Source: Mycoplasmatota bacterium
GTDB taxonomy: Bacteria > Bacillota_I > Bacilli_A > Haloplasmatales > Haloplasmataceae
DNA: 64,000 nucleotides
Assembly (NCBI GenBank): GCA_018394295.1
Contig: CP074574.1
Span: 1-64,000 of the forward strand
Direction: 5' to 3'
The first letter of the stretch is position 1. Each line of letters starts with the position of its first letter. Shown one piece after another: positions 1 to 64,000 of the stretch. The translations under genes were made by a program, and so were the position numbers. The notes beneath the pieces are model-generated. The model made no database searches. It saw only the letters and a program-made list of their open reading frames with translations, and was not told the origin of the DNA.

Positions 1-974
1 TCATAACCATCTTCATCTTTTAAAATCATGTCACCTTTTTTATTTAATTTTTCAGCTCCAGGCTGACCTAAAATAGTTTGACTATCATAATGACTCCCTA
101 CTGAAAAAGCGATTCTAGTGGGAATATTAGCCTTTATGAGTGGGGTTATTACATCTGTAGTAGGTTTTTGGGTAGCTATTACTAAATGAATACCAGCCTT
201 TCTTGATTGGGTAAATAATTCAATTAGGTTTTTTTCTGCTTTATCACTGTTTAATGTGATTATTTGGAATTCGTCAATAAATACAACTATATATGGTAAG
301 TGATTCCCCTTTTTTTTATATGATTCTATATCTCTACATTTATTTTGACTAAATAGATGATAACGTGATTTCATTTCAGTGACTAACCAAGAAAGAGTTT
401 TTTCAGCTTCATTTAATTCATAAATGACTGGTCTAAGTAAATATTTAATATTTTCGTAAAGTGTAAACTCTACTCTATTACGATCGATTAAAATCATTTT
501 TACATCGGATGGATCACAATTATATATTAAACTATTAATAAAACAATGCATACAAATTGATTTTCCACCACCGGTTTCTCCGGCAATAAGAACATGTTTC
601 CAAAGTGATAAATTTCCAACAATCATAGCTCCATTGATGTTTTCTCCTAATGCTATCTTAAGTAATCCTGGACATTGATTGTAAAATTCAGATTGTAATA
701 GGTTCATTAAAGGTAAAATCTCTTGTTTGTCTTTTGGTAATGTAATGTTAATTAATCCATTACAATGACTTAAAATTGTTTTATTACCAAGAACATTTTG
801 AAATTCTATTTCATATTTAAGGATATCTTTTATTTTTGTGTGTCCTAAAGTGATCATATCGAATTTACACATAGATGATGTTTCGATATACGTTTTAAAT
901 TCTAATTGAAGTTGAAACTTAGTAATTAAATATTGGATTTTGTTTATACACTTTATTTTAAATTCATGATCCAT
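1..974 (-). CDS. FtsK/SpoIIIE-type DNA translocase (C-terminus beyond window)
   Basis: About 324 residues are visible, read from an ATG at 974 behind a GGATGTGA-like ribosome site. The protein runs off the left edge. A Walker A motif AGETGGGKS lies near residues 130-139 and a Walker B stretch YIVVFIDEF near 227-235, followed by an ATQKP motif and a PTRIAFSV stretch, the order seen in FtsK/SpoIIIE motors. No transmembrane segment is visible in the N-terminal 120 residues, so it looks like the soluble plasmid or ICE type rather than the chromosomal divisome protein. Such proteins move double-stranded DNA in transfer, replication or segregation. A separate VirD4 coupling protein is encoded nearby, so a maintenance role is as likely as a transfer role. 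Confidence 0.85.
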   Translation of the reverse strand, partial: MDHEFKIKCINKIQYLITKFQLQLEFKTYIETSSMCKFDMITLGHTKIKDILKYEIEFQNVLGNKTILSHCNGLINITLPKDKQEILPLMNLLQSEFYNQCPGLLKIALGENINGAMIVGNLSLWKHVLIAGETGGGKSICMHCFINSLIYNCDPSDVKMILIDRNRVEFTLYENIKYLLRPVIYELNEAEKTLSWLVTEMKSRYHLFSQNKCRDIESYKKKGNHLPYIVVFIDEFQIITLNSDKAEKNLIELFTQSRKAGIHLVIATQKPTTDVITPLIKANIPTRIAFSVGSHYDSQTILGQPGAEKLNKKGDMILKDEDGY

Positions 975-1002
975 TTTATCACATCCAATCTAGGTTTATT
1001 AA

Positions 1003-1017
1003 GTACGCAATGCGTAC
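1003..1017. promoter_or_regulatory. Palindromic operator candidate
   Basis: GTACGCAATGCGTAC is a perfect 7+1+7 palindrome just upstream of the translocase gene. A half-matching copy, GTACGCATAGCG, lies at 1416-1427 directly upstream of the small HTH gene at 1194-1391. I infer that the HTH protein binds both and controls itself and the translocase. Confidence 0.5.
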
Positions 1018-1042
1018 CACCTAATATAATTGTATGTAATAT

Positions 1043-1141
1043 TCTAGATATCTAGACCTACCTACCCACCTACTTAATTAATAATGAATGTAATTTTGCG
1101 AAAATATAGACATAATTAAAGAGTAGGTGAGTGGGTGGGTG
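1043..1141. repeat. Palindrome plus C-rich/G-rich complementary arms
   Basis: TCTAGATATCTAGA at 1043-1056 is a perfect 14-bp palindrome. It is followed by a C-rich arm at 1057-1075, and a G-rich arm at 1121-1141 (GAGTAGGTGAGTGGGTGGG) is largely complementary to it across about 45 nt. Such GC-rich arms stand out in this AT-rich DNA and could form a cruciform or long hairpin. A role as operator, single-strand origin or termination structure is only inference. Confidence 0.4.
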
Positions 1142-1160
1142 TTTAAAGATAAAAATAAAA

Positions 1161-1190
1161 AGTATATCAAATGTAATACATTGATATACT
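1161..1190 (-). terminator. Bidirectional hairpin terminator
   Basis: AGTATATCA pairs with TGATATACT around an inner ATGT/ACAT helix, with an A-tract on one side and a T-tract on the other. It lies immediately after the stop of the minus-strand gene ending at 1194. Confidence 0.6.
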
Positions 1191-1193
1191 TTT

Positions 1194-1391
1194 TTATCTA
1201 TATTTTTTTGTATCGAATCCAGCTTGTTCAAGTTTATCGATTAATTCAGCACTATTAAGTCTAGAACCTCTATTCTTAGCACTATAAATAGTCGATTTTT
1301 TAATTTTACTTTTTTTATGTATTTGATAAGGGTTAGTATTATAGTCTTGACACATTTCATTCACCCATGATTTATCATTATTTTTTGTCAT
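1194..1391 (-). CDS. Small helix-turn-helix regulator
   Basis: This 65-residue basic protein has an HTH-like core (NPYQIHKKSKIKKSTIYSAK) in which a glutamine-led helix is followed by a KSTIY recognition-like helix, as in small Cro/XRE-like repressors. The start ATG at 1391 has a good TAGGAGTGA ribosome site. The gene stands alone and ends in its own hairpin. A partial copy of the GTACGCAATGCGTAC palindrome lies in its promoter region and a full copy in front of the neighbouring translocase gene, so autoregulation and control of that gene are likely. No specific family was recognised beyond HTH. Confidence 0.6.
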   Translation of the reverse strand: MTKNNDKSWVNEMCQDYNTNPYQIHKKSKIKKSTIYSAKNRGSRLNSAELIDKLEQAGFDTKKYR

Positions 1392-1489
1392 ATAATCACT
1401 CCTATTTTTAGTATGGTACGCATAGCGAGATATTATTCATTGAGTATTCTCTAAAATATACTTTGTTAATATCATAAATAAATATATAC

Positions 1490-1518
1490 TTGACAAAGAC
1501 GATATATCGTCGTATAAT
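1490..1518 (+). promoter_or_regulatory. Consensus promoter with operator in the spacer
   Basis: TTGACA (1490-1495), a 17-bp spacer and TATAAT (1513-1518) form a perfect sigma-A promoter. The spacer contains the perfect palindrome GACGATATATCGTC (1498-1511). A repressor bound there would block RNA polymerase. It drives the gene starting at 1556. Confidence 0.8.
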
Positions 1519-1555
1519 TTATATAGATATTATATAATAAAAAGGGGAGATAAAT

Positions 1556-1765
1556 ATGAGTAAATATCAATTAATAACTAGATATTATGATAGTGGAAAA
1601 ATAACATATTTAGTTTTGTTAGAAAGTGAATTTATAGATATACCTAGTTATCAAGAAACATCTAACTATGATGAATATTGTGATATTGTAAATGAACATG
1701 AACTAAATAATGATTTAATCGATTTAAAAAAACAAGGAAATGTTGAAGAAATAAATTCTTATTAA
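1556..1765 (+). CDS. Small acidic protein of unknown function
   Basis: This 69-residue protein starts at an ATG preceded by AAAGGGGAGA. It is tyrosine- and acid-rich (SYQETSNYDEYCDIVNEHEL) without a signal peptide, membrane segment or metal motif. It is the first gene after the palindrome-controlled promoter at 1490-1518, so its expression is probably tightly switched. A hammerhead-like RNA begins six bases after its stop codon and could cleave the transcript between it and the next gene. I recognise no family. Confidence 0.6.
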   Translation: MSKYQLITRYYDSGKITYLVLLESEFIDIPSYQETSNYDEYCDIVNEHELNNDLIDLKKQGNVEEINSY

Positions 1766-1770
1766 TTAAT

Positions 1771-1829
1771 TCGAAACTGTCCGGTTCATCCGGAAGTCTA
1801 CATGTGATGGGTTCCATGTACTGATGAGA
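1771..1829 (+). ncRNA. Hammerhead ribozyme candidate, type II topology
   Basis: All core elements occur in order. CGAAAC (1772-1777) opens stem III (ACU/AGU plus UCCGG/CCGGA, one bulged G, loop UUCAU). GUC (1796-1798) carries the expected cleavage site after C1798. Stem I pairs UACAUG (1799-1804) with CAUGUA (1815-1820), and CUGAUGA (1821-1827) follows with G1828. Stems I and III are closed by loops, so stem II is the open one (type II). Stem II is the weak point: only C1772-G1828 and U1771-A1829 pair cleanly. The motif lies between the genes at 1556 and 1855 in their sense orientation, so cleavage would separate the two messages. Confidence 0.75.
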
Positions 1830-1854
1830 TAGCTATAAATGAAAGGGTGATATA

Positions 1855-2154
1855 ATGGGTTTAGAAAATAGAAGATATACGGATGAAGAATATTCTAATA
1901 TGAGAATGTTCATGATAAAAAAAGATAACTTACAAGCTGTAACAGAAATAAGTGATCATCAAAAATTTTTTGGTAAAGATGTAGAAGTGTATAAAGGTAG
2001 AAAATTACCTATAGGTACAAGAGGTATTGTTATTTCTTTGAAGACACAACATTTTGCTCAAAGTGTTTGGCGAGGATGGACAACAAAAGTCGGCATTGAA
2101 ACAGATGATAATAAGATTTTGTATACTTATTTAGACAATATAAGATTAGTATAA
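1855..2154 (+). CDS. Small protein with SH3/KOW-like C-terminal half
   Basis: This 99-residue protein starts at an ATG with an AAAGGGTGA ribosome site. The C-terminal half reads as a small beta barrel (VEVYKGRKLPIGTRGIV, then a VGIETDDNKILYTYL strand pair ending in NIRLV), a pattern typical of SH3/KOW-like folds in phage and plasmid accessory proteins. The N-terminal third is charged and probably helical. It lies 26 nt downstream of the hammerhead-like RNA and is the second gene of the unit that starts at 1556. Function is unknown. Confidence 0.6.
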   Translation: MGLENRRYTDEEYSNMRMFMIKKDNLQAVTEISDHQKFFGKDVEVYKGRKLPIGTRGIVISLKTQHFAQSVWRGWTTKVGIETDDNKILYTYLDNIRLV

Positions 2155-2185
2155 AATCATTTTCTATAGTGTCCATAAAAGTTGA

Positions 2186-2287
2186 CTTACAACAGCATTA
2201 GAAGAGATATATCAAGATAGGTTAATCGTTGGAAATAATACATTTGATGGGTATGTATATAATTTGATAGAATCAAATGACAATTAG
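2186..2287 (+). pseudogene. Remnant of a gene 3' end
   Basis: An open stretch of 33 codons without a plausible start ends at TAG 2285-2287 and reads like real protein (ALEEIYQDRLIVGNNTFDGY). It begins just after an in-frame TGA at 2183-2185. I interpret it as the tail of a gene whose 5' part was lost. The parent family is not recognisable. Confidence 0.35.
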
Positions 2288-2305
2288 TAAGGTGTGATGA
2301 TGTAA

Positions 2306-2530
2306 ATGAATTGGTTAAAAATCATTTGTCAAGAGCATGGTATTTCCATGTATAAATTAAGTCAAATTACAAGTATTCCACGTACTACTATTCAAGAGTT
2401 CAATAATAGGTACATTAATGAATTGAAGTTGGGAGATTGTGAATTAATAGCTAACGCTTTAGGGATGAAAGCTATAGATTTTATAATAAAATATTACCCA
2501 AAATATAAAGTGGAGGTAAACAATGACTAA
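2306..2530 (+). CDS. XRE-family HTH regulator
   Basis: A 74-residue protein that is almost entirely a Cro/C1-type HTH: CQEHGISMYKLSQITSIPRT leads into a TIQEF recognition region, then the usual closing helices with GDCELIANALGM. Its 3' end (ATGACTAA) overlaps the start of the next gene by 8 nt, which suggests translational coupling. The ribosome site (AAGGTGTG) is somewhat distant from the ATG. It probably regulates the small two-gene unit it belongs to or the nearby mobilisation genes. Confidence 0.8.
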   Translation: MNWLKIICQEHGISMYKLSQITSIPRTTIQEFNNRYINELKLGDCELIANALGMKAIDFIIKYYPKYKVEVNND

Positions 2531-2807
2531 AGGTAATATGAGTTTAATTACATTTTCAAATAAATACTGTATATTATTAAACAATTGTATTAATTATATC
2601 GAAAGTAATGTTCCAAATAGTATTGATGAAATTAATCATTACAGACCATTTGTAACGAAAAATTTTGAAATTAGTAAAGTAGGAATACAATATTGTATTA
2701 AGGATTTGAGAAAATCTAATGATAAACATGCCGGTATACACTTTTATATAGATAAATTATTATTTTTCAATAAATTAATTGAGATTATTATAGATGAAGT
2801 AGTTTAG
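2523..2807 (+). CDS. Unknown 94-residue protein coupled to the XRE regulator
   Basis: It starts inside the stop region of the upstream XRE gene with a GGAGGTAAACA ribosome site. The sequence is helical with alternating hydrophobic positions and a hydrophobic C-terminus (LLFFNKLIEIIIDEVV). No domain was recognised. Gene pairs of a small XRE protein and a small coupled protein are common as toxin-antitoxin or repressor-partner modules. That is the only contextual hint and it is weak. Confidence 0.55.
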   Translation: MTKGNMSLITFSNKYCILLNNCINYIESNVPNSIDEINHYRPFVTKNFEISKVGIQYCIKDLRKSNDKHAGIHFYIDKLLFFNKLIEIIIDEVV

Positions 2808-2844
2808 AATAAAATGTTTCTCTAAAAGATATTTAGGCATATCA

Positions 2845-2874
2845 AAAGACCAGGTATTATACCTGATCTTTTTT
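2845..2874. terminator. Bidirectional terminator between convergent genes
   Basis: AAGA-CAGGTA pairs with TACCTG-TCTT around a short loop, with A and T tracts on either side. It separates the plus-strand gene ending at 2807 from the minus-strand mobilisation operon ending at 2876. Confidence 0.75.
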
Positions 2875-2875
2875 A

Positions 2876-5800
2876 TTATTCATCTTTACTATTGTCTTTT
2901 AAAATGCCTTCTACATAACTGATTTTAGTTTGAATATCTTCAGAAGGTATTTTCTTATTAACTATTTTATTAGTTAAATTTATTTCTTTTAAATTTTTTT
3001 GAAAATCTTCATCTTTAATATCAAATTCATCTTTTCTTTCTAACTTATATTCTTTTGTGTGTACTTTAGCTTTTATATCTTCATTATTTTTATGGATTTG
3101 ATCACTTGTACTAGATGTAGAGTTTTTACTACCAGTTACTATTTTTTGCTTTTTCTCAATTGGATTATTATTTTCATCATTTAAATTTTCTAGGTCTATT
3201 TCATCATTATTATCGTCTAAACATTCTCCAATTTGTGCAGTATCGGTTAATATATCTTCAATAGATTCACCATCAAATGGATTATCGTTGTCATTATTAT
3301 CTTCTGATGAATCTTCGTTTTCTTTCTTGGTTTTTAGTTCAACATTTTTTATATCTTCATCTACATCATCAATGACAACACCATCTTCATCGGTTTTAAT
3401 GGATTTTTTAGAAGGTTCATCTTTGCTTTGAGTGTTATCTCGTTTTCTTCTTCGTTTTTTAGAATATGCTCTAGCTTCGCTTGTTTGTCTTTCTAATTCT
3501 TCATCACTATACTCATTTGTTTCAACTTCATTTAAAGGACTATTATTAGCTTCTTTATTCATAATTACTTTTTGTACAAATAAGTCATAGAAGAGTAGTC
3601 CGCTGTTAAATGATGTAATAACTGAACTAAATTCAGTTGGATCAGGGTTAAAGTATTTTGTTGTGATTCTAGGTCTTGGTTCGTATTCGTTTAAATCTTG
3701 TGTTTCTATGACTTTATCAAAATAAGGGTATTCAGAAATATCAATCAACTTAGTTTTAGCCGGATTTAGTCTTTGTGTCAATATCAAAGCTTCACCAATT
3801 TGAAATTTAATTAATTCATCGGGTAAATATAATTCTCTCTTTTGAACTTGAAGTGAAGCTGAATGACTTAATTTATTAATTTCACTTGCACTTTTTGATC
3901 TTGATTCAACTAGAGTAGTATAAGTACCACATCGTTTAGAAATATCTTCAGCTGTTTTACTATCGGATGTTAATAGATAAATCCATTGACAGTTTGATTT
4001 GATTGTTTTTTCATCTTCTTTATATGAAGCTTCTAATTGTCTAAAATCTTGAATGATCATAAACCATCTAATTCTCCTAGAACGAGAAACGGTAAGTTTT
4101 TTTGTAAAAGAATTAAAACTAGGCATATTACCAAATTCATCTAGTAAACAGTTGACACGAATAGGTAATCTTTGACTTGGTTGTTTATTTGCAATATCAA
4201 CAAACTTTGTATAGGCTTGATCTATGAATAGAATTGGCAAGAAATCTCTGGTATCTCTTTCATCCGGAATAACCAGGAATACTGCTGTAGGTTTTGTAGA
4301 TATTGTATCTAACTTAATGGATGATTTAGAAGTCATTTCTACAATGTTTGGATCTGCAAATAAAGATAGGGTAGTTGTAGCTGAACCTAAGAAGGATGTT
4401 TTCATTTTGTCACCAGCTACCCTTAGTGGAGCTAGTGCTTTTTTACAAATATCATTATCCGGTAATTCATCCATTAATTTATCGAGATAAGTTATATCAC
4501 TTCCAAATGTTCCACGTACGGTAATACCTTTTGTGGCCAATATGGTATATACACTTCCCATATGTCGAGCATTTTGACTTGTAGATTCTCTTGATACGAA
4601 TAGGATTAATGAAGCAATTAGTGACTTTTGGCCATCTAACCAAATGCGTTCAGTCATTCTATCTGTTTGCTTACCAAATACAAGTACATGTGCTATATCA
4701 TTGGCTGTTTCAAATGCTTTTGCTTCATACAAATCAATATTGGATTGTAACTCTATTAAAAGAGTAGAAAAATATGTTTGAACAATTGAAACTGTTAACA
4801 GAGGTTTACCTTCTACAATTTTTAAATTTTCCACCTCTTTTATATAGGCTTCAATTAATTTAATTTTATTTTCATAATATTTTTTTTTGAAATCATCACT
4901 TTGTGCTTCGAGTTTATAACTACTAATTAATTTATTATAAGATTCAATCATTTTTTCTTGTAATAAGAACATATTTTTTTCTTCGTTATACTCAATATTA
5001 TTAATAATACTAGTTATTTCTAAAGTTTGAAATGCTGTATTGTAATTTTTCCAATCTTTTGTTTTTGTTGTTTCACTAGAATAAATAATATCTTGTAATT
5101 CTTCAATTTGGTTATTTGCAAATTCTTCGGCTATTTTTAATATTTCTAATACTGGTTTGTTTTCTTTTGAGTATTTATTTAATAAATTATTGATAAAATC
5201 GATAGCTGATTTTTGATATGTATATTTATTTACATTGTCCATGTATTCATTTACTAATTCGAGAATATTCCATTGATTCCCACGATTAGTATCTCGAAAA
5301 TCTAACAATATTACTTCAAAACCTTTTTCTTTTAAAAAGCCACCCATTATTGAATATAATTCACCTTTAGGATCAGTTAATATCATTGATTCCCTAGCGT
5401 TTGCTAATACTTCTATACTAGGTATAACTAATCTTCTAGTTTTTCCAGAACCTGTTGTACCAATTACAATTGTATGAACATCATCACGATCTATAAAAGT
5501 TTTTACTTTTCCACGTTTCAATTCAGAATGAAGTATCATACCACCATTAGATGACATAGGTTTACTTTTATTTTTGGGATAAACTTTTGTCGATAAATCT
5601 TCACCTACTTCATATTCTGAATAATTAACTTTCATTTCTCTTGGTGTTTGTTCTCTAGCTGAACCATATTCACTGGTTCCACTTGACTTTGGTCTTTCAT
5701 TTTCAGATGAGTCTAAGTTAAAAGAAACTCCGTCTCGATATACGAAATATACAATACCAATAATTAACCATAAATTTCCTACACCAGCTAGTGTTAAAAA

Positions 5801-5968
5801 TAATTGATTACCTATCATTCTAAACCATCCGAATAAATAAAATGATGGCTCTGGATTCCGCCCTAAAATTGATCCTACTAACTCTATCAGATAGGGTAGA
5901 ATTAATAATTGAATAAATAACAATATTCCATACAATATAACAAAGTGTTTAAATCGTTTTTTCTTCAT
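2876..5968 (-). CDS. VirD4/TraG-type conjugative coupling protein
   Basis: This 1030-residue ATPase would link the relaxosome to the T4SS channel at the membrane. The ATG at 5968 is chosen because GAAGGGAGA lies directly upstream. A GTG five codons earlier falls inside that ribosome site. Two transmembrane segments lie in the first 80 residues. Walker A is GTTGSGKT near 170-177, Walker B is CLLDEFGN near 603-610, and the RSRRIRWFMIIQDFRQLE and SNCQWIYLLTSDSKTAEDI motifs follow, as in VirD4 proteins. A roughly 150-residue helical insertion follows the nucleotide-binding start. The last 250-300 residues are an acidic, lysine- and asparagine-rich low-complexity tail, unusual in length and likely a docking region. 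It is the last gene of a four-gene minus-strand operon with the relaxase. Confidence 0.93.
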   Translation of the reverse strand: MKKKRFKHFVILYGILLFIQLLILPYLIELVGSILGRNPEPSFYLFGWFRMIGNQLFLTLAGVGNLWLIIGIVYFVYRDGVSFNLDSSENERPKSSGTSEYGSAREQTPREMKVNYSEYEVGEDLSTKVYPKNKSKPMSSNGGMILHSELKRGKVKTFIDRDDVHTIVIGTTGSGKTRRLVIPSIEVLANARESMILTDPKGELYSIMGGFLKEKGFEVILLDFRDTNRGNQWNILELVNEYMDNVNKYTYQKSAIDFINNLLNKYSKENKPVLEILKIAEEFANNQIEELQDIIYSSETTKTKDWKNYNTAFQTLEITSIINNIEYNEEKNMFLLQEKMIESYNKLISSYKLEAQSDDFKKKYYENKIKLIEAYIKEVENLKIVEGKPLLTVSIVQTYFSTLLIELQSNIDLYEAKAFETANDIAHVLVFGKQTDRMTERIWLDGQKSLIASLILFVSRESTSQNARHMGSVYTILATKGITVRGTFGSDITYLDKLMDELPDNDICKKALAPLRVAGDKMKTSFLGSATTTLSLFADPNIVEMTSKSSIKLDTISTKPTAVFLVIPDERDTRDFLPILFIDQAYTKFVDIANKQPSQRLPIRVNCLLDEFGNMPSFNSFTKKLTVSRSRRIRWFMIIQDFRQLEASYKEDEKTIKSNCQWIYLLTSDSKTAEDISKRCGTYTTLVESRSKSASEINKLSHSASLQVQKRELYLPDELIKFQIGEALILTQRLNPAKTKLIDISEYPYFDKVIETQDLNEYEPRPRITTKYFNPDPTEFSSVITSFNSGLLFYDLFVQKVIMNKEANNSPLNEVETNEYSDEELERQTSEARAYSKKRRRKRDNTQSKDEPSKKSIKTDEDGVVIDDVDEDIKNVELKTKKENEDSSEDNNDNDNPFDGESIEDILTDTAQIGECLDDNNDEIDLENLNDENNNPIEKKQKIVTGSKNSTSSTSDQIHKNNEDIKAKVHTKEYKLERKDEFDIKDEDFQKNLKEINLTNKIVNKKIPSEDIQTKISYVEGILKDNSKDE

Positions 5969-5986
5969 TTTTTCTCCCTTCACAAT

Positions 5987-7717
5987 TTAAATTCTTATAT
6001 CGATACCATAAGATAATAATCTTTGAATACGATTCTTTTTCATTTCTTCTAAGTAATCCATTTTTAATACTTTTCTTTCTGCTTTGATTAAATCCCAATG
6101 ATCGCTTTGAACTGGATGAAGAAAACTTCTAAATGAGCTGATAAAACTATAATCAACGTATTTTTGTAAATTGTCTACTTGTTTATTTAGGTATTCTTCA
6201 TTTTGATTTCTATAAAAAGATTGCCATGCATTTAATTTAGTTCTATCTAATACATTAGTTAAATTTTTTATTTCATCTATATCTAATTTATAAGCTTTAC
6301 CTTTTGAATTTAATTCGGTCTTGTCGTTTGTTAAATCTTTATATTTTTTTTCAATGGTTGATTTGATGTATTTTGAATGACCTTTTTCTTTTATAAAATG
6401 ATCTAAAGTATTTTTAATTTTATCTAAATCATAATCTAGTGTAAACAAGACTTTTGTTATTTTACTACAAATATCTGTAGATTGGTTTTTGTTTAATTTT
6501 ATTAATGGAAAACCATTAAACATTGTATTTAAGAATCGTTCTTCATTAATATAATATTTATTTTTTGACTCAATATATTTCGATATAGACATTCGAATAA
6601 CTACGTTTTTAAGTTTGTTAAATATCTTTTCTTTATCATCATTAATCAATTTTTCATAAAATTTTCCGGTTCCATAAATACTTCGTAATTCTTTTGAAAA
6701 ATCAATATATTCTTTATACACTTTATCATAAGGTGGTGTTTTAAGGATCACATCATTAATAATAGATGATACTTGATTAAATAAGTTATTAAATAAATTA
6801 ATATGTCTATCTATTTCTTCGATGTTTTTATCGATTTGATTTTTATCAAGAAAGTCTAATTGTTGTTCACTTAATGTTTTATTTGAATGTAAATCTTTCT
6901 TAATCTGTATCAATATATCTCTATTTGTTTCTAAAGCTTTGTACTGGGTTTTTCCTTTTCCCTTATTCACATCTACGAGAGTAGTGTAGAGTGTATCAAG
7001 TCTTTCCTTAAACTCCTGGTATAATTTTTTATCAGCTGTAAATTTTTTGATTTCCTTGATTTTTTCTTCTCTTTTTTCTAAAGTAGCTTTTTGATGTTCT
7101 CGATAAAAAATATCAATGGCTTTTTTTCTTAATTTGTTTATGTATGTAATTGGGTGATATCCATCTACTTGATTAGGTGAATAAAGCATGAAATGTAAAT
7201 GTGGCATTTTACCGGCTTCTGGATTTTGATTTTCCTCCGGCTTTTCATGATAGGCACATATCCATTCAAATGTAGATGAATCTAATTTTAAATCTCTTTT
7301 AAACATGTGAGCGATTTCTCTAGCTTTTTCAATCATTACTTCTTGAGTAAAGTTATATTGTAAAGCTTCGTTTTCCTTAAGGCTTATTATAGGGAAGTAA
7401 ACAACTCCGGATGATTTTTTACTAAATGAATTTTTCATTTCGTTTATATCAATTCCTACATCTGAAAATAATACCTGGCTTCCTTTCCGATTTTCTATAT
7501 ATTCTTCATAATCTTCTAAAAAATTATCACTTAAATCTTCAGCGAATTTATCCTCATTATTATTATATTTTTGTTTAAATACATCTCCAAAAGAGTCTTT
7601 AAATAATGATTCTTTCGTATCTAAAGATAATTTACCGCCTTTTTCAATATATTTCATATAATCGCCCATAAAGTTATCTTTTGGATTCACATTTCTATAT
7701 CTAATTTTAACGATCAT
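5987..7717 (-). CDS. Conjugative relaxase (MobP/MOBL-like)
   Basis: This 576-residue protein should nick oriT and stay covalently attached to the transferred strand. The metal site is visible as HE near residue 155 followed by GKMPHLHFMLYSP near 168-180, the HE...HxH arrangement described for MOBL/MobP-like relaxases of Bacillota. N-terminal tyrosines at positions 20 and 23 (GDYMKYI) are candidates for the nucleophile. The remaining two thirds are helical and charged with no helicase motifs, so the DNA-pumping role falls to the coupling protein. Its start overlaps the upstream accessory gene by 11 nt and it ends 18 nt before the coupling-protein start. The exact MOB class is uncertain. Confidence 0.85.
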   Translation of the reverse strand: MIVKIRYRNVNPKDNFMGDYMKYIEKGGKLSLDTKESLFKDSFGDVFKQKYNNNEDKFAEDLSDNFLEDYEEYIENRKGSQVLFSDVGIDINEMKNSFSKKSSGVVYFPIISLKENEALQYNFTQEVMIEKAREIAHMFKRDLKLDSSTFEWICAYHEKPEENQNPEAGKMPHLHFMLYSPNQVDGYHPITYINKLRKKAIDIFYREHQKATLEKREEKIKEIKKFTADKKLYQEFKERLDTLYTTLVDVNKGKGKTQYKALETNRDILIQIKKDLHSNKTLSEQQLDFLDKNQIDKNIEEIDRHINLFNNLFNQVSSIINDVILKTPPYDKVYKEYIDFSKELRSIYGTGKFYEKLINDDKEKIFNKLKNVVIRMSISKYIESKNKYYINEERFLNTMFNGFPLIKLNKNQSTDICSKITKVLFTLDYDLDKIKNTLDHFIKEKGHSKYIKSTIEKKYKDLTNDKTELNSKGKAYKLDIDEIKNLTNVLDRTKLNAWQSFYRNQNEEYLNKQVDNLQKYVDYSFISSFRSFLHPVQSDHWDLIKAERKVLKMDYLEEMKKNRIQRLLSYGIDIRI

Positions 7718-8117
7718 CTTTCATCCCACCATTGACATTTTGAATAATATCCATCATTTTATGTAATGTTTGAACTCTAGATTGTTCTATTTCAATTGTA
7801 AGCTGGTCTGGGTTCTCTTGTAATTTATCATTAAAACCACCTTTATAAAACAAAATATCAAATAAGTAATCTAAGGAGATAATATTTTCTGAAGCTAATA
7901 TAACGTGTTTTTCAAATACTTTCAAATTATCCAACATTCTATTAAAAAGAACATTTTGGAACATTTCTTGAATAACATTCTTTTCATAATTATCTCGAAA
8001 GTCGAGTAGAGCAGTTTCAATTAATTCTCTTCTTGATTTAAAACCATAGATTCTATATGATTTTAGTAACATGATAAATTCTTCTTCAAAAGATGTGGTG
8101 ATACTATTTTCTTCCAT
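7707..8117 (-). CDS. Relaxosome accessory protein, ribbon-helix-helix-like (second copy)
   Basis: This 136-residue protein carries near its N-terminus the signature IYGFKSRRELIETALLDF, very similar to YGFQSKNDLIMEAVNRF in the preceding gene. Both look like the helix pair of a ribbon-helix-helix DNA-binding fold, followed by a helical C-terminus. The gene overlaps its neighbours on both sides (14 nt and 11 nt), so it is translated with the relaxase. I infer that it binds oriT and positions the relaxase. The beta-strand part is less clear than in its paralogue. Confidence 0.7.
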   Translation of the reverse strand: MEENSITTSFEEEFIMLLKSYRIYGFKSRRELIETALLDFRDNYEKNVIQEMFQNVLFNRMLDNLKVFEKHVILASENIISLDYLFDILFYKGGFNDKLQENPDQLTIEIEQSRVQTLHKMMDIIQNVNGGMKDDR

Positions 8118-8523
8118 TATAATCCCTCACTAAATTTCTAATTGTTTCATTACTTGAATTAATTTCCTCATTTGCTTCATCTAGATATTTTTTCAATTTT
8201 CGACTCCAATCTAAATCAATTTTCTTTTGCTTTAAAAAATCATTTAAAAAGACTCTTTTGTTTTTGAGAAGCATTAAATTAGTTTCTTTTAATAAATCTT
8301 CTAATGCTGTTAACGTGTGTCCGATTTCATTGTTATAAACATCGTTAAATGTTTGTAAAGTAGAATTGATTAAAACCATAAAATTGCGTTTTATTATAAA
8401 TCGATTAACAGCTTCCATGATTAGATCATTTTTGGATTGAAAACCATATGATTTATAATCATTTAGAACTTGATAGGCTTCTGAAGATAATCTAAGGTTG
8501 ATCTTATTTTTTGTTTTTGCCAT
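8104..8523 (-). CDS. Relaxosome accessory protein, ribbon-helix-helix-like (first copy)
   Basis: This 139-residue protein starts at the ATG at 8523, behind AAAGGATTGG. A longer in-frame reading from 8556 lacks a ribosome site. NKINLRLSSEAYQVLNDY fits the strand-helix of MetJ/Arc-type proteins and continues as YGFQSKNDLIMEAVNRF. The rest is coiled-coil-like. As first gene of the mobilisation operon, directly next to the inverted-repeat cluster, it is the best candidate for oriT recognition and operon autoregulation. Confidence 0.75.
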   Translation of the reverse strand: MAKTKNKINLRLSSEAYQVLNDYKSYGFQSKNDLIMEAVNRFIIKRNFMVLINSTLQTFNDVYNNEIGHTLTALEDLLKETNLMLLKNKRVFLNDFLKQKKIDLDWSRKLKKYLDEANEEINSSNETIRNLVRDYNGRK

Positions 8524-8640
8524 GTAAACCAATCCTTTCTGGCCATATTTAATCATTTTATAACATAATTATACTATATTTTGGGATTTTCTTAAAGAAA
8601 ATACCGGTTAAATTTGTATTAAATTGTATAAAAATAACGG

Positions 8641-8750
8641 AAAGATTAAAAAATCTTTGCGTATATACACTTTATTTTCACGCAAGATAAGGAAAATACA
8701 CTATTTCATACTGTATTTTCCTGTTTTTATGTAATTTGGCAAGCCAAATT
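8641..8750. other. oriT: Origin of transfer candidate (inverted-repeat cluster)
   Basis: Four inverted repeats crowd into 110 bp upstream of the mobilisation operon: AAAGATT/AATCTTT (8641-8658), TTGCGT/ACGCAA (8657-8684), AGGAAAATACA/TGTATTTTCCT with an 11-nt loop (8690-8722), and AATTTGGC-AA-GCCAAATT (8733-8750). Such repeats next to relaxase genes are typical of oriT. No nic site can be assigned by eye. The whole gap 8524-9016 has no convincing gene. It also holds two direct repeats of ATGATAACG at about 8827 and 8852. Confidence 0.55.
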
Positions 8751-8929
8751 CGTAAGTATATATCATTTTACCGATTTTTAAAAAAATACACAGTTTTATA
8801 CCCCTTTTTACATACACAATATTTTTTATGATAACGCTTACAGTGTATAAAATAATGATAACGAATACTTTGGAGAAAGGGGTAGGGTAAGGCAAACAAA
8901 TAACTTATTGAGATATTAAACAATGTTAT

Positions 8930-8982
8930 CGTATGATTAGCGTATGATTCCACTTGTTATTTATTTTAGATAGAAGTATAAT
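8930..8982 (+). promoter_or_regulatory. Promoter with tandem CGTATGAT activator sites
   Basis: CGTATGAT occurs at 8930-8937 and 8941-8948 (11-bp period). Five bases later TTGTTA (8954-8959), a 17-bp spacer and TATAAT (8977-8982) follow. The same layout occurs upstream of 18722 and 45350. It drives the gene at 9017. One-turn spacing directly upstream of -35 suggests an activator. Confidence 0.7.
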
Positions 8983-9016
8983 GATAATATGAATAAACTG
9001 AAAGGAGAGTTAATTA

Positions 9017-9397
9017 ATGCCAAATAATAAAGACAGAAAAGAATATAAACAATTCTCAATGACTTTTCTACCTCGTGTTGATGATGAATACATACAATTT
9101 ATCAAAGATAGAACCCCCAAAAAAGCTTTTATTGAACTGTATGAAGAGGTTAAAAAAGCTAAGGAATTACAAAAGTTGGTCAATAATTTTAATGAAAATC
9201 AGCTTAAAGAGATCATCGAAACATCTATTAAGCAAAATGTTGAAGAGATTGTTGGCCAAGAGATCAAGAAATCCTTTGATAGAGTAGAGAATCAAACAAT
9301 ATCTGTGTTAGAAAAATATACAAATGAACTTTTTAGGCAACTCACACAACAGATTAACCACCATTTAATGGGGGAGACCATAAATAATAGTAGATAA
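9017..9397 (+). CDS. Ribbon-helix-helix-like DNA-binding protein, partition or mobilisation regulator
   Basis: This 126-residue protein has an AAAGGAG ribosome site. Residues about 12-45 (KQFSMTFLPRVDDEYIQFI) resemble the beta strand and first helix of a ribbon-helix-helix fold. The remaining 80 residues are a long amphipathic coiled coil. Its layout resembles that of the ParR-like protein at 10697, and it lies immediately upstream of the parC-like repeats. It could be a second centromere-binding or regulatory protein, or a relaxosome component transcribed away from oriT. Its promoter carries the CGTATGAT pair. Confidence 0.55.
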   Translation: MPNNKDRKEYKQFSMTFLPRVDDEYIQFIKDRTPKKAFIELYEEVKKAKELQKLVNNFNENQLKEIIETSIKQNVEEIVGQEIKKSFDRVENQTISVLEKYTNELFRQLTQQINHHLMGETINNSR

Positions 9398-9407
9398 ATA
9401 TCCTATT

Positions 9408-9584
9408 TGTAGTTAATTTGTATTGTTTTGTCAAGCTTAATGTAGTGCGTTTGTATTGAAAAGGTACCAAACTCAATAAAATTGTAGAATTTTGTAGTTA
9501 ATTTGTATTGAAAATTTTGATACATAATATGTGTTTGTAGTTAATTTGTATTGTTTTTTGAAAAAATGTAGTGCATTTGTATTG
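9408..9584. repeat. parC-like centromere of five 18-bp direct repeats
   Basis: TGTAGTTAATTTGTATTG or its variant TGTAGTGCRTTTGTATTG occurs at 9408, 9441, 9493, 9536 and 9567. Each repeat contains two TGTANT(T/G) half-sites 11 bp apart, so both lie on the same face of the helix. The array sits directly upstream of the ParM-like gene and its last unit overlaps that promoter, the arrangement of plasmid parC sites bound by ParR. Confidence 0.8.
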
Positions 9585-9610
9585 AAATCATTTCCGATTT
9601 AGGATATAAT
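9582..9610 (+). promoter_or_regulatory. Promoter of the parM-parR operon
   Basis: TTGAAA (9582-9587), a 17-bp spacer and TATAAT (9605-9610). The -35 overlaps the end of the fifth parC repeat, so ParR binding should repress it. TTTCC and GGAAA inverted arms flank the -10. Confidence 0.75.
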
Positions 9611-9649
9611 AGGAAACGGAAATAAAAAGTATAAGAAAGGTGAGGTTGA

Positions 9650-10684
9650 ATGTCATATAACAATTCTAATGGTAAAATAATTCGTGTAGTTGGTTTAGAG
9701 GTTGCAAATAGTTCGATTAAGGGCTATGCAAATAATAAAAGCCTTCTATATCCGAATACAGTTAAAGCAGTAACAAAAACATTTGAAGGTTCTTTTATTA
9801 AAAATAATGAGGGGTTTATAGCGGAATACGAAGGTCAAGTTTACGAAGTTGGTTTTGTTGATAACAGTGGTTCTGGTTCTAAAAGTATTACAAGATATAG
9901 TACACCAGAATTTAAAAGGGAATGTATTTTTGCGTTAAGTCAATTAGTAGAACGTGATGATGAAGAAATCAGACTATTTACTGGCACACCAAGTTCTCAC
10001 AGTGATGATGAAGAAATTAAAAAGGATATTATCAATAACTTAAAAGGAACTCATACTGTAAAACTAATCCCATCAAACGTTAAGAGAACATTTACAATTA
10101 CTCATGTCCAAGTTGTAGCCCAGCCCGTAGGTACATTAATAAAATCTTGGTTCAATGAAAATGGCACAGTAAAAAACAAAAATGAAATGAAAAATGACTT
10201 CTGTGTAATTGACATTGGTTGGGGCAGTACCGATCTCCTAACTATGGTTGGTGGTAGACCAAAAGAAAAGGATACAATAAATTTGGCTATGAGTGATTTC
10301 AATAAGAATTTAAGGGATGAAATTCAAAATAAACATCCAGAGTCAAAAGTAAAATATTATTATAATAGTTTATACGAGTTGGATTTAAAAGTAAGAGAAA
10401 CCGATATTATAGAAACTCCACATGGTTTAAAAAGTTATAACATAAAAAATATTAAAGAGGAAGTACAATTGGATTTTGCTAGAGAAATTATCTCTCGTAT
10501 ATCTAATACAGGAATAAACTTAGATAATTTTTATAGAATTTATATAACCGGTGGCGGTTCTATCATGTTACACAAAGCAATGCAAAATATATTTAGAAAT
10601 GATGATAGAATATCTCTTGTAGAAAATCCACAAATGGCGAATGCAATAGGCTTTTATATCTTAGCAAGACAAACGTGGCATTAA
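9650..10684 (+). CDS. parM: ParM/StbA-type actin-like plasmid segregation ATPase
   Basis: This 344-residue protein should polymerise into filaments that push plasmid copies apart. Actin-fold signatures are visible: phosphate-1 region LEVANSSIKGYANNKS near residues 11-27, phosphate-2 region CVIDIGWGSTDLL near 184-196, and the adenosine motif YITGGGSIML near 298-307. Length matches plasmid ParM/Alp proteins. The gene follows the parC-like repeats and is followed 12 nt later by a ParR-like gene, forming a type II partition cassette. A second, MreB-like actin is encoded at 52642. Confidence 0.9.
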   Translation: MSYNNSNGKIIRVVGLEVANSSIKGYANNKSLLYPNTVKAVTKTFEGSFIKNNEGFIAEYEGQVYEVGFVDNSGSGSKSITRYSTPEFKRECIFALSQLVERDDEEIRLFTGTPSSHSDDEEIKKDIINNLKGTHTVKLIPSNVKRTFTITHVQVVAQPVGTLIKSWFNENGTVKNKNEMKNDFCVIDIGWGSTDLLTMVGGRPKEKDTINLAMSDFNKNLRDEIQNKHPESKVKYYYNSLYELDLKVRETDIIETPHGLKSYNIKNIKEEVQLDFAREIISRISNTGINLDNFYRIYITGGGSIMLHKAMQNIFRNDDRISLVENPQMANAIGFYILARQTWH

Positions 10685-10696
10685 GGGTGACTATAA

Positions 10697-11221
10697 ATGG
10701 ATAGCAAAGATAAAAAGTATGATCATCCAATCTCGTTGAGATTGAATGATCATACTGACAAAGAATTAATTAAATATTTAGAAGAGAATGGGAAGAAGAA
10801 AGGGATATTAAAATTGTTTCAATTTTATCAAATGAAAAATAATGAAACTAGTAATATCCTACAAAAAGTAGAAGAAGTATTAAAAGCTAAGATTAACCTA
10901 GAAGGTGTTGAAATAAATTCTCATAATGACAACTTTGATTATGCTGAATTAATAGATAAGAGATTAGAGGAGTTTTTAAATAATTTTGAAAAACAGATAG
11001 ATATTGGAATATCAAGAACAATTAGTACAATAGTTAATAACATGTTAGAAACAAAAATGAATAAGTTAATAGATGAAGTTAATTCTACAATAATTACATT
11101 ATTCAAAGATTATGCGACTCTATCAACTCCTAATTCTCCTTCAGAAGATTTCAAATCACGAAGGGATGAATTCGTAGGAAGTCAGGAATTAGATGGTATG
11201 ATTAATGATTTTATTAAATGA
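10697..11221 (+). CDS. parR: ParR-like centromere-binding protein
   Basis: This 174-residue protein begins with a likely ribbon-helix-helix domain (HPISLRLNDHTDKELIKYL) and continues as a long charged helical region. ParR adaptors have this build: the N-terminal domain binds parC and the C-terminal part binds ParM. Position directly after parM, 12 nt away and probably co-transcribed, supports the call. The sequence family itself was not recognised beyond this architecture. Confidence 0.75.
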   Translation: MDSKDKKYDHPISLRLNDHTDKELIKYLEENGKKKGILKLFQFYQMKNNETSNILQKVEEVLKAKINLEGVEINSHNDNFDYAELIDKRLEEFLNNFEKQIDIGISRTISTIVNNMLETKMNKLIDEVNSTIITLFKDYATLSTPNSPSEDFKSRRDEFVGSQELDGMINDFIK

Positions 11222-11276
11222 TTATATAATTCTCCCTACCAAAATATGGTAGGGAGATAAATGTAGGGGGGACTGC

Positions 11277-13406
11277 ATGGCGAAAAAATTAATAATATGT
11301 GAAAAGCCTTCTGTAGCTAAGCAAGTTGTTACACATCCTAATTTGACTAATACAAAACGTTTTAAATTAAATGATAATTTTGCCTATGGTTATTATGAAA
11401 ACAATGAGTTCATAGTATCGTGGGCATTTGGTCACTTATTTGAATTCAAAAAATGGGATGAAGTTAATTCTATATATGCTTTTCCATTTGATTTTAACTT
11501 GTTACCAGTTTTGGAAAATGTAAAATATAAAATTAAAAAAAGTGAAAAGATTAATTACAAATTTCAATTAGCTTTACTAAAAAAATTAATGGATCGTGAT
11601 GATGTAATAGAAATTATCAATGCTTGTGATTTTGATAAAGAAGGCGAAGTCATATTTAAACTCATTTATACATTTTATAGTGGTACACTACCAAAAGGTG
11701 TAAAACCAAAGCCTATTAGTAGACTGATTCTAAATTCTTACGATAAAAAATCTTTGGTTGAAGCATTTAATAATATTGATAATATAAATGATTATCGGGG
11801 TTTAGAAGAAGCTGGAAAATTCAGAAGCAAAATGGATTATTATTTAGGAGATACTCTAACAAGATGTTTGACAGTTAAATTAGGTAATAACCAAAAATGG
11901 TTAAGCAGTGGTAGAGTTCAATTAGCAATACTTTATGAACTCTACAAAAGAGAAAGCATGATCAAAAACTTTAAAAGTCATAATTATTATGGTGTGACTG
12001 TTAAGAGTTCAATAGGGGATATAGTAATGAAAATTGATCAAAACAAAAACTATATCCTGGATCAAGAATACGTTCAAAACATAGCAAACAATATTAATAC
12101 ATGTGGTTATTTAACTGTAGCTGATGTAATTCAAAACAAAGAGTATAAAAACCCACCTAAATTATTTTCAACTACAGACCTTTACTATTATATGAACCAA
12201 AAACACAATATGAGTTTAGAACAAACGCAAAAGATATTGCAAAAAGAGTTATATGAGAAAGGTTATATTACTTATCCAAGAACAGATTCTAATTATTTGA
12301 ATCAATCTCAAAAAATGTCAGTGTTAGAAACATATAAAAAATATACTGGTGATACCATAGATGAAAAAACATTTTTTGCTAGTAAAAATTTTAATGATGA
12401 ATTGGTATCTTCACATCATGCAATAATACCAACGTTAAGTGAGTTTGAGTATGGAAAAAATGCAAAAGCTGATTTGGTTTATATAACAATTAAAGAAAGA
12501 TTTATACAATCATTTATGGCGAGTGCAATTGCTGAAAAAAGACATTATATTTTTCATGATCAACTTGGTCATGAATTTGAAATTAAAGAAGAAATAATCA
12601 TCGAAAAAGGTTGGTTAGCTGAATCGAAAGATGTAGTATCCAAAACAAAGTTTACTCTTCCGGTTGTCAATAAGGGTGATTTAATCCCTGTTGAAAGTTC
12701 GAATGTAACTAAACATAAAACGAAAACACCTTCAAGATATACTACTGCTAGTATATTGAACTTCATGAAAAATCCTCTCGAAAAAAAAGAAGGAGAATAT
12801 GAAGAATCATTAGTTAAAGGATTCAGAATTGGAACTCCGGCAACTGAACACACATTTATACCAGCCCTTGAAAGAAATGAATTGATTGAAATTAAAAAAC
12901 GAGCGATATACCTAACTTCAAAAGGCTGGTATATGATGGAAAAAACTAAACTGGAACTTTATAAGACACCAGAATTTACAGCAAATATGGAGCTAGAATT
13001 AAATAAATTAAACAATAATTTCAATGAACAGTACTTAAAAAAATTAGAGTCACAAATTGAAGATCATTGTTACAATATTGTAAATGAATTTAGAGATTTA
13101 GAACAACAGTTAATAGAAGTAAAATTAGAAGATTTAGGATATTGTCCTAAATGTAAAAGTCATTTGAAAAAATTACAAAAAGCATATGTGTGTATAAATA
13201 GAGATTGTGATTTTTATATACCGAAATACATATGTGATAAACTTATTACAGAAAAAATTGTTGGCCAAATTCTTACTTTAAAACCAACATCATTAATAAA
13301 AGGATTCAAATCAAAGAAAGATACTAAATTTAGTGCAAGACTTAAATATAATATGGAAACAAATCGAATAAATTTTATTTTTGATAATAATAAAAAAAAT
13401 AATTAA
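11277..13406 (+). CDS. topB: Type IA DNA topoisomerase III
   Basis: This 709-residue enzyme relaxes negatively supercoiled DNA and separates catenated molecules. A Toprim domain opens the protein (KKLIICEKPSVAKQV, acidic ACDFDKEGEVIF near 116-127). The catalytic tyrosine is Y333 in YITYPRTDS, and SGRVQLAIL of the gate domain is visible. The C-terminus holds a four-cysteine zinc ribbon (CPKC ... CINRDC near 622-645) and a LIKGFKSKKDTKFSARL tail. The same ribbon-plus-tail occurs in the unrelated protein at 54755. Such enzymes are common on large Gram-positive conjugative elements. The gene has an AGGGGGG ribosome site and follows the partition cassette. Confidence 0.93.
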   Translation: MAKKLIICEKPSVAKQVVTHPNLTNTKRFKLNDNFAYGYYENNEFIVSWAFGHLFEFKKWDEVNSIYAFPFDFNLLPVLENVKYKIKKSEKINYKFQLALLKKLMDRDDVIEIINACDFDKEGEVIFKLIYTFYSGTLPKGVKPKPISRLILNSYDKKSLVEAFNNIDNINDYRGLEEAGKFRSKMDYYLGDTLTRCLTVKLGNNQKWLSSGRVQLAILYELYKRESMIKNFKSHNYYGVTVKSSIGDIVMKIDQNKNYILDQEYVQNIANNINTCGYLTVADVIQNKEYKNPPKLFSTTDLYYYMNQKHNMSLEQTQKILQKELYEKGYITYPRTDSNYLNQSQKMSVLETYKKYTGDTIDEKTFFASKNFNDELVSSHHAIIPTLSEFEYGKNAKADLVYITIKERFIQSFMASAIAEKRHYIFHDQLGHEFEIKEEIIIEKGWLAESKDVVSKTKFTLPVVNKGDLIPVESSNVTKHKTKTPSRYTTASILNFMKNPLEKKEGEYEESLVKGFRIGTPATEHTFIPALERNELIEIKKRAIYLTSKGWYMMEKTKLELYKTPEFTANMELELNKLNNNFNEQYLKKLESQIEDHCYNIVNEFRDLEQQLIEVKLEDLGYCPKCKSHLKKLQKAYVCINRDCDFYIPKYICDKLITEKIVGQILTLKPTSLIKGFKSKKDTKFSARLKYNMETNRINFIFDNNKKNN

Positions 13407-13418
13407 AAGGAGAACAAA

Positions 13419-13643
13419 ATGTCTAAATTTGATGTTACTAAAAGATATGAGTATATCACAGCCTTAGAAAAAAAGCGAGGGGAACTTCTTGTTGAAATTA
13501 AAGAATCTAACAATAAAGTTGATATTTTAACAGATGAATTTGAACAAACGCAACAAACCATAACCTTATTAAAAACAAAAACTGATGATGATATAATGAA
13601 AGATTTAGAGTTAATTAGAAATATAAATAAAATATTACCATAG
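13419..13643 (+). CDS. Short coiled-coil protein of unknown function
   Basis: This 74-residue protein starts 12 nt after the topoisomerase stop behind AAAAGGAGAA and is probably co-transcribed with it. The sequence is a continuous heptad-like helix (KKRGELLVEIKESNNKVDIL, then DEFEQTQQTITLL). No catalytic motif is present. It may be a small structural or adaptor subunit. Confidence 0.6.
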   Translation: MSKFDVTKRYEYITALEKKRGELLVEIKESNNKVDILTDEFEQTQQTITLLKTKTDDDIMKDLELIRNINKILP

Positions 13644-13696
13644 AAGAGTGAAGCAAAAAACCCCCATACAATTCGGGCATGTTTTTTAATATTTTG

Positions 13697-13725
13697 TTGA
13701 TTTTAGATGTTTTCTTTTATATAAT
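13697..13725 (+). promoter_or_regulatory. Promoter of the 35-residue gene
   Basis: TTGATT (13697-13702), 17-bp spacer, TATAAT (13720-13725). An AAGGAGG ribosome site follows. Confidence 0.6.
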
Positions 13726-13750
13726 ATAGATATAAGGAGGGATTTTTATT

Positions 13751-13858
13751 ATGGACAAAGAAAAAGAACGTGGTGGATGTGATAGTGGAAATGCTAGACC
13801 AAGAAAAACCCCATTAGAAGAACTAGCAGAAAAAAGCAAAGATAAAGATAATAAATAA
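13751..13858 (+). CDS. 35-residue hydrophilic peptide
   Basis: A short reading frame with its own promoter and an AAGGAGG ribosome site. The peptide is strongly charged (KTPLEELAEKSKDKDNK at the end) with a single cysteine after GG. The good promoter and ribosome site argue that it is expressed. Function unknown. Confidence 0.5.
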   Translation: MDKEKERGGCDSGNARPRKTPLEELAEKSKDKDNK

Positions 13859-13898
13859 TCCAAATAAACTAACTAGACTTGATAGTATATTTTTTAAG

Positions 13899-13929
13899 AC
13901 ACATTCAATTTAATTGGGTGTGTTTTTCT
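13899..13929 (+). terminator. Terminator directly ahead of a family-1 promoter
   Basis: ACACA...CAATT pairs with AATTG...TGTGT and is followed by a T-run. It ends only four bases before the next promoter. Confidence 0.6.
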
Positions 13930-13932
13930 TTG

Positions 13933-13961
13933 TTGCTTTTTATTTTTGGGTGTGGTATCAT
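13933..13961 (+). promoter_or_regulatory. Family-1 promoter (GGGTGTGG spacer)
   Basis: TTGCTT (13933-13938), 17-bp spacer ending TTTTTGGGTGTGG, TATCAT (13956-13961) with an extended -10 TG. The conserved spacer recurs at seven other sites. It drives the gene at 13997. Because of it, the in-frame GTG at 13946 cannot be the start. Confidence 0.8.
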
Positions 13962-13996
13962 TTGTTTATAATACTTCTGAGGGGATGGGTGAGTAT

Positions 13997-14719
13997 ATGA
14001 ATTATAAGTATGATGATTCACTGAAGAGTAATATAACAAAGGTGTTATATGAAATGAATGAACAACAACTATCTTTGTTTTTAAAGAATACAATTGGAAG
14101 TGAGTTAAATTATGAAAAATTGATTAATTTTAAAACTTCAAAAAAAATAAAATTGGATGAAAAAAGGTATTTTTATGATGAATTAACTAATTATGTAATC
14201 AAAAAATCAAATACTGATGAATTAAAATTAATGACAGATAATTGGATTAAACTTTATTTTCCTTATTTAGATAATTCCTGTGATAGAACAAATGTAGAAA
14301 GACAAATATTAACATTATCAGCCGATAATTTAGGAAATATGTTTAATATTAAAGAGTATAATGAAATATATAAATTACAGTCTATGATATTTGCTTTTCA
14401 TAATTATTTTAAAAATCAATACAATTTTGAATCGTGGCAAGATGTTGTTAATACTTTTAATAATATGAACTTTGATAGATGGTTGGGTTTTTATTTGGAT
14501 TATAATTTCATTTCATACAATAAACTCATTGACTTTAATGATAAAACAATAACCAGTTCATTGGTGATCGAAGTGATTAATGATTTAAAAATATTATCTA
14601 AAGGGGAAACGGAAGATATTAAACGCTATTTGTTAGAGGTATGCGTTAAAAATGAGGATTGCGAATTAGCTTTACTTAATATGGGGTATAAAAAATATAA
14701 TAGAGAATTAGCTGTATAG
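13997..14719 (+). CDS. Helical accessory protein of unknown function
   Basis: The 240-residue product starts at the ATG at 13997, behind GAGGGGATGGGTGAG and downstream of the family-1 promoter. It is soluble and rich in aromatic residues and lysine (KTSKKIKLDEKRYFYDELTN; DRWLGFYLDYNF), without recognisable motifs. It is the first of a set of accessory genes (13997-18410) that share this style with genes at 60.6-63.3 kb. No family assigned. Confidence 0.6.
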   Translation: MNYKYDDSLKSNITKVLYEMNEQQLSLFLKNTIGSELNYEKLINFKTSKKIKLDEKRYFYDELTNYVIKKSNTDELKLMTDNWIKLYFPYLDNSCDRTNVERQILTLSADNLGNMFNIKEYNEIYKLQSMIFAFHNYFKNQYNFESWQDVVNTFNNMNFDRWLGFYLDYNFISYNKLIDFNDKTITSSLVIEVINDLKILSKGETEDIKRYLLEVCVKNEDCELALLNMGYKKYNRELAV

Positions 14720-14894
14720 ATAACGTTATTATTACATGGCGGAAAAATGGTATGGATGAATATGAAATTGGTAAGAAAGTTTATATTACAGATTATTTGA
14801 ATTACTACTAGTGAAGAAGCTAAAGCGATTAATACCAGGTAATGAAGAGAGAAGAAAAAGTTATATTAATGAATTAAATGAAGGAGTGAAAAAT
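14720..14894 (+). other. Degraded or leader-like stretch before 14895
   Basis: A 19-codon frame (14752-14811) and an in-frame upstream extension of the next gene (from GTG 14811) are both open, but neither has a convincing ribosome site. Fragments such as EYEIGKKVYITDYLN look protein-like, so this may be the remains of a small gene. Confidence 0.3.
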
Positions 14895-15656
14895 TTGAAA
14901 GAAGAAGTAGTAAACTTATTATTAGAATTAGGAAAACTATATGATTATAAGTACCAAATAGTGAATGATGACTTGTGGTTTAAAGAAGATGTACAACAGG
15001 ATATACCCAAAATTAAAACTTCACTTATGAATGAATTAAAGTTTTATGTAGAACAGTACGAAAATAAAAAATACATACATATTGATTATAGTGGGGAATT
15101 TGAATACATTATTGATTCTTTAAAAAAATTTGAAGAGAAAAGTATAATTAAAAAAGAAATTTTAAAAAGTTTTAAACAGTTCAAAAAGAAATATTTTGAG
15201 ACAACTGATTCAAATTGGTTGAAATATACAAATTATACATTTAAAATGAATCGTATAATAGAACAACCGGATATTGATCAAGAACTATTTCCAATGATAG
15301 AAATTGAATTTGAAGATGGAACTAAAACTACAGCGTTTATCGAAGAAATTATAGAACCAACACAAGAGGTTATTACTTTAGTTGATTATTTAAAGTTTAC
15401 AAAAGTAGTAGAAAATATTCAAAATATTGTTAACACACAAGCCTTCACAGAAGATAATGAATTGATTGAAAAATTAGAAGAATTAGAAAAACAAATAGAA
15501 ATATATCCTAAAATACGGAATTCTTTTGATTTATTGCTTCAAAGACTCACATATTCAGATTATGATAATGAAGAGATTATCAATCATTTAGACCTTCTTA
15601 TTTACGATTATAACAATTCATTATTCAAATCAAACAATAAAGAATTATCTTTTTAG
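14895..15656 (+). CDS. 253-residue accessory protein, paralogue of 60666-61427
   Basis: The TTG at 14895 is preferred: GAAGGAG lies nine bases upstream, and the product is then exactly 253 residues, the same length as its relative at 60666. The two share an N-terminal pattern (NEG, then LKE, a helix, and DDLWFK versus DDEWYK) and an internal pattern around FKDF/IEFEDG. The protein is acidic and helical with no catalytic motif. A GTG at 14811 would add 28 residues without support. The paralogous pair suggests a plasmid-specific family duplicated with its neighbourhood. Confidence 0.6.
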   Translation: MKEEVVNLLLELGKLYDYKYQIVNDDLWFKEDVQQDIPKIKTSLMNELKFYVEQYENKKYIHIDYSGEFEYIIDSLKKFEEKSIIKKEILKSFKQFKKKYFETTDSNWLKYTNYTFKMNRIIEQPDIDQELFPMIEIEFEDGTKTTAFIEEIIEPTQEVITLVDYLKFTKVVENIQNIVNTQAFTEDNELIEKLEELEKQIEIYPKIRNSFDLLLQRLTYSDYDNEEIINHLDLLIYDYNNSLFKSNNKELSF

Positions 15657-15705
15657 CAATACAAACGCAATACATCTCCATTGATTTCAATACATTTTCA
15701 ATACA
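15657..15705. repeat. Two centromere-like repeats, inverted relative to parC
   Basis: CAATACAAACGCAATACA (15657-15674) matches the reverse complement of a parC repeat variant with one change. CAATACATTTTCAATACA (15688-15705) keeps the half-sites. They lie between a stop codon and a terminator-promoter unit. Confidence 0.6.
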
Positions 15706-15708
15706 TAT

Positions 15709-15740
15709 AAAACACACTTAATTATTTTGGGTGTGTTTTT
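15709..15740 (+). terminator. Terminator ahead of the ssb promoter
   Basis: AAAACACAC pairs with GTGTGTTTT across a 13-nt loop, followed by T residues. Confidence 0.65.
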
Positions 15741-15745
15741 ATTTG

Positions 15746-15774
15746 TTGCTTTTTGTCGTTGGGTGTGGTATCAT
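15746..15774 (+). promoter_or_regulatory. Family-1 promoter of the ssb-like gene
   Basis: TTGCTT (15746-15751), 17-bp spacer ending GTTGGGTGTGG, TATCAT (15769-15774). Confidence 0.8.
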
Positions 15775-15806
15775 TTATACAAATGATTTAATAAAAGGAT
15801 GTGGAT

Positions 15807-16082
15807 ATGATGTTAAACCAGGTTATACTTGTCGGAAGAATGTCTAGTGTGAATAAATTAGAAGTTGGATATAAAATTACGCTTACTACAACAAAAGGTA
15901 ATACTAGCCAAGAGTTAATAGATGTAAATGTAGTAATAAATGAAGTACTAGCACAGAAGATTTTGAATGCTGGTTTTAAAGTCGGTAGTACTATTGGGAT
16001 TAAAGGTTCTCTTAATGAAAAAAATGAAGTCAATGCTGAAAGATTAACAATGATTAGTGTGAATAAAGAGCAAAGCTTATAA
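15807..16082 (+). CDS. Short single-stranded DNA-binding protein (SSB-like OB fold)
   Basis: A 91-residue protein starting at ATG 15807 behind AAAGGATG (15810 is also possible). The N-terminus LNQVILVGRMSSVN is the usual SSB opening, followed by strands that fit an OB fold (GSTIGIKGSLNEKNEVNAER). It is shorter than chromosomal SSB and lacks the acidic interaction tip, so it would be a minimal plasmid form that coats DNA during transfer or repair. Confidence 0.7.
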   Translation: MMLNQVILVGRMSSVNKLEVGYKITLTTTKGNTSQELIDVNVVINEVLAQKILNAGFKVGSTIGIKGSLNEKNEVNAERLTMISVNKEQSL

Positions 16083-16101
16083 ATGAAAGGAAGAATGAAA
16101 A

Positions 16102-16674
16102 ATGAACAATTATTTTATAGCTAATAATGGACAATATGAAATTGTCAAAGACGAAATGGGGTTTGAAGTTTGGAACACTGATACTGAAGATTTAGTAGCT
16201 ACTTGGGGGTTCGAAAATTGGAACATGGAAATGGAAGATCATGAATTTATTAAAATAGTAAAAGAAACATGTGAAAATGAAGAAGATATTATTTTATTTT
16301 CAATTGTAGCTAATAACTCACTAATGAATTCTGAAAAATTTATTAAAATTGCTATTAAACAATCAGAACAAAACGAGATATATTTCAAAACAATTAAGCA
16401 ATGTCAAATTCGCAAATACTTAAATGTTAATTATAATTGGAATATGTCTGGAAGTACTTTAGAAAATGGTATTTACGTTTGGTGGAATTCTAAAATTAAT
16501 GATACATTAATTTTTACTGGTGGTATTGAAGAAACAGGATTTAATGAATCTTTGAATTTTAATCAAATCGAATATTTAAAAAAATTAAATGAAGAAAAAA
16601 TAAAAGTGATTACATCAACTGTATCTATACAACCACATATTATTAATCAAACAAATTTATTTCAAATAGCTTAA
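16102..16674 (+). CDS. Unknown 190-residue protein
   Basis: It starts 19 nt after the ssb-like gene behind AAAGGAAGAA and is likely in the same transcript. The sequence is acidic with tryptophan-rich stretches (WGFENWNMEMEDHEF, GIYVWWNSK) and no membrane segment, metal site or nucleotide motif. No family recognised. Confidence 0.6.
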   Translation: MNNYFIANNGQYEIVKDEMGFEVWNTDTEDLVATWGFENWNMEMEDHEFIKIVKETCENEEDIILFSIVANNSLMNSEKFIKIAIKQSEQNEIYFKTIKQCQIRKYLNVNYNWNMSGSTLENGIYVWWNSKINDTLIFTGGIEETGFNESLNFNQIEYLKKLNEEKIKVITSTVSIQPHIINQTNLFQIA

Positions 16675-16690
16675 GCTTTGAAGGGATGGT

Positions 16691-17680
16691 ATGATGATGA
16701 ATAGGGTAGTGTTTTTTAGTGGGGGAAAAGGAAGTTTCGTTGTTGCCTGTCATTTAAAGGAAACTTACCCAAATGATAATTTGATCTTATATTTCACCGA
16801 TTCATTGATTGAAGATCAAGACTTATATAGATTTCTTTTTGAAGCGAGTGATAAACTAGAATTACCACTTTTATATCATAGTGCAAATACAACTCCGATA
16901 CAATTAATGGCTAAACAAAAAATACTATTTAATTCTCGTTTTGGAAATTGTAGCAAATATTTAAAAATGAAGGTAGCACAAGACTATTTTAAAAAAGATA
17001 AAGAACCGGTATTACACCAATGGCATAATGGACAATACTTAAAAAATGATTTGTTTAAAAAGGCTGAGGATACAATATTATATTTTGGAATTGATTTTAC
17101 TGAAATGCGTAGAGTAGAACCTATAAAACAAAATTGGTCTCCTTATAAAGTAGAGTTTCCATTAGTTGATGATGTGTTTGATTATGATTTCTATTTTCAA
17201 AAATATGATATTAAAAGACCAAGACTATATAATTTAGGCTTTTCGCATAACAATTGTTCAGGCAAATGTTTTAAGGCTGGTGTTAAACATTTTAAACTCC
17301 TTAAAGACAAACTACCGAAAATGTTTGAAGAATTAATGTGCCAGGAAAGGCATTTACAAATTTTCGTAAGCAGTTATCACCACATAAAAAAACTAGATTT
17401 AGATGATGAAGATAAAGCCTTATTATACAAAGAACTTGATGATTGTTATATGGATTACTTTGATGGAAAAGTCAATAAGCCTAAATTATATATACCACCT
17501 AATGTTATGTATGGTAGTTTAGAAAATCCATCTGTAAAAAAATATAGTTTTATGAAGCGTAAAGGACAACCATATACGTTAAGAGATTTAAAGAGGGATA
17601 ATAATTTCACACAAATGAGTTTATTTAACAATGATGAAATATATGATATTGGTGGATGTTCGAACTGTTTAGAAAAATGA
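16691..17680 (+). CDS. PP-loop ATPase, PAPS-reductase/DndC-like
   Basis: This 329-residue enzyme has an N-terminal PP-loop (VVFFSGGKGSFVVA) followed by the strand-and-acid pattern LILYFTDSLIEDQDLYRFL typical of the PAPS-reductase/DndC/N-type ATP-pyrophosphatase superfamily. A cysteine set (NCSGKCFKAG near residue 190-200) and a C-terminal CSNC could bind metal or sulphur. The family activates a substrate by adenylation. Versions on phages and plasmids are linked to DNA or tRNA modification. No dnd or other modification genes are adjacent, so the substrate is unknown. It probably shares the transcript with the ssb-like gene and ends at the hairpin at 17694. Confidence 0.75.
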   Translation: MMMNRVVFFSGGKGSFVVACHLKETYPNDNLILYFTDSLIEDQDLYRFLFEASDKLELPLLYHSANTTPIQLMAKQKILFNSRFGNCSKYLKMKVAQDYFKKDKEPVLHQWHNGQYLKNDLFKKAEDTILYFGIDFTEMRRVEPIKQNWSPYKVEFPLVDDVFDYDFYFQKYDIKRPRLYNLGFSHNNCSGKCFKAGVKHFKLLKDKLPKMFEELMCQERHLQIFVSSYHHIKKLDLDDEDKALLYKELDDCYMDYFDGKVNKPKLYIPPNVMYGSLENPSVKKYSFMKRKGQPYTLRDLKRDNNFTQMSLFNNDEIYDIGGCSNCLEK

Positions 17681-17693
17681 GATGTGGTATTAA

Positions 17694-17718
17694 AATAAGA
17701 CACTCCTAGTGTCTTATT
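17694..17718 (+). terminator. Hairpin terminator
   Basis: AATAAGACACT-CCT-AGTGTCTTATT is an 11-bp stem with a 3-nt loop after the PP-loop gene. Confidence 0.65.
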
Positions 17719-17729
17719 TATACAATTAA

Positions 17730-17758
17730 TTGCATATTTATTCATATGAGTATATAAT
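17730..17758 (+). promoter_or_regulatory. Family-2 promoter (TTGCA-TTTATACAT type)
   Basis: TTGCAT (17730-17735), spacer ATTTATTCATATGAGTA, TATAAT (17753-17758). The 5' half of the spacer resembles the TTTATACAT found at six other sites. Confidence 0.65.
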
Positions 17759-17789
17759 ATAAGTATCTTGTATTAGAAAGGTGTTTTAT

Positions 17790-18410
17790 ATGGCTAAAGA
17801 AATGAAGTTGATTGATTTTTTACAATTTGTCAAACCAGGTGTCAAATTAAATCTTTATGATAATGAAACATATACGAATGATGGTAATGGCTACTTAAAT
17901 GGTGATGAAGATATTATATATTACTTATCACCAAATAAAATAAGTAAATGGGTAGCTGATAATTGTTCTATTCTTGGATTATTTTTAAATCCTGATGATG
18001 AAAACTTAAGTATAAAAATTAATTTTTCCAATCTTATTGAGAACAACCTACAAAAATTAAAAGATTTTGTAACTAAAAATGCTAATAGATATTATGATGA
18101 TCTAATTAATGCTTTTGTTGAATATGAGGGGAACTTTTGGAATGACTATATTAGTGGAGAGTCTGAAGCATTAACTGAAAAAGAGTGGAAAGAAAGCTTA
18201 TTCAATCTAATTGACTTTACTCTTACTGGCGATTCTAGTACAGAATTTGAAAGTCATTTGTACAATTATTTAACAAACAAAAGAGCAATGTGTGATGTGT
18301 GTGAAATAGAAAGAGAATATACAGAAACAAAAGCTATTTTTGATGAAGAAGTTAAGGATGAAGTTGTTATTTGTAAATATTGTTGTCCAGAAGCATTTGG
18401 GGAAGAGTAA
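17790..18410 (+). CDS. Accessory protein with C-terminal four-cysteine motif, paralogue of 61448
   Basis: The 206-residue product starts at ATG 17790 behind GAAAGGTG. Its N-terminal half, including KWVADNCSILG and a following INFSNLIENNL helix, is clearly related to the start of the protein at 61448 (KWVLENCQVIG ... INLSDIINDNV) and more distantly to 62614. The C-terminus differs and holds CDVC...CKYC, a probable zinc ribbon. Shared N-terminal domains with variable C-termini suggest a modular family. The function is unknown. Confidence 0.6.
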   Translation: MAKEMKLIDFLQFVKPGVKLNLYDNETYTNDGNGYLNGDEDIIYYLSPNKISKWVADNCSILGLFLNPDDENLSIKINFSNLIENNLQKLKDFVTKNANRYYDDLINAFVEYEGNFWNDYISGESEALTEKEWKESLFNLIDFTLTGDSSTEFESHLYNYLTNKRAMCDVCEIEREYTETKAIFDEEVKDEVVICKYCCPEAFGEE

Positions 18411-18417
18411 CAAAAAT

Positions 18418-18499
18418 AACTACATTTGCAATACAATTATTAACTAACATCTACATATGCACTACAATTGAATGAAAATAACTACAATTGCAATACATA
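18418..18499. repeat. Three centromere-like repeats
   Basis: AACTACATTTGCAATACAA (from 18418), CTACATATGCACTACAA (from 18451) and AACTACAATTGCAATACA (from 18480) repeat the parC half-sites in reverse orientation. They lie just before a family-1 promoter, as at 15657. Confidence 0.6.
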
Positions 18500-18535
18500 A
18501 AAACACACCTTTTTCAATGGGTGCAGATTTATTTA

Positions 18536-18564
18536 TTGCTTTTTGTTTTTGGGTGTGGTATCAT
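18536..18564 (+). promoter_or_regulatory. Family-1 promoter with no intact gene
   Basis: TTGCTT (18536-18541), spacer ending TTTTTGGGTGTGG, TATCAT (18559-18564). A weak hairpin (about 18501-18530) precedes it. Confidence 0.75.
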
Positions 18565-18595
18565 TTTAGTAAGCTATTATTAACGAGGTGATGAC

Positions 18596-18619
18596 ATGAA
18601 AAAATCAAATATTAATTGA
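18596..18619 (+). other. Seven-codon reading frame behind a good ribosome site
   Basis: GAGGTGATGAC followed by ATG and seven codons (MKKSNIN) to TGA. Promoter, ribosome site and start are in order but the gene stops at once. It is either a leader peptide or the stump of a deleted gene. Confidence 0.35.
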
Positions 18620-18635
18620 CAAAATATAAAATATC

Positions 18636-18688
18636 GTACGATTTTAATACGATATAAATTGTTTTATTTCACAATAAATGGTATACTT
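18636..18688 (+). promoter_or_regulatory. Promoter with CGTACGAT/AATACGAT tandem octamers
   Basis: CGTACGAT (18636-18643) and AATACGAT (18647-18654) are 11 bp apart and five bases before TTGTTT (18660-18665). A 17-bp spacer and TATACT (18683-18688) follow. The layout matches 8930 and 45263. Confidence 0.6.
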
Positions 18689-18721
18689 ATGTTATAGAAT
18701 AACCATTATGAGGTGAATGAT

Positions 18722-19525
18722 ATGAAATGGATTATAATTTTAGTTATTTTATTTTTGATAATAGTTTTAGGTGGAAATGGAAATGGCCATATGAAGCGTA
18801 AATTCGGTTTTAAAAGGAGATCGAAAATGAGAAAGAAAAAAAATGTTAAAACCTGGCAAAATTATGTTAAGGAAATGACAAATGAACAAAAAGAGTTTAT
18901 GTGGGATACAAGTAGAAGAATGAATCAAAAGTTTAATGAAAAAAGTTATTATGGTGACCGGGAGTATGTCCATTTTATTAATCAAATGAAGTTACCAGAA
19001 AATAGAGCTTTTTATTATGCAGGAATTATGTTAGTTAGAGATGTGGGAAATCGAATCTCTTATATGGGAGTTATAGCGAGATTAAAAGATTTATATGAGC
19101 ATATAAATGAATTACAATTAAGGGAGCAAAGAACTGTAGATGAACAAATATTTTTAAATAAATGGTTACCAATTATTGAAGAAACTAATGAAAATTATTC
19201 TAAACATACAGATGAATTAGCTACTTTGTTTTTAAAATTTAATGAATTATTTAATGGTATGGATTTAATAAATGGTATTTATACTATGAGAGGTAAATTC
19301 GGTTCTCATATTGCTGGTAATGTAAGTAAAGAAGAACAAGAGATGATAGTATTCAACGTAGAACAAGAATTCTATAAAAGTTTAAATTCAGATGGCATTG
19401 TATCTAGAGAAGCATTTGCTGAAAAAATCGAACGCAAATATTATACAAGTCACTATAAGACAATTCAAGATGTCGGAAGAGAAAATTTTCAAAAAGAAAT
19501 GAATGATTTATATTTTAATATATAG
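18722..19525 (+). CDS. Membrane-anchored protein of unknown function, start of the export region
   Basis: The 267-residue product starts at the ATG at 18722 behind GAGGTGA. An N-terminal hydrophobic helix (MKWIIILVILFLIIVLGG) is followed by a strongly basic stretch and a long helical cytoplasmic-type domain. It is the first gene of the continuous plus-strand block leading into the T4SS genes and is followed 16 nt later by a large unknown protein. A role as a membrane anchor or assembly factor of the transfer machine is inferred from position only. Confidence 0.6.
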   Translation: MKWIIILVILFLIIVLGGNGNGHMKRKFGFKRRSKMRKKKNVKTWQNYVKEMTNEQKEFMWDTSRRMNQKFNEKSYYGDREYVHFINQMKLPENRAFYYAGIMLVRDVGNRISYMGVIARLKDLYEHINELQLREQRTVDEQIFLNKWLPIIEETNENYSKHTDELATLFLKFNELFNGMDLINGIYTMRGKFGSHIAGNVSKEEQEMIVFNVEQEFYKSLNSDGIVSREAFAEKIERKYYTSHYKTIQDVGRENFQKEMNDLYFNI

Positions 19526-19541
19526 AAAGGAGAAGGTTTAA

Positions 19542-21371
19542 ATGAGTGAAAGAGACTTGGATTTAGTATTGAACTCAATGCAAAGATTTATTTTAGGATT
19601 AGAGGATATTCTAATTAGTTATTTTAAAGCGATGGCTAATGCTCAAAATGAATTTGATAAAAAGTTTGCCACAACACAAATGAAATTAGATTTAGTAAAG
19701 AGACAACAATTCCACGCTGGTATGGACATATTTGGTAATAATTTTTTATTTAATGAAATCATTAGTGATTTATCTCAACAAGGATTAGTTACATCATTTA
19801 CGTTATCAAATGTAAAAGCTTATTTAAAAACACAAGATATTGAGAAAGAAGTTAAAAATAATTTTTTAAGAGATTTGAAAAACCTTCGTGAAGGTATTGA
19901 AGATTATAAAACTTTTCTTATAAACAATGAAAATGTATTTAAATCTTTTGATCAAGATTTTAAATTAAATGATGTAATATCTTTCTTTAATAGCGATTCG
20001 TTAACAGAAGATTACAAAGAGTATTTGATGGAGGAAACAAAAAAATCCCCACTAGATAAAGATAAATTAAGAGAAATTTCAAAAATAAATATCTTAAAAG
20101 ATATGGAAGATGGAAAAATTGATCAAATTACACCAGATATGAAAACTGCATTAAAACATAATTATTTATCTTTAGGTCTAGGTAAAAATTCCTGGTTAAA
20201 TACACAATTTATTGATGAAACAAATAAAATCTTAAATAATTGTGAGCTTCATGGATATGAGAGCAACAAAAATTTAAGAATTGGGATGTTTAAAGCAAAT
20301 TTAAAAGTCAAAGACTTAGATGAATTTTTCACTTATAGACATAGTTTAAGTAATCAATATAGTTATACAGATCGTGCGGTTACTAAAATGTGGGATTTCA
20401 TAAACGATAAATATCAATCATTTAAAACAAGAAAAGTGCAAGTCAATAATACCGATGAAGAAGCACCACCAACTCCATCAAAAGAATCATTTGAAGATTT
20501 CGAAAAAGAAATGGACGAAAAGCATATTGAAAATTTACAAAAAATTCGTGTACATTATGGAACTAGTTCTATAGAAAATATTGATATCAACGAACCGGAC
20601 ATAGAAGATTCTGTATCAAGGTTAGTAGTTCATGCAAGTGTAGAACCTAAGAAAGTATTAGGAATAATGCCATATCCTCAAGAAGTTGGCACTTTCATAT
20701 ATGATACAAAAAATTCTCCGATTGAAAGGGATATAGTCGGTGCAATAGATGAAGCAATTAAAGGTACAAACCGAAACCATAAAGTTCTAATGGAAAAACT
20801 GAATGAAAAATTTAAATCGTGTATAGATAATCAAAATTTTGATGAATTACAAGGTATTATCGAACGAAAACCAGAAGCTGTTTTATTAATCGATGAATTA
20901 GAATTAGAGCCTGAAGTAAAAGGTTTTGTTCAAAAAATTAGTGCTGATTCATTATATACAAGAGACAATGCTATTAACAATGATAATACAATTGAAATAG
21001 AAAATAGAAACAGAGCATACCAAATATTAAAGGCTTTTGAATTAGAACATGAAAAAATGAACTATAAAGCACTATTAAAGAAAAAAGCCGAAAGAGAACA
21101 TATAGCAGAAATAGAAGCTAAGTTGGAGAACTTGAAAAAATCTGCATTTGGTGAGAAATCAATTGCTGAATTACCTCCGGTATTTGCTGGAATTAGTTTG
21201 AATCATTGTGTTGAAAACGGAATGTTAAATGAAGAACATATTCAAACTTTGTTAAATGAATTAAATAATCAAGGAATGAATGTTGGAGAATTACAACAAT
21301 CTTATAGTTACTCAAAAAAAATCAGTAAAAGCTTTGATAATAGTCTAGAAATGAATATGTTCAAAAGATAA
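19542..21371 (+). CDS. Large helical protein of unknown function
   Basis: This 609-residue soluble protein has a GAAAGGAGAAGG ribosome site. It is nearly all helical with charged coiled-coil stretches and a proline-rich break near residue 305 (EEAPPTPSKESFEDF). No ATPase, nuclease or membrane motif is visible. It sits between a membrane-anchored protein and membrane genes of the transfer region and ends at a strong terminator, so it forms a two-gene operon with 18722. No family recognised. Confidence 0.6.
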   Translation: MSERDLDLVLNSMQRFILGLEDILISYFKAMANAQNEFDKKFATTQMKLDLVKRQQFHAGMDIFGNNFLFNEIISDLSQQGLVTSFTLSNVKAYLKTQDIEKEVKNNFLRDLKNLREGIEDYKTFLINNENVFKSFDQDFKLNDVISFFNSDSLTEDYKEYLMEETKKSPLDKDKLREISKINILKDMEDGKIDQITPDMKTALKHNYLSLGLGKNSWLNTQFIDETNKILNNCELHGYESNKNLRIGMFKANLKVKDLDEFFTYRHSLSNQYSYTDRAVTKMWDFINDKYQSFKTRKVQVNNTDEEAPPTPSKESFEDFEKEMDEKHIENLQKIRVHYGTSSIENIDINEPDIEDSVSRLVVHASVEPKKVLGIMPYPQEVGTFIYDTKNSPIERDIVGAIDEAIKGTNRNHKVLMEKLNEKFKSCIDNQNFDELQGIIERKPEAVLLIDELELEPEVKGFVQKISADSLYTRDNAINNDNTIEIENRNRAYQILKAFELEHEKMNYKALLKKKAEREHIAEIEAKLENLKKSAFGEKSIAELPPVFAGISLNHCVENGMLNEEHIQTLLNELNNQGMNVGELQQSYSYSKKISKSFDNSLEMNMFKR

Positions 21372-21380
21372 TAAATTATA

Positions 21381-21410
21381 AAGTAAGTTACATTGTAACT
21401 TACTTTTTTA
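21381..21410 (+). terminator. Terminator after the 609-residue gene
   Basis: AGTAAGTTAC-ATT-GTAACTTACT followed by T6. Confidence 0.85.
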
Positions 21411-21419
21411 TAGTTTTTG

Positions 21420-21448
21420 TTGCAATTTGCAAAAAAATGATATAAAAT
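21420..21448 (+). promoter_or_regulatory. Promoter of the 21475 gene
   Basis: TTGCAA (21420-21425), 17-bp spacer, TAAAAT (21443-21448). Confidence 0.55.
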
Positions 21449-21474
21449 AGGGTTTAGAATGGTGGTGAGTATTA

Positions 21475-22122
21475 TTGAGTAGTAATAAAAATTTAATACT
21501 GTATATATTCCTATCAATGATCTTTATTTGTGATAATATCGGTATGTATAAAGATATTGAAATTCTTAGGTATATAGGACAATTGTTTTTTATAATGTAT
21601 ATTTATTATTACTATCAAACGTATAACAATATCAAAAAGAAGGAAAAATTGATAATCAATATAGGGAGTTTAATACTAGCTATAATTTCTCAACCTTTTT
21701 TCTTATATGGTTTAGAACTATCGACAACCTTTAATATGCTATTCTTAATTCCTATAATAAGTTTACAAATTGAAAGTTTAAAAAAAATTAAGAATTACTG
21801 GTTAATTATTATCATTAATTTCTTTTTATTAACTTTTTGTTTGTTTGTAGGAATAGATTATTCCTGGTTTGCTATAATATTTATTTTATTATTTTTCTAT
21901 CTAGATAATCTATATTATGTGTTTGGTATATTAGTAGTAATTATTACAACTTTTGTATTATTATTCAACATTACTCTACTTACTTATTTTAGTCTAATTG
22001 GTTTAATAATTATTAAATTATTAGATAATAATGAAAAAATATATTTTAATAAACCATATTCTATTTTGATATTAAATTCTATAGTATCAATAACTTGGAT
22101 ATTAATTTATTTTTTTCTATAA
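21475..22122 (+). CDS. Polytopic membrane protein
   Basis: This 215-residue protein uses a TTG start at 21475 behind GGTGGTGAG. It is almost entirely hydrophobic, with about six or seven transmembrane segments. No conserved polar or catalytic motif stands out. It is followed after 15 nt by the multi-HTH regulator and then the T4SS pilin gene, so it may be a membrane component or immunity-type protein of the transfer region. Confidence 0.6.
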   Translation: MSSNKNLILYIFLSMIFICDNIGMYKDIEILRYIGQLFFIMYIYYYYQTYNNIKKKEKLIINIGSLILAIISQPFFLYGLELSTTFNMLFLIPIISLQIESLKKIKNYWLIIIINFFLLTFCLFVGIDYSWFAIIFILLFFYLDNLYYVFGILVVIITTFVLLFNITLLTYFSLIGLIIIKLLDNNEKIYFNKPYSILILNSIVSITWILIYFFL

Positions 22123-22137
22123 GAAGGTGGTGAGTAT

Positions 22138-22803
22138 ATGACTGAAAAAATTTATAGTATAAGTGAACTAATTGAAAAATTCCCATTAGAACGAAGTAGA
22201 ATTTATACTCTTATTCGTACAGGAAAATTAAAGGCATTTAAGAAAAACGGAAAATTATACATGACTCAAAAAGAAGTAGATATGAAAGCCGATATGCTTA
22301 CAGAACTTTCTCAAACGATACAAAAGAAAAACTCAAATACAATGATAGAAGTTGGTTTACTAGAGATAAAATACAAAATTGAACGTAGACAAATTTATAA
22401 ATTACTTAATGAAGGGGTATTTAAATATGAGTTTTTCAATAATAAGTATTTTATCTATAACGAGTCATGGGAAAAAAATAAACATCTACTTATTGGAAGA
22501 AAAATAAAAGATGTTAGTGATGAATTAGGTGTTGATTCTAGAACGCTCAAAAAATATATTAAAGAAAATAATATAGAAGTTTTTGAACTAAGATTAAAGG
22601 ATAAAGATTATCATGAGTTGAAAAACTTTATCGATATTCATTATACAAGTGGTTATATACGTGATGTATTCGGAATTTCTAAAATTCAATTGTATCGAGC
22701 TTTAGAATCTGGGTTATGTGAAGGTGTTAAAAAATTAGGACAATGGTATATTAGAAAAGATACTTTTGATCCAAATCTTATTAAAAATAGAAGGAGAAGG
22801 TAG
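22138..22803 (+). CDS. Protein with four tandem excisionase/MerR-like winged HTH units
   Basis: The 221-residue protein has a GAAGGTGGTGAG ribosome site. Four successive units each read as a small HTH plus wing: YSISELIEKFPLERSRIYTL, then a unit around IERRQIYKLLNEG, then VSDELGVDSRTLKKYIKEN, then VFGISKIQLYRALESG, each followed by a G-x-W/Y-type wing. Single units of this type occur in excisionases and plasmid regulators. Four in a row suggest binding to an extended or repeated DNA site. It ends two bases before the pilin gene and is a candidate regulator of the export region. Confidence 0.65.
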   Translation: MTEKIYSISELIEKFPLERSRIYTLIRTGKLKAFKKNGKLYMTQKEVDMKADMLTELSQTIQKKNSNTMIEVGLLEIKYKIERRQIYKLLNEGVFKYEFFNNKYFIYNESWEKNKHLLIGRKIKDVSDELGVDSRTLKKYIKENNIEVFELRLKDKDYHELKNFIDIHYTSGYIRDVFGISKIQLYRALESGLCEGVKKLGQWYIRKDTFDPNLIKNRRRR

Positions 22804-22805
22804 AT

Positions 22806-23144
22806 ATGTTTAATATGTTAAATGGGTTTTTATTTAAAATTACTTTTTTTCTAACTACAACAACAAAGGAAAATGATTATATTGATAATAGTAATGAAGC
22901 ACTGAATGATTTACAAGATAAATTAGGGGGGTTTGTTCATGTACTAGAAGAGGTATTAACTTGGGTTGGTTTAGCAATTGGATTTGTATTATTCTTATTT
23001 AATTTTATTAAGTATCTATTAGCTGGTGATAATGCACATCAAAAAGAACAAGCAAAAGCTAATTTAAAACTTCCTATTTTTGTAATGGCTGGTATATTAA
23101 CTGCTCGATTAATATGGGAAGCTGTTAAATATTATTTTATTTAA
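22806..23144 (+). CDS. VirB2/TrbC-like T4SS pilin
   Basis: This 112-residue protein has the size and topology of conjugative pilins: a short N-terminal hydrophobic segment, then two transmembrane helices (LTWVGLAIGFVLFLFNFIKYLL and IFVMAGILTARLIWEAV) with a charged loop GDNAHQKEQAK between them. The same helix pair with a similar loop closes the large protein encoded next (25400-25605), which supports the assignment. It starts two bases after the upstream HTH gene and ends in a strong terminator. Confidence 0.7.
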   Translation: MFNMLNGFLFKITFFLTTTTKENDYIDNSNEALNDLQDKLGGFVHVLEEVLTWVGLAIGFVLFLFNFIKYLLAGDNAHQKEQAKANLKLPIFVMAGILTARLIWEAVKYYFI

Positions 23145-23180
23145 AAAAAAGAGGATTGCAGAGTGTAATCCTCTTTTTTT
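23145..23180 (+). terminator. Terminator after the pilin gene
   Basis: AAAGAGGATT pairs with AATCCTCTTT across a 10-nt loop, followed by a long T-run. Confidence 0.85.
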
Positions 23181-23200
23181 TACACTTTTCACCAAATATG

Positions 23201-23229
23201 TTGAATTTTTTGTATAAAAATGCTAATAT
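23201..23229 (+). promoter_or_regulatory. Family-3 promoter of the T4SS operon
   Basis: TTGAAT (23201-23206), spacer TTTTTGTATAAAAATGC, TAATAT (23224-23229). It excludes the in-frame TTG at 23230 as start of the next gene. Confidence 0.75.
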
Positions 23230-23259
23230 TTGATTAAAGATAAAGAAAAGGTGAGGATT

Positions 23260-25605
23260 ATGAAATTTAAAAAGGTTATATTTATAAACATAATACTTTT
23301 ATTTTTACTTATTAATTTTTTACACGTAGAAGCTAGTTCATCCAAAAAAGCCTATAGGCTAGAAACAAGACAAGTAGCTGGACAGTATAACACTGATTTA
23401 GATGATAGAATAATATTAGAATTATCTGATTTAAAAGAAATATATGGTGAATATGGGATAGATTTAAATGATTATCCTCAATACTTACCTGGTGGAATTA
23501 AAGATGGAAATAATGATGTTATAAGGTGGATTTATATCGAAGTTACAAAAGACAAGTTTCTTTATAAAAAACAAGTATACTTGTCAGAAACTTGGGTTGA
23601 TACAAATGAGCCACTTAAATATGAAGGTGAACAAATGACCAATACTCAAAATGAACGTTGGATTGAAAATGGTAGCACTCAAGATTTTATTATATATGAA
23701 AAACAAAATTATGTTGAAGATGAACGTTGGGTAGAATTAAATAAAGAATCGTTATTAACATTAAATAATAGTACAGAACTTATTAGTGGGGAATTCAAAT
23801 GGACAAATCTTACAACAAATAGAGAATTATACTACGAAGAAAACACAACTAAACATTATGATCAAATATGTTTAGACCTTTGGAAAAGAAATAAAGGGTT
23901 TATGGATTTTCAGCCAGATGAAAATATTAGTGATGTTTGTTACTATGTTGATGAAGCTCCTGGTTGGGATTCAGATTTAGATGGTATGAGAATTTACTAT
24001 GATGATACTTTAGAACAAGACAAATCAACGGTAGCTAACAGTAAAGGGTTTAAACATGAAAATGGAACATTTATTTATTATAAAAAAGATGATACTAAGG
24101 ATAAAACATATTGGATTGCTAATGGTTTTAAATCAACTTCAGATGACAGTGCTAGTAAAACAATTTCCAAAGAATATGGTTGGTCAACTAGTAAACCAAG
24201 TGATAAAAGTGGAGATACAGAAATCAAATATATAAATATTGAAAAAACATGGAGAGATTACAACAATGTTAGTCATACATCAAAGACACGATATAACAAT
24301 GAATATCAAAAATGGGAAAAGAACGTTTCTTATGCATGGGATATTGATACTTCAGTTAATTTAAAAGAAGAAATTTCTAATTCTAATAACACATTATCAA
24401 ATCAAAATTCATGTGCTATTGATTATAAAATAATTAATAATTCGTGCTATAAAATAAAACAAATTAGTACAACTGAAAGATGGATCCCCACGAATGTTAT
24501 AACAAAAAAGGTTTATAAAAAACAAACTCTCCAAAATGTGAATATGTGGAAAGATACTGATGAAGAAAAATATTACTTTGAAAATGATGTGCCACAGCAA
24601 ACCAGTTCTACTCAATGGGTTAAAGCTAATGACACCGATAAACAAACATGGTATCAACATAAAAAACAAATTTTTAGTGTTGATGGTTGGAATGATCTAG
24701 CAAAAAATCAAACCGGATATGAAGCACCTAAATATCTTAATAAAAAAGCCTTCATTTCTAGTGAAAAAAGATTATCTCTAAATTCTGAACAAACAAATAG
24801 ATATAAAGCAACATGTCAACAAGTAATTGAAACATATGATGTTCCTTTAGGTGAATTGTCAGTATATCTAGCGTATTTTAAATCTTTTGATAGTGAATTA
24901 GACCAGGCAAATTGGTTTTTAAATCGTGGTAATCTAACTAATAAAAAAATTACTTATGGAACTAAAACTGATACCATTGTATTAGAGGGAATAGATTCTT
25001 CTTCTGTTTGTTATTCAAAATACTCTTCAACTAAAAAAATAACCTATAATGCTATGAGTTATCCAACGAAAATTACAAAAAAATATTATGTATCTGATCA
25101 TACTGATTTAATTGGAAAAACTTATAATTTACAGAAACAAATTGGTGAAACAACTGAATGGAATCCTTTGTTAAATAAAGATAATAAAGAAATTATTTAT
25201 GTTGGATTTGAAACTCCAGAAATAAATAAAAATTTTATTGCTTTAGAGGTAGATAAAGATTTTAATATGAATAATTATAACGAACAAAATTTGAGATGGA
25301 GTGAAATTAAAGATTATGATTTCACTACAATAAATAAAACAAGTGATTTATTTCTATTTAATCCTAATATGAGTTTTAAAGATATAATGAAAAATATTGA
25401 TAATATTTTAATATGGACTGCTAACACACTTGGTTTTATTTTTTTAATTAAATATTTTATTGGATTTTTATTTTCTGGTGATGATCCTGGACAAAAAAAA
25501 TCGAATAAAACAGCTATGATATATGTTATTTATGGATTAATTCTAGTCAATATAATAGGGTTAATAATTGAAATAGTTAAGAACTCATTATTAATGAATA
25601 GGTAG
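23260..25605 (+). CDS. Large secreted protein with C-terminal T4SS-pilin-like membrane hairpin
   Basis: The 781-residue product starts at ATG 23260 behind AAGGTGAGG. A signal peptide ending near VEAS (residue 28) precedes about 680 residues of extracellular, tyrosine- and tryptophan-rich sequence with recurring YKKQ...W patterns. Residues about 205-290 form a domain starting WKRNKGFMDF that occurs twice in the 1650-residue protein at 40255. The last 75 residues hold two membrane helices separated by SGDDPGQKKSNK, matching the build of the upstream pilin. It looks like a pilin-type anchor carrying a surface domain, possibly a channel-tip or adhesive component of the T4SS. Confidence 0.65.
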   Translation: MKFKKVIFINIILLFLLINFLHVEASSSKKAYRLETRQVAGQYNTDLDDRIILELSDLKEIYGEYGIDLNDYPQYLPGGIKDGNNDVIRWIYIEVTKDKFLYKKQVYLSETWVDTNEPLKYEGEQMTNTQNERWIENGSTQDFIIYEKQNYVEDERWVELNKESLLTLNNSTELISGEFKWTNLTTNRELYYEENTTKHYDQICLDLWKRNKGFMDFQPDENISDVCYYVDEAPGWDSDLDGMRIYYDDTLEQDKSTVANSKGFKHENGTFIYYKKDDTKDKTYWIANGFKSTSDDSASKTISKEYGWSTSKPSDKSGDTEIKYINIEKTWRDYNNVSHTSKTRYNNEYQKWEKNVSYAWDIDTSVNLKEEISNSNNTLSNQNSCAIDYKIINNSCYKIKQISTTERWIPTNVITKKVYKKQTLQNVNMWKDTDEEKYYFENDVPQQTSSTQWVKANDTDKQTWYQHKKQIFSVDGWNDLAKNQTGYEAPKYLNKKAFISSEKRLSLNSEQTNRYKATCQQVIETYDVPLGELSVYLAYFKSFDSELDQANWFLNRGNLTNKKITYGTKTDTIVLEGIDSSSVCYSKYSSTKKITYNAMSYPTKITKKYYVSDHTDLIGKTYNLQKQIGETTEWNPLLNKDNKEIIYVGFETPEINKNFIALEVDKDFNMNNYNEQNLRWSEIKDYDFTTINKTSDLFLFNPNMSFKDIMKNIDNILIWTANTLGFIFLIKYFIGFLFSGDDPGQKKSNKTAMIYVIYGLILVNIIGLIIEIVKNSLLMNR

Positions 25606-25614
25606 GTGTATGAA

Positions 25615-26841
25615 GTGGGAACCATATATGAAGCTTTAATTGAAGCGTTAAAACAATTTTGGAAATCGATTGAACAAAGTTTCAACTGGGCATTTAGTGA
25701 AAAAATCAATATGATTATACACGATACATTAAATGGTACACTAAAAAATATTGATTTTAAAATTAAAGATTCTCTCAATATGTTTACAGAAATTGAACTT
25801 TTACCTAAACTACTTGCTTTTGTTACAAGTGTGGGAATGATTTTAATTATCACAAAATCAATTTGGGAAATATTACAACTATATATCTTCAGAACTGAAG
25901 GTCAATTGCCCCAAACCAATGTACCAACTTTCTTAAGCAGAATTGTAATAGCAATAATATTTACTTTTTTAAGTCCATTTGTTGCAACATTATCTTTTCA
26001 ATTAGGTACTGCTACTAGTTCTGAACTAATACAATATGTTTTTACTGAAGATATTCAAGAATTATATTCTAAAGAATTATTATTAGATATGGATGATTAT
26101 GGAATTAAGTTTAAAACAGCATGTTGGTACGAGGGTAATCAAGATGTAGAACCCAATGAGACAGGTGTATCTCCTAATGGCTATTTTGAAGATACAAGAC
26201 AATTAGGTGTTACTTATAAACTCCCAATTAATACCTTATATCCAGCTAATCATGAACTTAATACCGGTGAAAAAATGACTATGTTATATAAAAGGTATTG
26301 TAGACCGGTTAATGCTGATTTAAATAAACCAATAAGTGATGATGTTAATATATCTGTACCAAGATATCCTAACACAATTTTTGATACAGTAAAGAATAAC
26401 GTAACATTTGATGAAGCTTATACAGCAACTCATAGTAGTAATGGTTTAATTTCGACTATTACTATTATAGGCTTAATTATTTTCCCAATTATATTTTTGA
26501 TACAGATGGCTGTTAGGGTAGCAGAATTAGGATTTAGTATAATTGTCTCCCCTATGTTTGCCTTTAGTTATGTAAATGACACCAAGAGTCAAGCAATCAA
26601 AATTTGGACTCAAAATATAGTTAGTATAGCCTTAACTCAAGCTGGTCAAACAATGTTATTTATTTTGTTTGTAACTACTTATGCTACAACTGGTGGTTTA
26701 TTATCATTAGGATTTGGTCTTTTGATGATACGTTCACCACACATGATAAAAGAATGGACACAAGCAAGTGGAACTGGTGGAGTAGCTAGTGGCTTAGGTG
26801 GAGCTGTTGGTGGAGTGGTTGGAAAAATGTTTAGAAGATAA
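25615..26841 (+). CDS. VirB6/TrbL-like T4SS inner-membrane channel protein
   Basis: About 408 residues from GTG 25615, which has AGGTG at good spacing (GTG 25606 abuts the previous stop). The protein has an amphipathic N-terminus, several membrane segments, a roughly 150-residue extracellular loop, then a C-terminal membrane cluster containing SPMFAFSYVNDTKSQAIKIW, a pattern found in TrbL/VirB6 family proteins before the last helices. The glycine-rich tail (SGTGGVASGLGG) is also typical. It follows the 781-residue protein directly and precedes the PrgI-like and VirB4 genes, the usual Gram-positive T4SS order. Confidence 0.8.
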   Translation: MGTIYEALIEALKQFWKSIEQSFNWAFSEKINMIIHDTLNGTLKNIDFKIKDSLNMFTEIELLPKLLAFVTSVGMILIITKSIWEILQLYIFRTEGQLPQTNVPTFLSRIVIAIIFTFLSPFVATLSFQLGTATSSELIQYVFTEDIQELYSKELLLDMDDYGIKFKTACWYEGNQDVEPNETGVSPNGYFEDTRQLGVTYKLPINTLYPANHELNTGEKMTMLYKRYCRPVNADLNKPISDDVNISVPRYPNTIFDTVKNNVTFDEAYTATHSSNGLISTITIIGLIIFPIIFLIQMAVRVAELGFSIIVSPMFAFSYVNDTKSQAIKIWTQNIVSIALTQAGQTMLFILFVTTYATTGGLLSLGFGLLMIRSPHMIKEWTQASGTGGVASGLGGAVGGVVGKMFRR

Positions 26842-26854
26842 AAGAGGTGTAAAA

Positions 26855-27226
26855 ATGAACAAAAGATACATTATTCCTAAAAGATTAACTAAAAATAATG
26901 AGGTTTTTGATGGAATTACAAGAGCTGATCTCTTCTCTGCTACGATAGGGATAATAATTGGGATTATTATACTTATATCTTTAAGAAACTTAGGATTACC
27001 TGTGTTAGTATGGTTTATAATAGGTGGTTTTGTAATTTCAATTAGTGTTATGTTAGTAATTCCTTTGGGTGATGGTACAAATTTAAGAAGGCAATTGAAA
27101 AAGATACGAAAATTTTTTAGAATTCAACAAAGATTTAGATATATCTATCAAAGTAATTATGAAAATTTAAATACCTTTAAAAAAGCTTTAGATTTTAGAA
27201 AAATCCAAGAAGAGGGGGAAGAATAA
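26855..27226 (+). CDS. PrgI-family T4SS membrane protein
   Basis: The 123-residue protein starts at ATG 26855 behind AAAGAGGTG. An in-frame GTG at 26798 lies inside the previous gene. The N-terminus YIIPKRLTKNNEVFDGITRADLF followed by two close membrane helices is the signature of the PrgI family (also called VirB3-like), which pairs with VirB4 in Gram-positive conjugation systems. It ends one base before the next gene starts. Confidence 0.85.
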   Translation: MNKRYIIPKRLTKNNEVFDGITRADLFSATIGIIIGIIILISLRNLGLPVLVWFIIGGFVISISVMLVIPLGDGTNLRRQLKKIRKFFRIQQRFRYIYQSNYENLNTFKKALDFRKIQEEGEE

Positions 27227-27227
27227 A

Positions 27228-28115
27228 ATGCCATTTCCTATACAGTTTTTATTAATACCAGTTTTAGTGATAATTCTATTACTATTATCTATTGGTGGTA
27301 AAAAAAATAAAAAGAAAAAATCACGATATTCTAGGAAACAAACTAGAAAATATAGACAATCTATACAACAGTGGTTCGATGTAAAAGATGTATTTAACGG
27401 TTTTATTATCGATAAAAGTAATAATAAGTATATAGTATTAGAAGTTGGTTCTATCAACTCTGATTTATTTAGTGAAGAACAAAAAGTAGTATTTGAAAAA
27501 AGTCTGACAAGAATACTCACCAGTTTTGATTTTAACTATAAATTTCTAACATTACAGAGACCAGCTAATATTGAAGGCTTTAAAAATTATTTAAGTAATT
27601 TCATTGAAGAATTGAAGAAAAATGAAATTGTTGTTAGGTCACAAATTAAAGGTTTAGAAAAAGATTATAATATTAGTAATGCTAATATGAGACAAGCTGA
27701 ACAAGAATTAGAATATGCAAAATTAGAAAAAAAATCAGATGATGTTATTAGAGAATTAACAAGTATCTTCATAAAAAATAAAAAGCAATTTGATAAAATT
27801 AAAGAACAATTAAGAAAATTACAAATAGAACAACAAAGATTGGTATTAAAAATTAACTCAAATCAACATGAATTTAAACATGTGAGTAAATTACTTTCTT
27901 CTGGGGAGTTAATTGAAAAAGTATTTTATTTAGTAATGAAAGTAGAAAAAAATGAAAAGAAATCATATCAACAAGCTTTGATTGTAGAACAAAAATTTAA
28001 AGGGTTAGGATTATCTACCAAAATTTGTAAAGATTATGATTTACGAGAACTATTAATACTATTTATTAATCCATACGAACGTGTACCAGAATATTCAACT
28101 GGTATTTCAAAATAA
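27228..28115 (+). CDS. Separate VirB4 N-terminal-domain protein
   Basis: This 295-residue protein begins with a membrane helix and a basic stretch. It then has a domain (WFDVKDVFNGFIIDKSNNKY, then DFNYKFLTLQRPANIE) that resembles the N-terminal region preceding the ATPase in VirB4/TraC-type proteins. The second half is a long coiled coil followed by a conserved-looking KSYQQALIVEQKFKGLG segment. The VirB4 ATPase is the next gene, 12 nt downstream, and lacks this membrane-proximal region. I infer a VirB4 split into two polypeptides. An alternative is a distinct accessory subunit. Confidence 0.6.
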   Translation: MPFPIQFLLIPVLVIILLLLSIGGKKNKKKKSRYSRKQTRKYRQSIQQWFDVKDVFNGFIIDKSNNKYIVLEVGSINSDLFSEEQKVVFEKSLTRILTSFDFNYKFLTLQRPANIEGFKNYLSNFIEELKKNEIVVRSQIKGLEKDYNISNANMRQAEQELEYAKLEKKSDDVIRELTSIFIKNKKQFDKIKEQLRKLQIEQQRLVLKINSNQHEFKHVSKLLSSGELIEKVFYLVMKVEKNEKKSYQQALIVEQKFKGLGLSTKICKDYDLRELLILFINPYERVPEYSTGISK

Positions 28116-28127
28116 GGGGGTATTTAA

Positions 28128-29930
28128 ATGAAACGAAAATTCGCAGAAACACACTTTATGGATTTAATAGTACCTAGTGAAATAAAGTTCGAATCTAATT
28201 ATTTTAAAATAGGTAGTCAATATTGTGCTATACTAGGTATTTTTGATTATCCAGAAGAAGTTAATTTTGGATGGCTGTCTTTCTTAACTAAAATACCTAA
28301 TGTAGAAGTTGTGTATTCAGTCAATAAAACACAAGTACATGATTTACAAACACAAATTCGTAATACTTTAACTAATGCAAAAATGTTAGAAAATGAAACA
28401 CAATCATTATATATGAAAGAAATCGCTAAAAATAGACAAGAAATAACAAAAACATTATTAAATAAAATTGATAAAGAACAAATGAAAATGATTGACTTAT
28501 CTATAATGATTAAAGTTAATGCTGAAAGTTATGAAAAGCTACAAGATTCTCTAAAAGAAATTAAAGGAATTATTCGTGGTAATTCTCTTAATGCCAAACC
28601 TATTGCTTTTGAACAACAAGAAGCATTTCAATATTTTCTCCCAACATTTAATACCTGGTTTGATGATATGATAGCTAGAACCTTACCGTTAGAAACTTTT
28701 TCAGCTTCAATGCCAATGACTTTTGATGGATTAAATGATGGTACCGGATTATACTTTGGTAAAAACACATTAGGGGGTACAGTAATATTAGATATTTGGA
28801 AAAGAGAAGGTGATCGTACTAATTCAAATGTTCTTGTATTAGGTACTACTGGTAGTGGTAAGTCTACAACTGTGAAGAAAATGATGATTGATGAATGGCG
28901 AAAAGATAGAAAAATTTATGCATTTGATCCGGAAAGAGAGTATATAGATTTAGCTAAAGGTTTATACGGTGACATAATAGACTGTAGTGGTAAAACCGGT
29001 AATATTATTAACCCTTTAGAAATAAAAGATATGGGCGAGGATTTAGACGAAATAGAAGGTATGACTAAAATTAATGGGAGTTTGTCTCTACATGTACAAT
29101 TCTTAGAAACTTTTTTTAAACTATATATACCAGAAATTAATAATAAACAAATGAGCCTGTTACAAGATATCATCTACTTTGTTTACGAACGTAAAGAAAT
29201 TACTGATGAAACAGATGTTTCAAAATTATCTCATAAAGATTATCCTATAATGCAAGATGTCTATGAGACAATTGATGAATTAATAGAAAATTTTGATAAT
29301 ACATCAAAGTACGATATTGAGGACTTAAAATTATTAAGTGTTTACTTAAAACCAATGGTTTTAGGTGCTGATCGGATGTTATTTAATGGTTATACATCAG
29401 TTGAAGCCGAAAGTAACCTAGTTGTATTTGATGTTAATTCATTATTAGAAGCTGGTGAAAAAGTACAAAAAGCACAGTTTTTCAATGTTTTGACATTTTG
29501 TTGGTATATGATGACAAGAGACCGTACAGATAAAACTATTTTATCTATAGATGAAGCTTATTTGTTTATCGATGATAATAATCCTCAAATGTTAACATTT
29601 ATTCGTAATATAGCTAAACGTATAAGAAAATATGAAGGAAGTTTATGGGTTATGACTCAAAATACCACTGACTTTTTAGGAACTCCTACAATAGCTAGAT
29701 ATGGAGAGCCAATTTTTACTAATCCAGCTTATAAAGTATTAATGAAATTAGGCGAAGTAGATAGAAAGAAAATTTCTGAATTAATGAATCTTACTGAAGG
29801 TGAAGAACAATTAATCGCTACTTCTGGAAGAGGACAAGCATTAGTGATAGCTGGAAATAAAAAGGTATATTTAAATATTGATGTTCGAGAAGATGAACTC
29901 ACTTTAATGGGTGCCGGTGGTGGAAACTAA
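28128..29930 (+). CDS. virB4: VirB4-type conjugation ATPase
   Basis: A 600-residue ATPase that powers T4SS assembly and substrate transport at the inner membrane. Walker A is GTTGSGKSTTVKK near residue 238-250, Walker B is TILSIDEAYLFIDD near 470, and the downstream WVMTQNTTDFLGT and VLMKLGEVDRKKI motifs are standard for the family. The ribosome site is AAGGGGG. The protein is short for VirB4 because the membrane-linked N-terminal part is encoded separately upstream. Confidence 0.93.
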   Translation: MKRKFAETHFMDLIVPSEIKFESNYFKIGSQYCAILGIFDYPEEVNFGWLSFLTKIPNVEVVYSVNKTQVHDLQTQIRNTLTNAKMLENETQSLYMKEIAKNRQEITKTLLNKIDKEQMKMIDLSIMIKVNAESYEKLQDSLKEIKGIIRGNSLNAKPIAFEQQEAFQYFLPTFNTWFDDMIARTLPLETFSASMPMTFDGLNDGTGLYFGKNTLGGTVILDIWKREGDRTNSNVLVLGTTGSGKSTTVKKMMIDEWRKDRKIYAFDPEREYIDLAKGLYGDIIDCSGKTGNIINPLEIKDMGEDLDEIEGMTKINGSLSLHVQFLETFFKLYIPEINNKQMSLLQDIIYFVYERKEITDETDVSKLSHKDYPIMQDVYETIDELIENFDNTSKYDIEDLKLLSVYLKPMVLGADRMLFNGYTSVEAESNLVVFDVNSLLEAGEKVQKAQFFNVLTFCWYMMTRDRTDKTILSIDEAYLFIDDNNPQMLTFIRNIAKRIRKYEGSLWVMTQNTTDFLGTPTIARYGEPIFTNPAYKVLMKLGEVDRKKISELMNLTEGEEQLIATSGRGQALVIAGNKKVYLNIDVREDELTLMGAGGGN

Positions 29931-29933
29931 ATA

Positions 29934-29950
29934 AATGGGTGTGGTATTAT
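29934..29950 (+). promoter_or_regulatory. Family-1 promoter variant (weak -35)
   Basis: AATGGGTGTGG precedes TATTAT (29945-29950) as in the family-1 promoters, but the expected -35 position reads GGAAAC. A second extended -10 (TGCTATTAT) lies at 29962-29970. It lies upstream of 30010. Confidence 0.5.
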
Positions 29951-30009
29951 TTATATAAATATGCTATTATGTACGTAATACCACTTTTGGTTTTTAAGGG
30001 GATGGAAAT

Positions 30010-32007
30010 ATGCAAAATGTATCAAATCATCAAATCATTGATGATCCTGAATACGAAAGTTATTTAAATAAACGTAAAGCTGAAGTTGAAGTTGAAAATC
30101 AAAAGTCTTTACAATCTACACAATTAATTTTAAATAATACTCAATACATTCTATTTAATACTCTTGCAAGTCGTAATTCCATAACTGTTAATGATTTAAA
30201 GAGTATTGCTTCTAGTAAAATGATTAGTAGAAATATTAATTTAACATTGGATGACATAATACGTTTTAAAGACGAAGCAACAAGTAATACTTTAAAAAGC
30301 AACCTGGATGATTTTATTAAAATTCATAAAAATTCTAAAATAATAAAACAAGATGATTTTCAAATGCTATTTAAGAATGATGAATTTAAAACTTATTTTA
30401 AAGATGTTGGTTTTCAAAGCTTAATTAAAGATTTCAAAATAAATAATAAGAGAATTCGATTAAAAGCAATTGATCTAGACTCTATTATAACCAATAACAA
30501 AAATATAAGTGATGACTTAATTAGAAAAATAAAAGTTATAAGAAAAGGTTATGGATATTCTTTAAATAGTTATATTAAAAATAAACACATTAAAGATTTA
30601 ATAAAAAATCAAGAATTTATATCTCTTGTGGCAAAGCAAAAATTTCCGGCTTATATTAATTATTTTAATAATAATAAAATCAGTGATTCTTTAATTAAAA
30701 AACTAAATAATACAATTAATTCCAGTAATAGTATTAGTAATAAGTCTATTTCAACACATAAAATGAAAAGTTTAATAATGGATGATGAATTTAGAAATTT
30801 ATTACGTGTTGATGTTCAAGACACAATTATTAACAAATTGAATCGTAAGTCCAAAAAGATAAGTTTTAAAATTGGTGAATATTTTAGAAAGTCAAAAATT
30901 GGTAAATGGTGGGAAAATTCAACAATTAAAAAATTATTTGTTAATATTAAATTATTTACAAACAAAACAATTATGTTTTTTCCAAACTTGTTAATGAAAT
31001 CATACTTAAAATCTAAAAAAGCTTTATCGCTTATTTTTAAGCCGATACTGAAACCTTTGAAATTTATAGGTAAATCCCTATTGTCTCCATTAAGAATACT
31101 TGCATTACCCTTTAAATTGCCTATAAAAGCGTTTAATTGGATGGTAAGGAATTTGGTTTATAAACCTATGAATTGGCTTTTTTCTAGATTAATTACAGGT
31201 ACTAAACGTTTATTATTAGGAATTTTTAAATTACTAAAAAATATTATCAAATTCCCTTTTGTTTTAACTATACAAGCTCTTAAATATCTATCATCTAAAT
31301 TGACTAAAACCAAAATATCTCAAATGATCGGTGAAAGTTTTAGGACTATTGGGAATCATATAACGATATTTTCAAAAAAAATCTATGGTAAATTTATGGA
31401 GAAAGTAAAATCCTGGTGGAGTAACAGTAGACTAAAAAACTTCTCTAAAAGACTAAATATTTTCTCACAAATATTTAGTAAAATGTTCGGTTGGTTAATG
31501 GCCTTATTTAGTTCAGTATTTTCAAGTGTAATAATAGCTGTTGTCATAATAATTATAGTTATTGGTGCTATTTGGTTTCTAGGTTATGAAGATATACGAG
31601 TACCACATTCTAATTATAAAAACAACTATAATTCAAGTCTTGCTTTAAGTCCAGAAGATAAAGACTTATTAGATAATTTAATAACTGAATATAACCAAAA
31701 ATATGGTATCACCGTATCCTTAAATGATGTAGAAAATATTTGTTATGCAGTAAAAGATTTAGAATTACTTATAGATAATAAGTTAAGTGATAATCAAGAA
31801 GGAGAATTAAGACATATTTTATCTTTATACGTAATTACAACATATGATAAAAATAATAACGTTGTTTATACACAAAGAGATAAATCAGAAGTAATTGAAA
31901 TGTTATATACAGAATTAAAAGGACTAGACCAAACTAATTTATTGACAGAATATGAAACAGACTTTAAATCCAACTTTTCTAAATTAGCTAATGAAGGGAG
32001 TCATTAA
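30010..32007 (+). CDS. Large basic membrane protein of the transfer region
   Basis: The 665-residue protein has an AAGGGGATGG ribosome site. Its N-terminal half contains at least three diverged repeats of about 75 residues with the core KDLIKNQEFISLV, KSLIMDDEFRNLL or QMLFKNDEFKTYF. A middle basic amphipathic region (about 330-480) is followed by one clear membrane helix (VIIAVVIIIIVIGAIWFLGY near 510-530) and an external C-terminal domain of about 130 residues. The place and topology would suit an assembly platform comparable in role to VirB8, but I see no family signature. Confidence 0.55.
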   Translation: MQNVSNHQIIDDPEYESYLNKRKAEVEVENQKSLQSTQLILNNTQYILFNTLASRNSITVNDLKSIASSKMISRNINLTLDDIIRFKDEATSNTLKSNLDDFIKIHKNSKIIKQDDFQMLFKNDEFKTYFKDVGFQSLIKDFKINNKRIRLKAIDLDSIITNNKNISDDLIRKIKVIRKGYGYSLNSYIKNKHIKDLIKNQEFISLVAKQKFPAYINYFNNNKISDSLIKKLNNTINSSNSISNKSISTHKMKSLIMDDEFRNLLRVDVQDTIINKLNRKSKKISFKIGEYFRKSKIGKWWENSTIKKLFVNIKLFTNKTIMFFPNLLMKSYLKSKKALSLIFKPILKPLKFIGKSLLSPLRILALPFKLPIKAFNWMVRNLVYKPMNWLFSRLITGTKRLLLGIFKLLKNIIKFPFVLTIQALKYLSSKLTKTKISQMIGESFRTIGNHITIFSKKIYGKFMEKVKSWWSNSRLKNFSKRLNIFSQIFSKMFGWLMALFSSVFSSVIIAVVIIIIVIGAIWFLGYEDIRVPHSNYKNNYNSSLALSPEDKDLLDNLITEYNQKYGITVSLNDVENICYAVKDLELLIDNKLSDNQEGELRHILSLYVITTYDKNNNVVYTQRDKSEVIEMLYTELKGLDQTNLLTEYETDFKSNFSKLANEGSH

Positions 32008-32537
32008 TGAAAAAATTACTTATCCTGGTTGTAATGTTGTTCTTAGTGGGCTGTAGTAATTCGAAAGATTTAGTTAAAAACTATAACGAAGATTTAAATA
32101 ATATTAAATCAGCTAGTTACATTTTTATATATAATGATAATTTGGAACAGTATAAACCATTAATAAATCAATTAAAAAATAAAGGTTTGCCTATATACTT
32201 AATTAACTCTAATGACTTAAACTCAAATCTATATAATTGGGAGCAACACCATAATGAATACGATATTGTTGTAGGTATTTTAGATGAAAATGGTAATATA
32301 AATTATTATGAAAGTGGTAATGGGTTAGATATTAGCAAATTATTAGATGAAGGTAGTTACACACAAAATATTAGGAACAATGAGTTGATTTTAGTTAGTC
32401 AAGTAGCCCAAAATAAAATAGATACCAAATTATCAAACGTTGAAATTGCATATTTTCCAACTTTGTTATATGTAAATGATGGAATAGTTATACATTATAA
32501 AGAAAAAATAAAGTTTTATGATGAAATTGATTGGTAA
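32007..32537 (+). CDS. Lipoprotein of unknown function
   Basis: A 176-residue protein whose ATG overlaps the previous stop (TAATG), giving translational coupling. A lipoprotein signal ends in the lipobox LVGC (Cys16), so it should be anchored on the outer face of the membrane. The mature part is soluble and includes IVVGILDENGNINYY. It probably belongs to the extracellular part of the T4SS. No homologous family recognised. Confidence 0.65.
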   Translation: MKKLLILVVMLFLVGCSNSKDLVKNYNEDLNNIKSASYIFIYNDNLEQYKPLINQLKNKGLPIYLINSNDLNSNLYNWEQHHNEYDIVVGILDENGNINYYESGNGLDISKLLDEGSYTQNIRNNELILVSQVAQNKIDTKLSNVEIAYFPTLLYVNDGIVIHYKEKIKFYDEIDW

Positions 32538-32539
32538 AT

Positions 32540-32563
32540 GCCTACTTTTTTTGTAGGCTTTTT
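32540..32563 (+). terminator. Terminator closing the T4SS operon
   Basis: GCCTAC-T7-GTAGGC followed by T5. It separates the T4SS genes from the Tad genes. Confidence 0.8.
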
Positions 32564-32571
32564 CTTTTATA

Positions 32572-32600
32572 TTGATTTTTTTGTATAAATTTGCTATAAT
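32572..32600 (+). promoter_or_regulatory. Family-3 promoter of the Tad operon
   Basis: TTGATT (32572-32577), spacer TTTTTGTATAAATTTGC, TATAAT (32595-32600). The spacer is nearly identical to that at 23207-23223. Confidence 0.8.
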
Positions 32601-32651
32601 TTGGTTAAAAATATGAGTTTCTATAATAAAAATTGTGAAGGGAGAAAAAAG

Positions 32652-33272
32652 ATGAAAATTCTTAGAAATTTAATAATTAGTATAATATTAATTGGTGGAA
32701 TTACTTATGGGGGTTGGTATTATTATAATAGTTTATTTATAGAAGTACCGACAGTAAAAATCACTATTAAAGAAGGTGATCAAATCAAACCAGAAAATTT
32801 AACCTATGTAAAGATTAAAAAAGACGATATAAACCCTATTGAAGATTATATTTTAGATATAGGACACCTAAACAATAAAGTTGCTCGATTCGACTTAGAA
32901 CCCAAAAAACCAATTTTAAAATCTAGGGTATATGATAGTTCTGAACAAAGAGAAGAAAATAATAGCGTTGAGTTTACGTTGCCATTAGATCGTGTTCAAA
33001 CTATTGATAATTCGATTAATGCTGGAAATTATGTCTTTATAGTTGGATTCACAAAAAACACTTCTGAATTAATCGCTTGGGAAGAAGTAATTCTTGTAAC
33101 AAAAAAATCTGAATTGAACGGTCAAACATTTGTAACTTTTTTAGCTGAACCTAAAATAGCTATTGAAATACTGCAATTTAGTGAGCAAGATGGAAACTTA
33201 TATTTACTATTAAGTACTAGAGATAGTAAATTAGATTTAGAATCAATACAATCTGAATTAGGGGTGAAATAA
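32652..33272 (+). CDS. cpaB: CpaB/RcpC-like SAF-domain pilus assembly protein
   Basis: The 206-residue protein starts at ATG 32652 behind GAAGGGAGA. The in-frame GTG at 32601 lies at the promoter. An N-terminal membrane anchor is followed by a SAF-like region (VPTVKITIKEGDQIKPENLT ... GHLNNKVARFDLEPKKPI). CpaB proteins act outside the membrane in Tad pilus assembly, and this gene opens the Tad operon in the usual order before CpaE and CpaF. It ends one base before the next start. Confidence 0.8.
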   Translation: MKILRNLIISIILIGGITYGGWYYYNSLFIEVPTVKITIKEGDQIKPENLTYVKIKKDDINPIEDYILDIGHLNNKVARFDLEPKKPILKSRVYDSSEQREENNSVEFTLPLDRVQTIDNSINAGNYVFIVGFTKNTSELIAWEEVILVTKKSELNGQTFVTFLAEPKIAIEILQFSEQDGNLYLLLSTRDSKLDLESIQSELGVK

Positions 33273-33273
33273 A

Positions 33274-35115
33274 ATGAGTGAATTTGAAAATAATGAAACA
33301 ATAAAAAATGAAAAGAACGACGAAATGAATGAAAAAGAAACAAATAAAATAAATGCTATTAATGATGAAAACGAACAAATTACGGATGATGATTTAGATG
33401 ATATTTTTATACACGAACAGGGAATTTGTTTTACAAATTCATATTCGAATTTATTAAAAAGTATTTTCCCTAATAGTGAACTTGTTAAAGGACAATTTGA
33501 AAGTGGTTATTTAAAAAAGGAACTAATCGATAAAGTAATTAAAAAACCTCATTTACAATTTGTTCTAATTGATAATACCATTTTCTTTACTAAAGAAGAT
33601 ATATTTGAAACTTTAACATTCCTAGCTAAAGAAAGTAATATTAGAATTATTTATTTAACAACTGAAGAAAATAAAGAACTTTTTGGTAAACTAGTGGCCT
33701 ACGGTATCTATGATATAATTCTTTTAGATTATTTATATGGTGATGTAAATAGAAAAGATATTAAAAAAAGTATTCGTATTGATATAATACATCAATATAA
33801 TAATGGCAAATCACTTAGAGATATGTCTCATTATTTAGATGATTTCACCTCTAAAAGTGTCTTAATTGAAGATGAACAAAATAAAAGACTTTATAAATCA
33901 AGCAAAATAAATGTAAGTATTTTTATTGATGATCCTCATGTAAGCAGAAAACTCGATAATATGTTTGAAAATGATGAAAACACTTTTAATATTAAAAAGA
34001 ATGATTCATTTACTAATGTAAAAAGCAATGATATCTTATTAAGTAATTGTGATATTGTTGTTTTCTACAATCCAGAAATCCAAAAATTATTTGAACTTTA
34101 TCAAGAAATAAAAGATGTAGATAATTCTATTAAAATTTTTGTACTATATGAAGATACTGATTATAAAAAATTACATCAATATGATATTAATTTTATTAAT
34201 GTAGAAAAAAATCCAATAGAACAGTTTATGGATATTTTAAAAACTCATATTGCAAAAGTAAAAAGTAATTATGAATCAAAAACAATTATCTTCAAAAACA
34301 AACTCATTACTTTAACTAGTAAAGTTGGGGGAGTAGGAGTTTCTACTTTATCAAAAGAATTAGGCGGACTATTTTCTAATTCTAAACAAAAAATTAAAAC
34401 CGTTATATTAGATTTCAGTTTAAACGCTTCATCTATGATACCTTTATATGGCCAAGATAATTCATCTCCAAATATATATGAATGGTTACTGAATATATTA
34501 GATAAAATTGAAGATGGGACTAATTATAAATCTATTAAATATTCTTATATAGATGTACTAGAATATTTACAATATGATAGTGAAAAAAAATTATATTTAT
34601 TGCCAACAAGCTTAGATGATTTTCATATCTTAACTGAAGGAAGATATGAAAATAATGATATATTAACTGAAGCATTAAGAGTAATTGTTGAAAATGTTAG
34701 AGAATATTTTGAAGTTGTAATTATTGATACTAAAGGTTTAACAGATACTACTGCAATTGCATGTGAATATTCAACTGATATTTTTGTAGTAACAAATGAT
34801 GATTTTAATTCATTGGTTCTAAATAAAGCTTTTATAAGTGATTTGAACAAACTGAAGATCGATGAATCTAGAATAAAGATTATTCAGAACAAACATAAAG
34901 AATTTGGTAGAGATGTCAATAAAAAAGAATTTGCTGATACTTTTAAAAATTTTATTAGTTATAAAGTAGATTATAATAAAAAAATTGGACAAGCTAATTT
35001 ATTAATGAATTTATATTCTCAAACATTATCTAAAGATAAATATATATATAAACAATTATTACAAATTATAAATGATATGGTATTACTATACTCTAAGAAA
35101 AAACGTAGAAAGTAG
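33274..35115 (+). CDS. TadZ/CpaE-like localisation ATPase
   Basis: This 613-residue protein has an acidic N-terminus, receiver-like segments, and a C-terminal MinD/ParA-type domain. The deviant Walker motif reads KVGGVGVSTLSKELG near residue 349-363, with Val where MinD proteins have the signature Lys (GGVGKST). CpaE/TadZ proteins commonly carry such atypical P-loops. Later motifs VVIIDTKGLTD and STDIFVVTNDD fit the fold. It should position the pilus machine at the membrane. It lies between CpaB and CpaF genes. Confidence 0.8.
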   Translation: MSEFENNETIKNEKNDEMNEKETNKINAINDENEQITDDDLDDIFIHEQGICFTNSYSNLLKSIFPNSELVKGQFESGYLKKELIDKVIKKPHLQFVLIDNTIFFTKEDIFETLTFLAKESNIRIIYLTTEENKELFGKLVAYGIYDIILLDYLYGDVNRKDIKKSIRIDIIHQYNNGKSLRDMSHYLDDFTSKSVLIEDEQNKRLYKSSKINVSIFIDDPHVSRKLDNMFENDENTFNIKKNDSFTNVKSNDILLSNCDIVVFYNPEIQKLFELYQEIKDVDNSIKIFVLYEDTDYKKLHQYDINFINVEKNPIEQFMDILKTHIAKVKSNYESKTIIFKNKLITLTSKVGGVGVSTLSKELGGLFSNSKQKIKTVILDFSLNASSMIPLYGQDNSSPNIYEWLLNILDKIEDGTNYKSIKYSYIDVLEYLQYDSEKKLYLLPTSLDDFHILTEGRYENNDILTEALRVIVENVREYFEVVIIDTKGLTDTTAIACEYSTDIFVVTNDDFNSLVLNKAFISDLNKLKIDESRIKIIQNKHKEFGRDVNKKEFADTFKNFISYKVDYNKKIGQANLLMNLYSQTLSKDKYIYKQLLQIINDMVLLYSKKKRRK

Positions 35116-35124
35116 GGGTAAATA

Positions 35125-36507
35125 ATGGGAAGTTACTTAATTAAAAAAATGTTTCAAAATAATGGATTAAAATTTATCCCACAGCTAGTAAAAAATAATG
35201 AAAAATTCATTCATACTGCCTACCCAGAGAGATTATCAAATTTGAATGTTTTGATTCGTGAAAACATTTCTAGACATTTTGGTAATAGACTACTCCATAA
35301 AGATGAACACTTAAAGAAAGAAATACAATTAGAAATAGATAAATTTATTACTTTAAATGAATATAAATTTGAGGGATACCATATAAAAAAGAAATTAATC
35401 CAGGAAATCACCAATTCATTAGTTGGGTGGGGTGTTTTAGAACCACTGATTAATGATGAATCAATACAAGAAATAGCTGTAATTAAATATAATCATATTA
35501 TTATTAAAAAAATGTTTGAAAGTGGATGGCTTGATACTGACATTAAATTTCAATCCGAATATGAAGCCAAAATATTTGTAGACAATATTTTAAGTCCAAT
35601 AGGTAGGAGAGTAGATAAATTAAATCCTATCGAAGATGCCAGACTAAGTGATGGTAGTAGGTTAGCTATATCATTAGTTGATATAAGTTTAAATGGGTTA
35701 TCATTTAATATTCGTAAGTTTCCAAAAGAAGAAATCACAATTGACAAATTAATTAAATATCAGACAATAGATGAAAATATAGCTGAATTTTTGCACTTGA
35801 TTGTTAAAGGAAAATTAAACACAATGATTAGTGGTGGAACAGCAAGTGGTAAAACAACTTTTTTAAATATTTTATTAAATTTAGTAGATGAAAAAGAACT
35901 AATCATTACATTAGAAGATAATGCTGAACTACAAATAAAACAACCTTTAAAACTACAATTTGAACAGAGAAAAGCAAACATTGAAGGCAAGGGTGAAGTC
36001 TCATTAGACTATATATTAAAACATGTATTAAGAAGAACTCCAGACCGATTAGTTGTTGGCGAAATAAGAGGAAATGAAGCTTCTACACTTATGAATGCTA
36101 TGGCTACTGGACATGATGGGGTAATGTCCTCTGTCCATGCTGATGATCCACATACTTGTTGGACAAGAACTTCACAATTAGCTTCTAAAGGTGATCGTCA
36201 ATCAACTGCTGAAGAATATCAAAGATTTTTTGGACAAAGGGTTAATTTAATAATACAACTAAAAAACTTGAATACTGGTGTAAAAAAATTGACTCATATA
36301 ACTGCTAGTATATTTGATTATAAAAATAATACGACAAAACTTATTGATATTATTAAATGGGATTTTGATAAAAGCAAATTTATACAAATCAATCCCTTAC
36401 CAAAGATTTTAGTTGAGAAAATGTTAAATAATGGTGTGAAAGTAAAAAAAATTAAGAACTCTTTCTTTAGATTCGACTTAAACGAGGGTGAAGAAGATGA
36501 AAAATAA
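35125..36507 (+). CDS. cpaF: CpaF/TadA secretion ATPase
   Basis: A 460-residue VirB11/GspE-superfamily ATPase that powers Tad pilus polymerisation. Walker A is MISGGTASGKTTFLNIL near residue 233-249, followed by the Asp box TLEDNAEL, then RRTPDRLVVGEIRGNEA and the His box ATGHDGVMSSVHAD. Length and motifs are complete. The 3' end overlaps the tadB start by 11 nt. Confidence 0.93.
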   Translation: MGSYLIKKMFQNNGLKFIPQLVKNNEKFIHTAYPERLSNLNVLIRENISRHFGNRLLHKDEHLKKEIQLEIDKFITLNEYKFEGYHIKKKLIQEITNSLVGWGVLEPLINDESIQEIAVIKYNHIIIKKMFESGWLDTDIKFQSEYEAKIFVDNILSPIGRRVDKLNPIEDARLSDGSRLAISLVDISLNGLSFNIRKFPKEEITIDKLIKYQTIDENIAEFLHLIVKGKLNTMISGGTASGKTTFLNILLNLVDEKELIITLEDNAELQIKQPLKLQFEQRKANIEGKGEVSLDYILKHVLRRTPDRLVVGEIRGNEASTLMNAMATGHDGVMSSVHADDPHTCWTRTSQLASKGDRQSTAEEYQRFFGQRVNLIIQLKNLNTGVKKLTHITASIFDYKNNTTKLIDIIKWDFDKSKFIQINPLPKILVEKMLNNGVKVKKIKNSFFRFDLNEGEEDEK

Positions 36508-37384
36508 AGACTTGTTAAAGAAAAGGATTTTATCTTTTGATACATCTTCAAATAAATTAAAATATACAAAAAAAGTAAAGATTAAACCTTCTGAAGAATT
36601 TAGAATAAAAAAAATTTATAATATTTCATTTAAAGAAGCTACATATTTAAACATTATAAAGTTACAATATCATCAAATATATTTAATATTTGCTTTTGTT
36701 TTTACATTGTGTACCATTATTTTTGGTATATATTTAAATTCATTATTTGCTGGTATTGTAGTTGGCTTATTTACGATGTGTTTTCCTTACTACATCATCA
36801 AGGCAATTATTCGCAAACGATATAATGAATTTTACCGACAAATATCTATTATCATAGATGAAATTATGAATGGTCTTAAAGTTAATAAATCTATATCTAT
36901 TATCTTTGAGGAATTGATGGATGATCGTGAGTTAAATATCTATTTTAGAAATGGATTCAAACAATTTTATCAAATGATACAAGCTGGTCAGTCTATGAAT
37001 TATGCATTATCAAAAATTAAAAATTATATTAATATACCGGAATATAAACTTACAATGAATATGTTACATATCGGCTACAATAAAGGGAATAATGAATTGA
37101 TTCAATCATTAGTCAACATACAAAAAAGGTTAAATAATAGACTTGAAAACCTCTATTTAATTAACCAAAATATCAGTGGACAACAAAATCAATTTTTAAT
37201 TTTATTAGTAATTCCTTTATTTATGTTATTTGTCCTAAAAATTTTTAATCATGACTATTATTCCAGTATGTTAAAACTTCCTTTAGGGAAATTAATTTTT
37301 GCAAGTGTATTTATATTATTAATTCTTGGTGTATTAGTAGTTAACTATATATTACTTAATTCTATAAAAAAAGTATCCGAATAA
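36497..37384 (+). CDS. tadB: TadB-like pilus platform membrane protein
   Basis: The 295-residue protein starts at ATG 36497, whose ribosome site GAGGG lies inside cpaF. Topology is two central membrane helices, a cytoplasmic GspF-like helical domain (IIDEIMNGLKVNKSISIIFE and a following repeat), and two C-terminal helices, as in TadB. It should form the inner-membrane platform with TadC, encoded next. Confidence 0.85.
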   Translation: MKNKDLLKKRILSFDTSSNKLKYTKKVKIKPSEEFRIKKIYNISFKEATYLNIIKLQYHQIYLIFAFVFTLCTIIFGIYLNSLFAGIVVGLFTMCFPYYIIKAIIRKRYNEFYRQISIIIDEIMNGLKVNKSISIIFEELMDDRELNIYFRNGFKQFYQMIQAGQSMNYALSKIKNYINIPEYKLTMNMLHIGYNKGNNELIQSLVNIQKRLNNRLENLYLINQNISGQQNQFLILLVIPLFMLFVLKIFNHDYYSSMLKLPLGKLIFASVFILLILGVLVVNYILLNSIKKVSE

Positions 37385-37397
37385 GGGGGGATGACAT

Positions 37398-38225
37398 TTG
37401 AATAATTTTTTATTACCTATTATATTATTTATACTCGTAATTGTAATAATTCTATTTAAAATTATTGATGTGATTCAAAAAGAAAGAGTTCAACAAAGAA
37501 AAATTAAAATATTGGATTCTGTATCACATAATACTAAAAAGAATAATCCTATAATCGATTTTCTAAAAAATAATTCTAAAATTTGTACTTTTATTAACTA
37601 CTTTAAAAAACATGACTATCATAGTAAAAGAAGTTATATATTTATAATAAACGCTATATTAATTCTTATTTTTGCTTCTGTTCTTGGTTTTTGGTATATA
37701 GGTATATTTTTAGGAACTCTTATCTATAGTTTGAGTTTACTTGAAAATTATCTAGATTTTGAAAAAAGAAGAGAATTATTTACAATAGGTTTTCCCTCAA
37801 TGATTGAATATATCATGGGGTACTTAGAAGGTGGAGAAAACATTGAACTTGCTATAGAGGGTGCTTTAACCCTAACAGATAACCCTATAATTATCGAAGA
37901 ATTTAAGCAAGTCCAAACTGATACAAAAGCTTTTGGTGATTTTCTACATGCTTTAAAATTATTAACCTATAGGATTAAAGTAAAAGAATTAGATTATTTT
38001 TATCGTAATTTAAATAGTAGTGTTAGCATTGGTGTATCAATGCTAGATTCTCTTCATTCCCAGACCGAATATATTCATAGATTAAAAAATAGTAGGATCA
38101 AGGAAAAAATAGGAAAACTAGAAAATACAATGGTATTAGTTACTGCCTTGTTCGCCTTTTTACCTAATGTTTTATTAATACTAACTCCTACAATTATAGA
38201 TTTTATGGATAATATGAACTGGTAA
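37398..38225 (+). CDS. tadC: TadC-like pilus platform membrane protein
   Basis: This 275-residue protein uses a TTG start at 37398, seven bases after AAGGGGGG. It has an N-terminal helix, a central helix pair, a GspF-like domain (FPSMIEYIMGYLEGGENIELAIEGAL) and a C-terminal membrane helix. Arrangement after tadB with a 13-nt gap is the normal Tad order. Confidence 0.85.
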   Translation: MNNFLLPIILFILVIVIILFKIIDVIQKERVQQRKIKILDSVSHNTKKNNPIIDFLKNNSKICTFINYFKKHDYHSKRSYIFIINAILILIFASVLGFWYIGIFLGTLIYSLSLLENYLDFEKRRELFTIGFPSMIEYIMGYLEGGENIELAIEGALTLTDNPIIIEEFKQVQTDTKAFGDFLHALKLLTYRIKVKELDYFYRNLNSSVSIGVSMLDSLHSQTEYIHRLKNSRIKEKIGKLENTMVLVTALFAFLPNVLLILTPTIIDFMDNMNW

Positions 38226-38236
38226 TCACATATTTT

Positions 38237-38307
38237 TTGAATAAAAAGAATAAAAATGCTAAAAATTGTATAAAAACATTGAATTATACACATTTATGTT
38301 TTATAAT
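38237..38307 (+). promoter_or_regulatory. Two tandem promoters of the flp pilin gene
   Basis: The upstream one is family-3-like: TTGAAT (38237), 17-bp spacer ending TAAAAATGC, weak -10 TAAAAA (38260). The second is stronger: TTGAAT (38279-38284), 17-bp spacer, TATAAT (38302-38307). Confidence 0.55.
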
Positions 38308-38350
38308 ATATATATAATTTTAATTAGTAAAATTTGGATAAGGAGGATTT

Positions 38351-38611
38351 ATGAAAAAAATATTGAAATCTAAAAAAGGATCTCCATCGCTTGAATACAT
38401 AGGAACTGTTGTATTAGTTGGTATTGTAGTTCTTGGTGTTATCGGTGGATTTGGAATTATGTTAAAAAATAGTTTACAAGCCAGTCAAGAACAAGTTCAA
38501 CAAAAAACTTATGACGCATTATGTCAATCTGCAAAAGAAAATGATACTTCTACCTGGACAGACGCTAACGATGATGGCAAGTGGCAAGAAACTGAATGTT
38601 CAGCTTCATAA
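38351..38611 (+). CDS. flp: Flp-type major prepilin
   Basis: An 86-residue protein behind AAGGAGG. The leader is KKILKSKKG with cleavage expected after Gly10. The mature protein begins SPSLEY, with Glu at +5, then a single hydrophobic helix (TVVLVGIVVLGVIGGFGIML). The C-terminal domain has two cysteines that may form a disulphide. It has its own promoters and terminator, as expected for an abundant pilin. Confidence 0.88.
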   Translation: MKKILKSKKGSPSLEYIGTVVLVGIVVLGVIGGFGIMLKNSLQASQEQVQQKTYDALCQSAKENDTSTWTDANDDGKWQETECSAS

Positions 38612-38624
38612 TAACACTTCAATC

Positions 38625-38654
38625 AAAGGTACTCTAGATAAGAGTACCTTTTTT
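38625..38654 (+). terminator. Terminator after flp
   Basis: AAAGGTACTCT-AGATA-AGAGTACCTTT followed by T residues. The 11-bp perfect stem separates the major pilin from the minor pilin operon. Confidence 0.88.
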
Positions 38655-38677
38655 CTATTTCACAAATTAAAATAATA

Positions 38678-38706
38678 TTGCTATTTTTGGTAAATTTTGT
38701 TATAAT
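38678..38706 (+). promoter_or_regulatory. Family-3 promoter of the minor pilin operon
   Basis: TTGCTA (38678-38683), spacer TTTTTGGTAAATTTTGT, TATAAT (38701-38706). Confidence 0.7.
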
Positions 38707-38773
38707 TTATATTATATAAATAATAAATTTGTATTATTTTGTATAAACAAAATGTAAAGGTGGGTGTGGTATC

Positions 38774-39052
38774 GTGCTAAAAATATTAAAAAACATTCGT
38801 GGTGGAGTAATATTTGAGTATGTGGCCATAACAGTTATTATTGGTAGTATCTATTTAACGGTATTCATTGGAATGAAAGAAACGGTTCATAATATGTTTT
38901 TAGCTAAACAAACTTATGATGAACGAGTGGCAAATGATAAATATTGTGAATATACAAATAATTATTTTGATGATTCAACAAAAACTGAAATTCAGTATAA
39001 ATGGGATGGAGATTATAATACAAGTGGAAACCCAAGCTGTAAACAAAAATAA
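38774..39052 (+). CDS. Prepilin-like minor pilin
   Basis: The 92-residue protein starts at GTG 38774 behind AAAGGTGGGTG. It has the same leader length as the major pilin: Gly10, then GVIFEY with Glu at +5, and a hydrophobic helix. Two cysteines lie in the C-terminal part. It is a second class IV prepilin substrate and the first gene of the minor pilin operon. Confidence 0.75.
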   Translation: MLKILKNIRGGVIFEYVAITVIIGSIYLTVFIGMKETVHNMFLAKQTYDERVANDKYCEYTNNYFDDSTKTEIQYKWDGDYNTSGNPSCKQK

Positions 39053-39066
39053 TAAGGGGGAATTAC

Positions 39067-39699
39067 ATGAAACAATATATTAAAAATTGTACTGGTAGTT
39101 TATCTCTTGAGTTTATGGTTATATTACCTATTATCATGGTATTAATCATGTTGGCTCTTAATAGTGTGAAGTATAATATGAACGCTAGTGCAATTATAAA
39201 AGATACTTATCAAGCAGGTAGATTTAGTACGATTTATGAAAGCTGTGAATTAGCTAAAGATAATTTAGTTACTAAATTTCCAAACTATAACATTTATTAT
39301 AAATATATCAACTATGGAAATAACAACATGGCTCAAACACATAACTCAAGTACTCAAACTCAAATAAATACAGACATTAAGAATGGACATCCGATTATGA
39401 TATTAGAATGTAATTTAATTTGGGATCGTGAAGAAGAATTAACCATTACTGCTAGTAAACGAAATTATACTGTTGGGATGGATTTAATTATCCCTCAAGA
39501 TACTGCTGAAAGAATAACTTTATACATTGAATATGAACACCCTATTCATAAACAATGTGAAAAATATGAAACAGAAGCAAAAACCATAAGTGATATTCTT
39601 AATACAACTGATCCAATTTCTGCTTATTATCAATTATTACAAAATGCAAAAAGTGATATTGAGGATAATACTTTCGAACCAGCTACGTATTGTAAATAG
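39067..39699 (+). CDS. TadE-like minor pilin
   Basis: A 210-residue protein behind AAGGGGG. Leader with Gly10, mature start SLSLEF with Glu at +5, then one hydrophobic helix and a 170-residue external domain with paired cysteines. This matches TadE-family pseudopilins of Tad systems. Confidence 0.78.
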   Translation: MKQYIKNCTGSLSLEFMVILPIIMVLIMLALNSVKYNMNASAIIKDTYQAGRFSTIYESCELAKDNLVTKFPNYNIYYKYINYGNNNMAQTHNSSTQTQINTDIKNGHPIMILECNLIWDREEELTITASKRNYTVGMDLIIPQDTAERITLYIEYEHPIHKQCEKYETEAKTISDILNTTDPISAYYQLLQNAKSDIEDNTFEPATYCK

Positions 39700-39708
39700 A
39701 GGTGCCCT

Positions 39709-40188
39709 ATGCGAAAAATATTAAAAAATGAAAATGGTTCTGTATTATTAATTATGATTTTATTAATTCCATTATTTTTATTTGTTTATGGAATTAGTAT
39801 GGATTTAATAAACATCAATCTAAATACTCAAAAATTAATTCAAGTTACAGATTCATCAACACTAGCTACAGCAGTAGCTAGTGAAATAAAAACTACTAAT
39901 GATGGGAGTATGTTATGTACAATAGGTGAGAGTAGTTATTCAAAAGGAGAAGCCTTATTTGAAAAAAATATAAAATCATTAAATAATGTTTCTTATTACG
40001 AAATAATTTTTAATAAAAACAAAGTAACTAATCTTGGAAATAATATATATATGAAAGAATCAGATGTTGGTGTAGTTTCATCTTTAGGTTATGCTAAAAT
40101 AAAGATTTATTTCGTTAAATTTTTCTCCGATGGAATGGATGGGGAATTTGTTATATATTCAGAATCTTCAAGTGAATGTCAAATGTAA
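39709..40188 (+). CDS. TadG/TadE-like pseudopilin lacking Glu5
   Basis: This 159-residue protein begins MRKILKNENGSVLLIMILLI: Gly10 is conserved but position +5 is Ile, not Glu. The hydrophobic helix is followed by a TadG-like INLNTQKLIQVTDSSTLATA region typical of Tad-associated TadG N-termini, but the von Willebrand-type domain is missing. It starts ten bases after the TadE-like gene stop. Loss of Glu5 suggests it is retained in the membrane rather than assembled in the normal way. Confidence 0.68.
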   Translation: MRKILKNENGSVLLIMILLIPLFLFVYGISMDLININLNTQKLIQVTDSSTLATAVASEIKTTNDGSMLCTIGESSYSKGEALFEKNIKSLNNVSYYEIIFNKNKVTNLGNNIYMKESDVGVVSSLGYAKIKIYFVKFFSDGMDGEFVIYSESSSECQM

Positions 40189-40220
40189 AAAATATAAAAA
40201 AAAGGAGGGTGTTACAGCTG

Positions 40221-40262
40221 ATGATTAAAGTATTAAAGAAAGGGGTGTTTAAAATTGAATAG
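40221..40262 (+). other. Short upstream frame coupled to the giant gene
   Basis: A strong AAAGGAGGG lies 11 bases before an ATG that reads 13 codons (MIKVLKKGVFKIE) and stops inside the first codons of the 1650-residue gene (ATTGAATAG). It could be a leader that couples translation to the TTG start. Confidence 0.35.
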
Positions 40263-43200
40263 ACAACAAATATTTTTTAAAACAACTTTAAGTATAATTG
40301 CATTTTTATTTATATTTTTGGTTGTTTTAACCACTGATGATGTTCATGCAAGTACTAATAGATGGAATCAATCATGGGTTATTCCTGTTGATAGTTATAA
40401 AAACTTGGATACAGAAATTAAAGAAATTCTTGGTACAAATATTAAAATTATCTATGAGAATACAAATCCATCTATCACGGATAAAACTTATGTATTATAT
40501 TATGGAGATGTAGAATATGATCCAGAAACTAATGAATATATTAATGTGAATAGATTACAGCCAGTAAAAACTGAAAGAACTAATAATGATTCTATACTGT
40601 ATTTGTATGAAATATCATCTGCTTATGAAGGAGAAGAAGCAAAAGTACTTGTTACAGTTGAAATGTATGATATGGATGTAGATAAAGCACCGGTTATTCG
40701 ATTTAACTATATCATTCCATCTAAAACTAATGTTGCAAATGTTTTTGATATAGAATATAACGATGTTAAAAGTCAATATGAATTAACTGTTACATCGGTG
40801 TTAAAGGGTTCCAATATTTCACAAGAGAAACTCATCGGTAGATTAGATTCTTCTACTAAAAAAGTGTATTTTGAAGATGGAAGATTAACCTGGGATATTC
40901 CTGTTATGAACGATGAATATCAAGAATCACAAGAAGTACATGAAGTATCATTTTATGGTGTCCTGGATTTAAATCGAACTAATAATTCTTCTGGTATGTT
41001 TATAGTAAGAATAGCCTTAAATGGAGAAGTAAAAGAATATGATTTATCTACTAATGTAAGATTAAGTCTAAAAAGTACATCTAAATTTGATGGCGAGAGT
41101 ATATTCAATAAGTACAAAACTGCATTCGATTTCAATATTAATAAGATGAATTTTAATAAATCAAAATATTACTTTGGAACTTCTAGTTTTAGAAAAGGTT
41201 CATCTTCTTTAGCTACTGAATATGCTAAAATATTTGATCGTGTATTCACTAGTTTAAAAGCTAATTTGCATAAAACTTATTATGATGAAAATGATGATGA
41301 ATCTATTCAATTAGTTCTTGATTTACAACAAGATGATGTATATAGTTGGCAAGATTATGCAGTGAAAAATTACATTGAATATGCAAAAGCTAATGGAATA
41401 AATGTATCAAGTTCTATCAGTTACAATTCTTTACCGCATACTTGGCTTTCAAATTTCACTAAATATAACTATTATGTTGTAGCTGATAGCTATGTTTATG
41501 ATACAATTGTAAATCAAGGTTCTTCTAACGTTACTGTAAGTAAAAATAATGGGGTAGAATACCTTTTTAATGGTACCAATGGTTATACTATTCCTGTTGA
41601 ATATTATAAAAATTATGTTGACTATAAAAAAACATATTATGAGATAGACCTAGTTAATAAATTTGACTATAATAGTTATGATGTTACAAGTCAATTACAA
41701 GCTGAATACAAAGATTTAACTGTAGTCACAGAAACTGCTCAACGAAATTGGCAAGATGATGGATATAGTCGATATTATAATGTAGGAAAACAATACATTG
41801 GAACTACTAGTCGCTATGTAGAAGCTAATAATTCATCTTATCCAGATAAAGTTGTATATAATTATGGTACTTCAGTTAGTCAAAATAGTACTTATAGTTG
41901 GAATGAAGCTCAATACAAAAAACAATGGTACAATACTAATGTTTGGCAAGACAGCGATGTATTTGGATATTCACATAGTGGGTTTACAAATTATACTAGT
42001 AAAGGTGCATATGTCTATTCCCCAACAAAAACGTACTATCATTATAAAAAACAAGTAAAAGAAAACTACCACAAAGTATGTTTTGATAAATACAGAAATG
42101 ATACCACATATGGCTTAGATTTTAATTATAAAGATGAATTTGTTTCTAATTTTTGTGTTTATTATGATTATTCATCTACTTCTTATATTGGTGATGATAA
42201 TAACTTTGGTTATTATAATGGAAAAACAGGTACTAAAGATTTAAATGGTGGAAGTCTAACTAAATATTATTACAATGATAAAGAAAGTGTTAAAAATAAA
42301 GATAATGTATATTATTATCGAGTTACTTCAGTAACAAATGGCAATTATTATATTCATAGTACATCATATGATTGGTATAGTTCTAGTCAAAGCGATAGTG
42401 GTTCCAATGGATCTGAAAATTGGACTGACTATTCTATTTCAAGTACAGGATACTATGATTCTGCTGGAAGATATTATAATTCTGCTTATAAATATATTTC
42501 TCAATTCACATATCAAGAATGGCAAGATATGTCTAGTAGCCACTCTGGGTATGAAGCTCCTAAATATACTAAATACAAACCTAGTGCTTCGAGTGGTTAT
42601 AGGTGGGTAAGTACTGGAAATAAACGTGTAGCAAATGTGCAAAGATATTATGACCGACAAAAATTAATTACAACTTATGTTAATCCAGTAACTACATCTG
42701 AAAAGACTTATGATGTGGATAAATATATGAGTTTAAATACCTATCATTACATCGATACAAATTCTGATGGACTTAGTGATAAAAGATATAAATATAGCAG
42801 TATAAGTGGAATAAAATATGAAAATAATGGTTCGCCAACAACTACAAACTATAGAGATAATATATACAGTTACGATTACACTAAGTATAAATACTATGAC
42901 AAAGTAGGAATGAAAATTTATAAGAGAAATAAAGGTTTCCTAGATTTTGAGGAAGATGTTTATGTTAAAACAGTTTATTTTTACGTTGATAATGCTCCTA
43001 CTTATGACACAGGCTTAAAAGGACAAACAATTTATCGTGATTATAAATTAACTGATTCACTTAATGTAAGTAGTACTGCTGATGGTTTTTGGGATGGAAG
43101 CACTTATTATCATTATAAACAAGATGATTGTGGTGATGGTGATTATTATATATATAATAGTTTTTCTTCTAAACAGTATAATGTAACTAAAAAACAAGTA

Positions 43201-45207
43201 AGTACCGGAACAACAGAAAGAAGTTCACAAACTTATAGTGATGGTGATCTTTATAACACTACTGATTCGGATTACTATTTTGATTATACTTCTACCTATG
43301 CTCTTACTTATAATGGTGATAATTATAGACACTATACCCTAACATCTAATGGGAAAAAATATGTAACTCAATATACCTTAAAAATAACCCCACAATTTAA
43401 ATGGGTTCATGAGTGGGTTGCTAGAGGTTTTACTACAAAAAGAGATTATGAGAGATTAGATGGAAACACTTATGAAGATTTAATATACTTTGATGGTGTT
43501 TCACATGGTTCTAAATATGTATATACTAAAATTGGTAGTGGAAAAGAAAAATATGCTGATGGAGAGAAGTTTATAACATTATCTGAATATAACCAAAATC
43601 CAAATGCATATTCAAGTAATTCTAGCATAAATCCAGACGTAAATAATTATCATTCAAGTTATAGTTATGAGTATGACAAATATAAACTGTATGATAAAAT
43701 TCAAATGAAAATCTATAAAAGAAACAAAGGTTTCTTAGATTTTGAAGAGGATGATTATGTCAAAACAGTAACTTTCTATATTGACGAAGGTAGAATTGAT
43801 AAAGGTGATGGTTTAGGACTCCATAATATGCATGACAAAGATTTAAAAGGTAAAACCATCTATAGAAATTCTGATATAACCGGTTCTCTTTATGTAAGTA
43901 GATATGGTGATGGATTTTGGGATGGAAACACTTATTATCATTATAAACAAGATGATTGCGATGATGGTGATTATTATATCTCTGGTGGCTTATCAAGAGT
44001 AGACATAAATGCAATTAAAAAATTTGTAAAACATGGAATTACAGAAGCTAGTCCAACACCATATGAAGATGGACAACTCTATCTTGAAACAGATGATGAT
44101 TATTATTTCGATTACACAACAAAACACGAATCATTAAGTTACATTACAAAATATGACCAAAAACAATATAGTGATAAAGCATACGCTGGTTGGTATACAG
44201 AAGATGAAGCATACGAAATACAAAAAACAAAAAACTTAACGATTCCTACTGACAATGTTATGGCAAGACCAAGAGTGGATTATATGAACTATCAACTTCC
44301 TGGAAATGTAGCTGAAATTCAAAAGAAAGTGACAAAACCAGGTTTAATGAATCAATATCAAGTTATGAAATTAAATCAAGAAATCATAGAATCAAAGGAA
44401 AAAGTATATTTACTAGAATTACTACAAGCTACATCTATTGAAGATTATACATCATATGTAAATAAAACTGGAATTTATTCTCCAACACCAGAACCTACAG
44501 AATGGTATGATGGAATTATAGAATTTTTAACTTTTGGTGGTGGAATAACAGCTAAAGCTCCAGGAATTATTGATATATTGGATGTAGGGGAAGCTTTAGA
44601 AAGAACAGCTGGTTATGGTTCTTATACTGGAATTAATAGTAATCTAAAATATTATGTAATTAATAGCGATCAAGAAAATACTTATTATGCTAATGCTGAC
44701 GATTACATCTATGCTATTGATTATTATAATCTTATAAGTATGGTAAACAATATTAAAAACACTAAAACAATGAAGAGCCATTTTCTATACGATTATACAA
44801 ATGCCGATATTTCCAATTCACCAATAATTAACGATATTTATCAAGATACATTTATTAATGGTAATATTTTTACTCCAATTCTATATTTAGATGAAGAAGG
44901 TTTATCTGGATATAAAAATGTTTATCAAGAAATATATGGTGGTAAATTGAATGTACCAATTGAAATTGATATGAGCGGTGGAAACATCAATTCAGTAGAA
45001 ATGGTTGATTATTACAAACTATTATTTAGTTCTATAGGTACTCGATTAGTTGATCCTGATTATGTAGAAGAACAACTTGCTAACCCTAATACTTATGAAG
45101 GTCAATTAGTTAGAGATTTCTTACAAGCAATAGCTGATGAAAAAACAAACGGTGATATCAATAAATTAACCCCACAAATAATAAATGATTATATTAATGG
45201 CAATTAA
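40255..45207 (+). CDS. Giant secreted repeat protein of the Tad locus, likely adhesin
   Basis: The 1650-residue protein starts at TTG 40255 behind GAAAGGGGTG. A signal peptide ends near DDVHAS (residue 34). The mature protein is extremely rich in Tyr, Ser, Asn and Asp, with many short W/Y repeats (YQEWQDM, YEAPKYTKYK). A domain of about 90 residues starting YKRNKGFLDFEED and ending YYHYKQDDC.DGDYYI occurs at about 886-972 and again at 1151-1245. A third copy lies in the T4SS-linked protein at 23260. No LPxTG anchor or C-terminal membrane helix is visible, so it may be attached through the pilus or released. I infer a contact or biofilm adhesin. Confidence 0.65.
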   Translation: MNRQQIFFKTTLSIIAFLFIFLVVLTTDDVHASTNRWNQSWVIPVDSYKNLDTEIKEILGTNIKIIYENTNPSITDKTYVLYYGDVEYDPETNEYINVNRLQPVKTERTNNDSILYLYEISSAYEGEEAKVLVTVEMYDMDVDKAPVIRFNYIIPSKTNVANVFDIEYNDVKSQYELTVTSVLKGSNISQEKLIGRLDSSTKKVYFEDGRLTWDIPVMNDEYQESQEVHEVSFYGVLDLNRTNNSSGMFIVRIALNGEVKEYDLSTNVRLSLKSTSKFDGESIFNKYKTAFDFNINKMNFNKSKYYFGTSSFRKGSSSLATEYAKIFDRVFTSLKANLHKTYYDENDDESIQLVLDLQQDDVYSWQDYAVKNYIEYAKANGINVSSSISYNSLPHTWLSNFTKYNYYVVADSYVYDTIVNQGSSNVTVSKNNGVEYLFNGTNGYTIPVEYYKNYVDYKKTYYEIDLVNKFDYNSYDVTSQLQAEYKDLTVVTETAQRNWQDDGYSRYYNVGKQYIGTTSRYVEANNSSYPDKVVYNYGTSVSQNSTYSWNEAQYKKQWYNTNVWQDSDVFGYSHSGFTNYTSKGAYVYSPTKTYYHYKKQVKENYHKVCFDKYRNDTTYGLDFNYKDEFVSNFCVYYDYSSTSYIGDDNNFGYYNGKTGTKDLNGGSLTKYYYNDKESVKNKDNVYYYRVTSVTNGNYYIHSTSYDWYSSSQSDSGSNGSENWTDYSISSTGYYDSAGRYYNSAYKYISQFTYQEWQDMSSSHSGYEAPKYTKYKPSASSGYRWVSTGNKRVANVQRYYDRQKLITTYVNPVTTSEKTYDVDKYMSLNTYHYIDTNSDGLSDKRYKYSSISGIKYENNGSPTTTNYRDNIYSYDYTKYKYYDKVGMKIYKRNKGFLDFEEDVYVKTVYFYVDNAPTYDTGLKGQTIYRDYKLTDSLNVSSTADGFWDGSTYYHYKQDDCGDGDYYIYNSFSSKQYNVTKKQVSTGTTERSSQTYSDGDLYNTTDSDYYFDYTSTYALTYNGDNYRHYTLTSNGKKYVTQYTLKITPQFKWVHEWVARGFTTKRDYERLDGNTYEDLIYFDGVSHGSKYVYTKIGSGKEKYADGEKFITLSEYNQNPNAYSSNSSINPDVNNYHSSYSYEYDKYKLYDKIQMKIYKRNKGFLDFEEDDYVKTVTFYIDEGRIDKGDGLGLHNMHDKDLKGKTIYRNSDITGSLYVSRYGDGFWDGNTYYHYKQDDCDDGDYYISGGLSRVDINAIKKFVKHGITEASPTPYEDGQLYLETDDDYYFDYTTKHESLSYITKYDQKQYSDKAYAGWYTEDEAYEIQKTKNLTIPTDNVMARPRVDYMNYQLPGNVAEIQKKVTKPGLMNQYQVMKLNQEIIESKEKVYLLELLQATSIEDYTSYVNKTGIYSPTPEPTEWYDGIIEFLTFGGGITAKAPGIIDILDVGEALERTAGYGSYTGINSNLKYYVINSDQENTYYANADDYIYAIDYYNLISMVNNIKNTKTMKSHFLYDYTNADISNSPIINDIYQDTFINGNIFTPILYLDEEGLSGYKNVYQEIYGGKLNVPIEIDMSGGNINSVEMVDYYKLLFSSIGTRLVDPDYVEEQLANPNTYEGQLVRDFLQAIADEKTNGDINKLTPQIINDYINGN

Positions 45208-45211
45208 AACA

Positions 45212-45245
45212 AACATTAGAGTGGTTTTAAAACCACTCTAATGTT
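45212..45245. terminator. Perfect 34-bp palindrome after the giant gene
   Basis: AACATTAGAGTGGTTTT is followed directly by its exact reverse complement. It probably ends the Tad operon, but no T-run follows, so it could equally be a processing or protein-binding site. Confidence 0.55.
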
Positions 45246-45262
45246 ATTCCCATTAAAAATAC

Positions 45263-45314
45263 CGTATGATATTCGTATGATTTTATTGATTTTCATGGTT
45301 AAATTTGGTATAAT
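45263..45314 (+). promoter_or_regulatory. Promoter combining CGTATGAT pair and family-3 spacer
   Basis: CGTATGAT at 45263 and 45274 (11-bp period), then four bases to TTGATT (45286-45291), spacer TTCATGGTTAAATTTGG, TATAAT (45309-45314). It drives 45350. Confidence 0.7.
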
Positions 45315-45349
45315 TATATTATAAATTAAATAATTATCGAGGTGAATAA

Positions 45350-46105
45350 ATGAAAAAAATAATATTAATCATCCTTTTAACATTATTAGCTGGTTCAATT
45401 GGTCTTGTTATATGGAATAATAAATTAACTAATGCAGATACTGAACCTAATCAAAATGTAATTCAAACTGATAATGAAGTTAAGTATCATCTATTTGATG
45501 ATATTGAAGAGTTTATTCAACATCCTAAAGCAAAAGGACATGTGTTAACATGGGAAGAATTTTTAGACATTGAAAATACAACCTTACAAGATAAAAACTT
45601 TTATATCATGTTTACCCATCACAATTATCATAAACAAGTAGGATATACAGCTGAACAATATATCATTGATTATTATTATCCAAATGACATGGAAGGCTTA
45701 AATACTGAAAATGATTTCTTACCAGAGATTTATTTTATCGATTTAGGGGATGAACGAAACTACGATTTACTTTGGGATGAAGAAAATGGAATTAGTAGAG
45801 ACTATACTGATGGAGCAATTGATTTACACACACTGAAACTAGCTAATTATCCAGTCATGATGGGTAAATTCAGTTTAGATGGTGGAAATAGTGAAGAATA
45901 TTCTTACGCAATGGTTGGCCATAATAGAATCCTTAGTTTTTATTTAAAGCAAATGGTTCAAGAAAAGGTAGAAATTAGATTAAAATATAAAGATGATTTA
46001 GATAGCGAATGGGCGAGTGGAAATAATCCATTTAACTTTAAATACGAAGATTATTTTAGTGATATAGATTGGAGAATGCAATACAAAGATAATTTTAACA
46101 AGTAA
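45350..46105 (+). CDS. Membrane-anchored or secreted protein of unknown function
   Basis: A 251-residue protein behind CGAGGTG with an N-terminal hydrophobic anchor or signal (IILIILLTLLAGSIGLVIW). The external part is acidic and includes FYIMFTHHNYHK and YSYAMVGHNRILSFY. It recalls the length and position of sortase-like or pilus-associated proteins but has no TLxTC motif. An IS200/IS605 element is inserted directly after its stop codon, separating it from a terminator now at 47831. Confidence 0.6.
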   Translation: MKKIILIILLTLLAGSIGLVIWNNKLTNADTEPNQNVIQTDNEVKYHLFDDIEEFIQHPKAKGHVLTWEEFLDIENTTLQDKNFYIMFTHHNYHKQVGYTAEQYIIDYYYPNDMEGLNTENDFLPEIYFIDLGDERNYDLLWDEENGISRDYTDGAIDLHTLKLANYPVMMGKFSLDGGNSEEYSYAMVGHNRILSFYLKQMVQEKVEIRLKYKDDLDSEWASGNNPFNFKYEDYFSDIDWRMQYKDNFNK

Positions 46106-46225
46106 CTACTAGCAAGAATTCCCCTTCTTCTATAAGTGGGGGATGAATTGCTTTTTTTTATATACTTATGTTTAAAAATATAGTATAATTAAATCAGTAT
46201 TAAGTAAGTTAAAGGTGTTATATTT

Positions 46226-46624
46226 ATGAAAATATATAATAATAATCATTCAGTATTCTCATTGAATTATCATTTGATTTTAGTAATTAAATATCGTAGA
46301 GATGTAATTGATATGGAAATTTCAAGAAGATTAAAAGAAATATTCAATTATATTAGTGTGAATTATAATATTGTATTAGTCGAATGGAATCATGAATATG
46401 ATCATGTACATGTTTTGTTTAGAGCAAATCCTAATTCTCAACTATCAAAGTTTATAAATGCTTACAAAAGTGCTAGTAGTAGATTAATCAAGAAAGAATT
46501 CCCTTCGATTAAGAAAAGATTATGGAAAGAATCTTTTTGGAGCAAAACCTTTTGTTTATTGTCTACCGGTGGGGTTACTACTGATATTGTTAAAAGCTAC
46601 ATTCAAAATCAAAGGAAGGAGTGA
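46226..46624 (+). CDS. tnpA: TnpA Y1 (HUH) transposase of IS200/IS605
   Basis: A 132-residue enzyme that cuts and rejoins single-stranded element ends. The HUH metal motif is DHVHVLF near residue 60-66 and the catalytic tyrosine lies in KSYIQNQ near 125. Length is normal and no frame damage is visible, so the element could be active and could supply TnpA for the shorter copies nearby. Confidence 0.92.
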
Positions 46625-46628
46625 TATT

Positions 46629-47702
46629 ATGTTAAAAGCTTATAAATACCGAATATATCCAAATAAAGAACAAATTGAATATTTAAGTAAAGTTTTTGGG
46701 TGTACCAGGTTTATTTATAATAAAATGTTATCAGATAAAATCGAATATTATATACAATATAAGAAAACATTAAAAACTACACCAGCTCAATACAAAAATG
46801 AATTTACCTGGTTAAAAGAAGTCGATAGTTTAGCTTTGGCTAATGAACAACTTCATTTAGAAAAAGCTTATAAAAACTTCTTTCGTGAACCTAAAATAGG
46901 TTTTCCTAAATTCAAAAGCAAAAAAACACATTATCACTCATTCACAACAAATAATCAAAACGGAACAGTTTCAATTAAAGATGGATACCTTAAAATTCCT
47001 AAATTAAAATCATTAATTAAAGTAAAACAACATCGCTTATTTTTAGGAATTATAAAATCATGTACCGTTTCTCAAGTACCTAGTGGTAAATATTTTGTAT
47101 CAGTATTAGTTGATACAGAAAATAAGCAATTACCTAAAAGTAATAATAAGGTAGGACTTGATCTAGGGCTTAAAGAATTCTTAATAACATCCAATGGAAT
47201 TAAGATAGATAATCCCAAATACCTTAGAAAAACAGAACGAAAATTAATTAAAACACAAAGGGAATTATCAAGAAAAAAGAAAGGCTCTAATAACTGGAAT
47301 AAAACAAGAATTAAAGTAGCAAAGCTCCATGAGAAGATAAATAATCAAAGAAATGATTTTTTACATAAATTAAGTACTCAAATCATTCGTGAAAACCAAA
47401 CGATTGTAATTGAGGATCTTAAAGTAAAAAATATGTTGCATAATCACCGATTAGCTAAAGCAATTAGCGAAGTATCATGGTACAAATTTAGAATACTATT
47501 AGAATACAAAGCTACATGGTATGGAAGAGAATTAATCATAGCACCTAAGTATTATGCTAGTAGCCAAATTTGCTCTTGTTGTGGATATCAAAATAAAGAA
47601 GTTAAGAAATTAAATATACGTTCATGGATATGTCCTAAATGCCATACACAGCATGATCGTGATATAAACGCTAGTATTAATTTACTAAAATTAGCAATAT
47701 AA
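46629..47702 (+). CDS. tnpB: TnpB RNA-guided nuclease
   Basis: The 357-residue protein starts at ATG 46629 behind AAGGAGTG. An earlier in-frame start overlaps tnpA. The RuvC triad is visible as Asp in GLDLGLKEF (near 178), Glu in IVIEDLK (near 261) and Asp in HDRDINAS (near 344). The zinc finger is CSCCGY...CPKC. All key residues are present. The 3' end runs into the omega-RNA. Confidence 0.93.
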
Positions 47703-47817
47703 TTGCATATGTTTTGAGGTTGGAGCAACCTTTTGAGCTTAGAGATACTGGCTACATTAGTAGTCTTGACTAAGAAGCTCCTACTTCTATAAGTAGGGGT
47801 AGTTCACTCAATATTGG
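47700..47817 (+). ncRNA. Omega-RNA (right-end RNA) of the tnpB element
   Basis: After the tnpB stop come the hairpin GGTTG-GAG-CAACC and the terminal hairpin CTCCTACTTC...AAGTAGGGG ending GTAGTTCAC. In this family the guide is read from flanking DNA directly after the right end, here starting TCAATATTGG. The sequence is about 90% identical by eye to the orphan copy at 49489-49628. Confidence 0.8.
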
Positions 47818-47830
47818 AATCCACAGAATT

Positions 47831-47857
47831 AAAAGAGGAAATATTCCTCTTTTTTTT
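47831..47857 (+). terminator. Terminator, probably of the 45350 gene before IS insertion
   Basis: AAAAGAGGAA-ATA-TTCCTCTTTT followed by T residues. It now lies downstream of the IS. Confidence 0.8.
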
Positions 47858-47991
47858 GTAGATAAAGTATTCTTGTAACTTGATTTTATATATATATTTT
47901 TTGATAAAAATATTATAATATAGGCTATACAATATCAGATTATTTCATAGTATATATAGAATATACTCAAGTTATTTTTCTCATACTAATA

Positions 47992-48020
47992 TTGTAATTA
48001 TGTTTATGTTGTTGTAAAAT
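47992..48020 (+). promoter_or_regulatory. Promoter of the 48064 gene
   Basis: TTGTAA (47992-47997), 17-bp spacer, TAAAAT (48015-48020). Confidence 0.5.
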
Positions 48021-48063
48021 ATAGTTAAAAACATAGTTTTTATATTCAAAAGGAGTTGAAACT

Positions 48064-48308
48064 ATGGACAGAAAAAAAATTGATTATACAAATGAACAAA
48101 GAAAAAGAGTACGTGAATTAGTTTTACTAGCTGAAGAAAAAGGAATGGTTAAACCAGGTTTTCAAGCTTTCCAAGATTTTCCAGATGAAGTTATAACACA
48201 AGAAGAAATTAAGAAAAACGATTTATAATTCCAGGTAGAAAAGCCTTTGAAATGTATAAAGGTGAAGGTATTTCTGAACAAGAATATCCTTCTGTTTATC
48301 AAAAATAA
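48064..48308 (+). pseudogene. Small gene with a probable frameshift
   Basis: The first frame (48064-48228, 54 residues, AAAGGAG ribosome site) ends in EEIKKNDL-stop. A second frame continues through the same region and reads IIPGRKAFEMYKGEGISEQE to a stop at 48306-48308. The switch would fall in the A5 run at 48214-48218. A single-base slip would give one protein of about 80 residues. It is either a disrupted gene, a programmed frameshift, or simply a 54-residue protein. The acidic, helical sequence has no recognised family. Confidence 0.45.
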
Positions 48309-48334
48309 TATGAATTAAACTAAATTATTTCAAG

Positions 48335-48363
48335 TTGACACATTTCAACATTTAATATATAAT
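48335..48363 (+). promoter_or_regulatory. Perfect consensus promoter of the structured RNA
   Basis: TTGACA (48335-48340), exactly 17 bp, TATAAT (48358-48363). With 1490-1518 it is one of only two perfect consensus promoters found in the window. Confidence 0.88.
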
Positions 48364-48369
48364 GTACTT

Positions 48370-48500
48370 AGTAAAATGTAATAGAGTAGTAGAGGATAGA
48401 AATTTTCGGTGGCTATCATGCACCTTTAGGTGTCAAGTGTAGGACTTATGTCTGATAAGATGTTGGGGTACCGACCAACCTATTACTCATTTGTTATATG
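48370..48500 (+). ncRNA. Structured RNA with closing stem, four hairpins and loop-loop pseudoknot
   Basis: P1 pairs GAGTAGTAG (48384-48392) with CTATTACTC (48480-48488). Inside are GATAG/CTATC (48395/48413), GCACC/GGTGT (48420/48429), CTTAT/ATAAG (48445/48455) and GTTGG/CCAAC (48462/48475). The loop of the first hairpin (TCGGT, 48406-48410) is complementary to the loop of the last (ACCGA, 48470-48474). A perfect promoter precedes it and an intrinsic terminator follows, so an abundant stand-alone RNA of about 165 nt is likely. No known family matched from memory. The terminator does not visibly compete with P1, which argues against a simple riboswitch. Confidence 0.7.
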
Positions 48501-48540
48501 GCTTGTGGTGTTAATTTTATTAACATCATAAGCTTTTTTT
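48501..48540 (+). terminator. Strong terminator between structured RNA and the 48562 gene
   Basis: A 15-bp stem (GCTTGTGGTGTTAAT with ATTAACATCATAAGC) with a 3-nt loop and T7. Confidence 0.9.
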
Positions 48541-48561
48541 GAAAGTTATGGGGTAAGTATT

Positions 48562-48936
48562 ATGAAAAAAGAATTGTTAGGTGTATTAACAGAAAAAATT
48601 GCAAAAAAATTCAATTTAGAAGAACATAGTGGAAAAAATATTGTGATCTATGATGATAAAAAAATATACATTGAAAAACACAAAGATGAATACAAGGATG
48701 AAGAAAGTTATAATAATACAGTAAATAACCTTTCTTCTATAATAACTTCAGCAGATTTTGTTTATTATAATGAGAGTACTTTAGGATTAGAATTTTTTAA
48801 ATACATTGATGAAGATGTGTTAGTAGCTATTCGTGTGGCTAATGCAAAAGAATTAAAAGTAAGAAGTGTTTATCCAGTATCAAAAACAAAAATTCAAAAC
48901 AGAAAAAAGAAACTAAAATCTATTGTACATCACTAA
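48562..48936 (+). CDS. Possible PBECR-like (barnase/EndoU/colicin/RelE-like) nuclease
   Basis: The 124-residue protein lies 21 nt after the terminator, with a modest GGGGTAAG ribosome site. The pattern IYIEKHKDEYKDEE, then SADFVYYNESTLGLEFFKYI, then LVAIRVANAKELKVRSVYPV resembles the small phage-borne nuclease-like PBECR domains. The family call is from memory and tentative. Organisation (strong promoter, structured RNA, terminator, small possible RNase) copies that of type III toxin-antitoxin loci. Read-through past the terminator would supply the low toxin level. Confidence 0.5.
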   Translation: MKKELLGVLTEKIAKKFNLEEHSGKNIVIYDDKKIYIEKHKDEYKDEESYNNTVNNLSSIITSADFVYYNESTLGLEFFKYIDEDVLVAIRVANAKELKVRSVYPVSKTKIQNRKKKLKSIVHH

Positions 48937-49056
48937 ACCTCAAATAAGGCTCTCTATAACGTTTTAAATCTATATTGGTATAATTTTCTCCGATGTATGT
49001 AAAGATATGTATGTAGTCTAAATTTACGTCTTGCTAGCTAGATTATATTTCATAAA

Positions 49057-49093
49057 AAAGAAACTAAATACTATTAAATTTAGTTTCTTTTTT
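49057..49093 (+). terminator. Terminator
   Basis: AAAGAAACTAAAT pairs with ATTTAGTTTCTTT and is followed by T residues. The rest of 48937-49121 shows no gene. Confidence 0.8.
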
Positions 49094-49121
49094 ATATTAT
49101 TTTTGATATTTTATCATTTTA

Positions 49122-49151
49122 TTACATTTTTATACATTCGTGTGATATAAT
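49122..49151 (+). promoter_or_regulatory. Family-2 promoter
   Basis: TTACAT (49122-49127), 18-bp spacer beginning TTTTATACATT, TATAAT (49146-49151). It drives 49194. Confidence 0.65.
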
Positions 49152-49193
49152 TAAGATATACAATAATAAATTAGAAAGGGAGTTTTTGGTTAA

Positions 49194-49490
49194 ATGAAAG
49201 GTTTCAAATTTAGTGGTTGTCTATTTACACCAATTGGAGTTTTTAGTAAAGATGAAAAAGAGAATATTATTTATTTAAGTTCACAATTTGATAATTTGCA
49301 AAGCAATACTTTTGGAAGTAGGCCTTTTAAGGAAGAGTGTTCTTCTAAAGAAAAAATGGATACTAGATGGAAAGAAATTTGTAATGAGTTTGGCTGTGAT
49401 TTACCAAGCGTTTACGAATTAGAAATTCAAAAGCAAAAAGAAACTAAAAAAAGTAGTAGTAAAGTTAAAGCTACAAAATCAATTTACTAG
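49194..49490 (+). CDS. Unknown protein, 3' end possibly replaced by IS remnant
   Basis: A 98-residue protein behind GAAAGGGAG. The first 75 residues include KFSGCLFTPIGVFSKDEKEN and a helical KMDTRWKEICNEFG stretch. The end is a low-complexity KKSSSKVKATKSIY, and the stop codon abuts the start of the orphan IS right end, so the original C-terminus may have been altered by that insertion. No family recognised. Confidence 0.5.
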   Translation: MKGFKFSGCLFTPIGVFSKDEKENIIYLSSQFDNLQSNTFGSRPFKEECSSKEKMDTRWKEICNEFGCDLPSVYELEIQKQKETKKSSSKVKATKSIY

Positions 49491-49628
49491 TATTAATTAA
49501 TTTACTTAAATTAGCAATATAATTGCCATATATTTTGAGGTTGGAACAACCTTTTGAGCTTAGAGATACTGACTACATTAGTGGTCTTGACTAAGAAGCT
49601 CCTACTTCTATAAGTAGGGGTAGTTCAC
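49489..49628 (+). mobile_element. Orphan omega-RNA / right-end copy of the IS200/IS605 element
   Basis: About 140 bp match 47676-47817: the last tnpB codons (TTAGCAATATAA), the GGTTG/CAACC hairpin, and the terminal CTCCTACTTC hairpin ending GTAGTTCAC. There is no tnpB body or left end. Flanking DNA that would act as guide begins TAAAAGGAAGCC. It could be a solo right end or a TnpB-less guide RNA gene served in trans. Confidence 0.8.
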
Positions 49629-49666
49629 TAAAAGGAAGCCTGTTAATAAATATAGACTTCTTTTTA

Positions 49667-50122
49667 TTATTGTGATACATCTACTGGGAGTCTTATCTTT
49701 CTAACGAAATTTAATTTCTCTTTGCTTTGCATAGCTTTTCTAACTCTTTCTTTTGCTAACCATTCATCTATGTCATAAGCTAAGAAAAAACGCTTAACGA
49801 TTATTCTCAAACGTTCGATGAATTTTTTAACAACAATGTTATTTTCTTCATTTTCAAACCAATCAAAAGCACCATCTTCGATTTGATCTCGACAAGTTAA
49901 CATAATTTGATTAGCAATATCATTTATTGTTGTGTTTAAAAAAACATATTGCCCCATACCAAAATCAACCAATGTTTTTCGTAATAATGAATCTTTAATT
50001 TCATAACCCATAATTTCCGTCTTAACATCATAGATTTCAGAATGTCTGATTTCATCAATTTCTGATAAAGAGACTTTATCATACATTTTATTTAATTGTA
50101 TTTCAGTTAATTTTTTAATCAT
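49667..50122 (-). CDS. Unknown 151-residue protein on the opposite strand
   Basis: The gene reads against its neighbours. The start at 50122 has an AAAGGGGAAAT ribosome site. The product is helical and contains ICDNQ-free but Asp/Glu-rich segments such as CRDQIEDGAFDWFENEENN. A basic, helical C-terminal third (WLAKERVRKAMQSKEKLNF) could contact nucleic acid. No motif identifies it. Lone opposite orientation between IS remnants suggests recent acquisition. Confidence 0.55.
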   Translation of the reverse strand: MIKKLTEIQLNKMYDKVSLSEIDEIRHSEIYDVKTEIMGYEIKDSLLRKTLVDFGMGQYVFLNTTINDIANQIMLTCRDQIEDGAFDWFENEENNIVVKKFIERLRIIVKRFFLAYDIDEWLAKERVRKAMQSKEKLNFVRKIRLPVDVSQ

Positions 50123-50198
50123 ATATTATATTTCCCCTTTTTATTTCTTCCTTTAACATTATAATATTAATTTTAAACAAAATAAAGTATAATTTTAT

Positions 50199-50227
50199 TT
50201 GATATAATATATTGGGTGTGGTATCAT
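50199..50227 (+). promoter_or_regulatory. Family-1 promoter
   Basis: TTGATA (50199-50204), spacer TAATATATTGGGTGTGG, TATCAT (50222-50227). It drives 50287. Confidence 0.78.
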
Positions 50228-50286
50228 CTAGTTAATAAATTTATGGGTAAAGAAAATAATGGACTATCAATGTAGAAGGTGAAAGA

Positions 50287-50688
50287 ATGAATAATATAAT
50301 TGAAAAATTAAAATCTAAATTAGGATATAAAGAATTTATTAATCAATTAGTCTCTCTTGAATATGGTGAAATGAAACCTAGTACATTTGAACCCATATAT
50401 AATAAATATATGGATGATGATAATTGCACGAAAATTTTTCATATTAATAAATATTGTAATAATATAAAAAAAGAAGAAACTCCAATTAATGATGTATCTA
50501 AATTGATTGACGAAATTGGTTTGCATAAATTTATAAAAGGTTTAATTGTATATGAATTTCCGGAACTAAATAACGATCAAGTTTCATCAATAACTGATTT
50601 ATGGTATGAAAGAGACCAGGATAACATTTTTGATATCGGTGAACTTGTTGAATCAATTATCAATAACAGTTGTGAGTTATCAATATAA
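50287..50688 (+). CDS. Unknown protein made of two similar halves
   Basis: The 133-residue protein (GAAGGTGAAAGA ribosome site) contains an internal duplication of about 55 residues: GYKEFINQLVSLEYGEMKPS near residue 13 and GLHKFIKGLIVYEFPELNND near 78, each followed by an aromatic-acidic helix. It is acidic and soluble. The family is unknown. It is transcribed from a family-1 promoter and ends at its own terminator. Confidence 0.6.
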   Translation: MNNIIEKLKSKLGYKEFINQLVSLEYGEMKPSTFEPIYNKYMDDDNCTKIFHINKYCNNIKKEETPINDVSKLIDEIGLHKFIKGLIVYEFPELNNDQVSSITDLWYERDQDNIFDIGELVESIINNSCELSI

Positions 50689-50726
50689 AATACCTCTTGG
50701 ATTCTAGGTAACCTATTGTTAAATTG

Positions 50727-50756
50727 AAAAGTTAGAAAAAAAATTCTAACTTTTTT
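50727..50756 (+). terminator. Terminator
   Basis: AAAAGTTAGAA pairs with TTCTAACTTTT, then T residues. Confidence 0.85.
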
Positions 50757-50785
50757 ATATTTTCTGACAAAAACCCTCAAAAAGA

Positions 50786-50814
50786 TTGTATGTTTTGAAT
50801 AAATTTGTTATAAT
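50786..50814 (+). promoter_or_regulatory. Family-3 promoter of the prepilin peptidase gene
   Basis: TTGTAT (50786-50791), spacer GTTTTGAATAAATTTGT, TATAAT (50809-50814). The spacer matches those of the T4SS and Tad operons. Confidence 0.7.
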
Positions 50815-50846
50815 TTGTATAAAGAATACGAATGGAGAAGATAGAA

Positions 50847-51503
50847 ATGGATAATTTAACTTTGTTTTATAGTATAATAGTAATTTTAATTCTAGGGTAT
50901 CACTGTTATACAGACCTCAAAAAGAATGAAATAACCAATTTAGGGAATGGAATACTATTAATTGTACAATTAGGGTATCTATATATATTAATGAGTAGAG
51001 AATATAGTATAATACACATTTTATTAATTATCTTTATGTTCATCACTATAGGATTAAATACTGTATTTGATTATACAATTATCCTTAAAAAGTTAGGAAA
51101 AAGTAATTTAGAAGATAAAATAGATACAATACTAACTACAATAATGATTGTCACAATAGCAATTACATCTTTCATAGTTTTTAAAAATAATGTAAACTAT
51201 ATTTCTTATTCATACTTGATCACGCCAATTCTAATGTTAATAATGACTGTTCTTCTAGTTAGATATACTAATAGTATTGGTGCTGGGGATGGGAAGTTAT
51301 TAATGATATTAGGAATCAATTTAAATTACTATGCATTTATACTAATTTATTTTGGTGCTGTTGTAATACAATTAATTATAATGATCATTGAGTTTATTTT
51401 ATCAAAAGATAAAACTAATTTTAGAAAAAGACAGGTACCTTTTGCAGAATCAGTCTATCTTGCTTATTTATTATATTTTGCACTTTTCATAAGTTATATA
51501 TGA
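50847..51503 (+). CDS. A24-type prepilin peptidase for the Flp/Tad pilins
   Basis: The 218-residue membrane protein starts at ATG 50847 behind GGAGAAG. The ATG at 50832 has no ribosome site. The two catalytic aspartates of the family are visible: Asp23 in YTDLKKNEITN and the GxGD motif in SIGAGDGKLL near residue 145. About six to seven membrane helices fit. It should cleave the Gly10-type leaders of the proteins encoded at 38351-39699, and it shares their promoter type although it lies 11 kb away. Confidence 0.85.
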   Translation: MDNLTLFYSIIVILILGYHCYTDLKKNEITNLGNGILLIVQLGYLYILMSREYSIIHILLIIFMFITIGLNTVFDYTIILKKLGKSNLEDKIDTILTTIMIVTIAITSFIVFKNNVNYISYSYLITPILMLIMTVLLVRYTNSIGAGDGKLLMILGINLNYYAFILIYFGAVVIQLIIMIIEFILSKDKTNFRKRQVPFAESVYLAYLLYFALFISYI

Positions 51504-51530
51504 GATAGACACTCAAAGTGTCTATCTTTT
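51504..51530 (+). terminator. Terminator after the peptidase gene
   Basis: GATAGACACT-CAA-AGTGTCTATC followed by T4. Confidence 0.85.
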
Positions 51531-51540
51531 ATCCAAAAAA

Positions 51541-51582
51541 CTAACAAGAATACTCCTACTTCTATAAGTAAGGGTAGTTCAC
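51541..51582 (+). mobile_element. Solo terminal hairpin of the IS200/IS605 element
   Basis: CTCCTACTTCTATAAGTA plus GGGTAGTTCAC repeats the right-end hairpin, preceded by CTAACAAGAAT, which resembles the left end at 46108. It is a minimal remnant of about 42 bp. Confidence 0.6.
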
Positions 51583-51589
51583 TCAACTG

Positions 51590-51619
51590 GTGATACAATA
51601 TATTTGGGTGTAGTATTAT
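51590..51619 (+). promoter_or_regulatory. Family-1 promoter variant
   Basis: GTGATA, then a spacer ending ATTTGGGTGTAG and TATTAT (51614-51619). A second TATAAT lies at 51646-51651. It drives 51675. Confidence 0.55.
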
Positions 51620-51674
51620 TTAAAAAATCGTGGTATGATAGTATATATAATATTGAATAAATGGAGTGGATACT

Positions 51675-51995
51675 ATGCAAAGTGATAATTTCAAAGAGTT
51701 TTCAAAGATATTAAATGATATACTGAAAATAAGTGGTTTTGACCGAAAAACATTAGAAACCATTAGTGGGATCAGTAAATCATACATTGAGAAAATACTA
51801 GATGGAACTAGAAAGCCTACCAATATATTTATAATTCATTTTATAAGATTATTTGATAGTATTAACGTTTATCGAGATATTAAAAATTATATACTCACTT
51901 ATAAAATAAATACCATTCAATGGGAAGAAGTTAATAAAGGATTACGTCATTTCTTAAAAGAAAATTCAAAGGTGTTAAACTATATTAACTGTTAA
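51675..51995 (+). CDS. XRE-family HTH regulator
   Basis: A 106-residue protein starting at ATG 51675 behind AAATGGAGTGG. Residues about 10-60 form a Cro/C1-type HTH (GFDRKTLETISGISKSYIEK, then LDGTRKPT). The C-terminal half is helical. It is a candidate regulator of family-1 promoters because its own promoter carries the shared spacer, but nothing in the sequence proves the link. Confidence 0.78.
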   Translation: MQSDNFKEFSKILNDILKISGFDRKTLETISGISKSYIEKILDGTRKPTNIFIIHFIRLFDSINVYRDIKNYILTYKINTIQWEEVNKGLRHFLKENSKVLNYINC

Positions 51996-52050
51996 AATTA
52001 TTATAGAATCTAGGACTGCTATGTAGTTTTTCCTCATACTGATGAAGAAT

Positions 52051-52082
52051 AAACACACCCATCATATATGGAGTGTGTTTTT
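52051..52082 (+). terminator. Terminator directly ahead of a family-1 promoter
   Basis: AAACACAC pairs with GTGTGTTT around a loop containing CATATATG, followed by T residues. Confidence 0.7.
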
Positions 52083-52087
52083 ATTTA

Positions 52088-52116
52088 TTGCTTTTTTATA
52101 TTGGGTGTGGTATTGT
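52088..52116 (+). promoter_or_regulatory. Family-1 promoter, upstream of a family-2 promoter
   Basis: TTGCTT (52088-52093), spacer TTTTATATTGGGTGTGG, TATTGT (52111-52116). Confidence 0.75.
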
Positions 52117-52183
52117 ATTATTTAATAAAGTATTATATTTTAAACATTATTCTACATTTTTTTTACTTTTTTTATACATATAA

Positions 52184-52212
52184 TTGCATTTTTATACGAT
52201 AAGTTGTAAAAT
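52184..52212 (+). promoter_or_regulatory. Family-2 promoter
   Basis: TTGCAT (52184-52189), spacer TTTTATACGATAAGTTG, TAAAAT (52207-52212). With the family-1 unit at 52088 it gives 52278 two inputs. Confidence 0.7.
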
Positions 52213-52277
52213 GAAGTTGTAATTATTTATGGAATTAGATTGTAATGGTAATAATTTAGAAAAAGGGTGGTTAATTA

Positions 52278-52574
52278 ATGTTAAAACAAATTAATTTAGA
52301 AGTATCTGATAATTTTAGTATTTTATTGAATAAATTATCAGATAAATATGGAATGTCCCCCAATTCCTATATAAGTCATTTATTATTAGTTCAAGATATT
52401 TTAAATACTCCCATATTGAAAATGAACACTAAATTTGATGGCACTAGAAAAAATATGTATATTCTAGCAGAACAGGTTGTTGAACTTATGAATCAACAAG
52501 CTAACAAACATCAACTAAAAGTCAATGAATATCTTTACCAGTTACTTTTAAATGCTAATGAAGTAGCTTATTAA
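52278..52574 (+). CDS. Double ribbon-helix-helix-like DNA-binding protein
   Basis: The 98-residue protein (AAAGGGTGG ribosome site) has two similar segments: INLEVSDNFSILLNKLSDKY followed by SPNSYISHLLL, and NMYILAEQVVELMNQQANKH followed by KVNEYLYQLLL. Each fits a strand-helix-helix unit, so one chain could act like a ribbon-helix-helix dimer. It is a candidate plasmid regulator with two different promoters. Confidence 0.6.
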   Translation: MLKQINLEVSDNFSILLNKLSDKYGMSPNSYISHLLLVQDILNTPILKMNTKFDGTRKNMYILAEQVVELMNQQANKHQLKVNEYLYQLLLNANEVAY

Positions 52575-52577
52575 TTT

Positions 52578-52606
52578 AAAAAAGGCTTAATATAAGGCTT
52601 TTTTAT
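52578..52606 (+). terminator. Terminator
   Basis: AAAAAG-G-CTTA pairs with TAAG-G-CTTTTTT. Confidence 0.6.
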
Positions 52607-52641
52607 GCATTATAATTTAATAATATTATGAGGTGAAAAGA

Positions 52642-53649
52642 ATGAACGGTTATAAAATTGGAATAGACTTAGGAACCAAAAATACTCTAGTCTATATAAA
52701 TGGAAGAGGTATTATTTTTAACGAACCTTCAATGGTTGCATTTGATAGGGAAACAAATAAAATGATAGCCATCGGACACAAAGCCAATGATATGTTAGGA
52801 AAAGAACATGGAAAAATAAAAGTAACCAAACCTCTTGAAGGTGGAGTAATAGCTGATCTTAATGCTACGGAAGTAATTTTAGAATCTATCTTTAAAAAAT
52901 TTAAGGACACAAATGTAAATCTTAAACATTCAACATTGCTGTTATGTTGTCCATCAAAAATGACGAGTTCAGAAAGAAAAGCTTTAGAAGATTTAGCTCA
53001 TAAATTAGAAATTAAAGATGTACTTATAGAAAAGGAAGTCAAAGCCGGTGCTATTGGATCAGGTATCGATATATTTATGCCCAAAGGCATTATGATTGTA
53101 GATATAGGTGGAGGTACTACTGATATTGGTGTTCTTTCACTTGGTGATGTAGTAGTACATGACTCAATCCGTATTGCTGGGAATTATATAGATAATGAGA
53201 TTATTAAATATATAAAATATAAATATGGTATGGAAATTGGAAAGCAAACAGCTGAAAAAATAAAAATAGGAATTGGTACACTTAAAAATGAATTAGCTGA
53301 AGATAGAACATATACGTTTTCTGGCAAAAATAGTAATACAAATTTACCAGGTAAAATGATAATTAAACAATCTGAAATAAGAAATATTCTTTTAAAAATA
53401 TTCACTAAAATTACTAATAAGATATTAGATGTATTAAGAAAATTGCCACCGGAATTAGCTGAAGATATATTAGAGGATGGTATTATAATCAATGGTGGGG
53501 GAGCCTTAATTGATGGGGTTATTGATTATTTTGAAAATATAACAAATTTAAAATTTAGATTATCAAAAAACCCTTTGACCTCTATTGCTGAAGGAACAAA
53601 AATTTTATTACAAAATAAAGGTGATTATAGGACAAAGCCCTTGAAATAA
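52642..53649 (+). CDS. MreB-like actin homologue carried on the element
   Basis: The 335-residue protein starts at ATG 52642 behind GAGGTGAAAA. An in-frame GTG at 52633 lies inside the ribosome site. The N-terminus GYKIGIDLGTKNTLVYINGR is a clear MreB signature. VDIGGGTTDIGVLSLGDVV (phosphate 2) and IIINGGGALIDG (adenosine site) are also intact. Length equals chromosomal MreB. No mreC/mreD or rod genes are near. It may alter host shape, guide the transfer machine or act in plasmid positioning beside ParM. Confidence 0.9.
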   Translation: MNGYKIGIDLGTKNTLVYINGRGIIFNEPSMVAFDRETNKMIAIGHKANDMLGKEHGKIKVTKPLEGGVIADLNATEVILESIFKKFKDTNVNLKHSTLLLCCPSKMTSSERKALEDLAHKLEIKDVLIEKEVKAGAIGSGIDIFMPKGIMIVDIGGGTTDIGVLSLGDVVVHDSIRIAGNYIDNEIIKYIKYKYGMEIGKQTAEKIKIGIGTLKNELAEDRTYTFSGKNSNTNLPGKMIIKQSEIRNILLKIFTKITNKILDVLRKLPPELAEDILEDGIIINGGGALIDGVIDYFENITNLKFRLSKNPLTSIAEGTKILLQNKGDYRTKPLK

Positions 53650-53666
53650 GAAAATTGGGAACGAAG

Positions 53667-53698
53667 TATAAAGACACTTTATATAAGTGTCTTTATAC
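53667..53698 (+). terminator. Hairpin after the MreB-like gene
   Basis: TATAAAGACACTT pairs with AAGTGTCTTTATA across a 5-nt loop. Confidence 0.7.
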
Positions 53699-53704
53699 AT
53701 TTTA

Positions 53705-53733
53705 TTGCAATTTTATACTACTGATGTTAAAAT
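53705..53733 (+). promoter_or_regulatory. Family-2 promoter
   Basis: TTGCAA (53705-53710), spacer TTTTATACTACTGATGT, TAAAAT (53728-53733). It rules out starts of the next gene before about 53740. Confidence 0.72.
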
Positions 53734-53789
53734 TAAAAAAAGATACTTTCAGAGGAAGGGATGATATATTTGAAGGGAGAAGATTTAAA

Positions 53790-54530
53790 ATGGAACAAAA
53801 GTTAAAAGATTGCTATATTTGTGGGTACCAAGATATTAAATATCTTAATGGTAGACCAGTAAGCTGTCCGTTTTGCGGAACATATTTTGACTACGATAAC
53901 AATAAAAATCTAGGTAACATTTCAGAGTTAAAACATGGTAAGATGATCTTAAAACCTATACTAAAAAGAGATAACAAAAGATATTTAAAGTTAAATGGAA
54001 AAACATTAAAAAACTATACAAAAGAACAACTAGAAGAGTTGCGAACTGATATGTCATTAATTAGAAGTAAATACATGGAATTTAAAAATGGAAAAATACC
54101 TTATTATCTTTTTGCAGAGTTTATAAAAAATAATTACGACCAGTACAAAATTAATCTTGATGAATGGTCACTTAATTTTTCTTGTGATGAACACGAAGAA
54201 AGGTTTATGTTATGTGCCGATAAATTCAAGTATAAACCTAATCAGCCTTATCATATAGCTTTTTATTATATTCTTACAAGTAATTTTGAACTATATGAAT
54301 ATACGGATAGAATTTATACGAATGGTGAACTCAATCTAGAGAATATCAACAACATTCTTAATAAAATTAATAAATCCTATGGTTGTATGTTGAAGGTAGC
54401 TATTAAATTGTTTAATGATTCCAACTTTGAAGATTATGATTTTCTATCTGACTTTGACTTATTAGATAGTTTTAACAAAAAGATAATTCTTGAAGCTATT
54501 AAAATACGATACAACATAGATAGGAGATAG
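53790..54530 (+). CDS. Zinc-ribbon protein of unknown function
   Basis: The 246-residue protein starts at ATG 53790 behind GAAGGGAGAAG, downstream of the family-2 promoter. A four-cysteine ribbon lies at the N-terminus (CYICGYQDIKY ... CPFCGTYFDYD). The rest is helical, with a cysteine and acidic patch (FSCDEHEERFMLCADKF). It heads a run of four closely spaced genes (53790-56163) including a possible nuclease. The ribbon could bind nucleic acid or protein. Confidence 0.6.
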   Translation: MEQKLKDCYICGYQDIKYLNGRPVSCPFCGTYFDYDNNKNLGNISELKHGKMILKPILKRDNKRYLKLNGKTLKNYTKEQLEELRTDMSLIRSKYMEFKNGKIPYYLFAEFIKNNYDQYKINLDEWSLNFSCDEHEERFMLCADKFKYKPNQPYHIAFYYILTSNFELYEYTDRIYTNGELNLENINNILNKINKSYGCMLKVAIKLFNDSNFEDYDFLSDFDLLDSFNKKIILEAIKIRYNIDRR

Positions 54531-54535
54531 CGGAA

Positions 54536-54742
54536 ATGAAACATCAAACAAAAGGTGTTGTGATTTTTAATAAAAAGAAAAAGAAATTTGTTAATATTAC
54601 AGCTGATAAAAAAATAAATGAAGTAGATAATTTTAGTGAAACAATTGCTTATTTTAAGGATGATCCAGATTTAGAAGAAGTGCTAAAAAATGAGGATTTA
54701 GAAACATGGGATATAGTTACCACAAGAGAAACTGTTTATTAA
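54536..54742 (+). CDS. Small acidic/basic protein of unknown function
   Basis: A 68-residue protein starting five bases after the previous stop (AGGAGATAGCGGAA ribosome region). It has a beta-like N-terminus (TKGVVIFNKKKKKFVNITA) and an acidic second half. No motif recognised. It probably belongs to the same operon as the possible nuclease downstream. Confidence 0.55.
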   Translation: MKHQTKGVVIFNKKKKKFVNITADKKINEVDNFSETIAYFKDDPDLEEVLKNEDLETWDIVTTRETVY

Positions 54743-54754
54743 ATAGGGGGTAAT

Positions 54755-55792
54755 ATGGAACGTTTAGATAGATTCCTGTATGCTATTAAAGATAATAAAA
54801 TAGTTTATATTGATGATGTAGAGAATGGTTTAAAATGTAATTGCATTTGTCCAGTATGCAAAAAATCATTAGAAGCTTGTCATGGCGAAAAAAATAAACA
54901 TTATTTTAGACACCATAACTCTTCTAATCTATGTCCTAATTATAAAGAAGTTGTTTTATTAAAACTAGCTTGTGAAATTCTAGAAAAAACTAAACAAATA
55001 TATATACCTGGTGTTACAGAAAATTTACAAAAATGTAGAAAACCAATTTCATATATTAATGAACAAATAATAAAATTTGATAACATATATTTTAATAAAC
55101 TTATTAATAAAAAAATCAAATGTGATATATTAGGAAAAATCGGAAGCAGTTACATTAATATTGAAATAAAAATCAATCAAAGCATTGATGAAAATAAATT
55201 AAGAACTTTAAAACAATTAAAAATAAATACCTTAGAAATTGATCTATTTACTTTTTTTAATGATATATGGAATTATGATATTAGAAATACATTAATTAAT
55301 ACTATTAAAACTACAAGTAAATTAAAAAAATGGAGAGTTTTTATTCCTACAAAAAATATGTTTATAAATGCCTATTCTTCTTTAGAAAAACAAATGGATA
55401 TCCAGGATAAAAATTATCAGAATATAATTAAGTTATTAAAATTTAAATTACAACTTCACGAAAATTTATTAAAAACAAATGAGATACATCATAATAAAGT
55501 TGGTAATTGCATAGTTTGTGGTTCTGATGTAGTGGAGAATGATGATAACAAGTTGTATCTTTGTATAAATAAAGATTGTATGGTATCAATTCCTAAATTT
55601 ATATATGGTGTTCCGATCACTAAAGAACTTTTGAATGAATTGCTGTTAGGTAAACAAACTAAATTAATTAAGGGATTAAATATAGCTGGAAAAGAAATTG
55701 AAGGAAAATTGTTTTATAATCGTATTAACCATATTTTAGAAATTGTAGAACGTAAAAATGATTCATTGTTATTGACACCAAAAAGGAGCTGA
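54755..55792 (+). CDS. CoiA-like nuclease candidate fused to a topoisomerase-type zinc ribbon tail
   Basis: The 345-residue protein (AGGGGG ribosome site) has CPVCKKSLEACHGEKNKHYF near residues 32-51 followed by RHH, the zinc-finger and YFRH pattern of CoiA-like proteins. INIEIKINQSIDENK and LKINTLEIDL then fit the restriction-endonuclease-like core of that family. From about residue 251 a second ribbon (CIVCGSDV ... CINKDC) and the tail LIKGLNIAGKEIEGKLFYN closely parallel the end of the topoisomerase at 11277. This looks like a domain fusion. Role is inferred as DNA processing. Confidence 0.62.
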   Translation: MERLDRFLYAIKDNKIVYIDDVENGLKCNCICPVCKKSLEACHGEKNKHYFRHHNSSNLCPNYKEVVLLKLACEILEKTKQIYIPGVTENLQKCRKPISYINEQIIKFDNIYFNKLINKKIKCDILGKIGSSYINIEIKINQSIDENKLRTLKQLKINTLEIDLFTFFNDIWNYDIRNTLINTIKTTSKLKKWRVFIPTKNMFINAYSSLEKQMDIQDKNYQNIIKLLKFKLQLHENLLKTNEIHHNKVGNCIVCGSDVVENDDNKLYLCINKDCMVSIPKFIYGVPITKELLNELLLGKQTKLIKGLNIAGKEIEGKLFYNRINHILEIVERKNDSLLLTPKRS

Positions 55793-55797
55793 ATTAA

Positions 55798-56163
55798 ATG
55801 GTAAAGACACCAATAATTTTAAGTCAAGTAATAATTAGGGATAATATTAAAGAAAACAATTTATATGAAATTTATGAAAACAGCACAGCCGGTAAGCCAA
55901 TAAAAACACTATCCTATGAAGAAATGAAACATCAATATCCGGAACTTTTGAGTGATGAAGAGCAAGACAGAATGGCTTGTTTAAAAACGTTAAAACAAAG
56001 CGGATATATACCGGCAACAAAAGAAGATGAAGATAAAATCGTAGAATTGATGATAAATGATGTGGACTACACAATTGATAATGAAAATGGACATGTTTTA
56101 GACGAAAACGGTAAGCATTTAGCTAATGTTTATTTTTATCCAAAACAACAACTAGAACTATAA
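55798..56163 (+). CDS. Unknown 121-residue protein
   Basis: It starts five bases after the previous stop with AAAGGAGC as ribosome site, so it completes the operon that begins at 53790. The sequence is acidic (SDEEQDRMACLKTLKQSGYI; DYTIDNENGHVLDENGKHLA), soluble and without recognised motifs. It may act with the possible nuclease gene upstream. Confidence 0.55.
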   Translation: MVKTPIILSQVIIRDNIKENNLYEIYENSTAGKPIKTLSYEEMKHQYPELLSDEEQDRMACLKTLKQSGYIPATKEDEDKIVELMINDVDYTIDNENGHVLDENGKHLANVYFYPKQQLEL

Positions 56164-56186
56164 ACGTTTTACATAATAATAATAAT

Positions 56187-56217
56187 AAAAGAGACTAATT
56201 TTGTTAGTCTTTTTTTA
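56187..56217 (+). terminator. Terminator
   Basis: AGACTAA-TTTTG-TTAGTCT followed by T7. Confidence 0.85.
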
Positions 56218-56236
56218 TTATTCTTTATACATTTTA

Positions 56237-56265
56237 TTGCAAATTTATACATAAAATGTTAATAT
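56237..56265 (+). promoter_or_regulatory. Family-2 promoter
   Basis: TTGCAA (56237-56242), spacer ATTTATACATAAAATGT, TAATAT (56260-56265). It drives 56360. Confidence 0.7.
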
Positions 56266-56359
56266 TATAATATATGAGTAAATACAAGAGTTTATTGTAA
56301 GTCTATAAAAATATTAAAACAAATTTGTATTAATTTGTAATGAGAAAGTTGGTGTTAGT

Positions 56360-56626
56360 GTGAATCAAGAAGTGATTGATACCATATGGCATTCAGATTT
56401 TAGGAATGATGAATATATGATATTATCCGATTATTACAATGGGTTCAGAATGTATCTAAAAAAATATAAAAAAGGATATAAGTTTTATGTATCAATAAGA
56501 AGACAAAAAAAGCATGGAATTGATAATAAGTTGATACATGAATCACCTGTGGCTTATTTCAATCATTGTAGCTTAAATGAAGCAAAAATTAAGGGCATAG
56601 AACATTTTCAATGGATGATAAGTTGA
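56360..56626 (+). CDS. Small basic protein of unknown function
   Basis: The 88-residue protein uses GTG 56360 with a weak GTTGGTGT ribosome region. It is rich in Tyr, Lys and Arg (MYLKKYKKGYKFYVSIRRQK), a beta-rich pattern that may bind nucleic acid. It starts the operon that continues with 56667 and 57104. Confidence 0.5.
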   Translation: MNQEVIDTIWHSDFRNDEYMILSDYYNGFRMYLKKYKKGYKFYVSIRRQKKHGIDNKLIHESPVAYFNHCSLNEAKIKGIEHFQWMIS

Positions 56627-56666
56627 TTCATATTACAATTAAAACTAAATATAAGGGGGAAAATAT

Positions 56667-57104
56667 ATGTCTGAAGAGAATAAAGATATTAGATTTATAT
56701 TTCATGCTTTCGTACATGATACTAACAAAATATATCCAGTGATAAATATTAATTATCAACAACAAATTGTATCTTGTATATATGAAAATAATGTAAAGGA
56801 TTATCCTTTTAGTAATGTTGATTTGCTACTTTCTACTAGATGTAATGATAATAATGAAAAAGAAATTATTGAGGGTACTGTTGTTAGATCATTATATTCT
56901 AATACTAAAATGTTAATTTGTTTTGGAGAATATACTGCTTATTGTCCAGTTGATGAACAATGGATGACGAATATCGGATTTTATGCATTGGATGAAAATG
57001 GAAATGAAATGCCTTTAGGTCCTATAAATGATTGGGCTGAAGTCTTAGGGCATTCTCTTGTAGATAAATCATTCCACCAAACAAATATACCAGGTGAAAT
57101 ATAA
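56667..57104 (+). CDS. Unknown 145-residue protein
   Basis: It starts behind ATAAGGGGGAAA. The sequence is beta-rich with short aromatic strands (RFIFHAFVHDTNKIYPVINI) and a C-terminal DENGNEMPLGPINDW segment. No membrane helix or catalytic motif is visible. The stop codon overlaps the start of the next gene (TAATG), which implies translational coupling. Confidence 0.55.
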   Translation: MSEENKDIRFIFHAFVHDTNKIYPVININYQQQIVSCIYENNVKDYPFSNVDLLLSTRCNDNNEKEIIEGTVVRSLYSNTKMLICFGEYTAYCPVDEQWMTNIGFYALDENGNEMPLGPINDWAEVLGHSLVDKSFHQTNIPGEI

Positions 57105-57316
57105 TGAGTAAATATCAAAATAAAAGAAAGAGGAATAAAAGAGTATCCAGGGTGATAATCGGTAACGATGGTGTTCCAGACTATATATCTGATTCTAGGA
57201 TAGTACATAATGTTTCTTATAAAATAGCCGGTATTGTAGGTCATAATTCTTCATCATCGGTTCTGTCTATTTTTTATTGGACTATTAGAACAGTTTTAGT
57301 TCTTTTGATCTATTGA
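57104..57316 (+). CDS. Small membrane protein interrupted by an in-frame TGA
   Basis: The annotated frame gives 70 residues: a basic N-terminus (KYQNKRKRNKRVSRVIIGND), then a hydrophobic helix ending TVLVLLIY-TGA at 57314-57316. The same frame stays open for 24 further codons to TAA at 57389-57391 and reads PIRIILKALAIPIFIIKIII, an obvious continuation of a membrane protein. Other genes in the window end in TGA, so the code is standard. Either a nonsense mutation shortened the protein or read-through occurs (the context TGAC is a leaky one). Confidence 0.55.
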   Translation: MSKYQNKRKRNKRVSRVIIGNDGVPDYISDSRIVHNVSYKIAGIVGHNSSSSVLSIFYWTIRTVLVLLIY

Positions 57317-57426
57317 CCAATAAGAATTATACTTAAAGCTTTAGCAATACCTATATTCATAATTAAGATTATAATTGCTTTATTCAAATAAAATATCTTA
57401 TTACATTATAAAAGGAGTTGTTCGAT

Positions 57427-57741
57427 ATGATGAATTCTACAAAAAGTATACAAATGCATGGTGGATTCTATAAAGAACTACCAAATGTTGTAATAATCGA
57501 TGGATTAGAATATACAAAATCAAACAGTAGATTAAGATATAATGCTGAATACCATGAAAATTACAAAAATCATTGGACTACTGAAGAACTATGTTATATG
57601 TGTTCTATGTGGGATAGTAGAAAAAAAGCTGATATAGCCCTTGCATTGGGAAGAACTCATGGTTCAGTATTAACTATGGCCTATCAATTGAGAAAAAAAG
57701 GTAAGTTTGAATATTATAAAAAATTAGGGAAGCAAATGTAA
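57427..57741 (+). CDS. Myb/SANT-like HTH protein
   Basis: The 104-residue protein starts at ATG 57427 behind AAAAGGAG. Residues about 52-90 read NHWTTEELCYMCSMWDSRKK, then ADIALALGRTHGSVLTMAYQ and LRKKG, the tri-helical layout of SANT/GcrA-like HTH domains found in phage and plasmid regulators. The N-terminal 40 residues may form strands. DNA binding is likely. The target is unknown. Confidence 0.62.
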   Translation: MMNSTKSIQMHGGFYKELPNVVIIDGLEYTKSNSRLRYNAEYHENYKNHWTTEELCYMCSMWDSRKKADIALALGRTHGSVLTMAYQLRKKGKFEYYKKLGKQM

Positions 57742-57924
57742 TACATATTGTAAGTTTTAAATAAAGTTTGAACAGAATTTGATTTTGAGATGAGTTTTAA
57801 AAGATATTGGGTAAAAAAATTATAAAATAATTTAAATAAAACCTACATTTATTATTACTTGTTTTATAAAAAAGTTTAAACAAAAATGTTGAGGTGACAA
57901 TAAAATTGTTAGGGGAGCGAAAGA

Positions 57925-58257
57925 ATGAAAGACATACTTAAAATAAAAAATGTCAAAGCACGTAAAGAACACATTTGTAGTTGGTGCGGTGGTGTTATTA
58001 ACAAAGGTGAATTTTATGAAAATAGTACAGTTGTAAATGATGGTAGTTTTTATATATGGAAAGCACATTTAAAATGCAATGAGTTAACACATAAACTTGA
58101 CATGTGGGATTGTGATGATGGCGATGGACTAACAAGTGATGATTTTGGTAATTGTGTATTGGAATTTTTATATAGAGAATTAAACGATGAAGAATATGAG
58201 AAAATTACTGAAAAAGATTTAGATGAAGTTATTGATATTGTATTGCAAATGTTATGA
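57925..58257 (+). CDS. Zinc-finger protein of unknown function
   Basis: The 110-residue protein (AGGGGAGCGAA ribosome site) carries HICSWCGGVINKGEFYEN near residues 16-34 and a matching His-Cys pair (KAHLKCNEL) about 30 residues later, a C2HC-type site common in phage-like hypothetical proteins. The C-terminal half is acidic (MWDCDDGDGLTSDDF). The preceding gap (57742-57924) shows no gene. Confidence 0.6.
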   Translation: MKDILKIKNVKARKEHICSWCGGVINKGEFYENSTVVNDGSFYIWKAHLKCNELTHKLDMWDCDDGDGLTSDDFGNCVLEFLYRELNDEEYEKITEKDLDEVIDIVLQML

Positions 58258-58590
58258 GAGTGAGCTGTAGATTTATAAAAAGTTTAATCTTTTTTATAAA
58301 AATCTAAACTTTTTTATAAACTTACACATATCCCAGCATAAAAAATATCCTTCAAAAACGATTAAAGGAATCTGAACATGAGATTTAATTACTCCTCTCT
58401 CAAAAACGATTGTCTTTGAGATAATTTATAAGCTATTGAAAAATAGCTTTTTTTTACACTAAAATATTATCAAAACTTATCTCAAAATCAAGTTATCATT
58501 ATTTACTAACTTTAAGGTTTTTGATATAATTAATATATAGAAAAAAATGTCCTAAGTGTAGATTAGAAAAAATATGTGGAGGAGGATAAT
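58258..58590. other. Structured intergenic region with three hairpins and a repeated 12-mer
   Basis: No gene. AAAAAGTTTA/TAAACTTTTT (58277/58305) is a terminator-like hairpin after 58257. TCAAAAACGATT occurs at about 58352 and 58399. The second copy forms the loop of TCTCAAA/TTTGAGA (58398-58421). AAGCTATT-GAAA-AATAGCTT with a T-run (58430-58455) looks like an intrinsic terminator. A small RNA between 58320 and 58455 is possible. Confidence 0.45.
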
Positions 58591-58869
58591 ATGAAAAAAA
58601 CTATAGCTCAAAATATGGCTGATTTGATGAAAAAGAAAAAGGTGAGGATTGTATGGCTTGGTGATCCGGACTTAGTTGGAGAATGTGCTAAGATATCAAA
58701 TATGAAAAAAGACCATCCATTAAAACTCATATATAGGGTGCTAAATGCTTTGGATAAATCACCATTATTTTCCAAAGGTTATATCTATTCTGACCATGAA
58801 GGTAGAAACATAAAATATCGTTCTTTTAAATTATTAAATAATGAAACAATTGAAAAGAGATGTGAGTAA
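58591..58869 (+). CDS. Small protein encoded before the resolvase
   Basis: The 92-residue protein starts at ATG 58591 behind a strong GGAGGAGG. It is basic (MADLMKKKKVRIVWLGDPDL) and ends two bases before the resolvase start, so they are co-transcribed. No family recognised. The coupling suggests a regulator or accessory factor of recombination, but this is position-based only. Confidence 0.55.
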   Translation: MKKTIAQNMADLMKKKKVRIVWLGDPDLVGECAKISNMKKDHPLKLIYRVLNALDKSPLFSKGYIYSDHEGRNIKYRSFKLLNNETIEKRCE

Positions 58870-58871
58870 AT

Positions 58872-59423
58872 ATGATTTTTGGATATGCTAGAGTCAGTAC
58901 AACTGAACAAAAATTAGATAGACAAATAGATTTGCTTACCAACTATGGAACAGAAAAAATATTTACTGAAAAGATTACCGGTAAAAATATGGAGAGAAAA
59001 GAATTAAATCGTTTGATAGATCAATTAAGACCAGGTGATTCTATTGTGGTTGAAAGTTTATCTAGGCTAGGAAGAAGTACAAAAGATTTACTTTTTTTAA
59101 TCGACAAATTTAATGAACTAAAAGTAAACTTTATAAGTTTAAAGGAACAGATAGATACAACTACTCCTACTGGAAAACTAATATTTCATATTTTTGCTTC
59201 AATATCTGAATTTGAAAGAGAATTAATTTCAGAGAGAGTTCGTTCCGGTTTGGCTTCAGCAAGAGTTAGGGGTAGAGTCGGTGGTAGGCCGAAAAAAAAA
59301 CAAAAATTAATTAATATGGCCATAAGCCTTTATGAATCAAAAAAACATACATTAAAGGAAATCCACGAACAGACTGGTGTAAGTCCAGCTACATTATACC
59401 GATATTTAAATAAAGGAGATTAA
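58872..59423 (+). CDS. Serine recombinase, resolvase/invertase family
   Basis: The 183-residue enzyme has the catalytic serine at position 9 (FGYARVSTTEQ), the conserved PGDSIVVESLSRLGRS and FHIFASISEFERELISERV segments, and a C-terminal HTH (TLKEIHEQTGVSPATLYRYL). Length and motifs match Tn3-type resolvases and DNA invertases. On a plasmid it most likely resolves multimers, but no paired crossover site was identified. An invertase role is possible. Confidence 0.9.
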   Translation: MIFGYARVSTTEQKLDRQIDLLTNYGTEKIFTEKITGKNMERKELNRLIDQLRPGDSIVVESLSRLGRSTKDLLFLIDKFNELKVNFISLKEQIDTTTPTGKLIFHIFASISEFERELISERVRSGLASARVRGRVGGRPKKKQKLINMAISLYESKKHTLKEIHEQTGVSPATLYRYLNKGD

Positions 59424-59428
59424 TTTAA

Positions 59429-59626
59429 ATGGAACAAGTAAATCATGTTTTTCAAATAATATTTATTGTTTTATTAAGTATCATTGCTATTTTTTCTGTA
59501 TTTTTAATTTTATTTTTATCATTTTACGATAAGAAAAGTGAGCGTTATTCATTATTAACATCTATACTTGTTGTAGGAACAACTGTAGGAGTGTTAGGTT
59601 CTGTATTGTATCTAATGTTAAGGTGA
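59429..59626 (+). CDS. Small two-helix membrane protein
   Basis: A 65-residue protein starting six bases after the resolvase stop. Two membrane helices (IIFIVLLSIIAIFSVFLILF and LTSILVVGTTVGVLGSVLYL) flank a short charged loop. Such proteins can be holin-like, toxins or regulators. Nothing allows a choice. It probably shares the resolvase transcript. Confidence 0.5.
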   Translation: MEQVNHVFQIIFIVLLSIIAIFSVFLILFLSFYDKKSERYSLLTSILVVGTTVGVLGSVLYLMLR

Positions 59627-59767
59627 TATTTTGAAAAAAACTCCTGTAGGGGTGGCTTGTGAGAAGTAATTAGATGTATAATTGTATATGATATTGTTTA
59701 AAATTGTCTTATACAAGCAACATATTTTCAAAATGGAAACCGATATCCTAATTTTTTATACGATTTA

Positions 59768-59796
59768 TTTCATATTTATACATTTTATAGTATAAT
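59768..59796 (+). promoter_or_regulatory. Family-2 promoter
   Basis: TTTCAT (59768-59773), spacer ATTTATACATTTTATAG, TATAAT (59791-59796). It drives 59855. I see nothing else in 59627-59767 except a short CCTGTAGG hairpin. Confidence 0.65.
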
Positions 59797-59854
59797 TATA
59801 TTAGATTATTAAATCGATAAAATAATACTAGTTCAAAGAAAGAAGGGATTAATA

Positions 59855-60085
59855 ATGAACTCTATTAAATCTAAAGTCAAAAAGTTACTTCTTGAAAAAG
59901 AAATACTAATAAATAAAATAGAGATACGAAGGTTTGATAAAGAAAATGGAACTATAGATAAAATCACTTTATCTATAGATGATATTTCTAGTGGAGATAA
60001 TATTTTATATCAAGTAAAAGATGTATTAGATCATATTGAAGAAGAATATGGTTTATCAATACACAAAAGACTTTTAGAATTTTAA
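59855..60085 (+). CDS. Unknown 76-residue protein
   Basis: It has an AGAAGGGATT ribosome site. The charged sequence (VKKLLLEKEILINKIEIRRF, then IDKITLSIDDISSGDNILY) alternates helix and strand without known motif. It shares a transcript with the gene starting at 60103. Confidence 0.5.
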   Translation: MNSIKSKVKKLLLEKEILINKIEIRRFDKENGTIDKITLSIDDISSGDNILYQVKDVLDHIEEEYGLSIHKRLLEF

Positions 60086-60102
60086 ATAAGAAAGGATATT
60101 TT

Positions 60103-60435
60103 ATGGGATTAAGAGCTATATATACTAAAAAAACAATTACCAGCGAACAATTCTTACATACATTAGGTTACAAAGTTGCTACTCTTATTAAAGAAATAGG
60201 AATATATATAGAATTACAAGAGGGGAAAATACCTGATGGATTAGAAGATAATTTAGAATTACTATATAAATATTTTACAGACATTGAGGATCATTTAGAT
60301 AAAAATAAAATTTTAAATCATTTAGAAATAAACAGAATATTTGATGATGTAATGATCTTAATATTTGATTGGTATGGGTTTGTTAATTCACAAAATGATG
60401 GTTTAAAACACGTAGTTGCAAGTGATATAAAATAA
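60103..60435 (+). CDS. Unknown 110-residue helical protein
   Basis: It starts 17 nt after the previous stop behind AAGAAAGGA. The product is acidic and helical (GYKVATLIKEIGIYIELQEG, then LELLYKYFTDIEDHLDKNKI) and may form helix bundles. A hairpin AATAGTCT/AGACTATT (60437-60458) follows the stop. No family recognised. Confidence 0.5.
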   Translation: MGLRAIYTKKTITSEQFLHTLGYKVATLIKEIGIYIELQEGKIPDGLEDNLELLYKYFTDIEDHLDKNKILNHLEINRIFDDVMILIFDWYGFVNSQNDGLKHVVASDIK

Positions 60436-60555
60436 TAGTCTTGTGAGAGACTATTAGGATATTATTGTTTGTAAAAATTTAATTCAAAATGTACCCAATA
60501 TGAATATATCTAAAAATGTTGATGAAATAGAAATATAAACTTATCTTTATTTTGT

Positions 60556-60586
60556 AAAAGCACTTGAAATAACAAGTGTTTTTTAT
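60556..60586 (+). terminator. Terminator directly ahead of a family-1 promoter
   Basis: AAAAGCACTTG pairs with CAAGTGTTTTT, with a T-rich tail running into the promoter at 60591. Confidence 0.75.
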
Positions 60587-60590
60587 TTTG

Positions 60591-60619
60591 TTGCTTTTCA
60601 TTTTTGGGTGTGGTATTAT
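60591..60619 (+). promoter_or_regulatory. Family-1 promoter
   Basis: TTGCTT (60591-60596), spacer TTCATTTTTGGGTGTGG, TATTAT (60614-60619). It drives the paralogue operon at 60666-63321. Confidence 0.8.
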
Positions 60620-60665
60620 TTTGTTATAAAGTTAAAAATTATATAAAGAAAGGTAGGTAACAAAT

Positions 60666-61427
60666 GTGAATGAAGGAAGCCTAAAAGAAATAGTCTTTAA
60701 AATGATGGATGAACTAGCTGATATGGAAAATTGTCATTACATAAAATTAAGTGATGATGAATGGTATAAAGTTAATTTGGAAACTTTAGAAGAAAATCCT
60801 AGTGTGGATTTAGGAGAGGAAAGTCATAGTGTTTATTTAGATTTAACTAATTCTCAAAAAGAATTACATTATACAATGAAGTTTTATACTGAACAGTTAT
60901 ATTCTCCTTTGACTAAAGATAGACAACAAATTTTAAATAATATTTCTTTTTTAGAATCATACATGAAAGCTTCTCATATTAATCCGGAATATTTATTAAT
61001 CAAACATAAATTAAAGCATAAATTAAACGGTATTTTCAAGAATGAGGAAAGTATGAAGTATATTATGAAAGCTGAAGGTTTATCTGCGATTGAAGTGGTG
61101 GAAAAACACGATGAGCTATTATCATGGTTAGAAAACGATTATAATAATGCTATTTCAAAAAAATTATATTTTAAGGATTTTCAAGCTGATGTAGACGATG
61201 GAAAGTTAAGGATTTCTTTATTATTCAATTATAACGAAAATTTAATATTATCTTTAGAAACTGATATATCATATGATTCTTGTAGTGTTGGGGTTCAAGA
61301 TAAAAATGGATATATCCATGATAGTATATTTGGAGAAATAAATGACTTAGATCATCAAATTTCACTTGATGAAGTGATTAATTTAATTAATAAAGTGGAA
61401 AGCAGACAAGAAAGTTTAAGCTTATAA
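60666..61427 (+). CDS. 253-residue accessory protein, paralogue of 14895-15656
   Basis: It starts at GTG 60666 behind GAAAGGTAGG. Length is identical to the 14895 protein and the N-terminal layout is shared (NEG-SLKEIVFKMMDEL, then KLSDDEWYKV). Later parts are diverged: a helical middle (KHKLKHKLNGIFKNEE) and a beta-rich end (LRISLLFNYNENLILSLETD). Both copies are associated with family-1 promoters. Function unknown. Confidence 0.6.
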   Translation: MNEGSLKEIVFKMMDELADMENCHYIKLSDDEWYKVNLETLEENPSVDLGEESHSVYLDLTNSQKELHYTMKFYTEQLYSPLTKDRQQILNNISFLESYMKASHINPEYLLIKHKLKHKLNGIFKNEESMKYIMKAEGLSAIEVVEKHDELLSWLENDYNNAISKKLYFKDFQADVDDGKLRISLLFNYNENLILSLETDISYDSCSVGVQDKNGYIHDSIFGEINDLDHQISLDEVINLINKVESRQESLSL

Positions 61428-61447
61428 GGAAGGGTAGGTAAATAAAG

Positions 61448-62467
61448 ATGTTATACAAAAGTTTAAAAGAATATTTAGAATCTATGAATGATAATCAAAT
61501 AATTGAAGTTATTGATACTGATGATTGTTTTACAGATGTGATTGCTTTAGATAAACAATCATATAAAAATGGGAATAACCTTACCAAATGGGTATTAGAA
61601 AATTGTCAAGTAATTGGCAAAGATGACGAACAAATAATTATAAATTTATCAGATATTATCAACGATAATGTCGAATGCCTTATAAAAAATTTCAAAAAAT
61701 TTAACCAACAGGAATATAACGTTAGAAGTAACAGGAATTGGGATATATATGAATGGAGTTACCATTTTACAATAGATACTTTTGATATGTTAAGTCAAGA
61801 TGATTCTTACAGTAATTTATTATATAATTGGTTACAAAAAGCTAATAATAATAGCAAGGATAACATAGGTAAATCAAAATTTAAAGATAACGCTAAATTT
61901 ACTATTATGAACATAGAAAATGATATTGCATTACTCTATAGGGAAACTGAACATTCTCATAAATGGATAGTCGCTTTAGGTTTTAACAGCTCCACGTTTG
62001 ATTGGGGACAAGGTCGATACCCATCAAACTTTATAAATGCAACTAAAGTTTATGAAAAAGAAGTAAGAGGAATAAATGAATTTGAAAAAAGAGAAATAGC
62101 AGAAAAATTTTATCAAAAATTAGTTGGAGAATTGAATGGTTGGGGTGAACCTTTAATAAATGATAGTAATAAAGACTTTATTTTAGAAACTATGGAACAT
62201 GTTTTAGAGAGTAGAGAATTTATGGATTATGACATTTCAAGTCTTTACATTAATTTATTTAAAACATTTAAAGATAATCCAGATGTAATAAATTTACTGT
62301 TCAAATTGAATCCAGAAATTATTGGCCAATTTGAAGAAAATAATATTCAAATCAACTCTATTTTATATAATATGGCTATCGAAAATGGTCTTGATCCTAA
62401 TAGTAATGTAGCAAAAGAATGTGTGGAAATATTAAACTTTAGGAAACAGAATGAATTATCAAAATAA
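61448..62467 (+). CDS. 339-residue accessory protein, N-terminal domain shared with 17790
   Basis: It starts at ATG 61448 behind GGAAGGGTAGG. The first 110 residues parallel the 17790 protein (KWVLENCQVIG and a following INLSDIINDNVECL helix). The middle holds a distinct domain with ALLYRETEHSHKWIVALGFN and DWGQGRYPSNF, and the C-terminus is helical (LINLFKTFKDNPDVINLLF-like). No family recognised. The modular sharing with two other window genes points to an element-specific family. Confidence 0.6.
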   Translation: MLYKSLKEYLESMNDNQIIEVIDTDDCFTDVIALDKQSYKNGNNLTKWVLENCQVIGKDDEQIIINLSDIINDNVECLIKNFKKFNQQEYNVRSNRNWDIYEWSYHFTIDTFDMLSQDDSYSNLLYNWLQKANNNSKDNIGKSKFKDNAKFTIMNIENDIALLYRETEHSHKWIVALGFNSSTFDWGQGRYPSNFINATKVYEKEVRGINEFEKREIAEKFYQKLVGELNGWGEPLINDSNKDFILETMEHVLESREFMDYDISSLYINLFKTFKDNPDVINLLFKLNPEIIGQFEENNIQINSILYNMAIENGLDPNSNVAKECVEILNFRKQNELSK

Positions 62468-62486
62468 TTGAGAGTAGGTGAAGTTA

Positions 62487-62600
62487 ATGTTAAAATTTAA
62501 TTATTTAGATAATCAAAGACTTTTAGAACGAGTTAAAAATATCATCAATTTAAATGAAAAATATATAGAGAAAAATATACCTGGTTATTATTCTATATAG
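62487..62600 (+). CDS. 37-residue peptide or remnant
   Basis: A short frame with a GAGTAGGTGAAG ribosome site between two related genes. The product reads NQRLLERVKNIINLNEKYIE, a plausible helix. It may be a small real protein or the leftover start of a deleted paralogue. Confidence 0.4.
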   Translation: MLKFNYLDNQRLLERVKNIINLNEKYIEKNIPGYYSI

Positions 62601-62613
62601 GAAGAGGGAAAAA

Positions 62614-63321
62614 ATGATAAATTTTAAAGATTATTATAATATTGCGAATATATCTGAAATACCAATTATCGATGATGTATGGGATTGGGAATCTTGTATT
62701 TACAATCAAGATGATATATTTAAATCTAATATATACAAAAACCAGCCTTTTACTCAATTCATGATAAACAATCTAAAAATCAAACAAATTATGGAAGATA
62801 ATTTTTTAAAAGTAAATGCACATGAAGTTATAAAATCAATATTACCTTATCTAAAGGCTTATGCTAAAAATAATTGGAATGAGAATATACTTGAACAATA
62901 TAAAAACGTAACAGAAGATGATTGGATATATGGCTGGTTACAAGAATTTCATACTTTAAATGTACAAGGATATGAAGAAATAGAAAAAGAGATAATGAAA
63001 TATATTAACAATAAAACAGTTTTACAAGAAGGTAATTTCAAATTAATACTTAATCTAGAACAAATTATTGAAATTGGTTCTATTAAAGAAGCTCAAAATC
63101 TGCATAATAAATATCGTGATGATGGTAATTTTAGAAGTAGTAATTTGTTTGATTCTTTGATTTTAGATGAAACCAATACTGAAGTAGGTTATCTTTCATA
63201 TAACGGTAGATTTTGGAATTGGGATAACAAGGATAATCCTTTTCTAAATGGATCAACTCATAAACATTTATACAATGCCTTAAAAAATAAATTGTACTCT
63301 AAAAATAGTCTGTCTTTATAA
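62614..63321 (+). CDS. 235-residue accessory protein related to 61448/17790
   Basis: It starts behind GGAAGAGGGAAA. A segment with KVNAHEVIKSILPYLKAYAK occupies the place of the INLSDII helix in its relatives, followed by the same kind of WIYGWLQEFHT region. The C-terminal part contains GYLSYNGRFWNWDNKDNPFL. It is the last gene of the paralogue operon that begins at the family-1 promoter at 60591. Function unknown. Confidence 0.55.
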   Translation: MINFKDYYNIANISEIPIIDDVWDWESCIYNQDDIFKSNIYKNQPFTQFMINNLKIKQIMEDNFLKVNAHEVIKSILPYLKAYAKNNWNENILEQYKNVTEDDWIYGWLQEFHTLNVQGYEEIEKEIMKYINNKTVLQEGNFKLILNLEQIIEIGSIKEAQNLHNKYRDDGNFRSSNLFDSLILDETNTEVGYLSYNGRFWNWDNKDNPFLNGSTHKHLYNALKNKLYSKNSLSL

Positions 63322-63336
63322 TCTTTTATCATTTTG

Positions 63337-63365
63337 TTGCATTTTTATACATTAGATGGTAAAAT
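63337..63365 (+). promoter_or_regulatory. Family-2 promoter
   Basis: TTGCAT (63337-63342), spacer TTTTATACATTAGATGG, TAAAAT (63360-63365). It drives the pair at 63415 and 63610. Confidence 0.75.
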
Positions 63366-63414
63366 TATAAGGTATAAATAATCAGTTTGATTATAAAAAG
63401 GAGCTGAATAACTC

Positions 63415-63600
63415 ATGAAAAAAGATTTATTAGATATTATTAACATGGGTATAAAAAATGGTAGTATAAAAGTAATTAATGGTGATAAAGCTCTTCAAGA
63501 TGGTACATTACCTGGTGGAATGTCTGATGAAGAAGCTGAAGCAGTATTAGGAAAAGAAGTATTCGATAAAATTAAGAGAAATAGAGAAAGTAGAAATTAG
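63415..63600 (+). CDS. Small acidic protein, antitoxin candidate
   Basis: A 61-residue protein behind AAAGGAGCTG. It is compact and acidic in the second half (GGMSDEEAEAVLGKEVFDKI) and lies nine bases before a gene that looks MazF/PemK-like. Small gene first, possible RNase second, one promoter: the usual order of a type II toxin-antitoxin module. The protein itself has no recognised antitoxin signature. Confidence 0.45.
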   Translation: MKKDLLDIINMGIKNGSIKVINGDKALQDGTLPGGMSDEEAEAVLGKEVFDKIKRNRESRN

Positions 63601-63609
63601 GTGTTTGTC

Positions 63610-64000
63610 ATGAATGATGAAATTGAAAAAGGGGATATCATCTTTATTGACAAATATTTATATCCAAATGGAGAAGTAGGTCGCAACCATATGTTTATTG
63701 TGTTTGATAAGTTAACAGAAGAAGAACAATTACCAGGATATCTTTTACCTTCTTTAGAATCCTTTGTTGATATGTTTCTTGATATAGAATTAAGTAGTAA
63801 AATCGAAAAAGCTAGAGAACATAGTGATAATCCTAATCATCGGTACAACTTGACAATTACTGATGAACAAAGCATTACAAACCTTCACGAAGAAACACAT
63901 GCAAAAGTAGATCAACTTTATCTTTTCAGTAAAGATTTGCTTAATGAAAAACTGAAAAATAATGAAATATATAAACTTGGAAAAATATCAAAAAAACAAT
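63610..64000 (+). CDS. MazF/PemK-like toxin candidate (C-terminus beyond window)
   Basis: At least 130 residues, cut by the right edge. ATG 63610 follows TTAGGTGTTTGTC. The opening EIEKGDIIFIDKYLYPNG and then GRNHMFIVFDKL resemble the first strands of the MazF/PemK barrel (GDI...F.D ... G..R..IV). The middle is helical and longer than in classic MazF. It would be an mRNA-cutting toxin if the call is right. The small gene upstream would be its antitoxin. Confidence 0.45.
   Translation, partial: MNDEIEKGDIIFIDKYLYPNGEVGRNHMFIVFDKLTEEEQLPGYLLPSLESFVDMFLDIELSSKIEKAREHSDNPNHRYNLTITDEQSITNLHEETHAKVDQLYLFSKDLLNEKLKNNEIYKLGKISKKQ

What the first reader, a model, noticed from the sequence alone, without database searches (positions are those of the whole stretch)
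48335..48936. Structured RNA plus small possible nuclease arranged like a type III toxin-antitoxin locus
A perfect consensus promoter drives a roughly 165-nt RNA with a closing stem, four hairpins and a loop-loop pseudoknot (UCGGU/ACCGA). A 15-bp terminator follows, then a 124-residue protein that resembles PBECR nucleases. Type III systems have this order, but the RNA here is a single multi-hairpin fold rather than tandem repeats and the protein is not recognisably ToxN. It could be a new RNA-protein antitoxin type or a new riboswitch-like RNA.
Basis: partly seen in the sequence, partly recalled or inferred. Interest (0 to 1): 0.82.

Follow-up and report, generated by a model that had tools for sequence, protein, structure and literature searches.

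The report
Skipping-rope RNA partnered with PBECR nuclease
A bacterial plasmid carries a small folded RNA of a family known since 2017 but without a function, next to a gene for a small RNA-cutting toxin-like protein; across hundreds of genomes this kind of protein almost never occurs without that RNA beside it, so the RNA is most likely the toxin's antidote.

Summary
A perfect promoter (48335-48363), a folded RNA with the UCGGU/ACCGA pseudoknot, a terminator (48500-48534) and a 124-aa protein are all present. The RNA is not new: it is Rfam RF02924 skipping-rope, a family with no function in the papers I could search. The protein is Pfam PF18812, PBECR3. The link between them appears undescribed. 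Stand-alone PBECR genes found by protein search alone have a skipping-rope RNA beside them in 66 of 69 genome and viral loci, and in 13 of 14 further plasmid and phage loci (the exception is cut by the record end). In an unbiased sample of 291 Clostridia genomes it is 26 of 28, against 1 of 6 for PBECR domains inside long frames. The RNA lies upstream, downstream or convergent, has its own promoter, covaries strongly and shows no antisense match to the nuclease mRNA. It often occurs without the nuclease; the reverse is rare, and broken nucleases keep an intact RNA. Best reading: a type III-like toxin-antitoxin module in which a trans-acting RNA binds and blocks a RelE/colicin-like RNase. It is not ToxIN: different toxin family, RNA unit and usual gene order. 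The window's own nuclease has Tyr at a near-invariant His.

The parts
48335..48363 (+). sigma-70-type promoter of the RNA, TTGACA-17-TATAAT
   Evidence: 12 of 12 matches
48385..48487 (+). skipping-rope RNA (Rfam RF02924), subtype with an extra hairpin between the third and the last conserved stem
   Evidence: 44.8 bits, E 2.3e-07 and 5e-09, gathering score 36.7; fold z = -5.27 for the whole transcript
48406..48410 (+). pseudoknot strand 1, UCGGU in the loop of the first inner hairpin
   Evidence: read from the sequence; the corresponding helix covaries in relatives
48470..48474 (+). pseudoknot strand 2, ACCGA in the loop of the last hairpin
   Evidence: as above
48500..48541 (+). intrinsic terminator between RNA and nuclease gene
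   Evidence: 16-pair stem followed by a T run
48562..48936 (+). 124-aa PBECR3 nuclease-like protein, predicted toxin; Tyr36 replaces the near-invariant first His, second His (40) kept
   Evidence: PF18812 53.2 bits; AF2 pLDDT 86, pTM 0.79; column counts

Best explanation
The locus is one copy of a widespread two-part module: a small stand-alone PBECR-fold endoribonuclease (toxin) and a skipping-rope RNA (antitoxin). Steps with direct sequence support: the RNA and the stand-alone nuclease gene are kept together; the RNA is a separate transcription unit with its own promoter and terminator; its four-stem fold and pseudoknot are under selection. Inferred steps: the RNA binds the nuclease in trans and blocks its active site; the strong promoter keeps the RNA in excess; in the window the terminator lets only a little read-through reach the nuclease gene; when transcription stops or the plasmid is lost, the RNA decays and the freed nuclease cuts cellular RNA, giving plasmid maintenance or phage defence. 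The many nuclease-free RNA copies in phages and genomes would be leftover antitoxins or counter-defence copies.
For: PBECR loci found by protein alone: RF02924 beside 13 of 14 plasmid/phage loci (one below cut-off; the exception is cut by the record end) and beside the plasmid locus L048; 66 of 69 genome/viral loci. Unbiased 291 Clostridia genomes: 26 of 28 small PBECR3 hits over cut-off against 1 of 6 inside long frames, Fisher p = 4e-4, plus a weak RNA match at the expected place in G646. 392 phylum genomes: every over-cut-off stand-alone PBECR3 has the RNA, the three in 2,371-2,599-aa frames do not. RNA upstream, downstream or convergent. Own promoter: 60% have at least 10 of 12 matches against 3.3% shuffled. 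Covariation 96.9% of cells paired, pseudoknot 99.6%. Asymmetry: RNA without nuclease is common, nuclease without RNA rare; broken or truncated nuclease beside intact RNA in three loci. Nuclease fold nearest RelE/HigB RNases. Precedent: the abiF motif RNA, from the same 2017 survey, is an RNA antitoxin that binds AbiF (PMC12373285).
Against: No experiment shows toxicity, binding or neutralisation. About half of the RNAs in Clostridia genomes (24 of 54) and most in viral contigs have no PBECR nearby, so the RNA may have another role. L091 has an intact PBECR with no RNA found in its incomplete genome, and G465 has none. Foldseek matches to RNases are individually not significant (E 0.03 or worse). 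The window nuclease has Tyr at a near-invariant His and may be inactive.
Confidence: 0.72

Rival explanations
1. The RNA controls nuclease expression: a cis-acting leader, riboswitch or attenuator, or an antisense RNA of type I toxin-antitoxin kind.
For: In the window and in L035 the RNA and a terminator precede the nuclease gene, which would allow attenuation.
Against: In nearly all other loci the RNA is downstream or convergent with its own promoter. Cognate RNA-mRNA duplexes are not stronger than mismatched ones (36 of 64, p = 0.32). Rfam files it as sRNA.
Confidence: 0.1
2. The RNA is a cofactor or guide and the pair is an active RNA-protein effector, or the nuclease processes the RNA.
For: Tight pairing and strong conservation of unpaired nucleotides would also be expected of an obligatory cofactor.
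Against: RNA copies without nuclease are common and broken nucleases keep an intact RNA, which a pure cofactor would not predict; no variable guide segment was seen.
Confidence: 0.1
3. Hitch-hiking: an independent mobile-element sRNA that shares an insertion spot with PBECR genes.
For: Both sit in phages, plasmids and mobile regions, and the RNA often occurs alone in varied phage contexts with no recurrent neighbour.
Against: The pairing holds across Bacillota, Fusobacteriota, Spirochaetota and weakly Pseudomonadota, with three relative orientations; PBECR domains inside long proteins mostly lack it.
Confidence: 0.05

Closest known systems
Skipping-rope RNA, Rfam RF02924 (from the Weinberg et al. 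2017 survey, by my own knowledge; pseudoknot shown in the Rfam 14 paper, PMC7779021)
   Same: The window RNA is a member over the gathering score, with the same stems and pseudoknot.
   Different: No partner or function is given in the papers I could search; here it is tied to PBECR nucleases. The 2017 paper was not held, so any remark there is unread.
PBECR domains (Iyer et al. 2017, PMC5512222; Pfam PF18812, PF18810)
   Same: The protein belongs to PBECR3; that paper notes solo versions in phages and predicts RNase activity.
   Different: The passages I read there make no mention of an RNA partner; they discuss mRNA or CRISPR RNA as possible targets.
Type III toxin-antitoxin systems ToxIN, CptIN, TenpIN, AbiQ
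   Same: RNase-like toxin plus structured RNA; in the window the same promoter-RNA-terminator-toxin order.
   Different: Toxin not of ToxN family by Pfam or fold search; usually one 70-100-nt unit instead of 34-50-nt tandem repeats; RNA mostly downstream or convergent.
AbiF with the abiF-motif RNA RCd22 (PMC12373285)
   Same: A structured RNA from the same 2017 survey, shown to neutralise a toxic protein in trans by direct binding.
   Different: Unrelated toxin (Abi_2/AbiD/F family) and an unrelated, smaller RNA motif present twice.

Membership tests
Skipping-rope RNA RF02924 | Covariance-model score over the gathering threshold | tested here: met
   44.8 bits against 36.7
Skipping-rope RNA RF02924 | Loop-loop pseudoknot with covariation | tested here: met
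   Helix 3 in relatives 99.6% paired with both-side changes; window has UCGGU/ACCGA by direct reading
PBECR3 (PF18812) | Profile score over the curated cut-off | tested here: met
   53.2 bits against 30
[quoted passage not shown]
   First His is Tyr36 in the window (His in 75 of 77 sequences), second His kept (76 of 77); a Ser in the RSVYP motif is present. Which His is catalytic is not established
Type III toxin-antitoxin (ToxIN-like) | Toxin homologous to ToxN/AbiQ/CptN/TenpN | tested here: not met
   Pfam gives only PBECR families over cut-off; fold search lists RelE/HigB-type RNases and no ToxN among the rows shown
Type III toxin-antitoxin (ToxIN-like) | Antitoxin of tandem short repeats upstream of the toxin | tested here: not met
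   Window has one unit upstream; most relatives one unit downstream; two or three copies in L093, L126, L131 and G676
Type III toxin-antitoxin (functional sense) | RNA neutralises the toxin by direct binding | not testable with these tools
   Needs experiment
Riboswitch or cis-regulatory RNA | Constant position in the 5' leader of the regulated gene | tested here: not met
   RNA downstream on the same strand or convergent in most loci
Type I toxin-antitoxin | Antisense complementarity to the toxin mRNA | tested here: not met
   Cognate duplexes no stronger than mismatched, p = 0.32 (start region only)
tRNA | Recognised as tRNA by sequence and structure | tested here: not met
   ARAGORN finds no tRNA at the RNA sites; no RF00005 hit on the RNA

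The most novel reading that the evidence does not exclude
Skipping-rope RNAs are a separate class of RNA antitoxin that works as a tRNA-shaped decoy. The four-way junction has the linker lengths of a tRNA (2, 1, 4 and 0 nt in at least 77 of 79 sequences), with a conserved GG in loop 2 pairing to CC in loop 4, as the D and T loops do in tRNA. The RNA would fill the RNA-binding groove of a BECR nuclease, a fold whose relatives cut tRNA, and phages would carry nuclease-free copies as counter-defence. The tRNA resemblance is topological only, and the linker count relies on an invariant C-G pair that gives no covariation evidence.
Probability: 0.25. Interest if true: 0.92.

Novelty: new variant of a known kind. 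Interest (0 to 1): 0.8.

Why it matters
It gives a widespread RNA family of unknown function a concrete protein partner and a directly testable role, and it proposes RNA control for a toxin-like nuclease family. If right, RNA antitoxins that act on the protein extend well beyond ToxN-like toxins, in both toxin family and RNA architecture, and phages carry the antidote RNA on its own.

Tried and rejected
Riboswitch or cis-leader: rejected on position and orientation. Type I antisense: no cognate complementarity. ToxN homology: none. tRNA: not recognised. Known defence system: no PADLOC match. NCBIfam names nothing useful. PDB sequence search gives no convincing relative. RNA-protein distance correlation (Mantel r = 0.73) is not used as evidence of binding, because tight linkage alone would give it. 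Orphan RNAs in viral contigs have no recurrent neighbour gene. Literature: only two papers hold 'skipping-rope RNA' and two hold 'PBECR' in the library, none linking them; the original 2017 paper is not held.

Full report
WHAT IS THERE. The window lies on a 97.9-kb contig of a 3.29-Mb two-contig genome from a small order (8 genomes held). At 48335-48363 there is a 12-of-12 promoter, at 48500-48534 a terminator, and between them an RNA that folds far better than shuffled sequence (z = -5.27). Rfam identifies it as RF02924 skipping-rope, 44.8 bits. The following 124-aa protein is PF18812 PBECR3, 53.2 bits. The same genome has a second pair on its other, 3.2-Mb contig: RNA at C1:1499651 (50.3 bits) and a truncated PBECR3 about 500 nt downstream.

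THE PAIR IS CONSERVED. In 392 genomes of the phylum, 12 hold the RNA and 8 hold PBECR3 over the cut-off. Every over-cut-off stand-alone PBECR3 (6 loci) lies within about 80-520 nt of a skipping-rope RNA on the same strand. The three other hits are domains in frames of 2,371-2,599 aa, and those genomes have no RNA match. I then selected by protein only. The window protein against plasmids gave three small plasmids, and the one read, an S. thermophilus plasmid, has the RNA 29 nt after the gene. Fourteen further plasmid and phage loci gave 13 with the RNA, one of them below the gathering score; the exception ends at the stop codon of the gene. A scan of 84,980 species genomes and of IMG/VR with a PBECR alignment gave 69 loci; 66 have the RNA beside the gene (one of these RNAs is cut by a contig end), usually 21-157 nt after the stop codon. 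The three without: L121, with a transposase right after the gene in a fragment that runs to the contig end; L087, whose genome has the RNA on another contig; and L091, none found in an incomplete genome. In an unbiased sample of 291 Clostridia genomes searched for each family separately, 26 of 28 small PBECR3 hits have the RNA within 200 nt, against 1 of 6 hits inside frames over 200 aa (Fisher p = 4e-4). A weaker RNA match at the expected place in G646 makes it 27 of 28.

THE RNA ACTS IN TRANS. It lies upstream (window, L035), downstream on the same strand (most) or convergent (L049 pTA1060, L050, L062, weakly L060). Of 91 RNAs, 60% have a promoter of at least 10 of 12 matches within 70 nt upstream, against 3.3% of shuffles, and a hairpin with a T run commonly follows. 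There is no antisense match to the nuclease start region.

THE FOLD IS UNDER SELECTION. In 80 distinct sequences 96.9% of cells are paired (shuffled 73.8, best slid version 43.3), 21 of 26 pairs have changes on both sides, and the pseudoknot, which was not used in the alignment, is 99.6% paired with both-side changes. Junction linkers are 2, 1, 4 and 0 nt in at least 77 of 79, the arrangement of a tRNA; no tRNA program recognises it. I treat that as a lead only.

ASYMMETRY. In Clostridia 30 of 54 RNAs have a PBECR3 nearby. In viral contigs sampled by RNA pattern, 20 of 101 pattern hits do (about 80 of the loci were confirmed by the covariance model), and the rest have varied neighbours. Nucleases without the RNA are rare. 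Where one partner is damaged it is the nuclease: G313, G290 and the host's own second locus keep an intact RNA beside a broken or truncated PBECR. This is what an antitoxin predicts. One phage-like locus (L041) has the RNA convergent to a minor capsid protein whose last 110 residues weakly match PBECR (E = 0.015). Tandem RNA copies exist (L093, L126, L131; three in G676).

THE PROTEIN. AlphaFold models are confident (window pLDDT 86; L096 pLDDT 92). The best PDB matches of the second model are mostly HigB, RelE and relatives, E 0.03-0.2, none significant alone; ToxN is not among the rows shown. Two histidines are near-invariant (75 and 76 of 77); the window has Tyr at the first, so this copy may be weak or inactive, which does not affect the family-level conclusion.

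NOVELTY. Both parts are known families. Papers held mention skipping-rope RNA only as a fold example and as a phage ncRNA (PMC7779021, PMC8501573), and PBECR as a predicted RNase with solo forms (PMC5512222). No link was found, but the original 2017 paper and most subscription journals are not held. The close precedent is the abiF motif, from the same survey, shown to act as a type III-like antitoxin (PMC12373285).

Noticed in passing
window 46226-47810 and 49500-49632: IS200/IS605-like pair (TnpA-like 46226-46624, TnpB-like 46569-47702, by eye) whose 3' end sequence recurs alone at about 49500-49632, downstream of the nuclease: the module sits between a full element and a remnant end.
   Followed up: no
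window 52633-53649: MreB/Mbl homologue (PF06723, 361.7 bits) encoded on the plasmid-sized contig.
   Followed up: no
L041 6647-8424: Skipping-rope RNA convergent to a phage minor capsid protein (PF06152) whose C-terminus weakly matches PBECR (E = 0.015): the RNA may also pair with capsid-borne PBECR domains.
   Followed up: partly
L237 (G676:C70:15355-15680): Three skipping-rope RNAs in a row after an ORF that resembles PBECR by eye (HPDDY...DPDF).
   Followed up: partly
L048 3011-3892, L049 1033-1950, L062 1062-1964; L058 and L059 1742-1984: A roughly 300-aa protein (weak helix-turn-helix matches in L049 and L062) or an 80-aa helix-turn-helix-like protein lies directly upstream of PBECR in several plasmids: possible regulator in the same operon.
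   Followed up: partly
L036, L033, L034: Several skipping-rope RNAs lie near defence or toxin-antitoxin-like genes as read by eye (SIR2-like, AbiEi/AbiEii-like, RelBE-like).
   Followed up: no
Plasmids NZ_CP045599.1, NZ_CP139122.1, NZ_MF807212.1: PBECR3 proteins annotated as 'dihydroorotate dehydrogenase'; elsewhere as 'spbA protein' or 'plasmid-related protein': misleading names for this family.
   Followed up: yes
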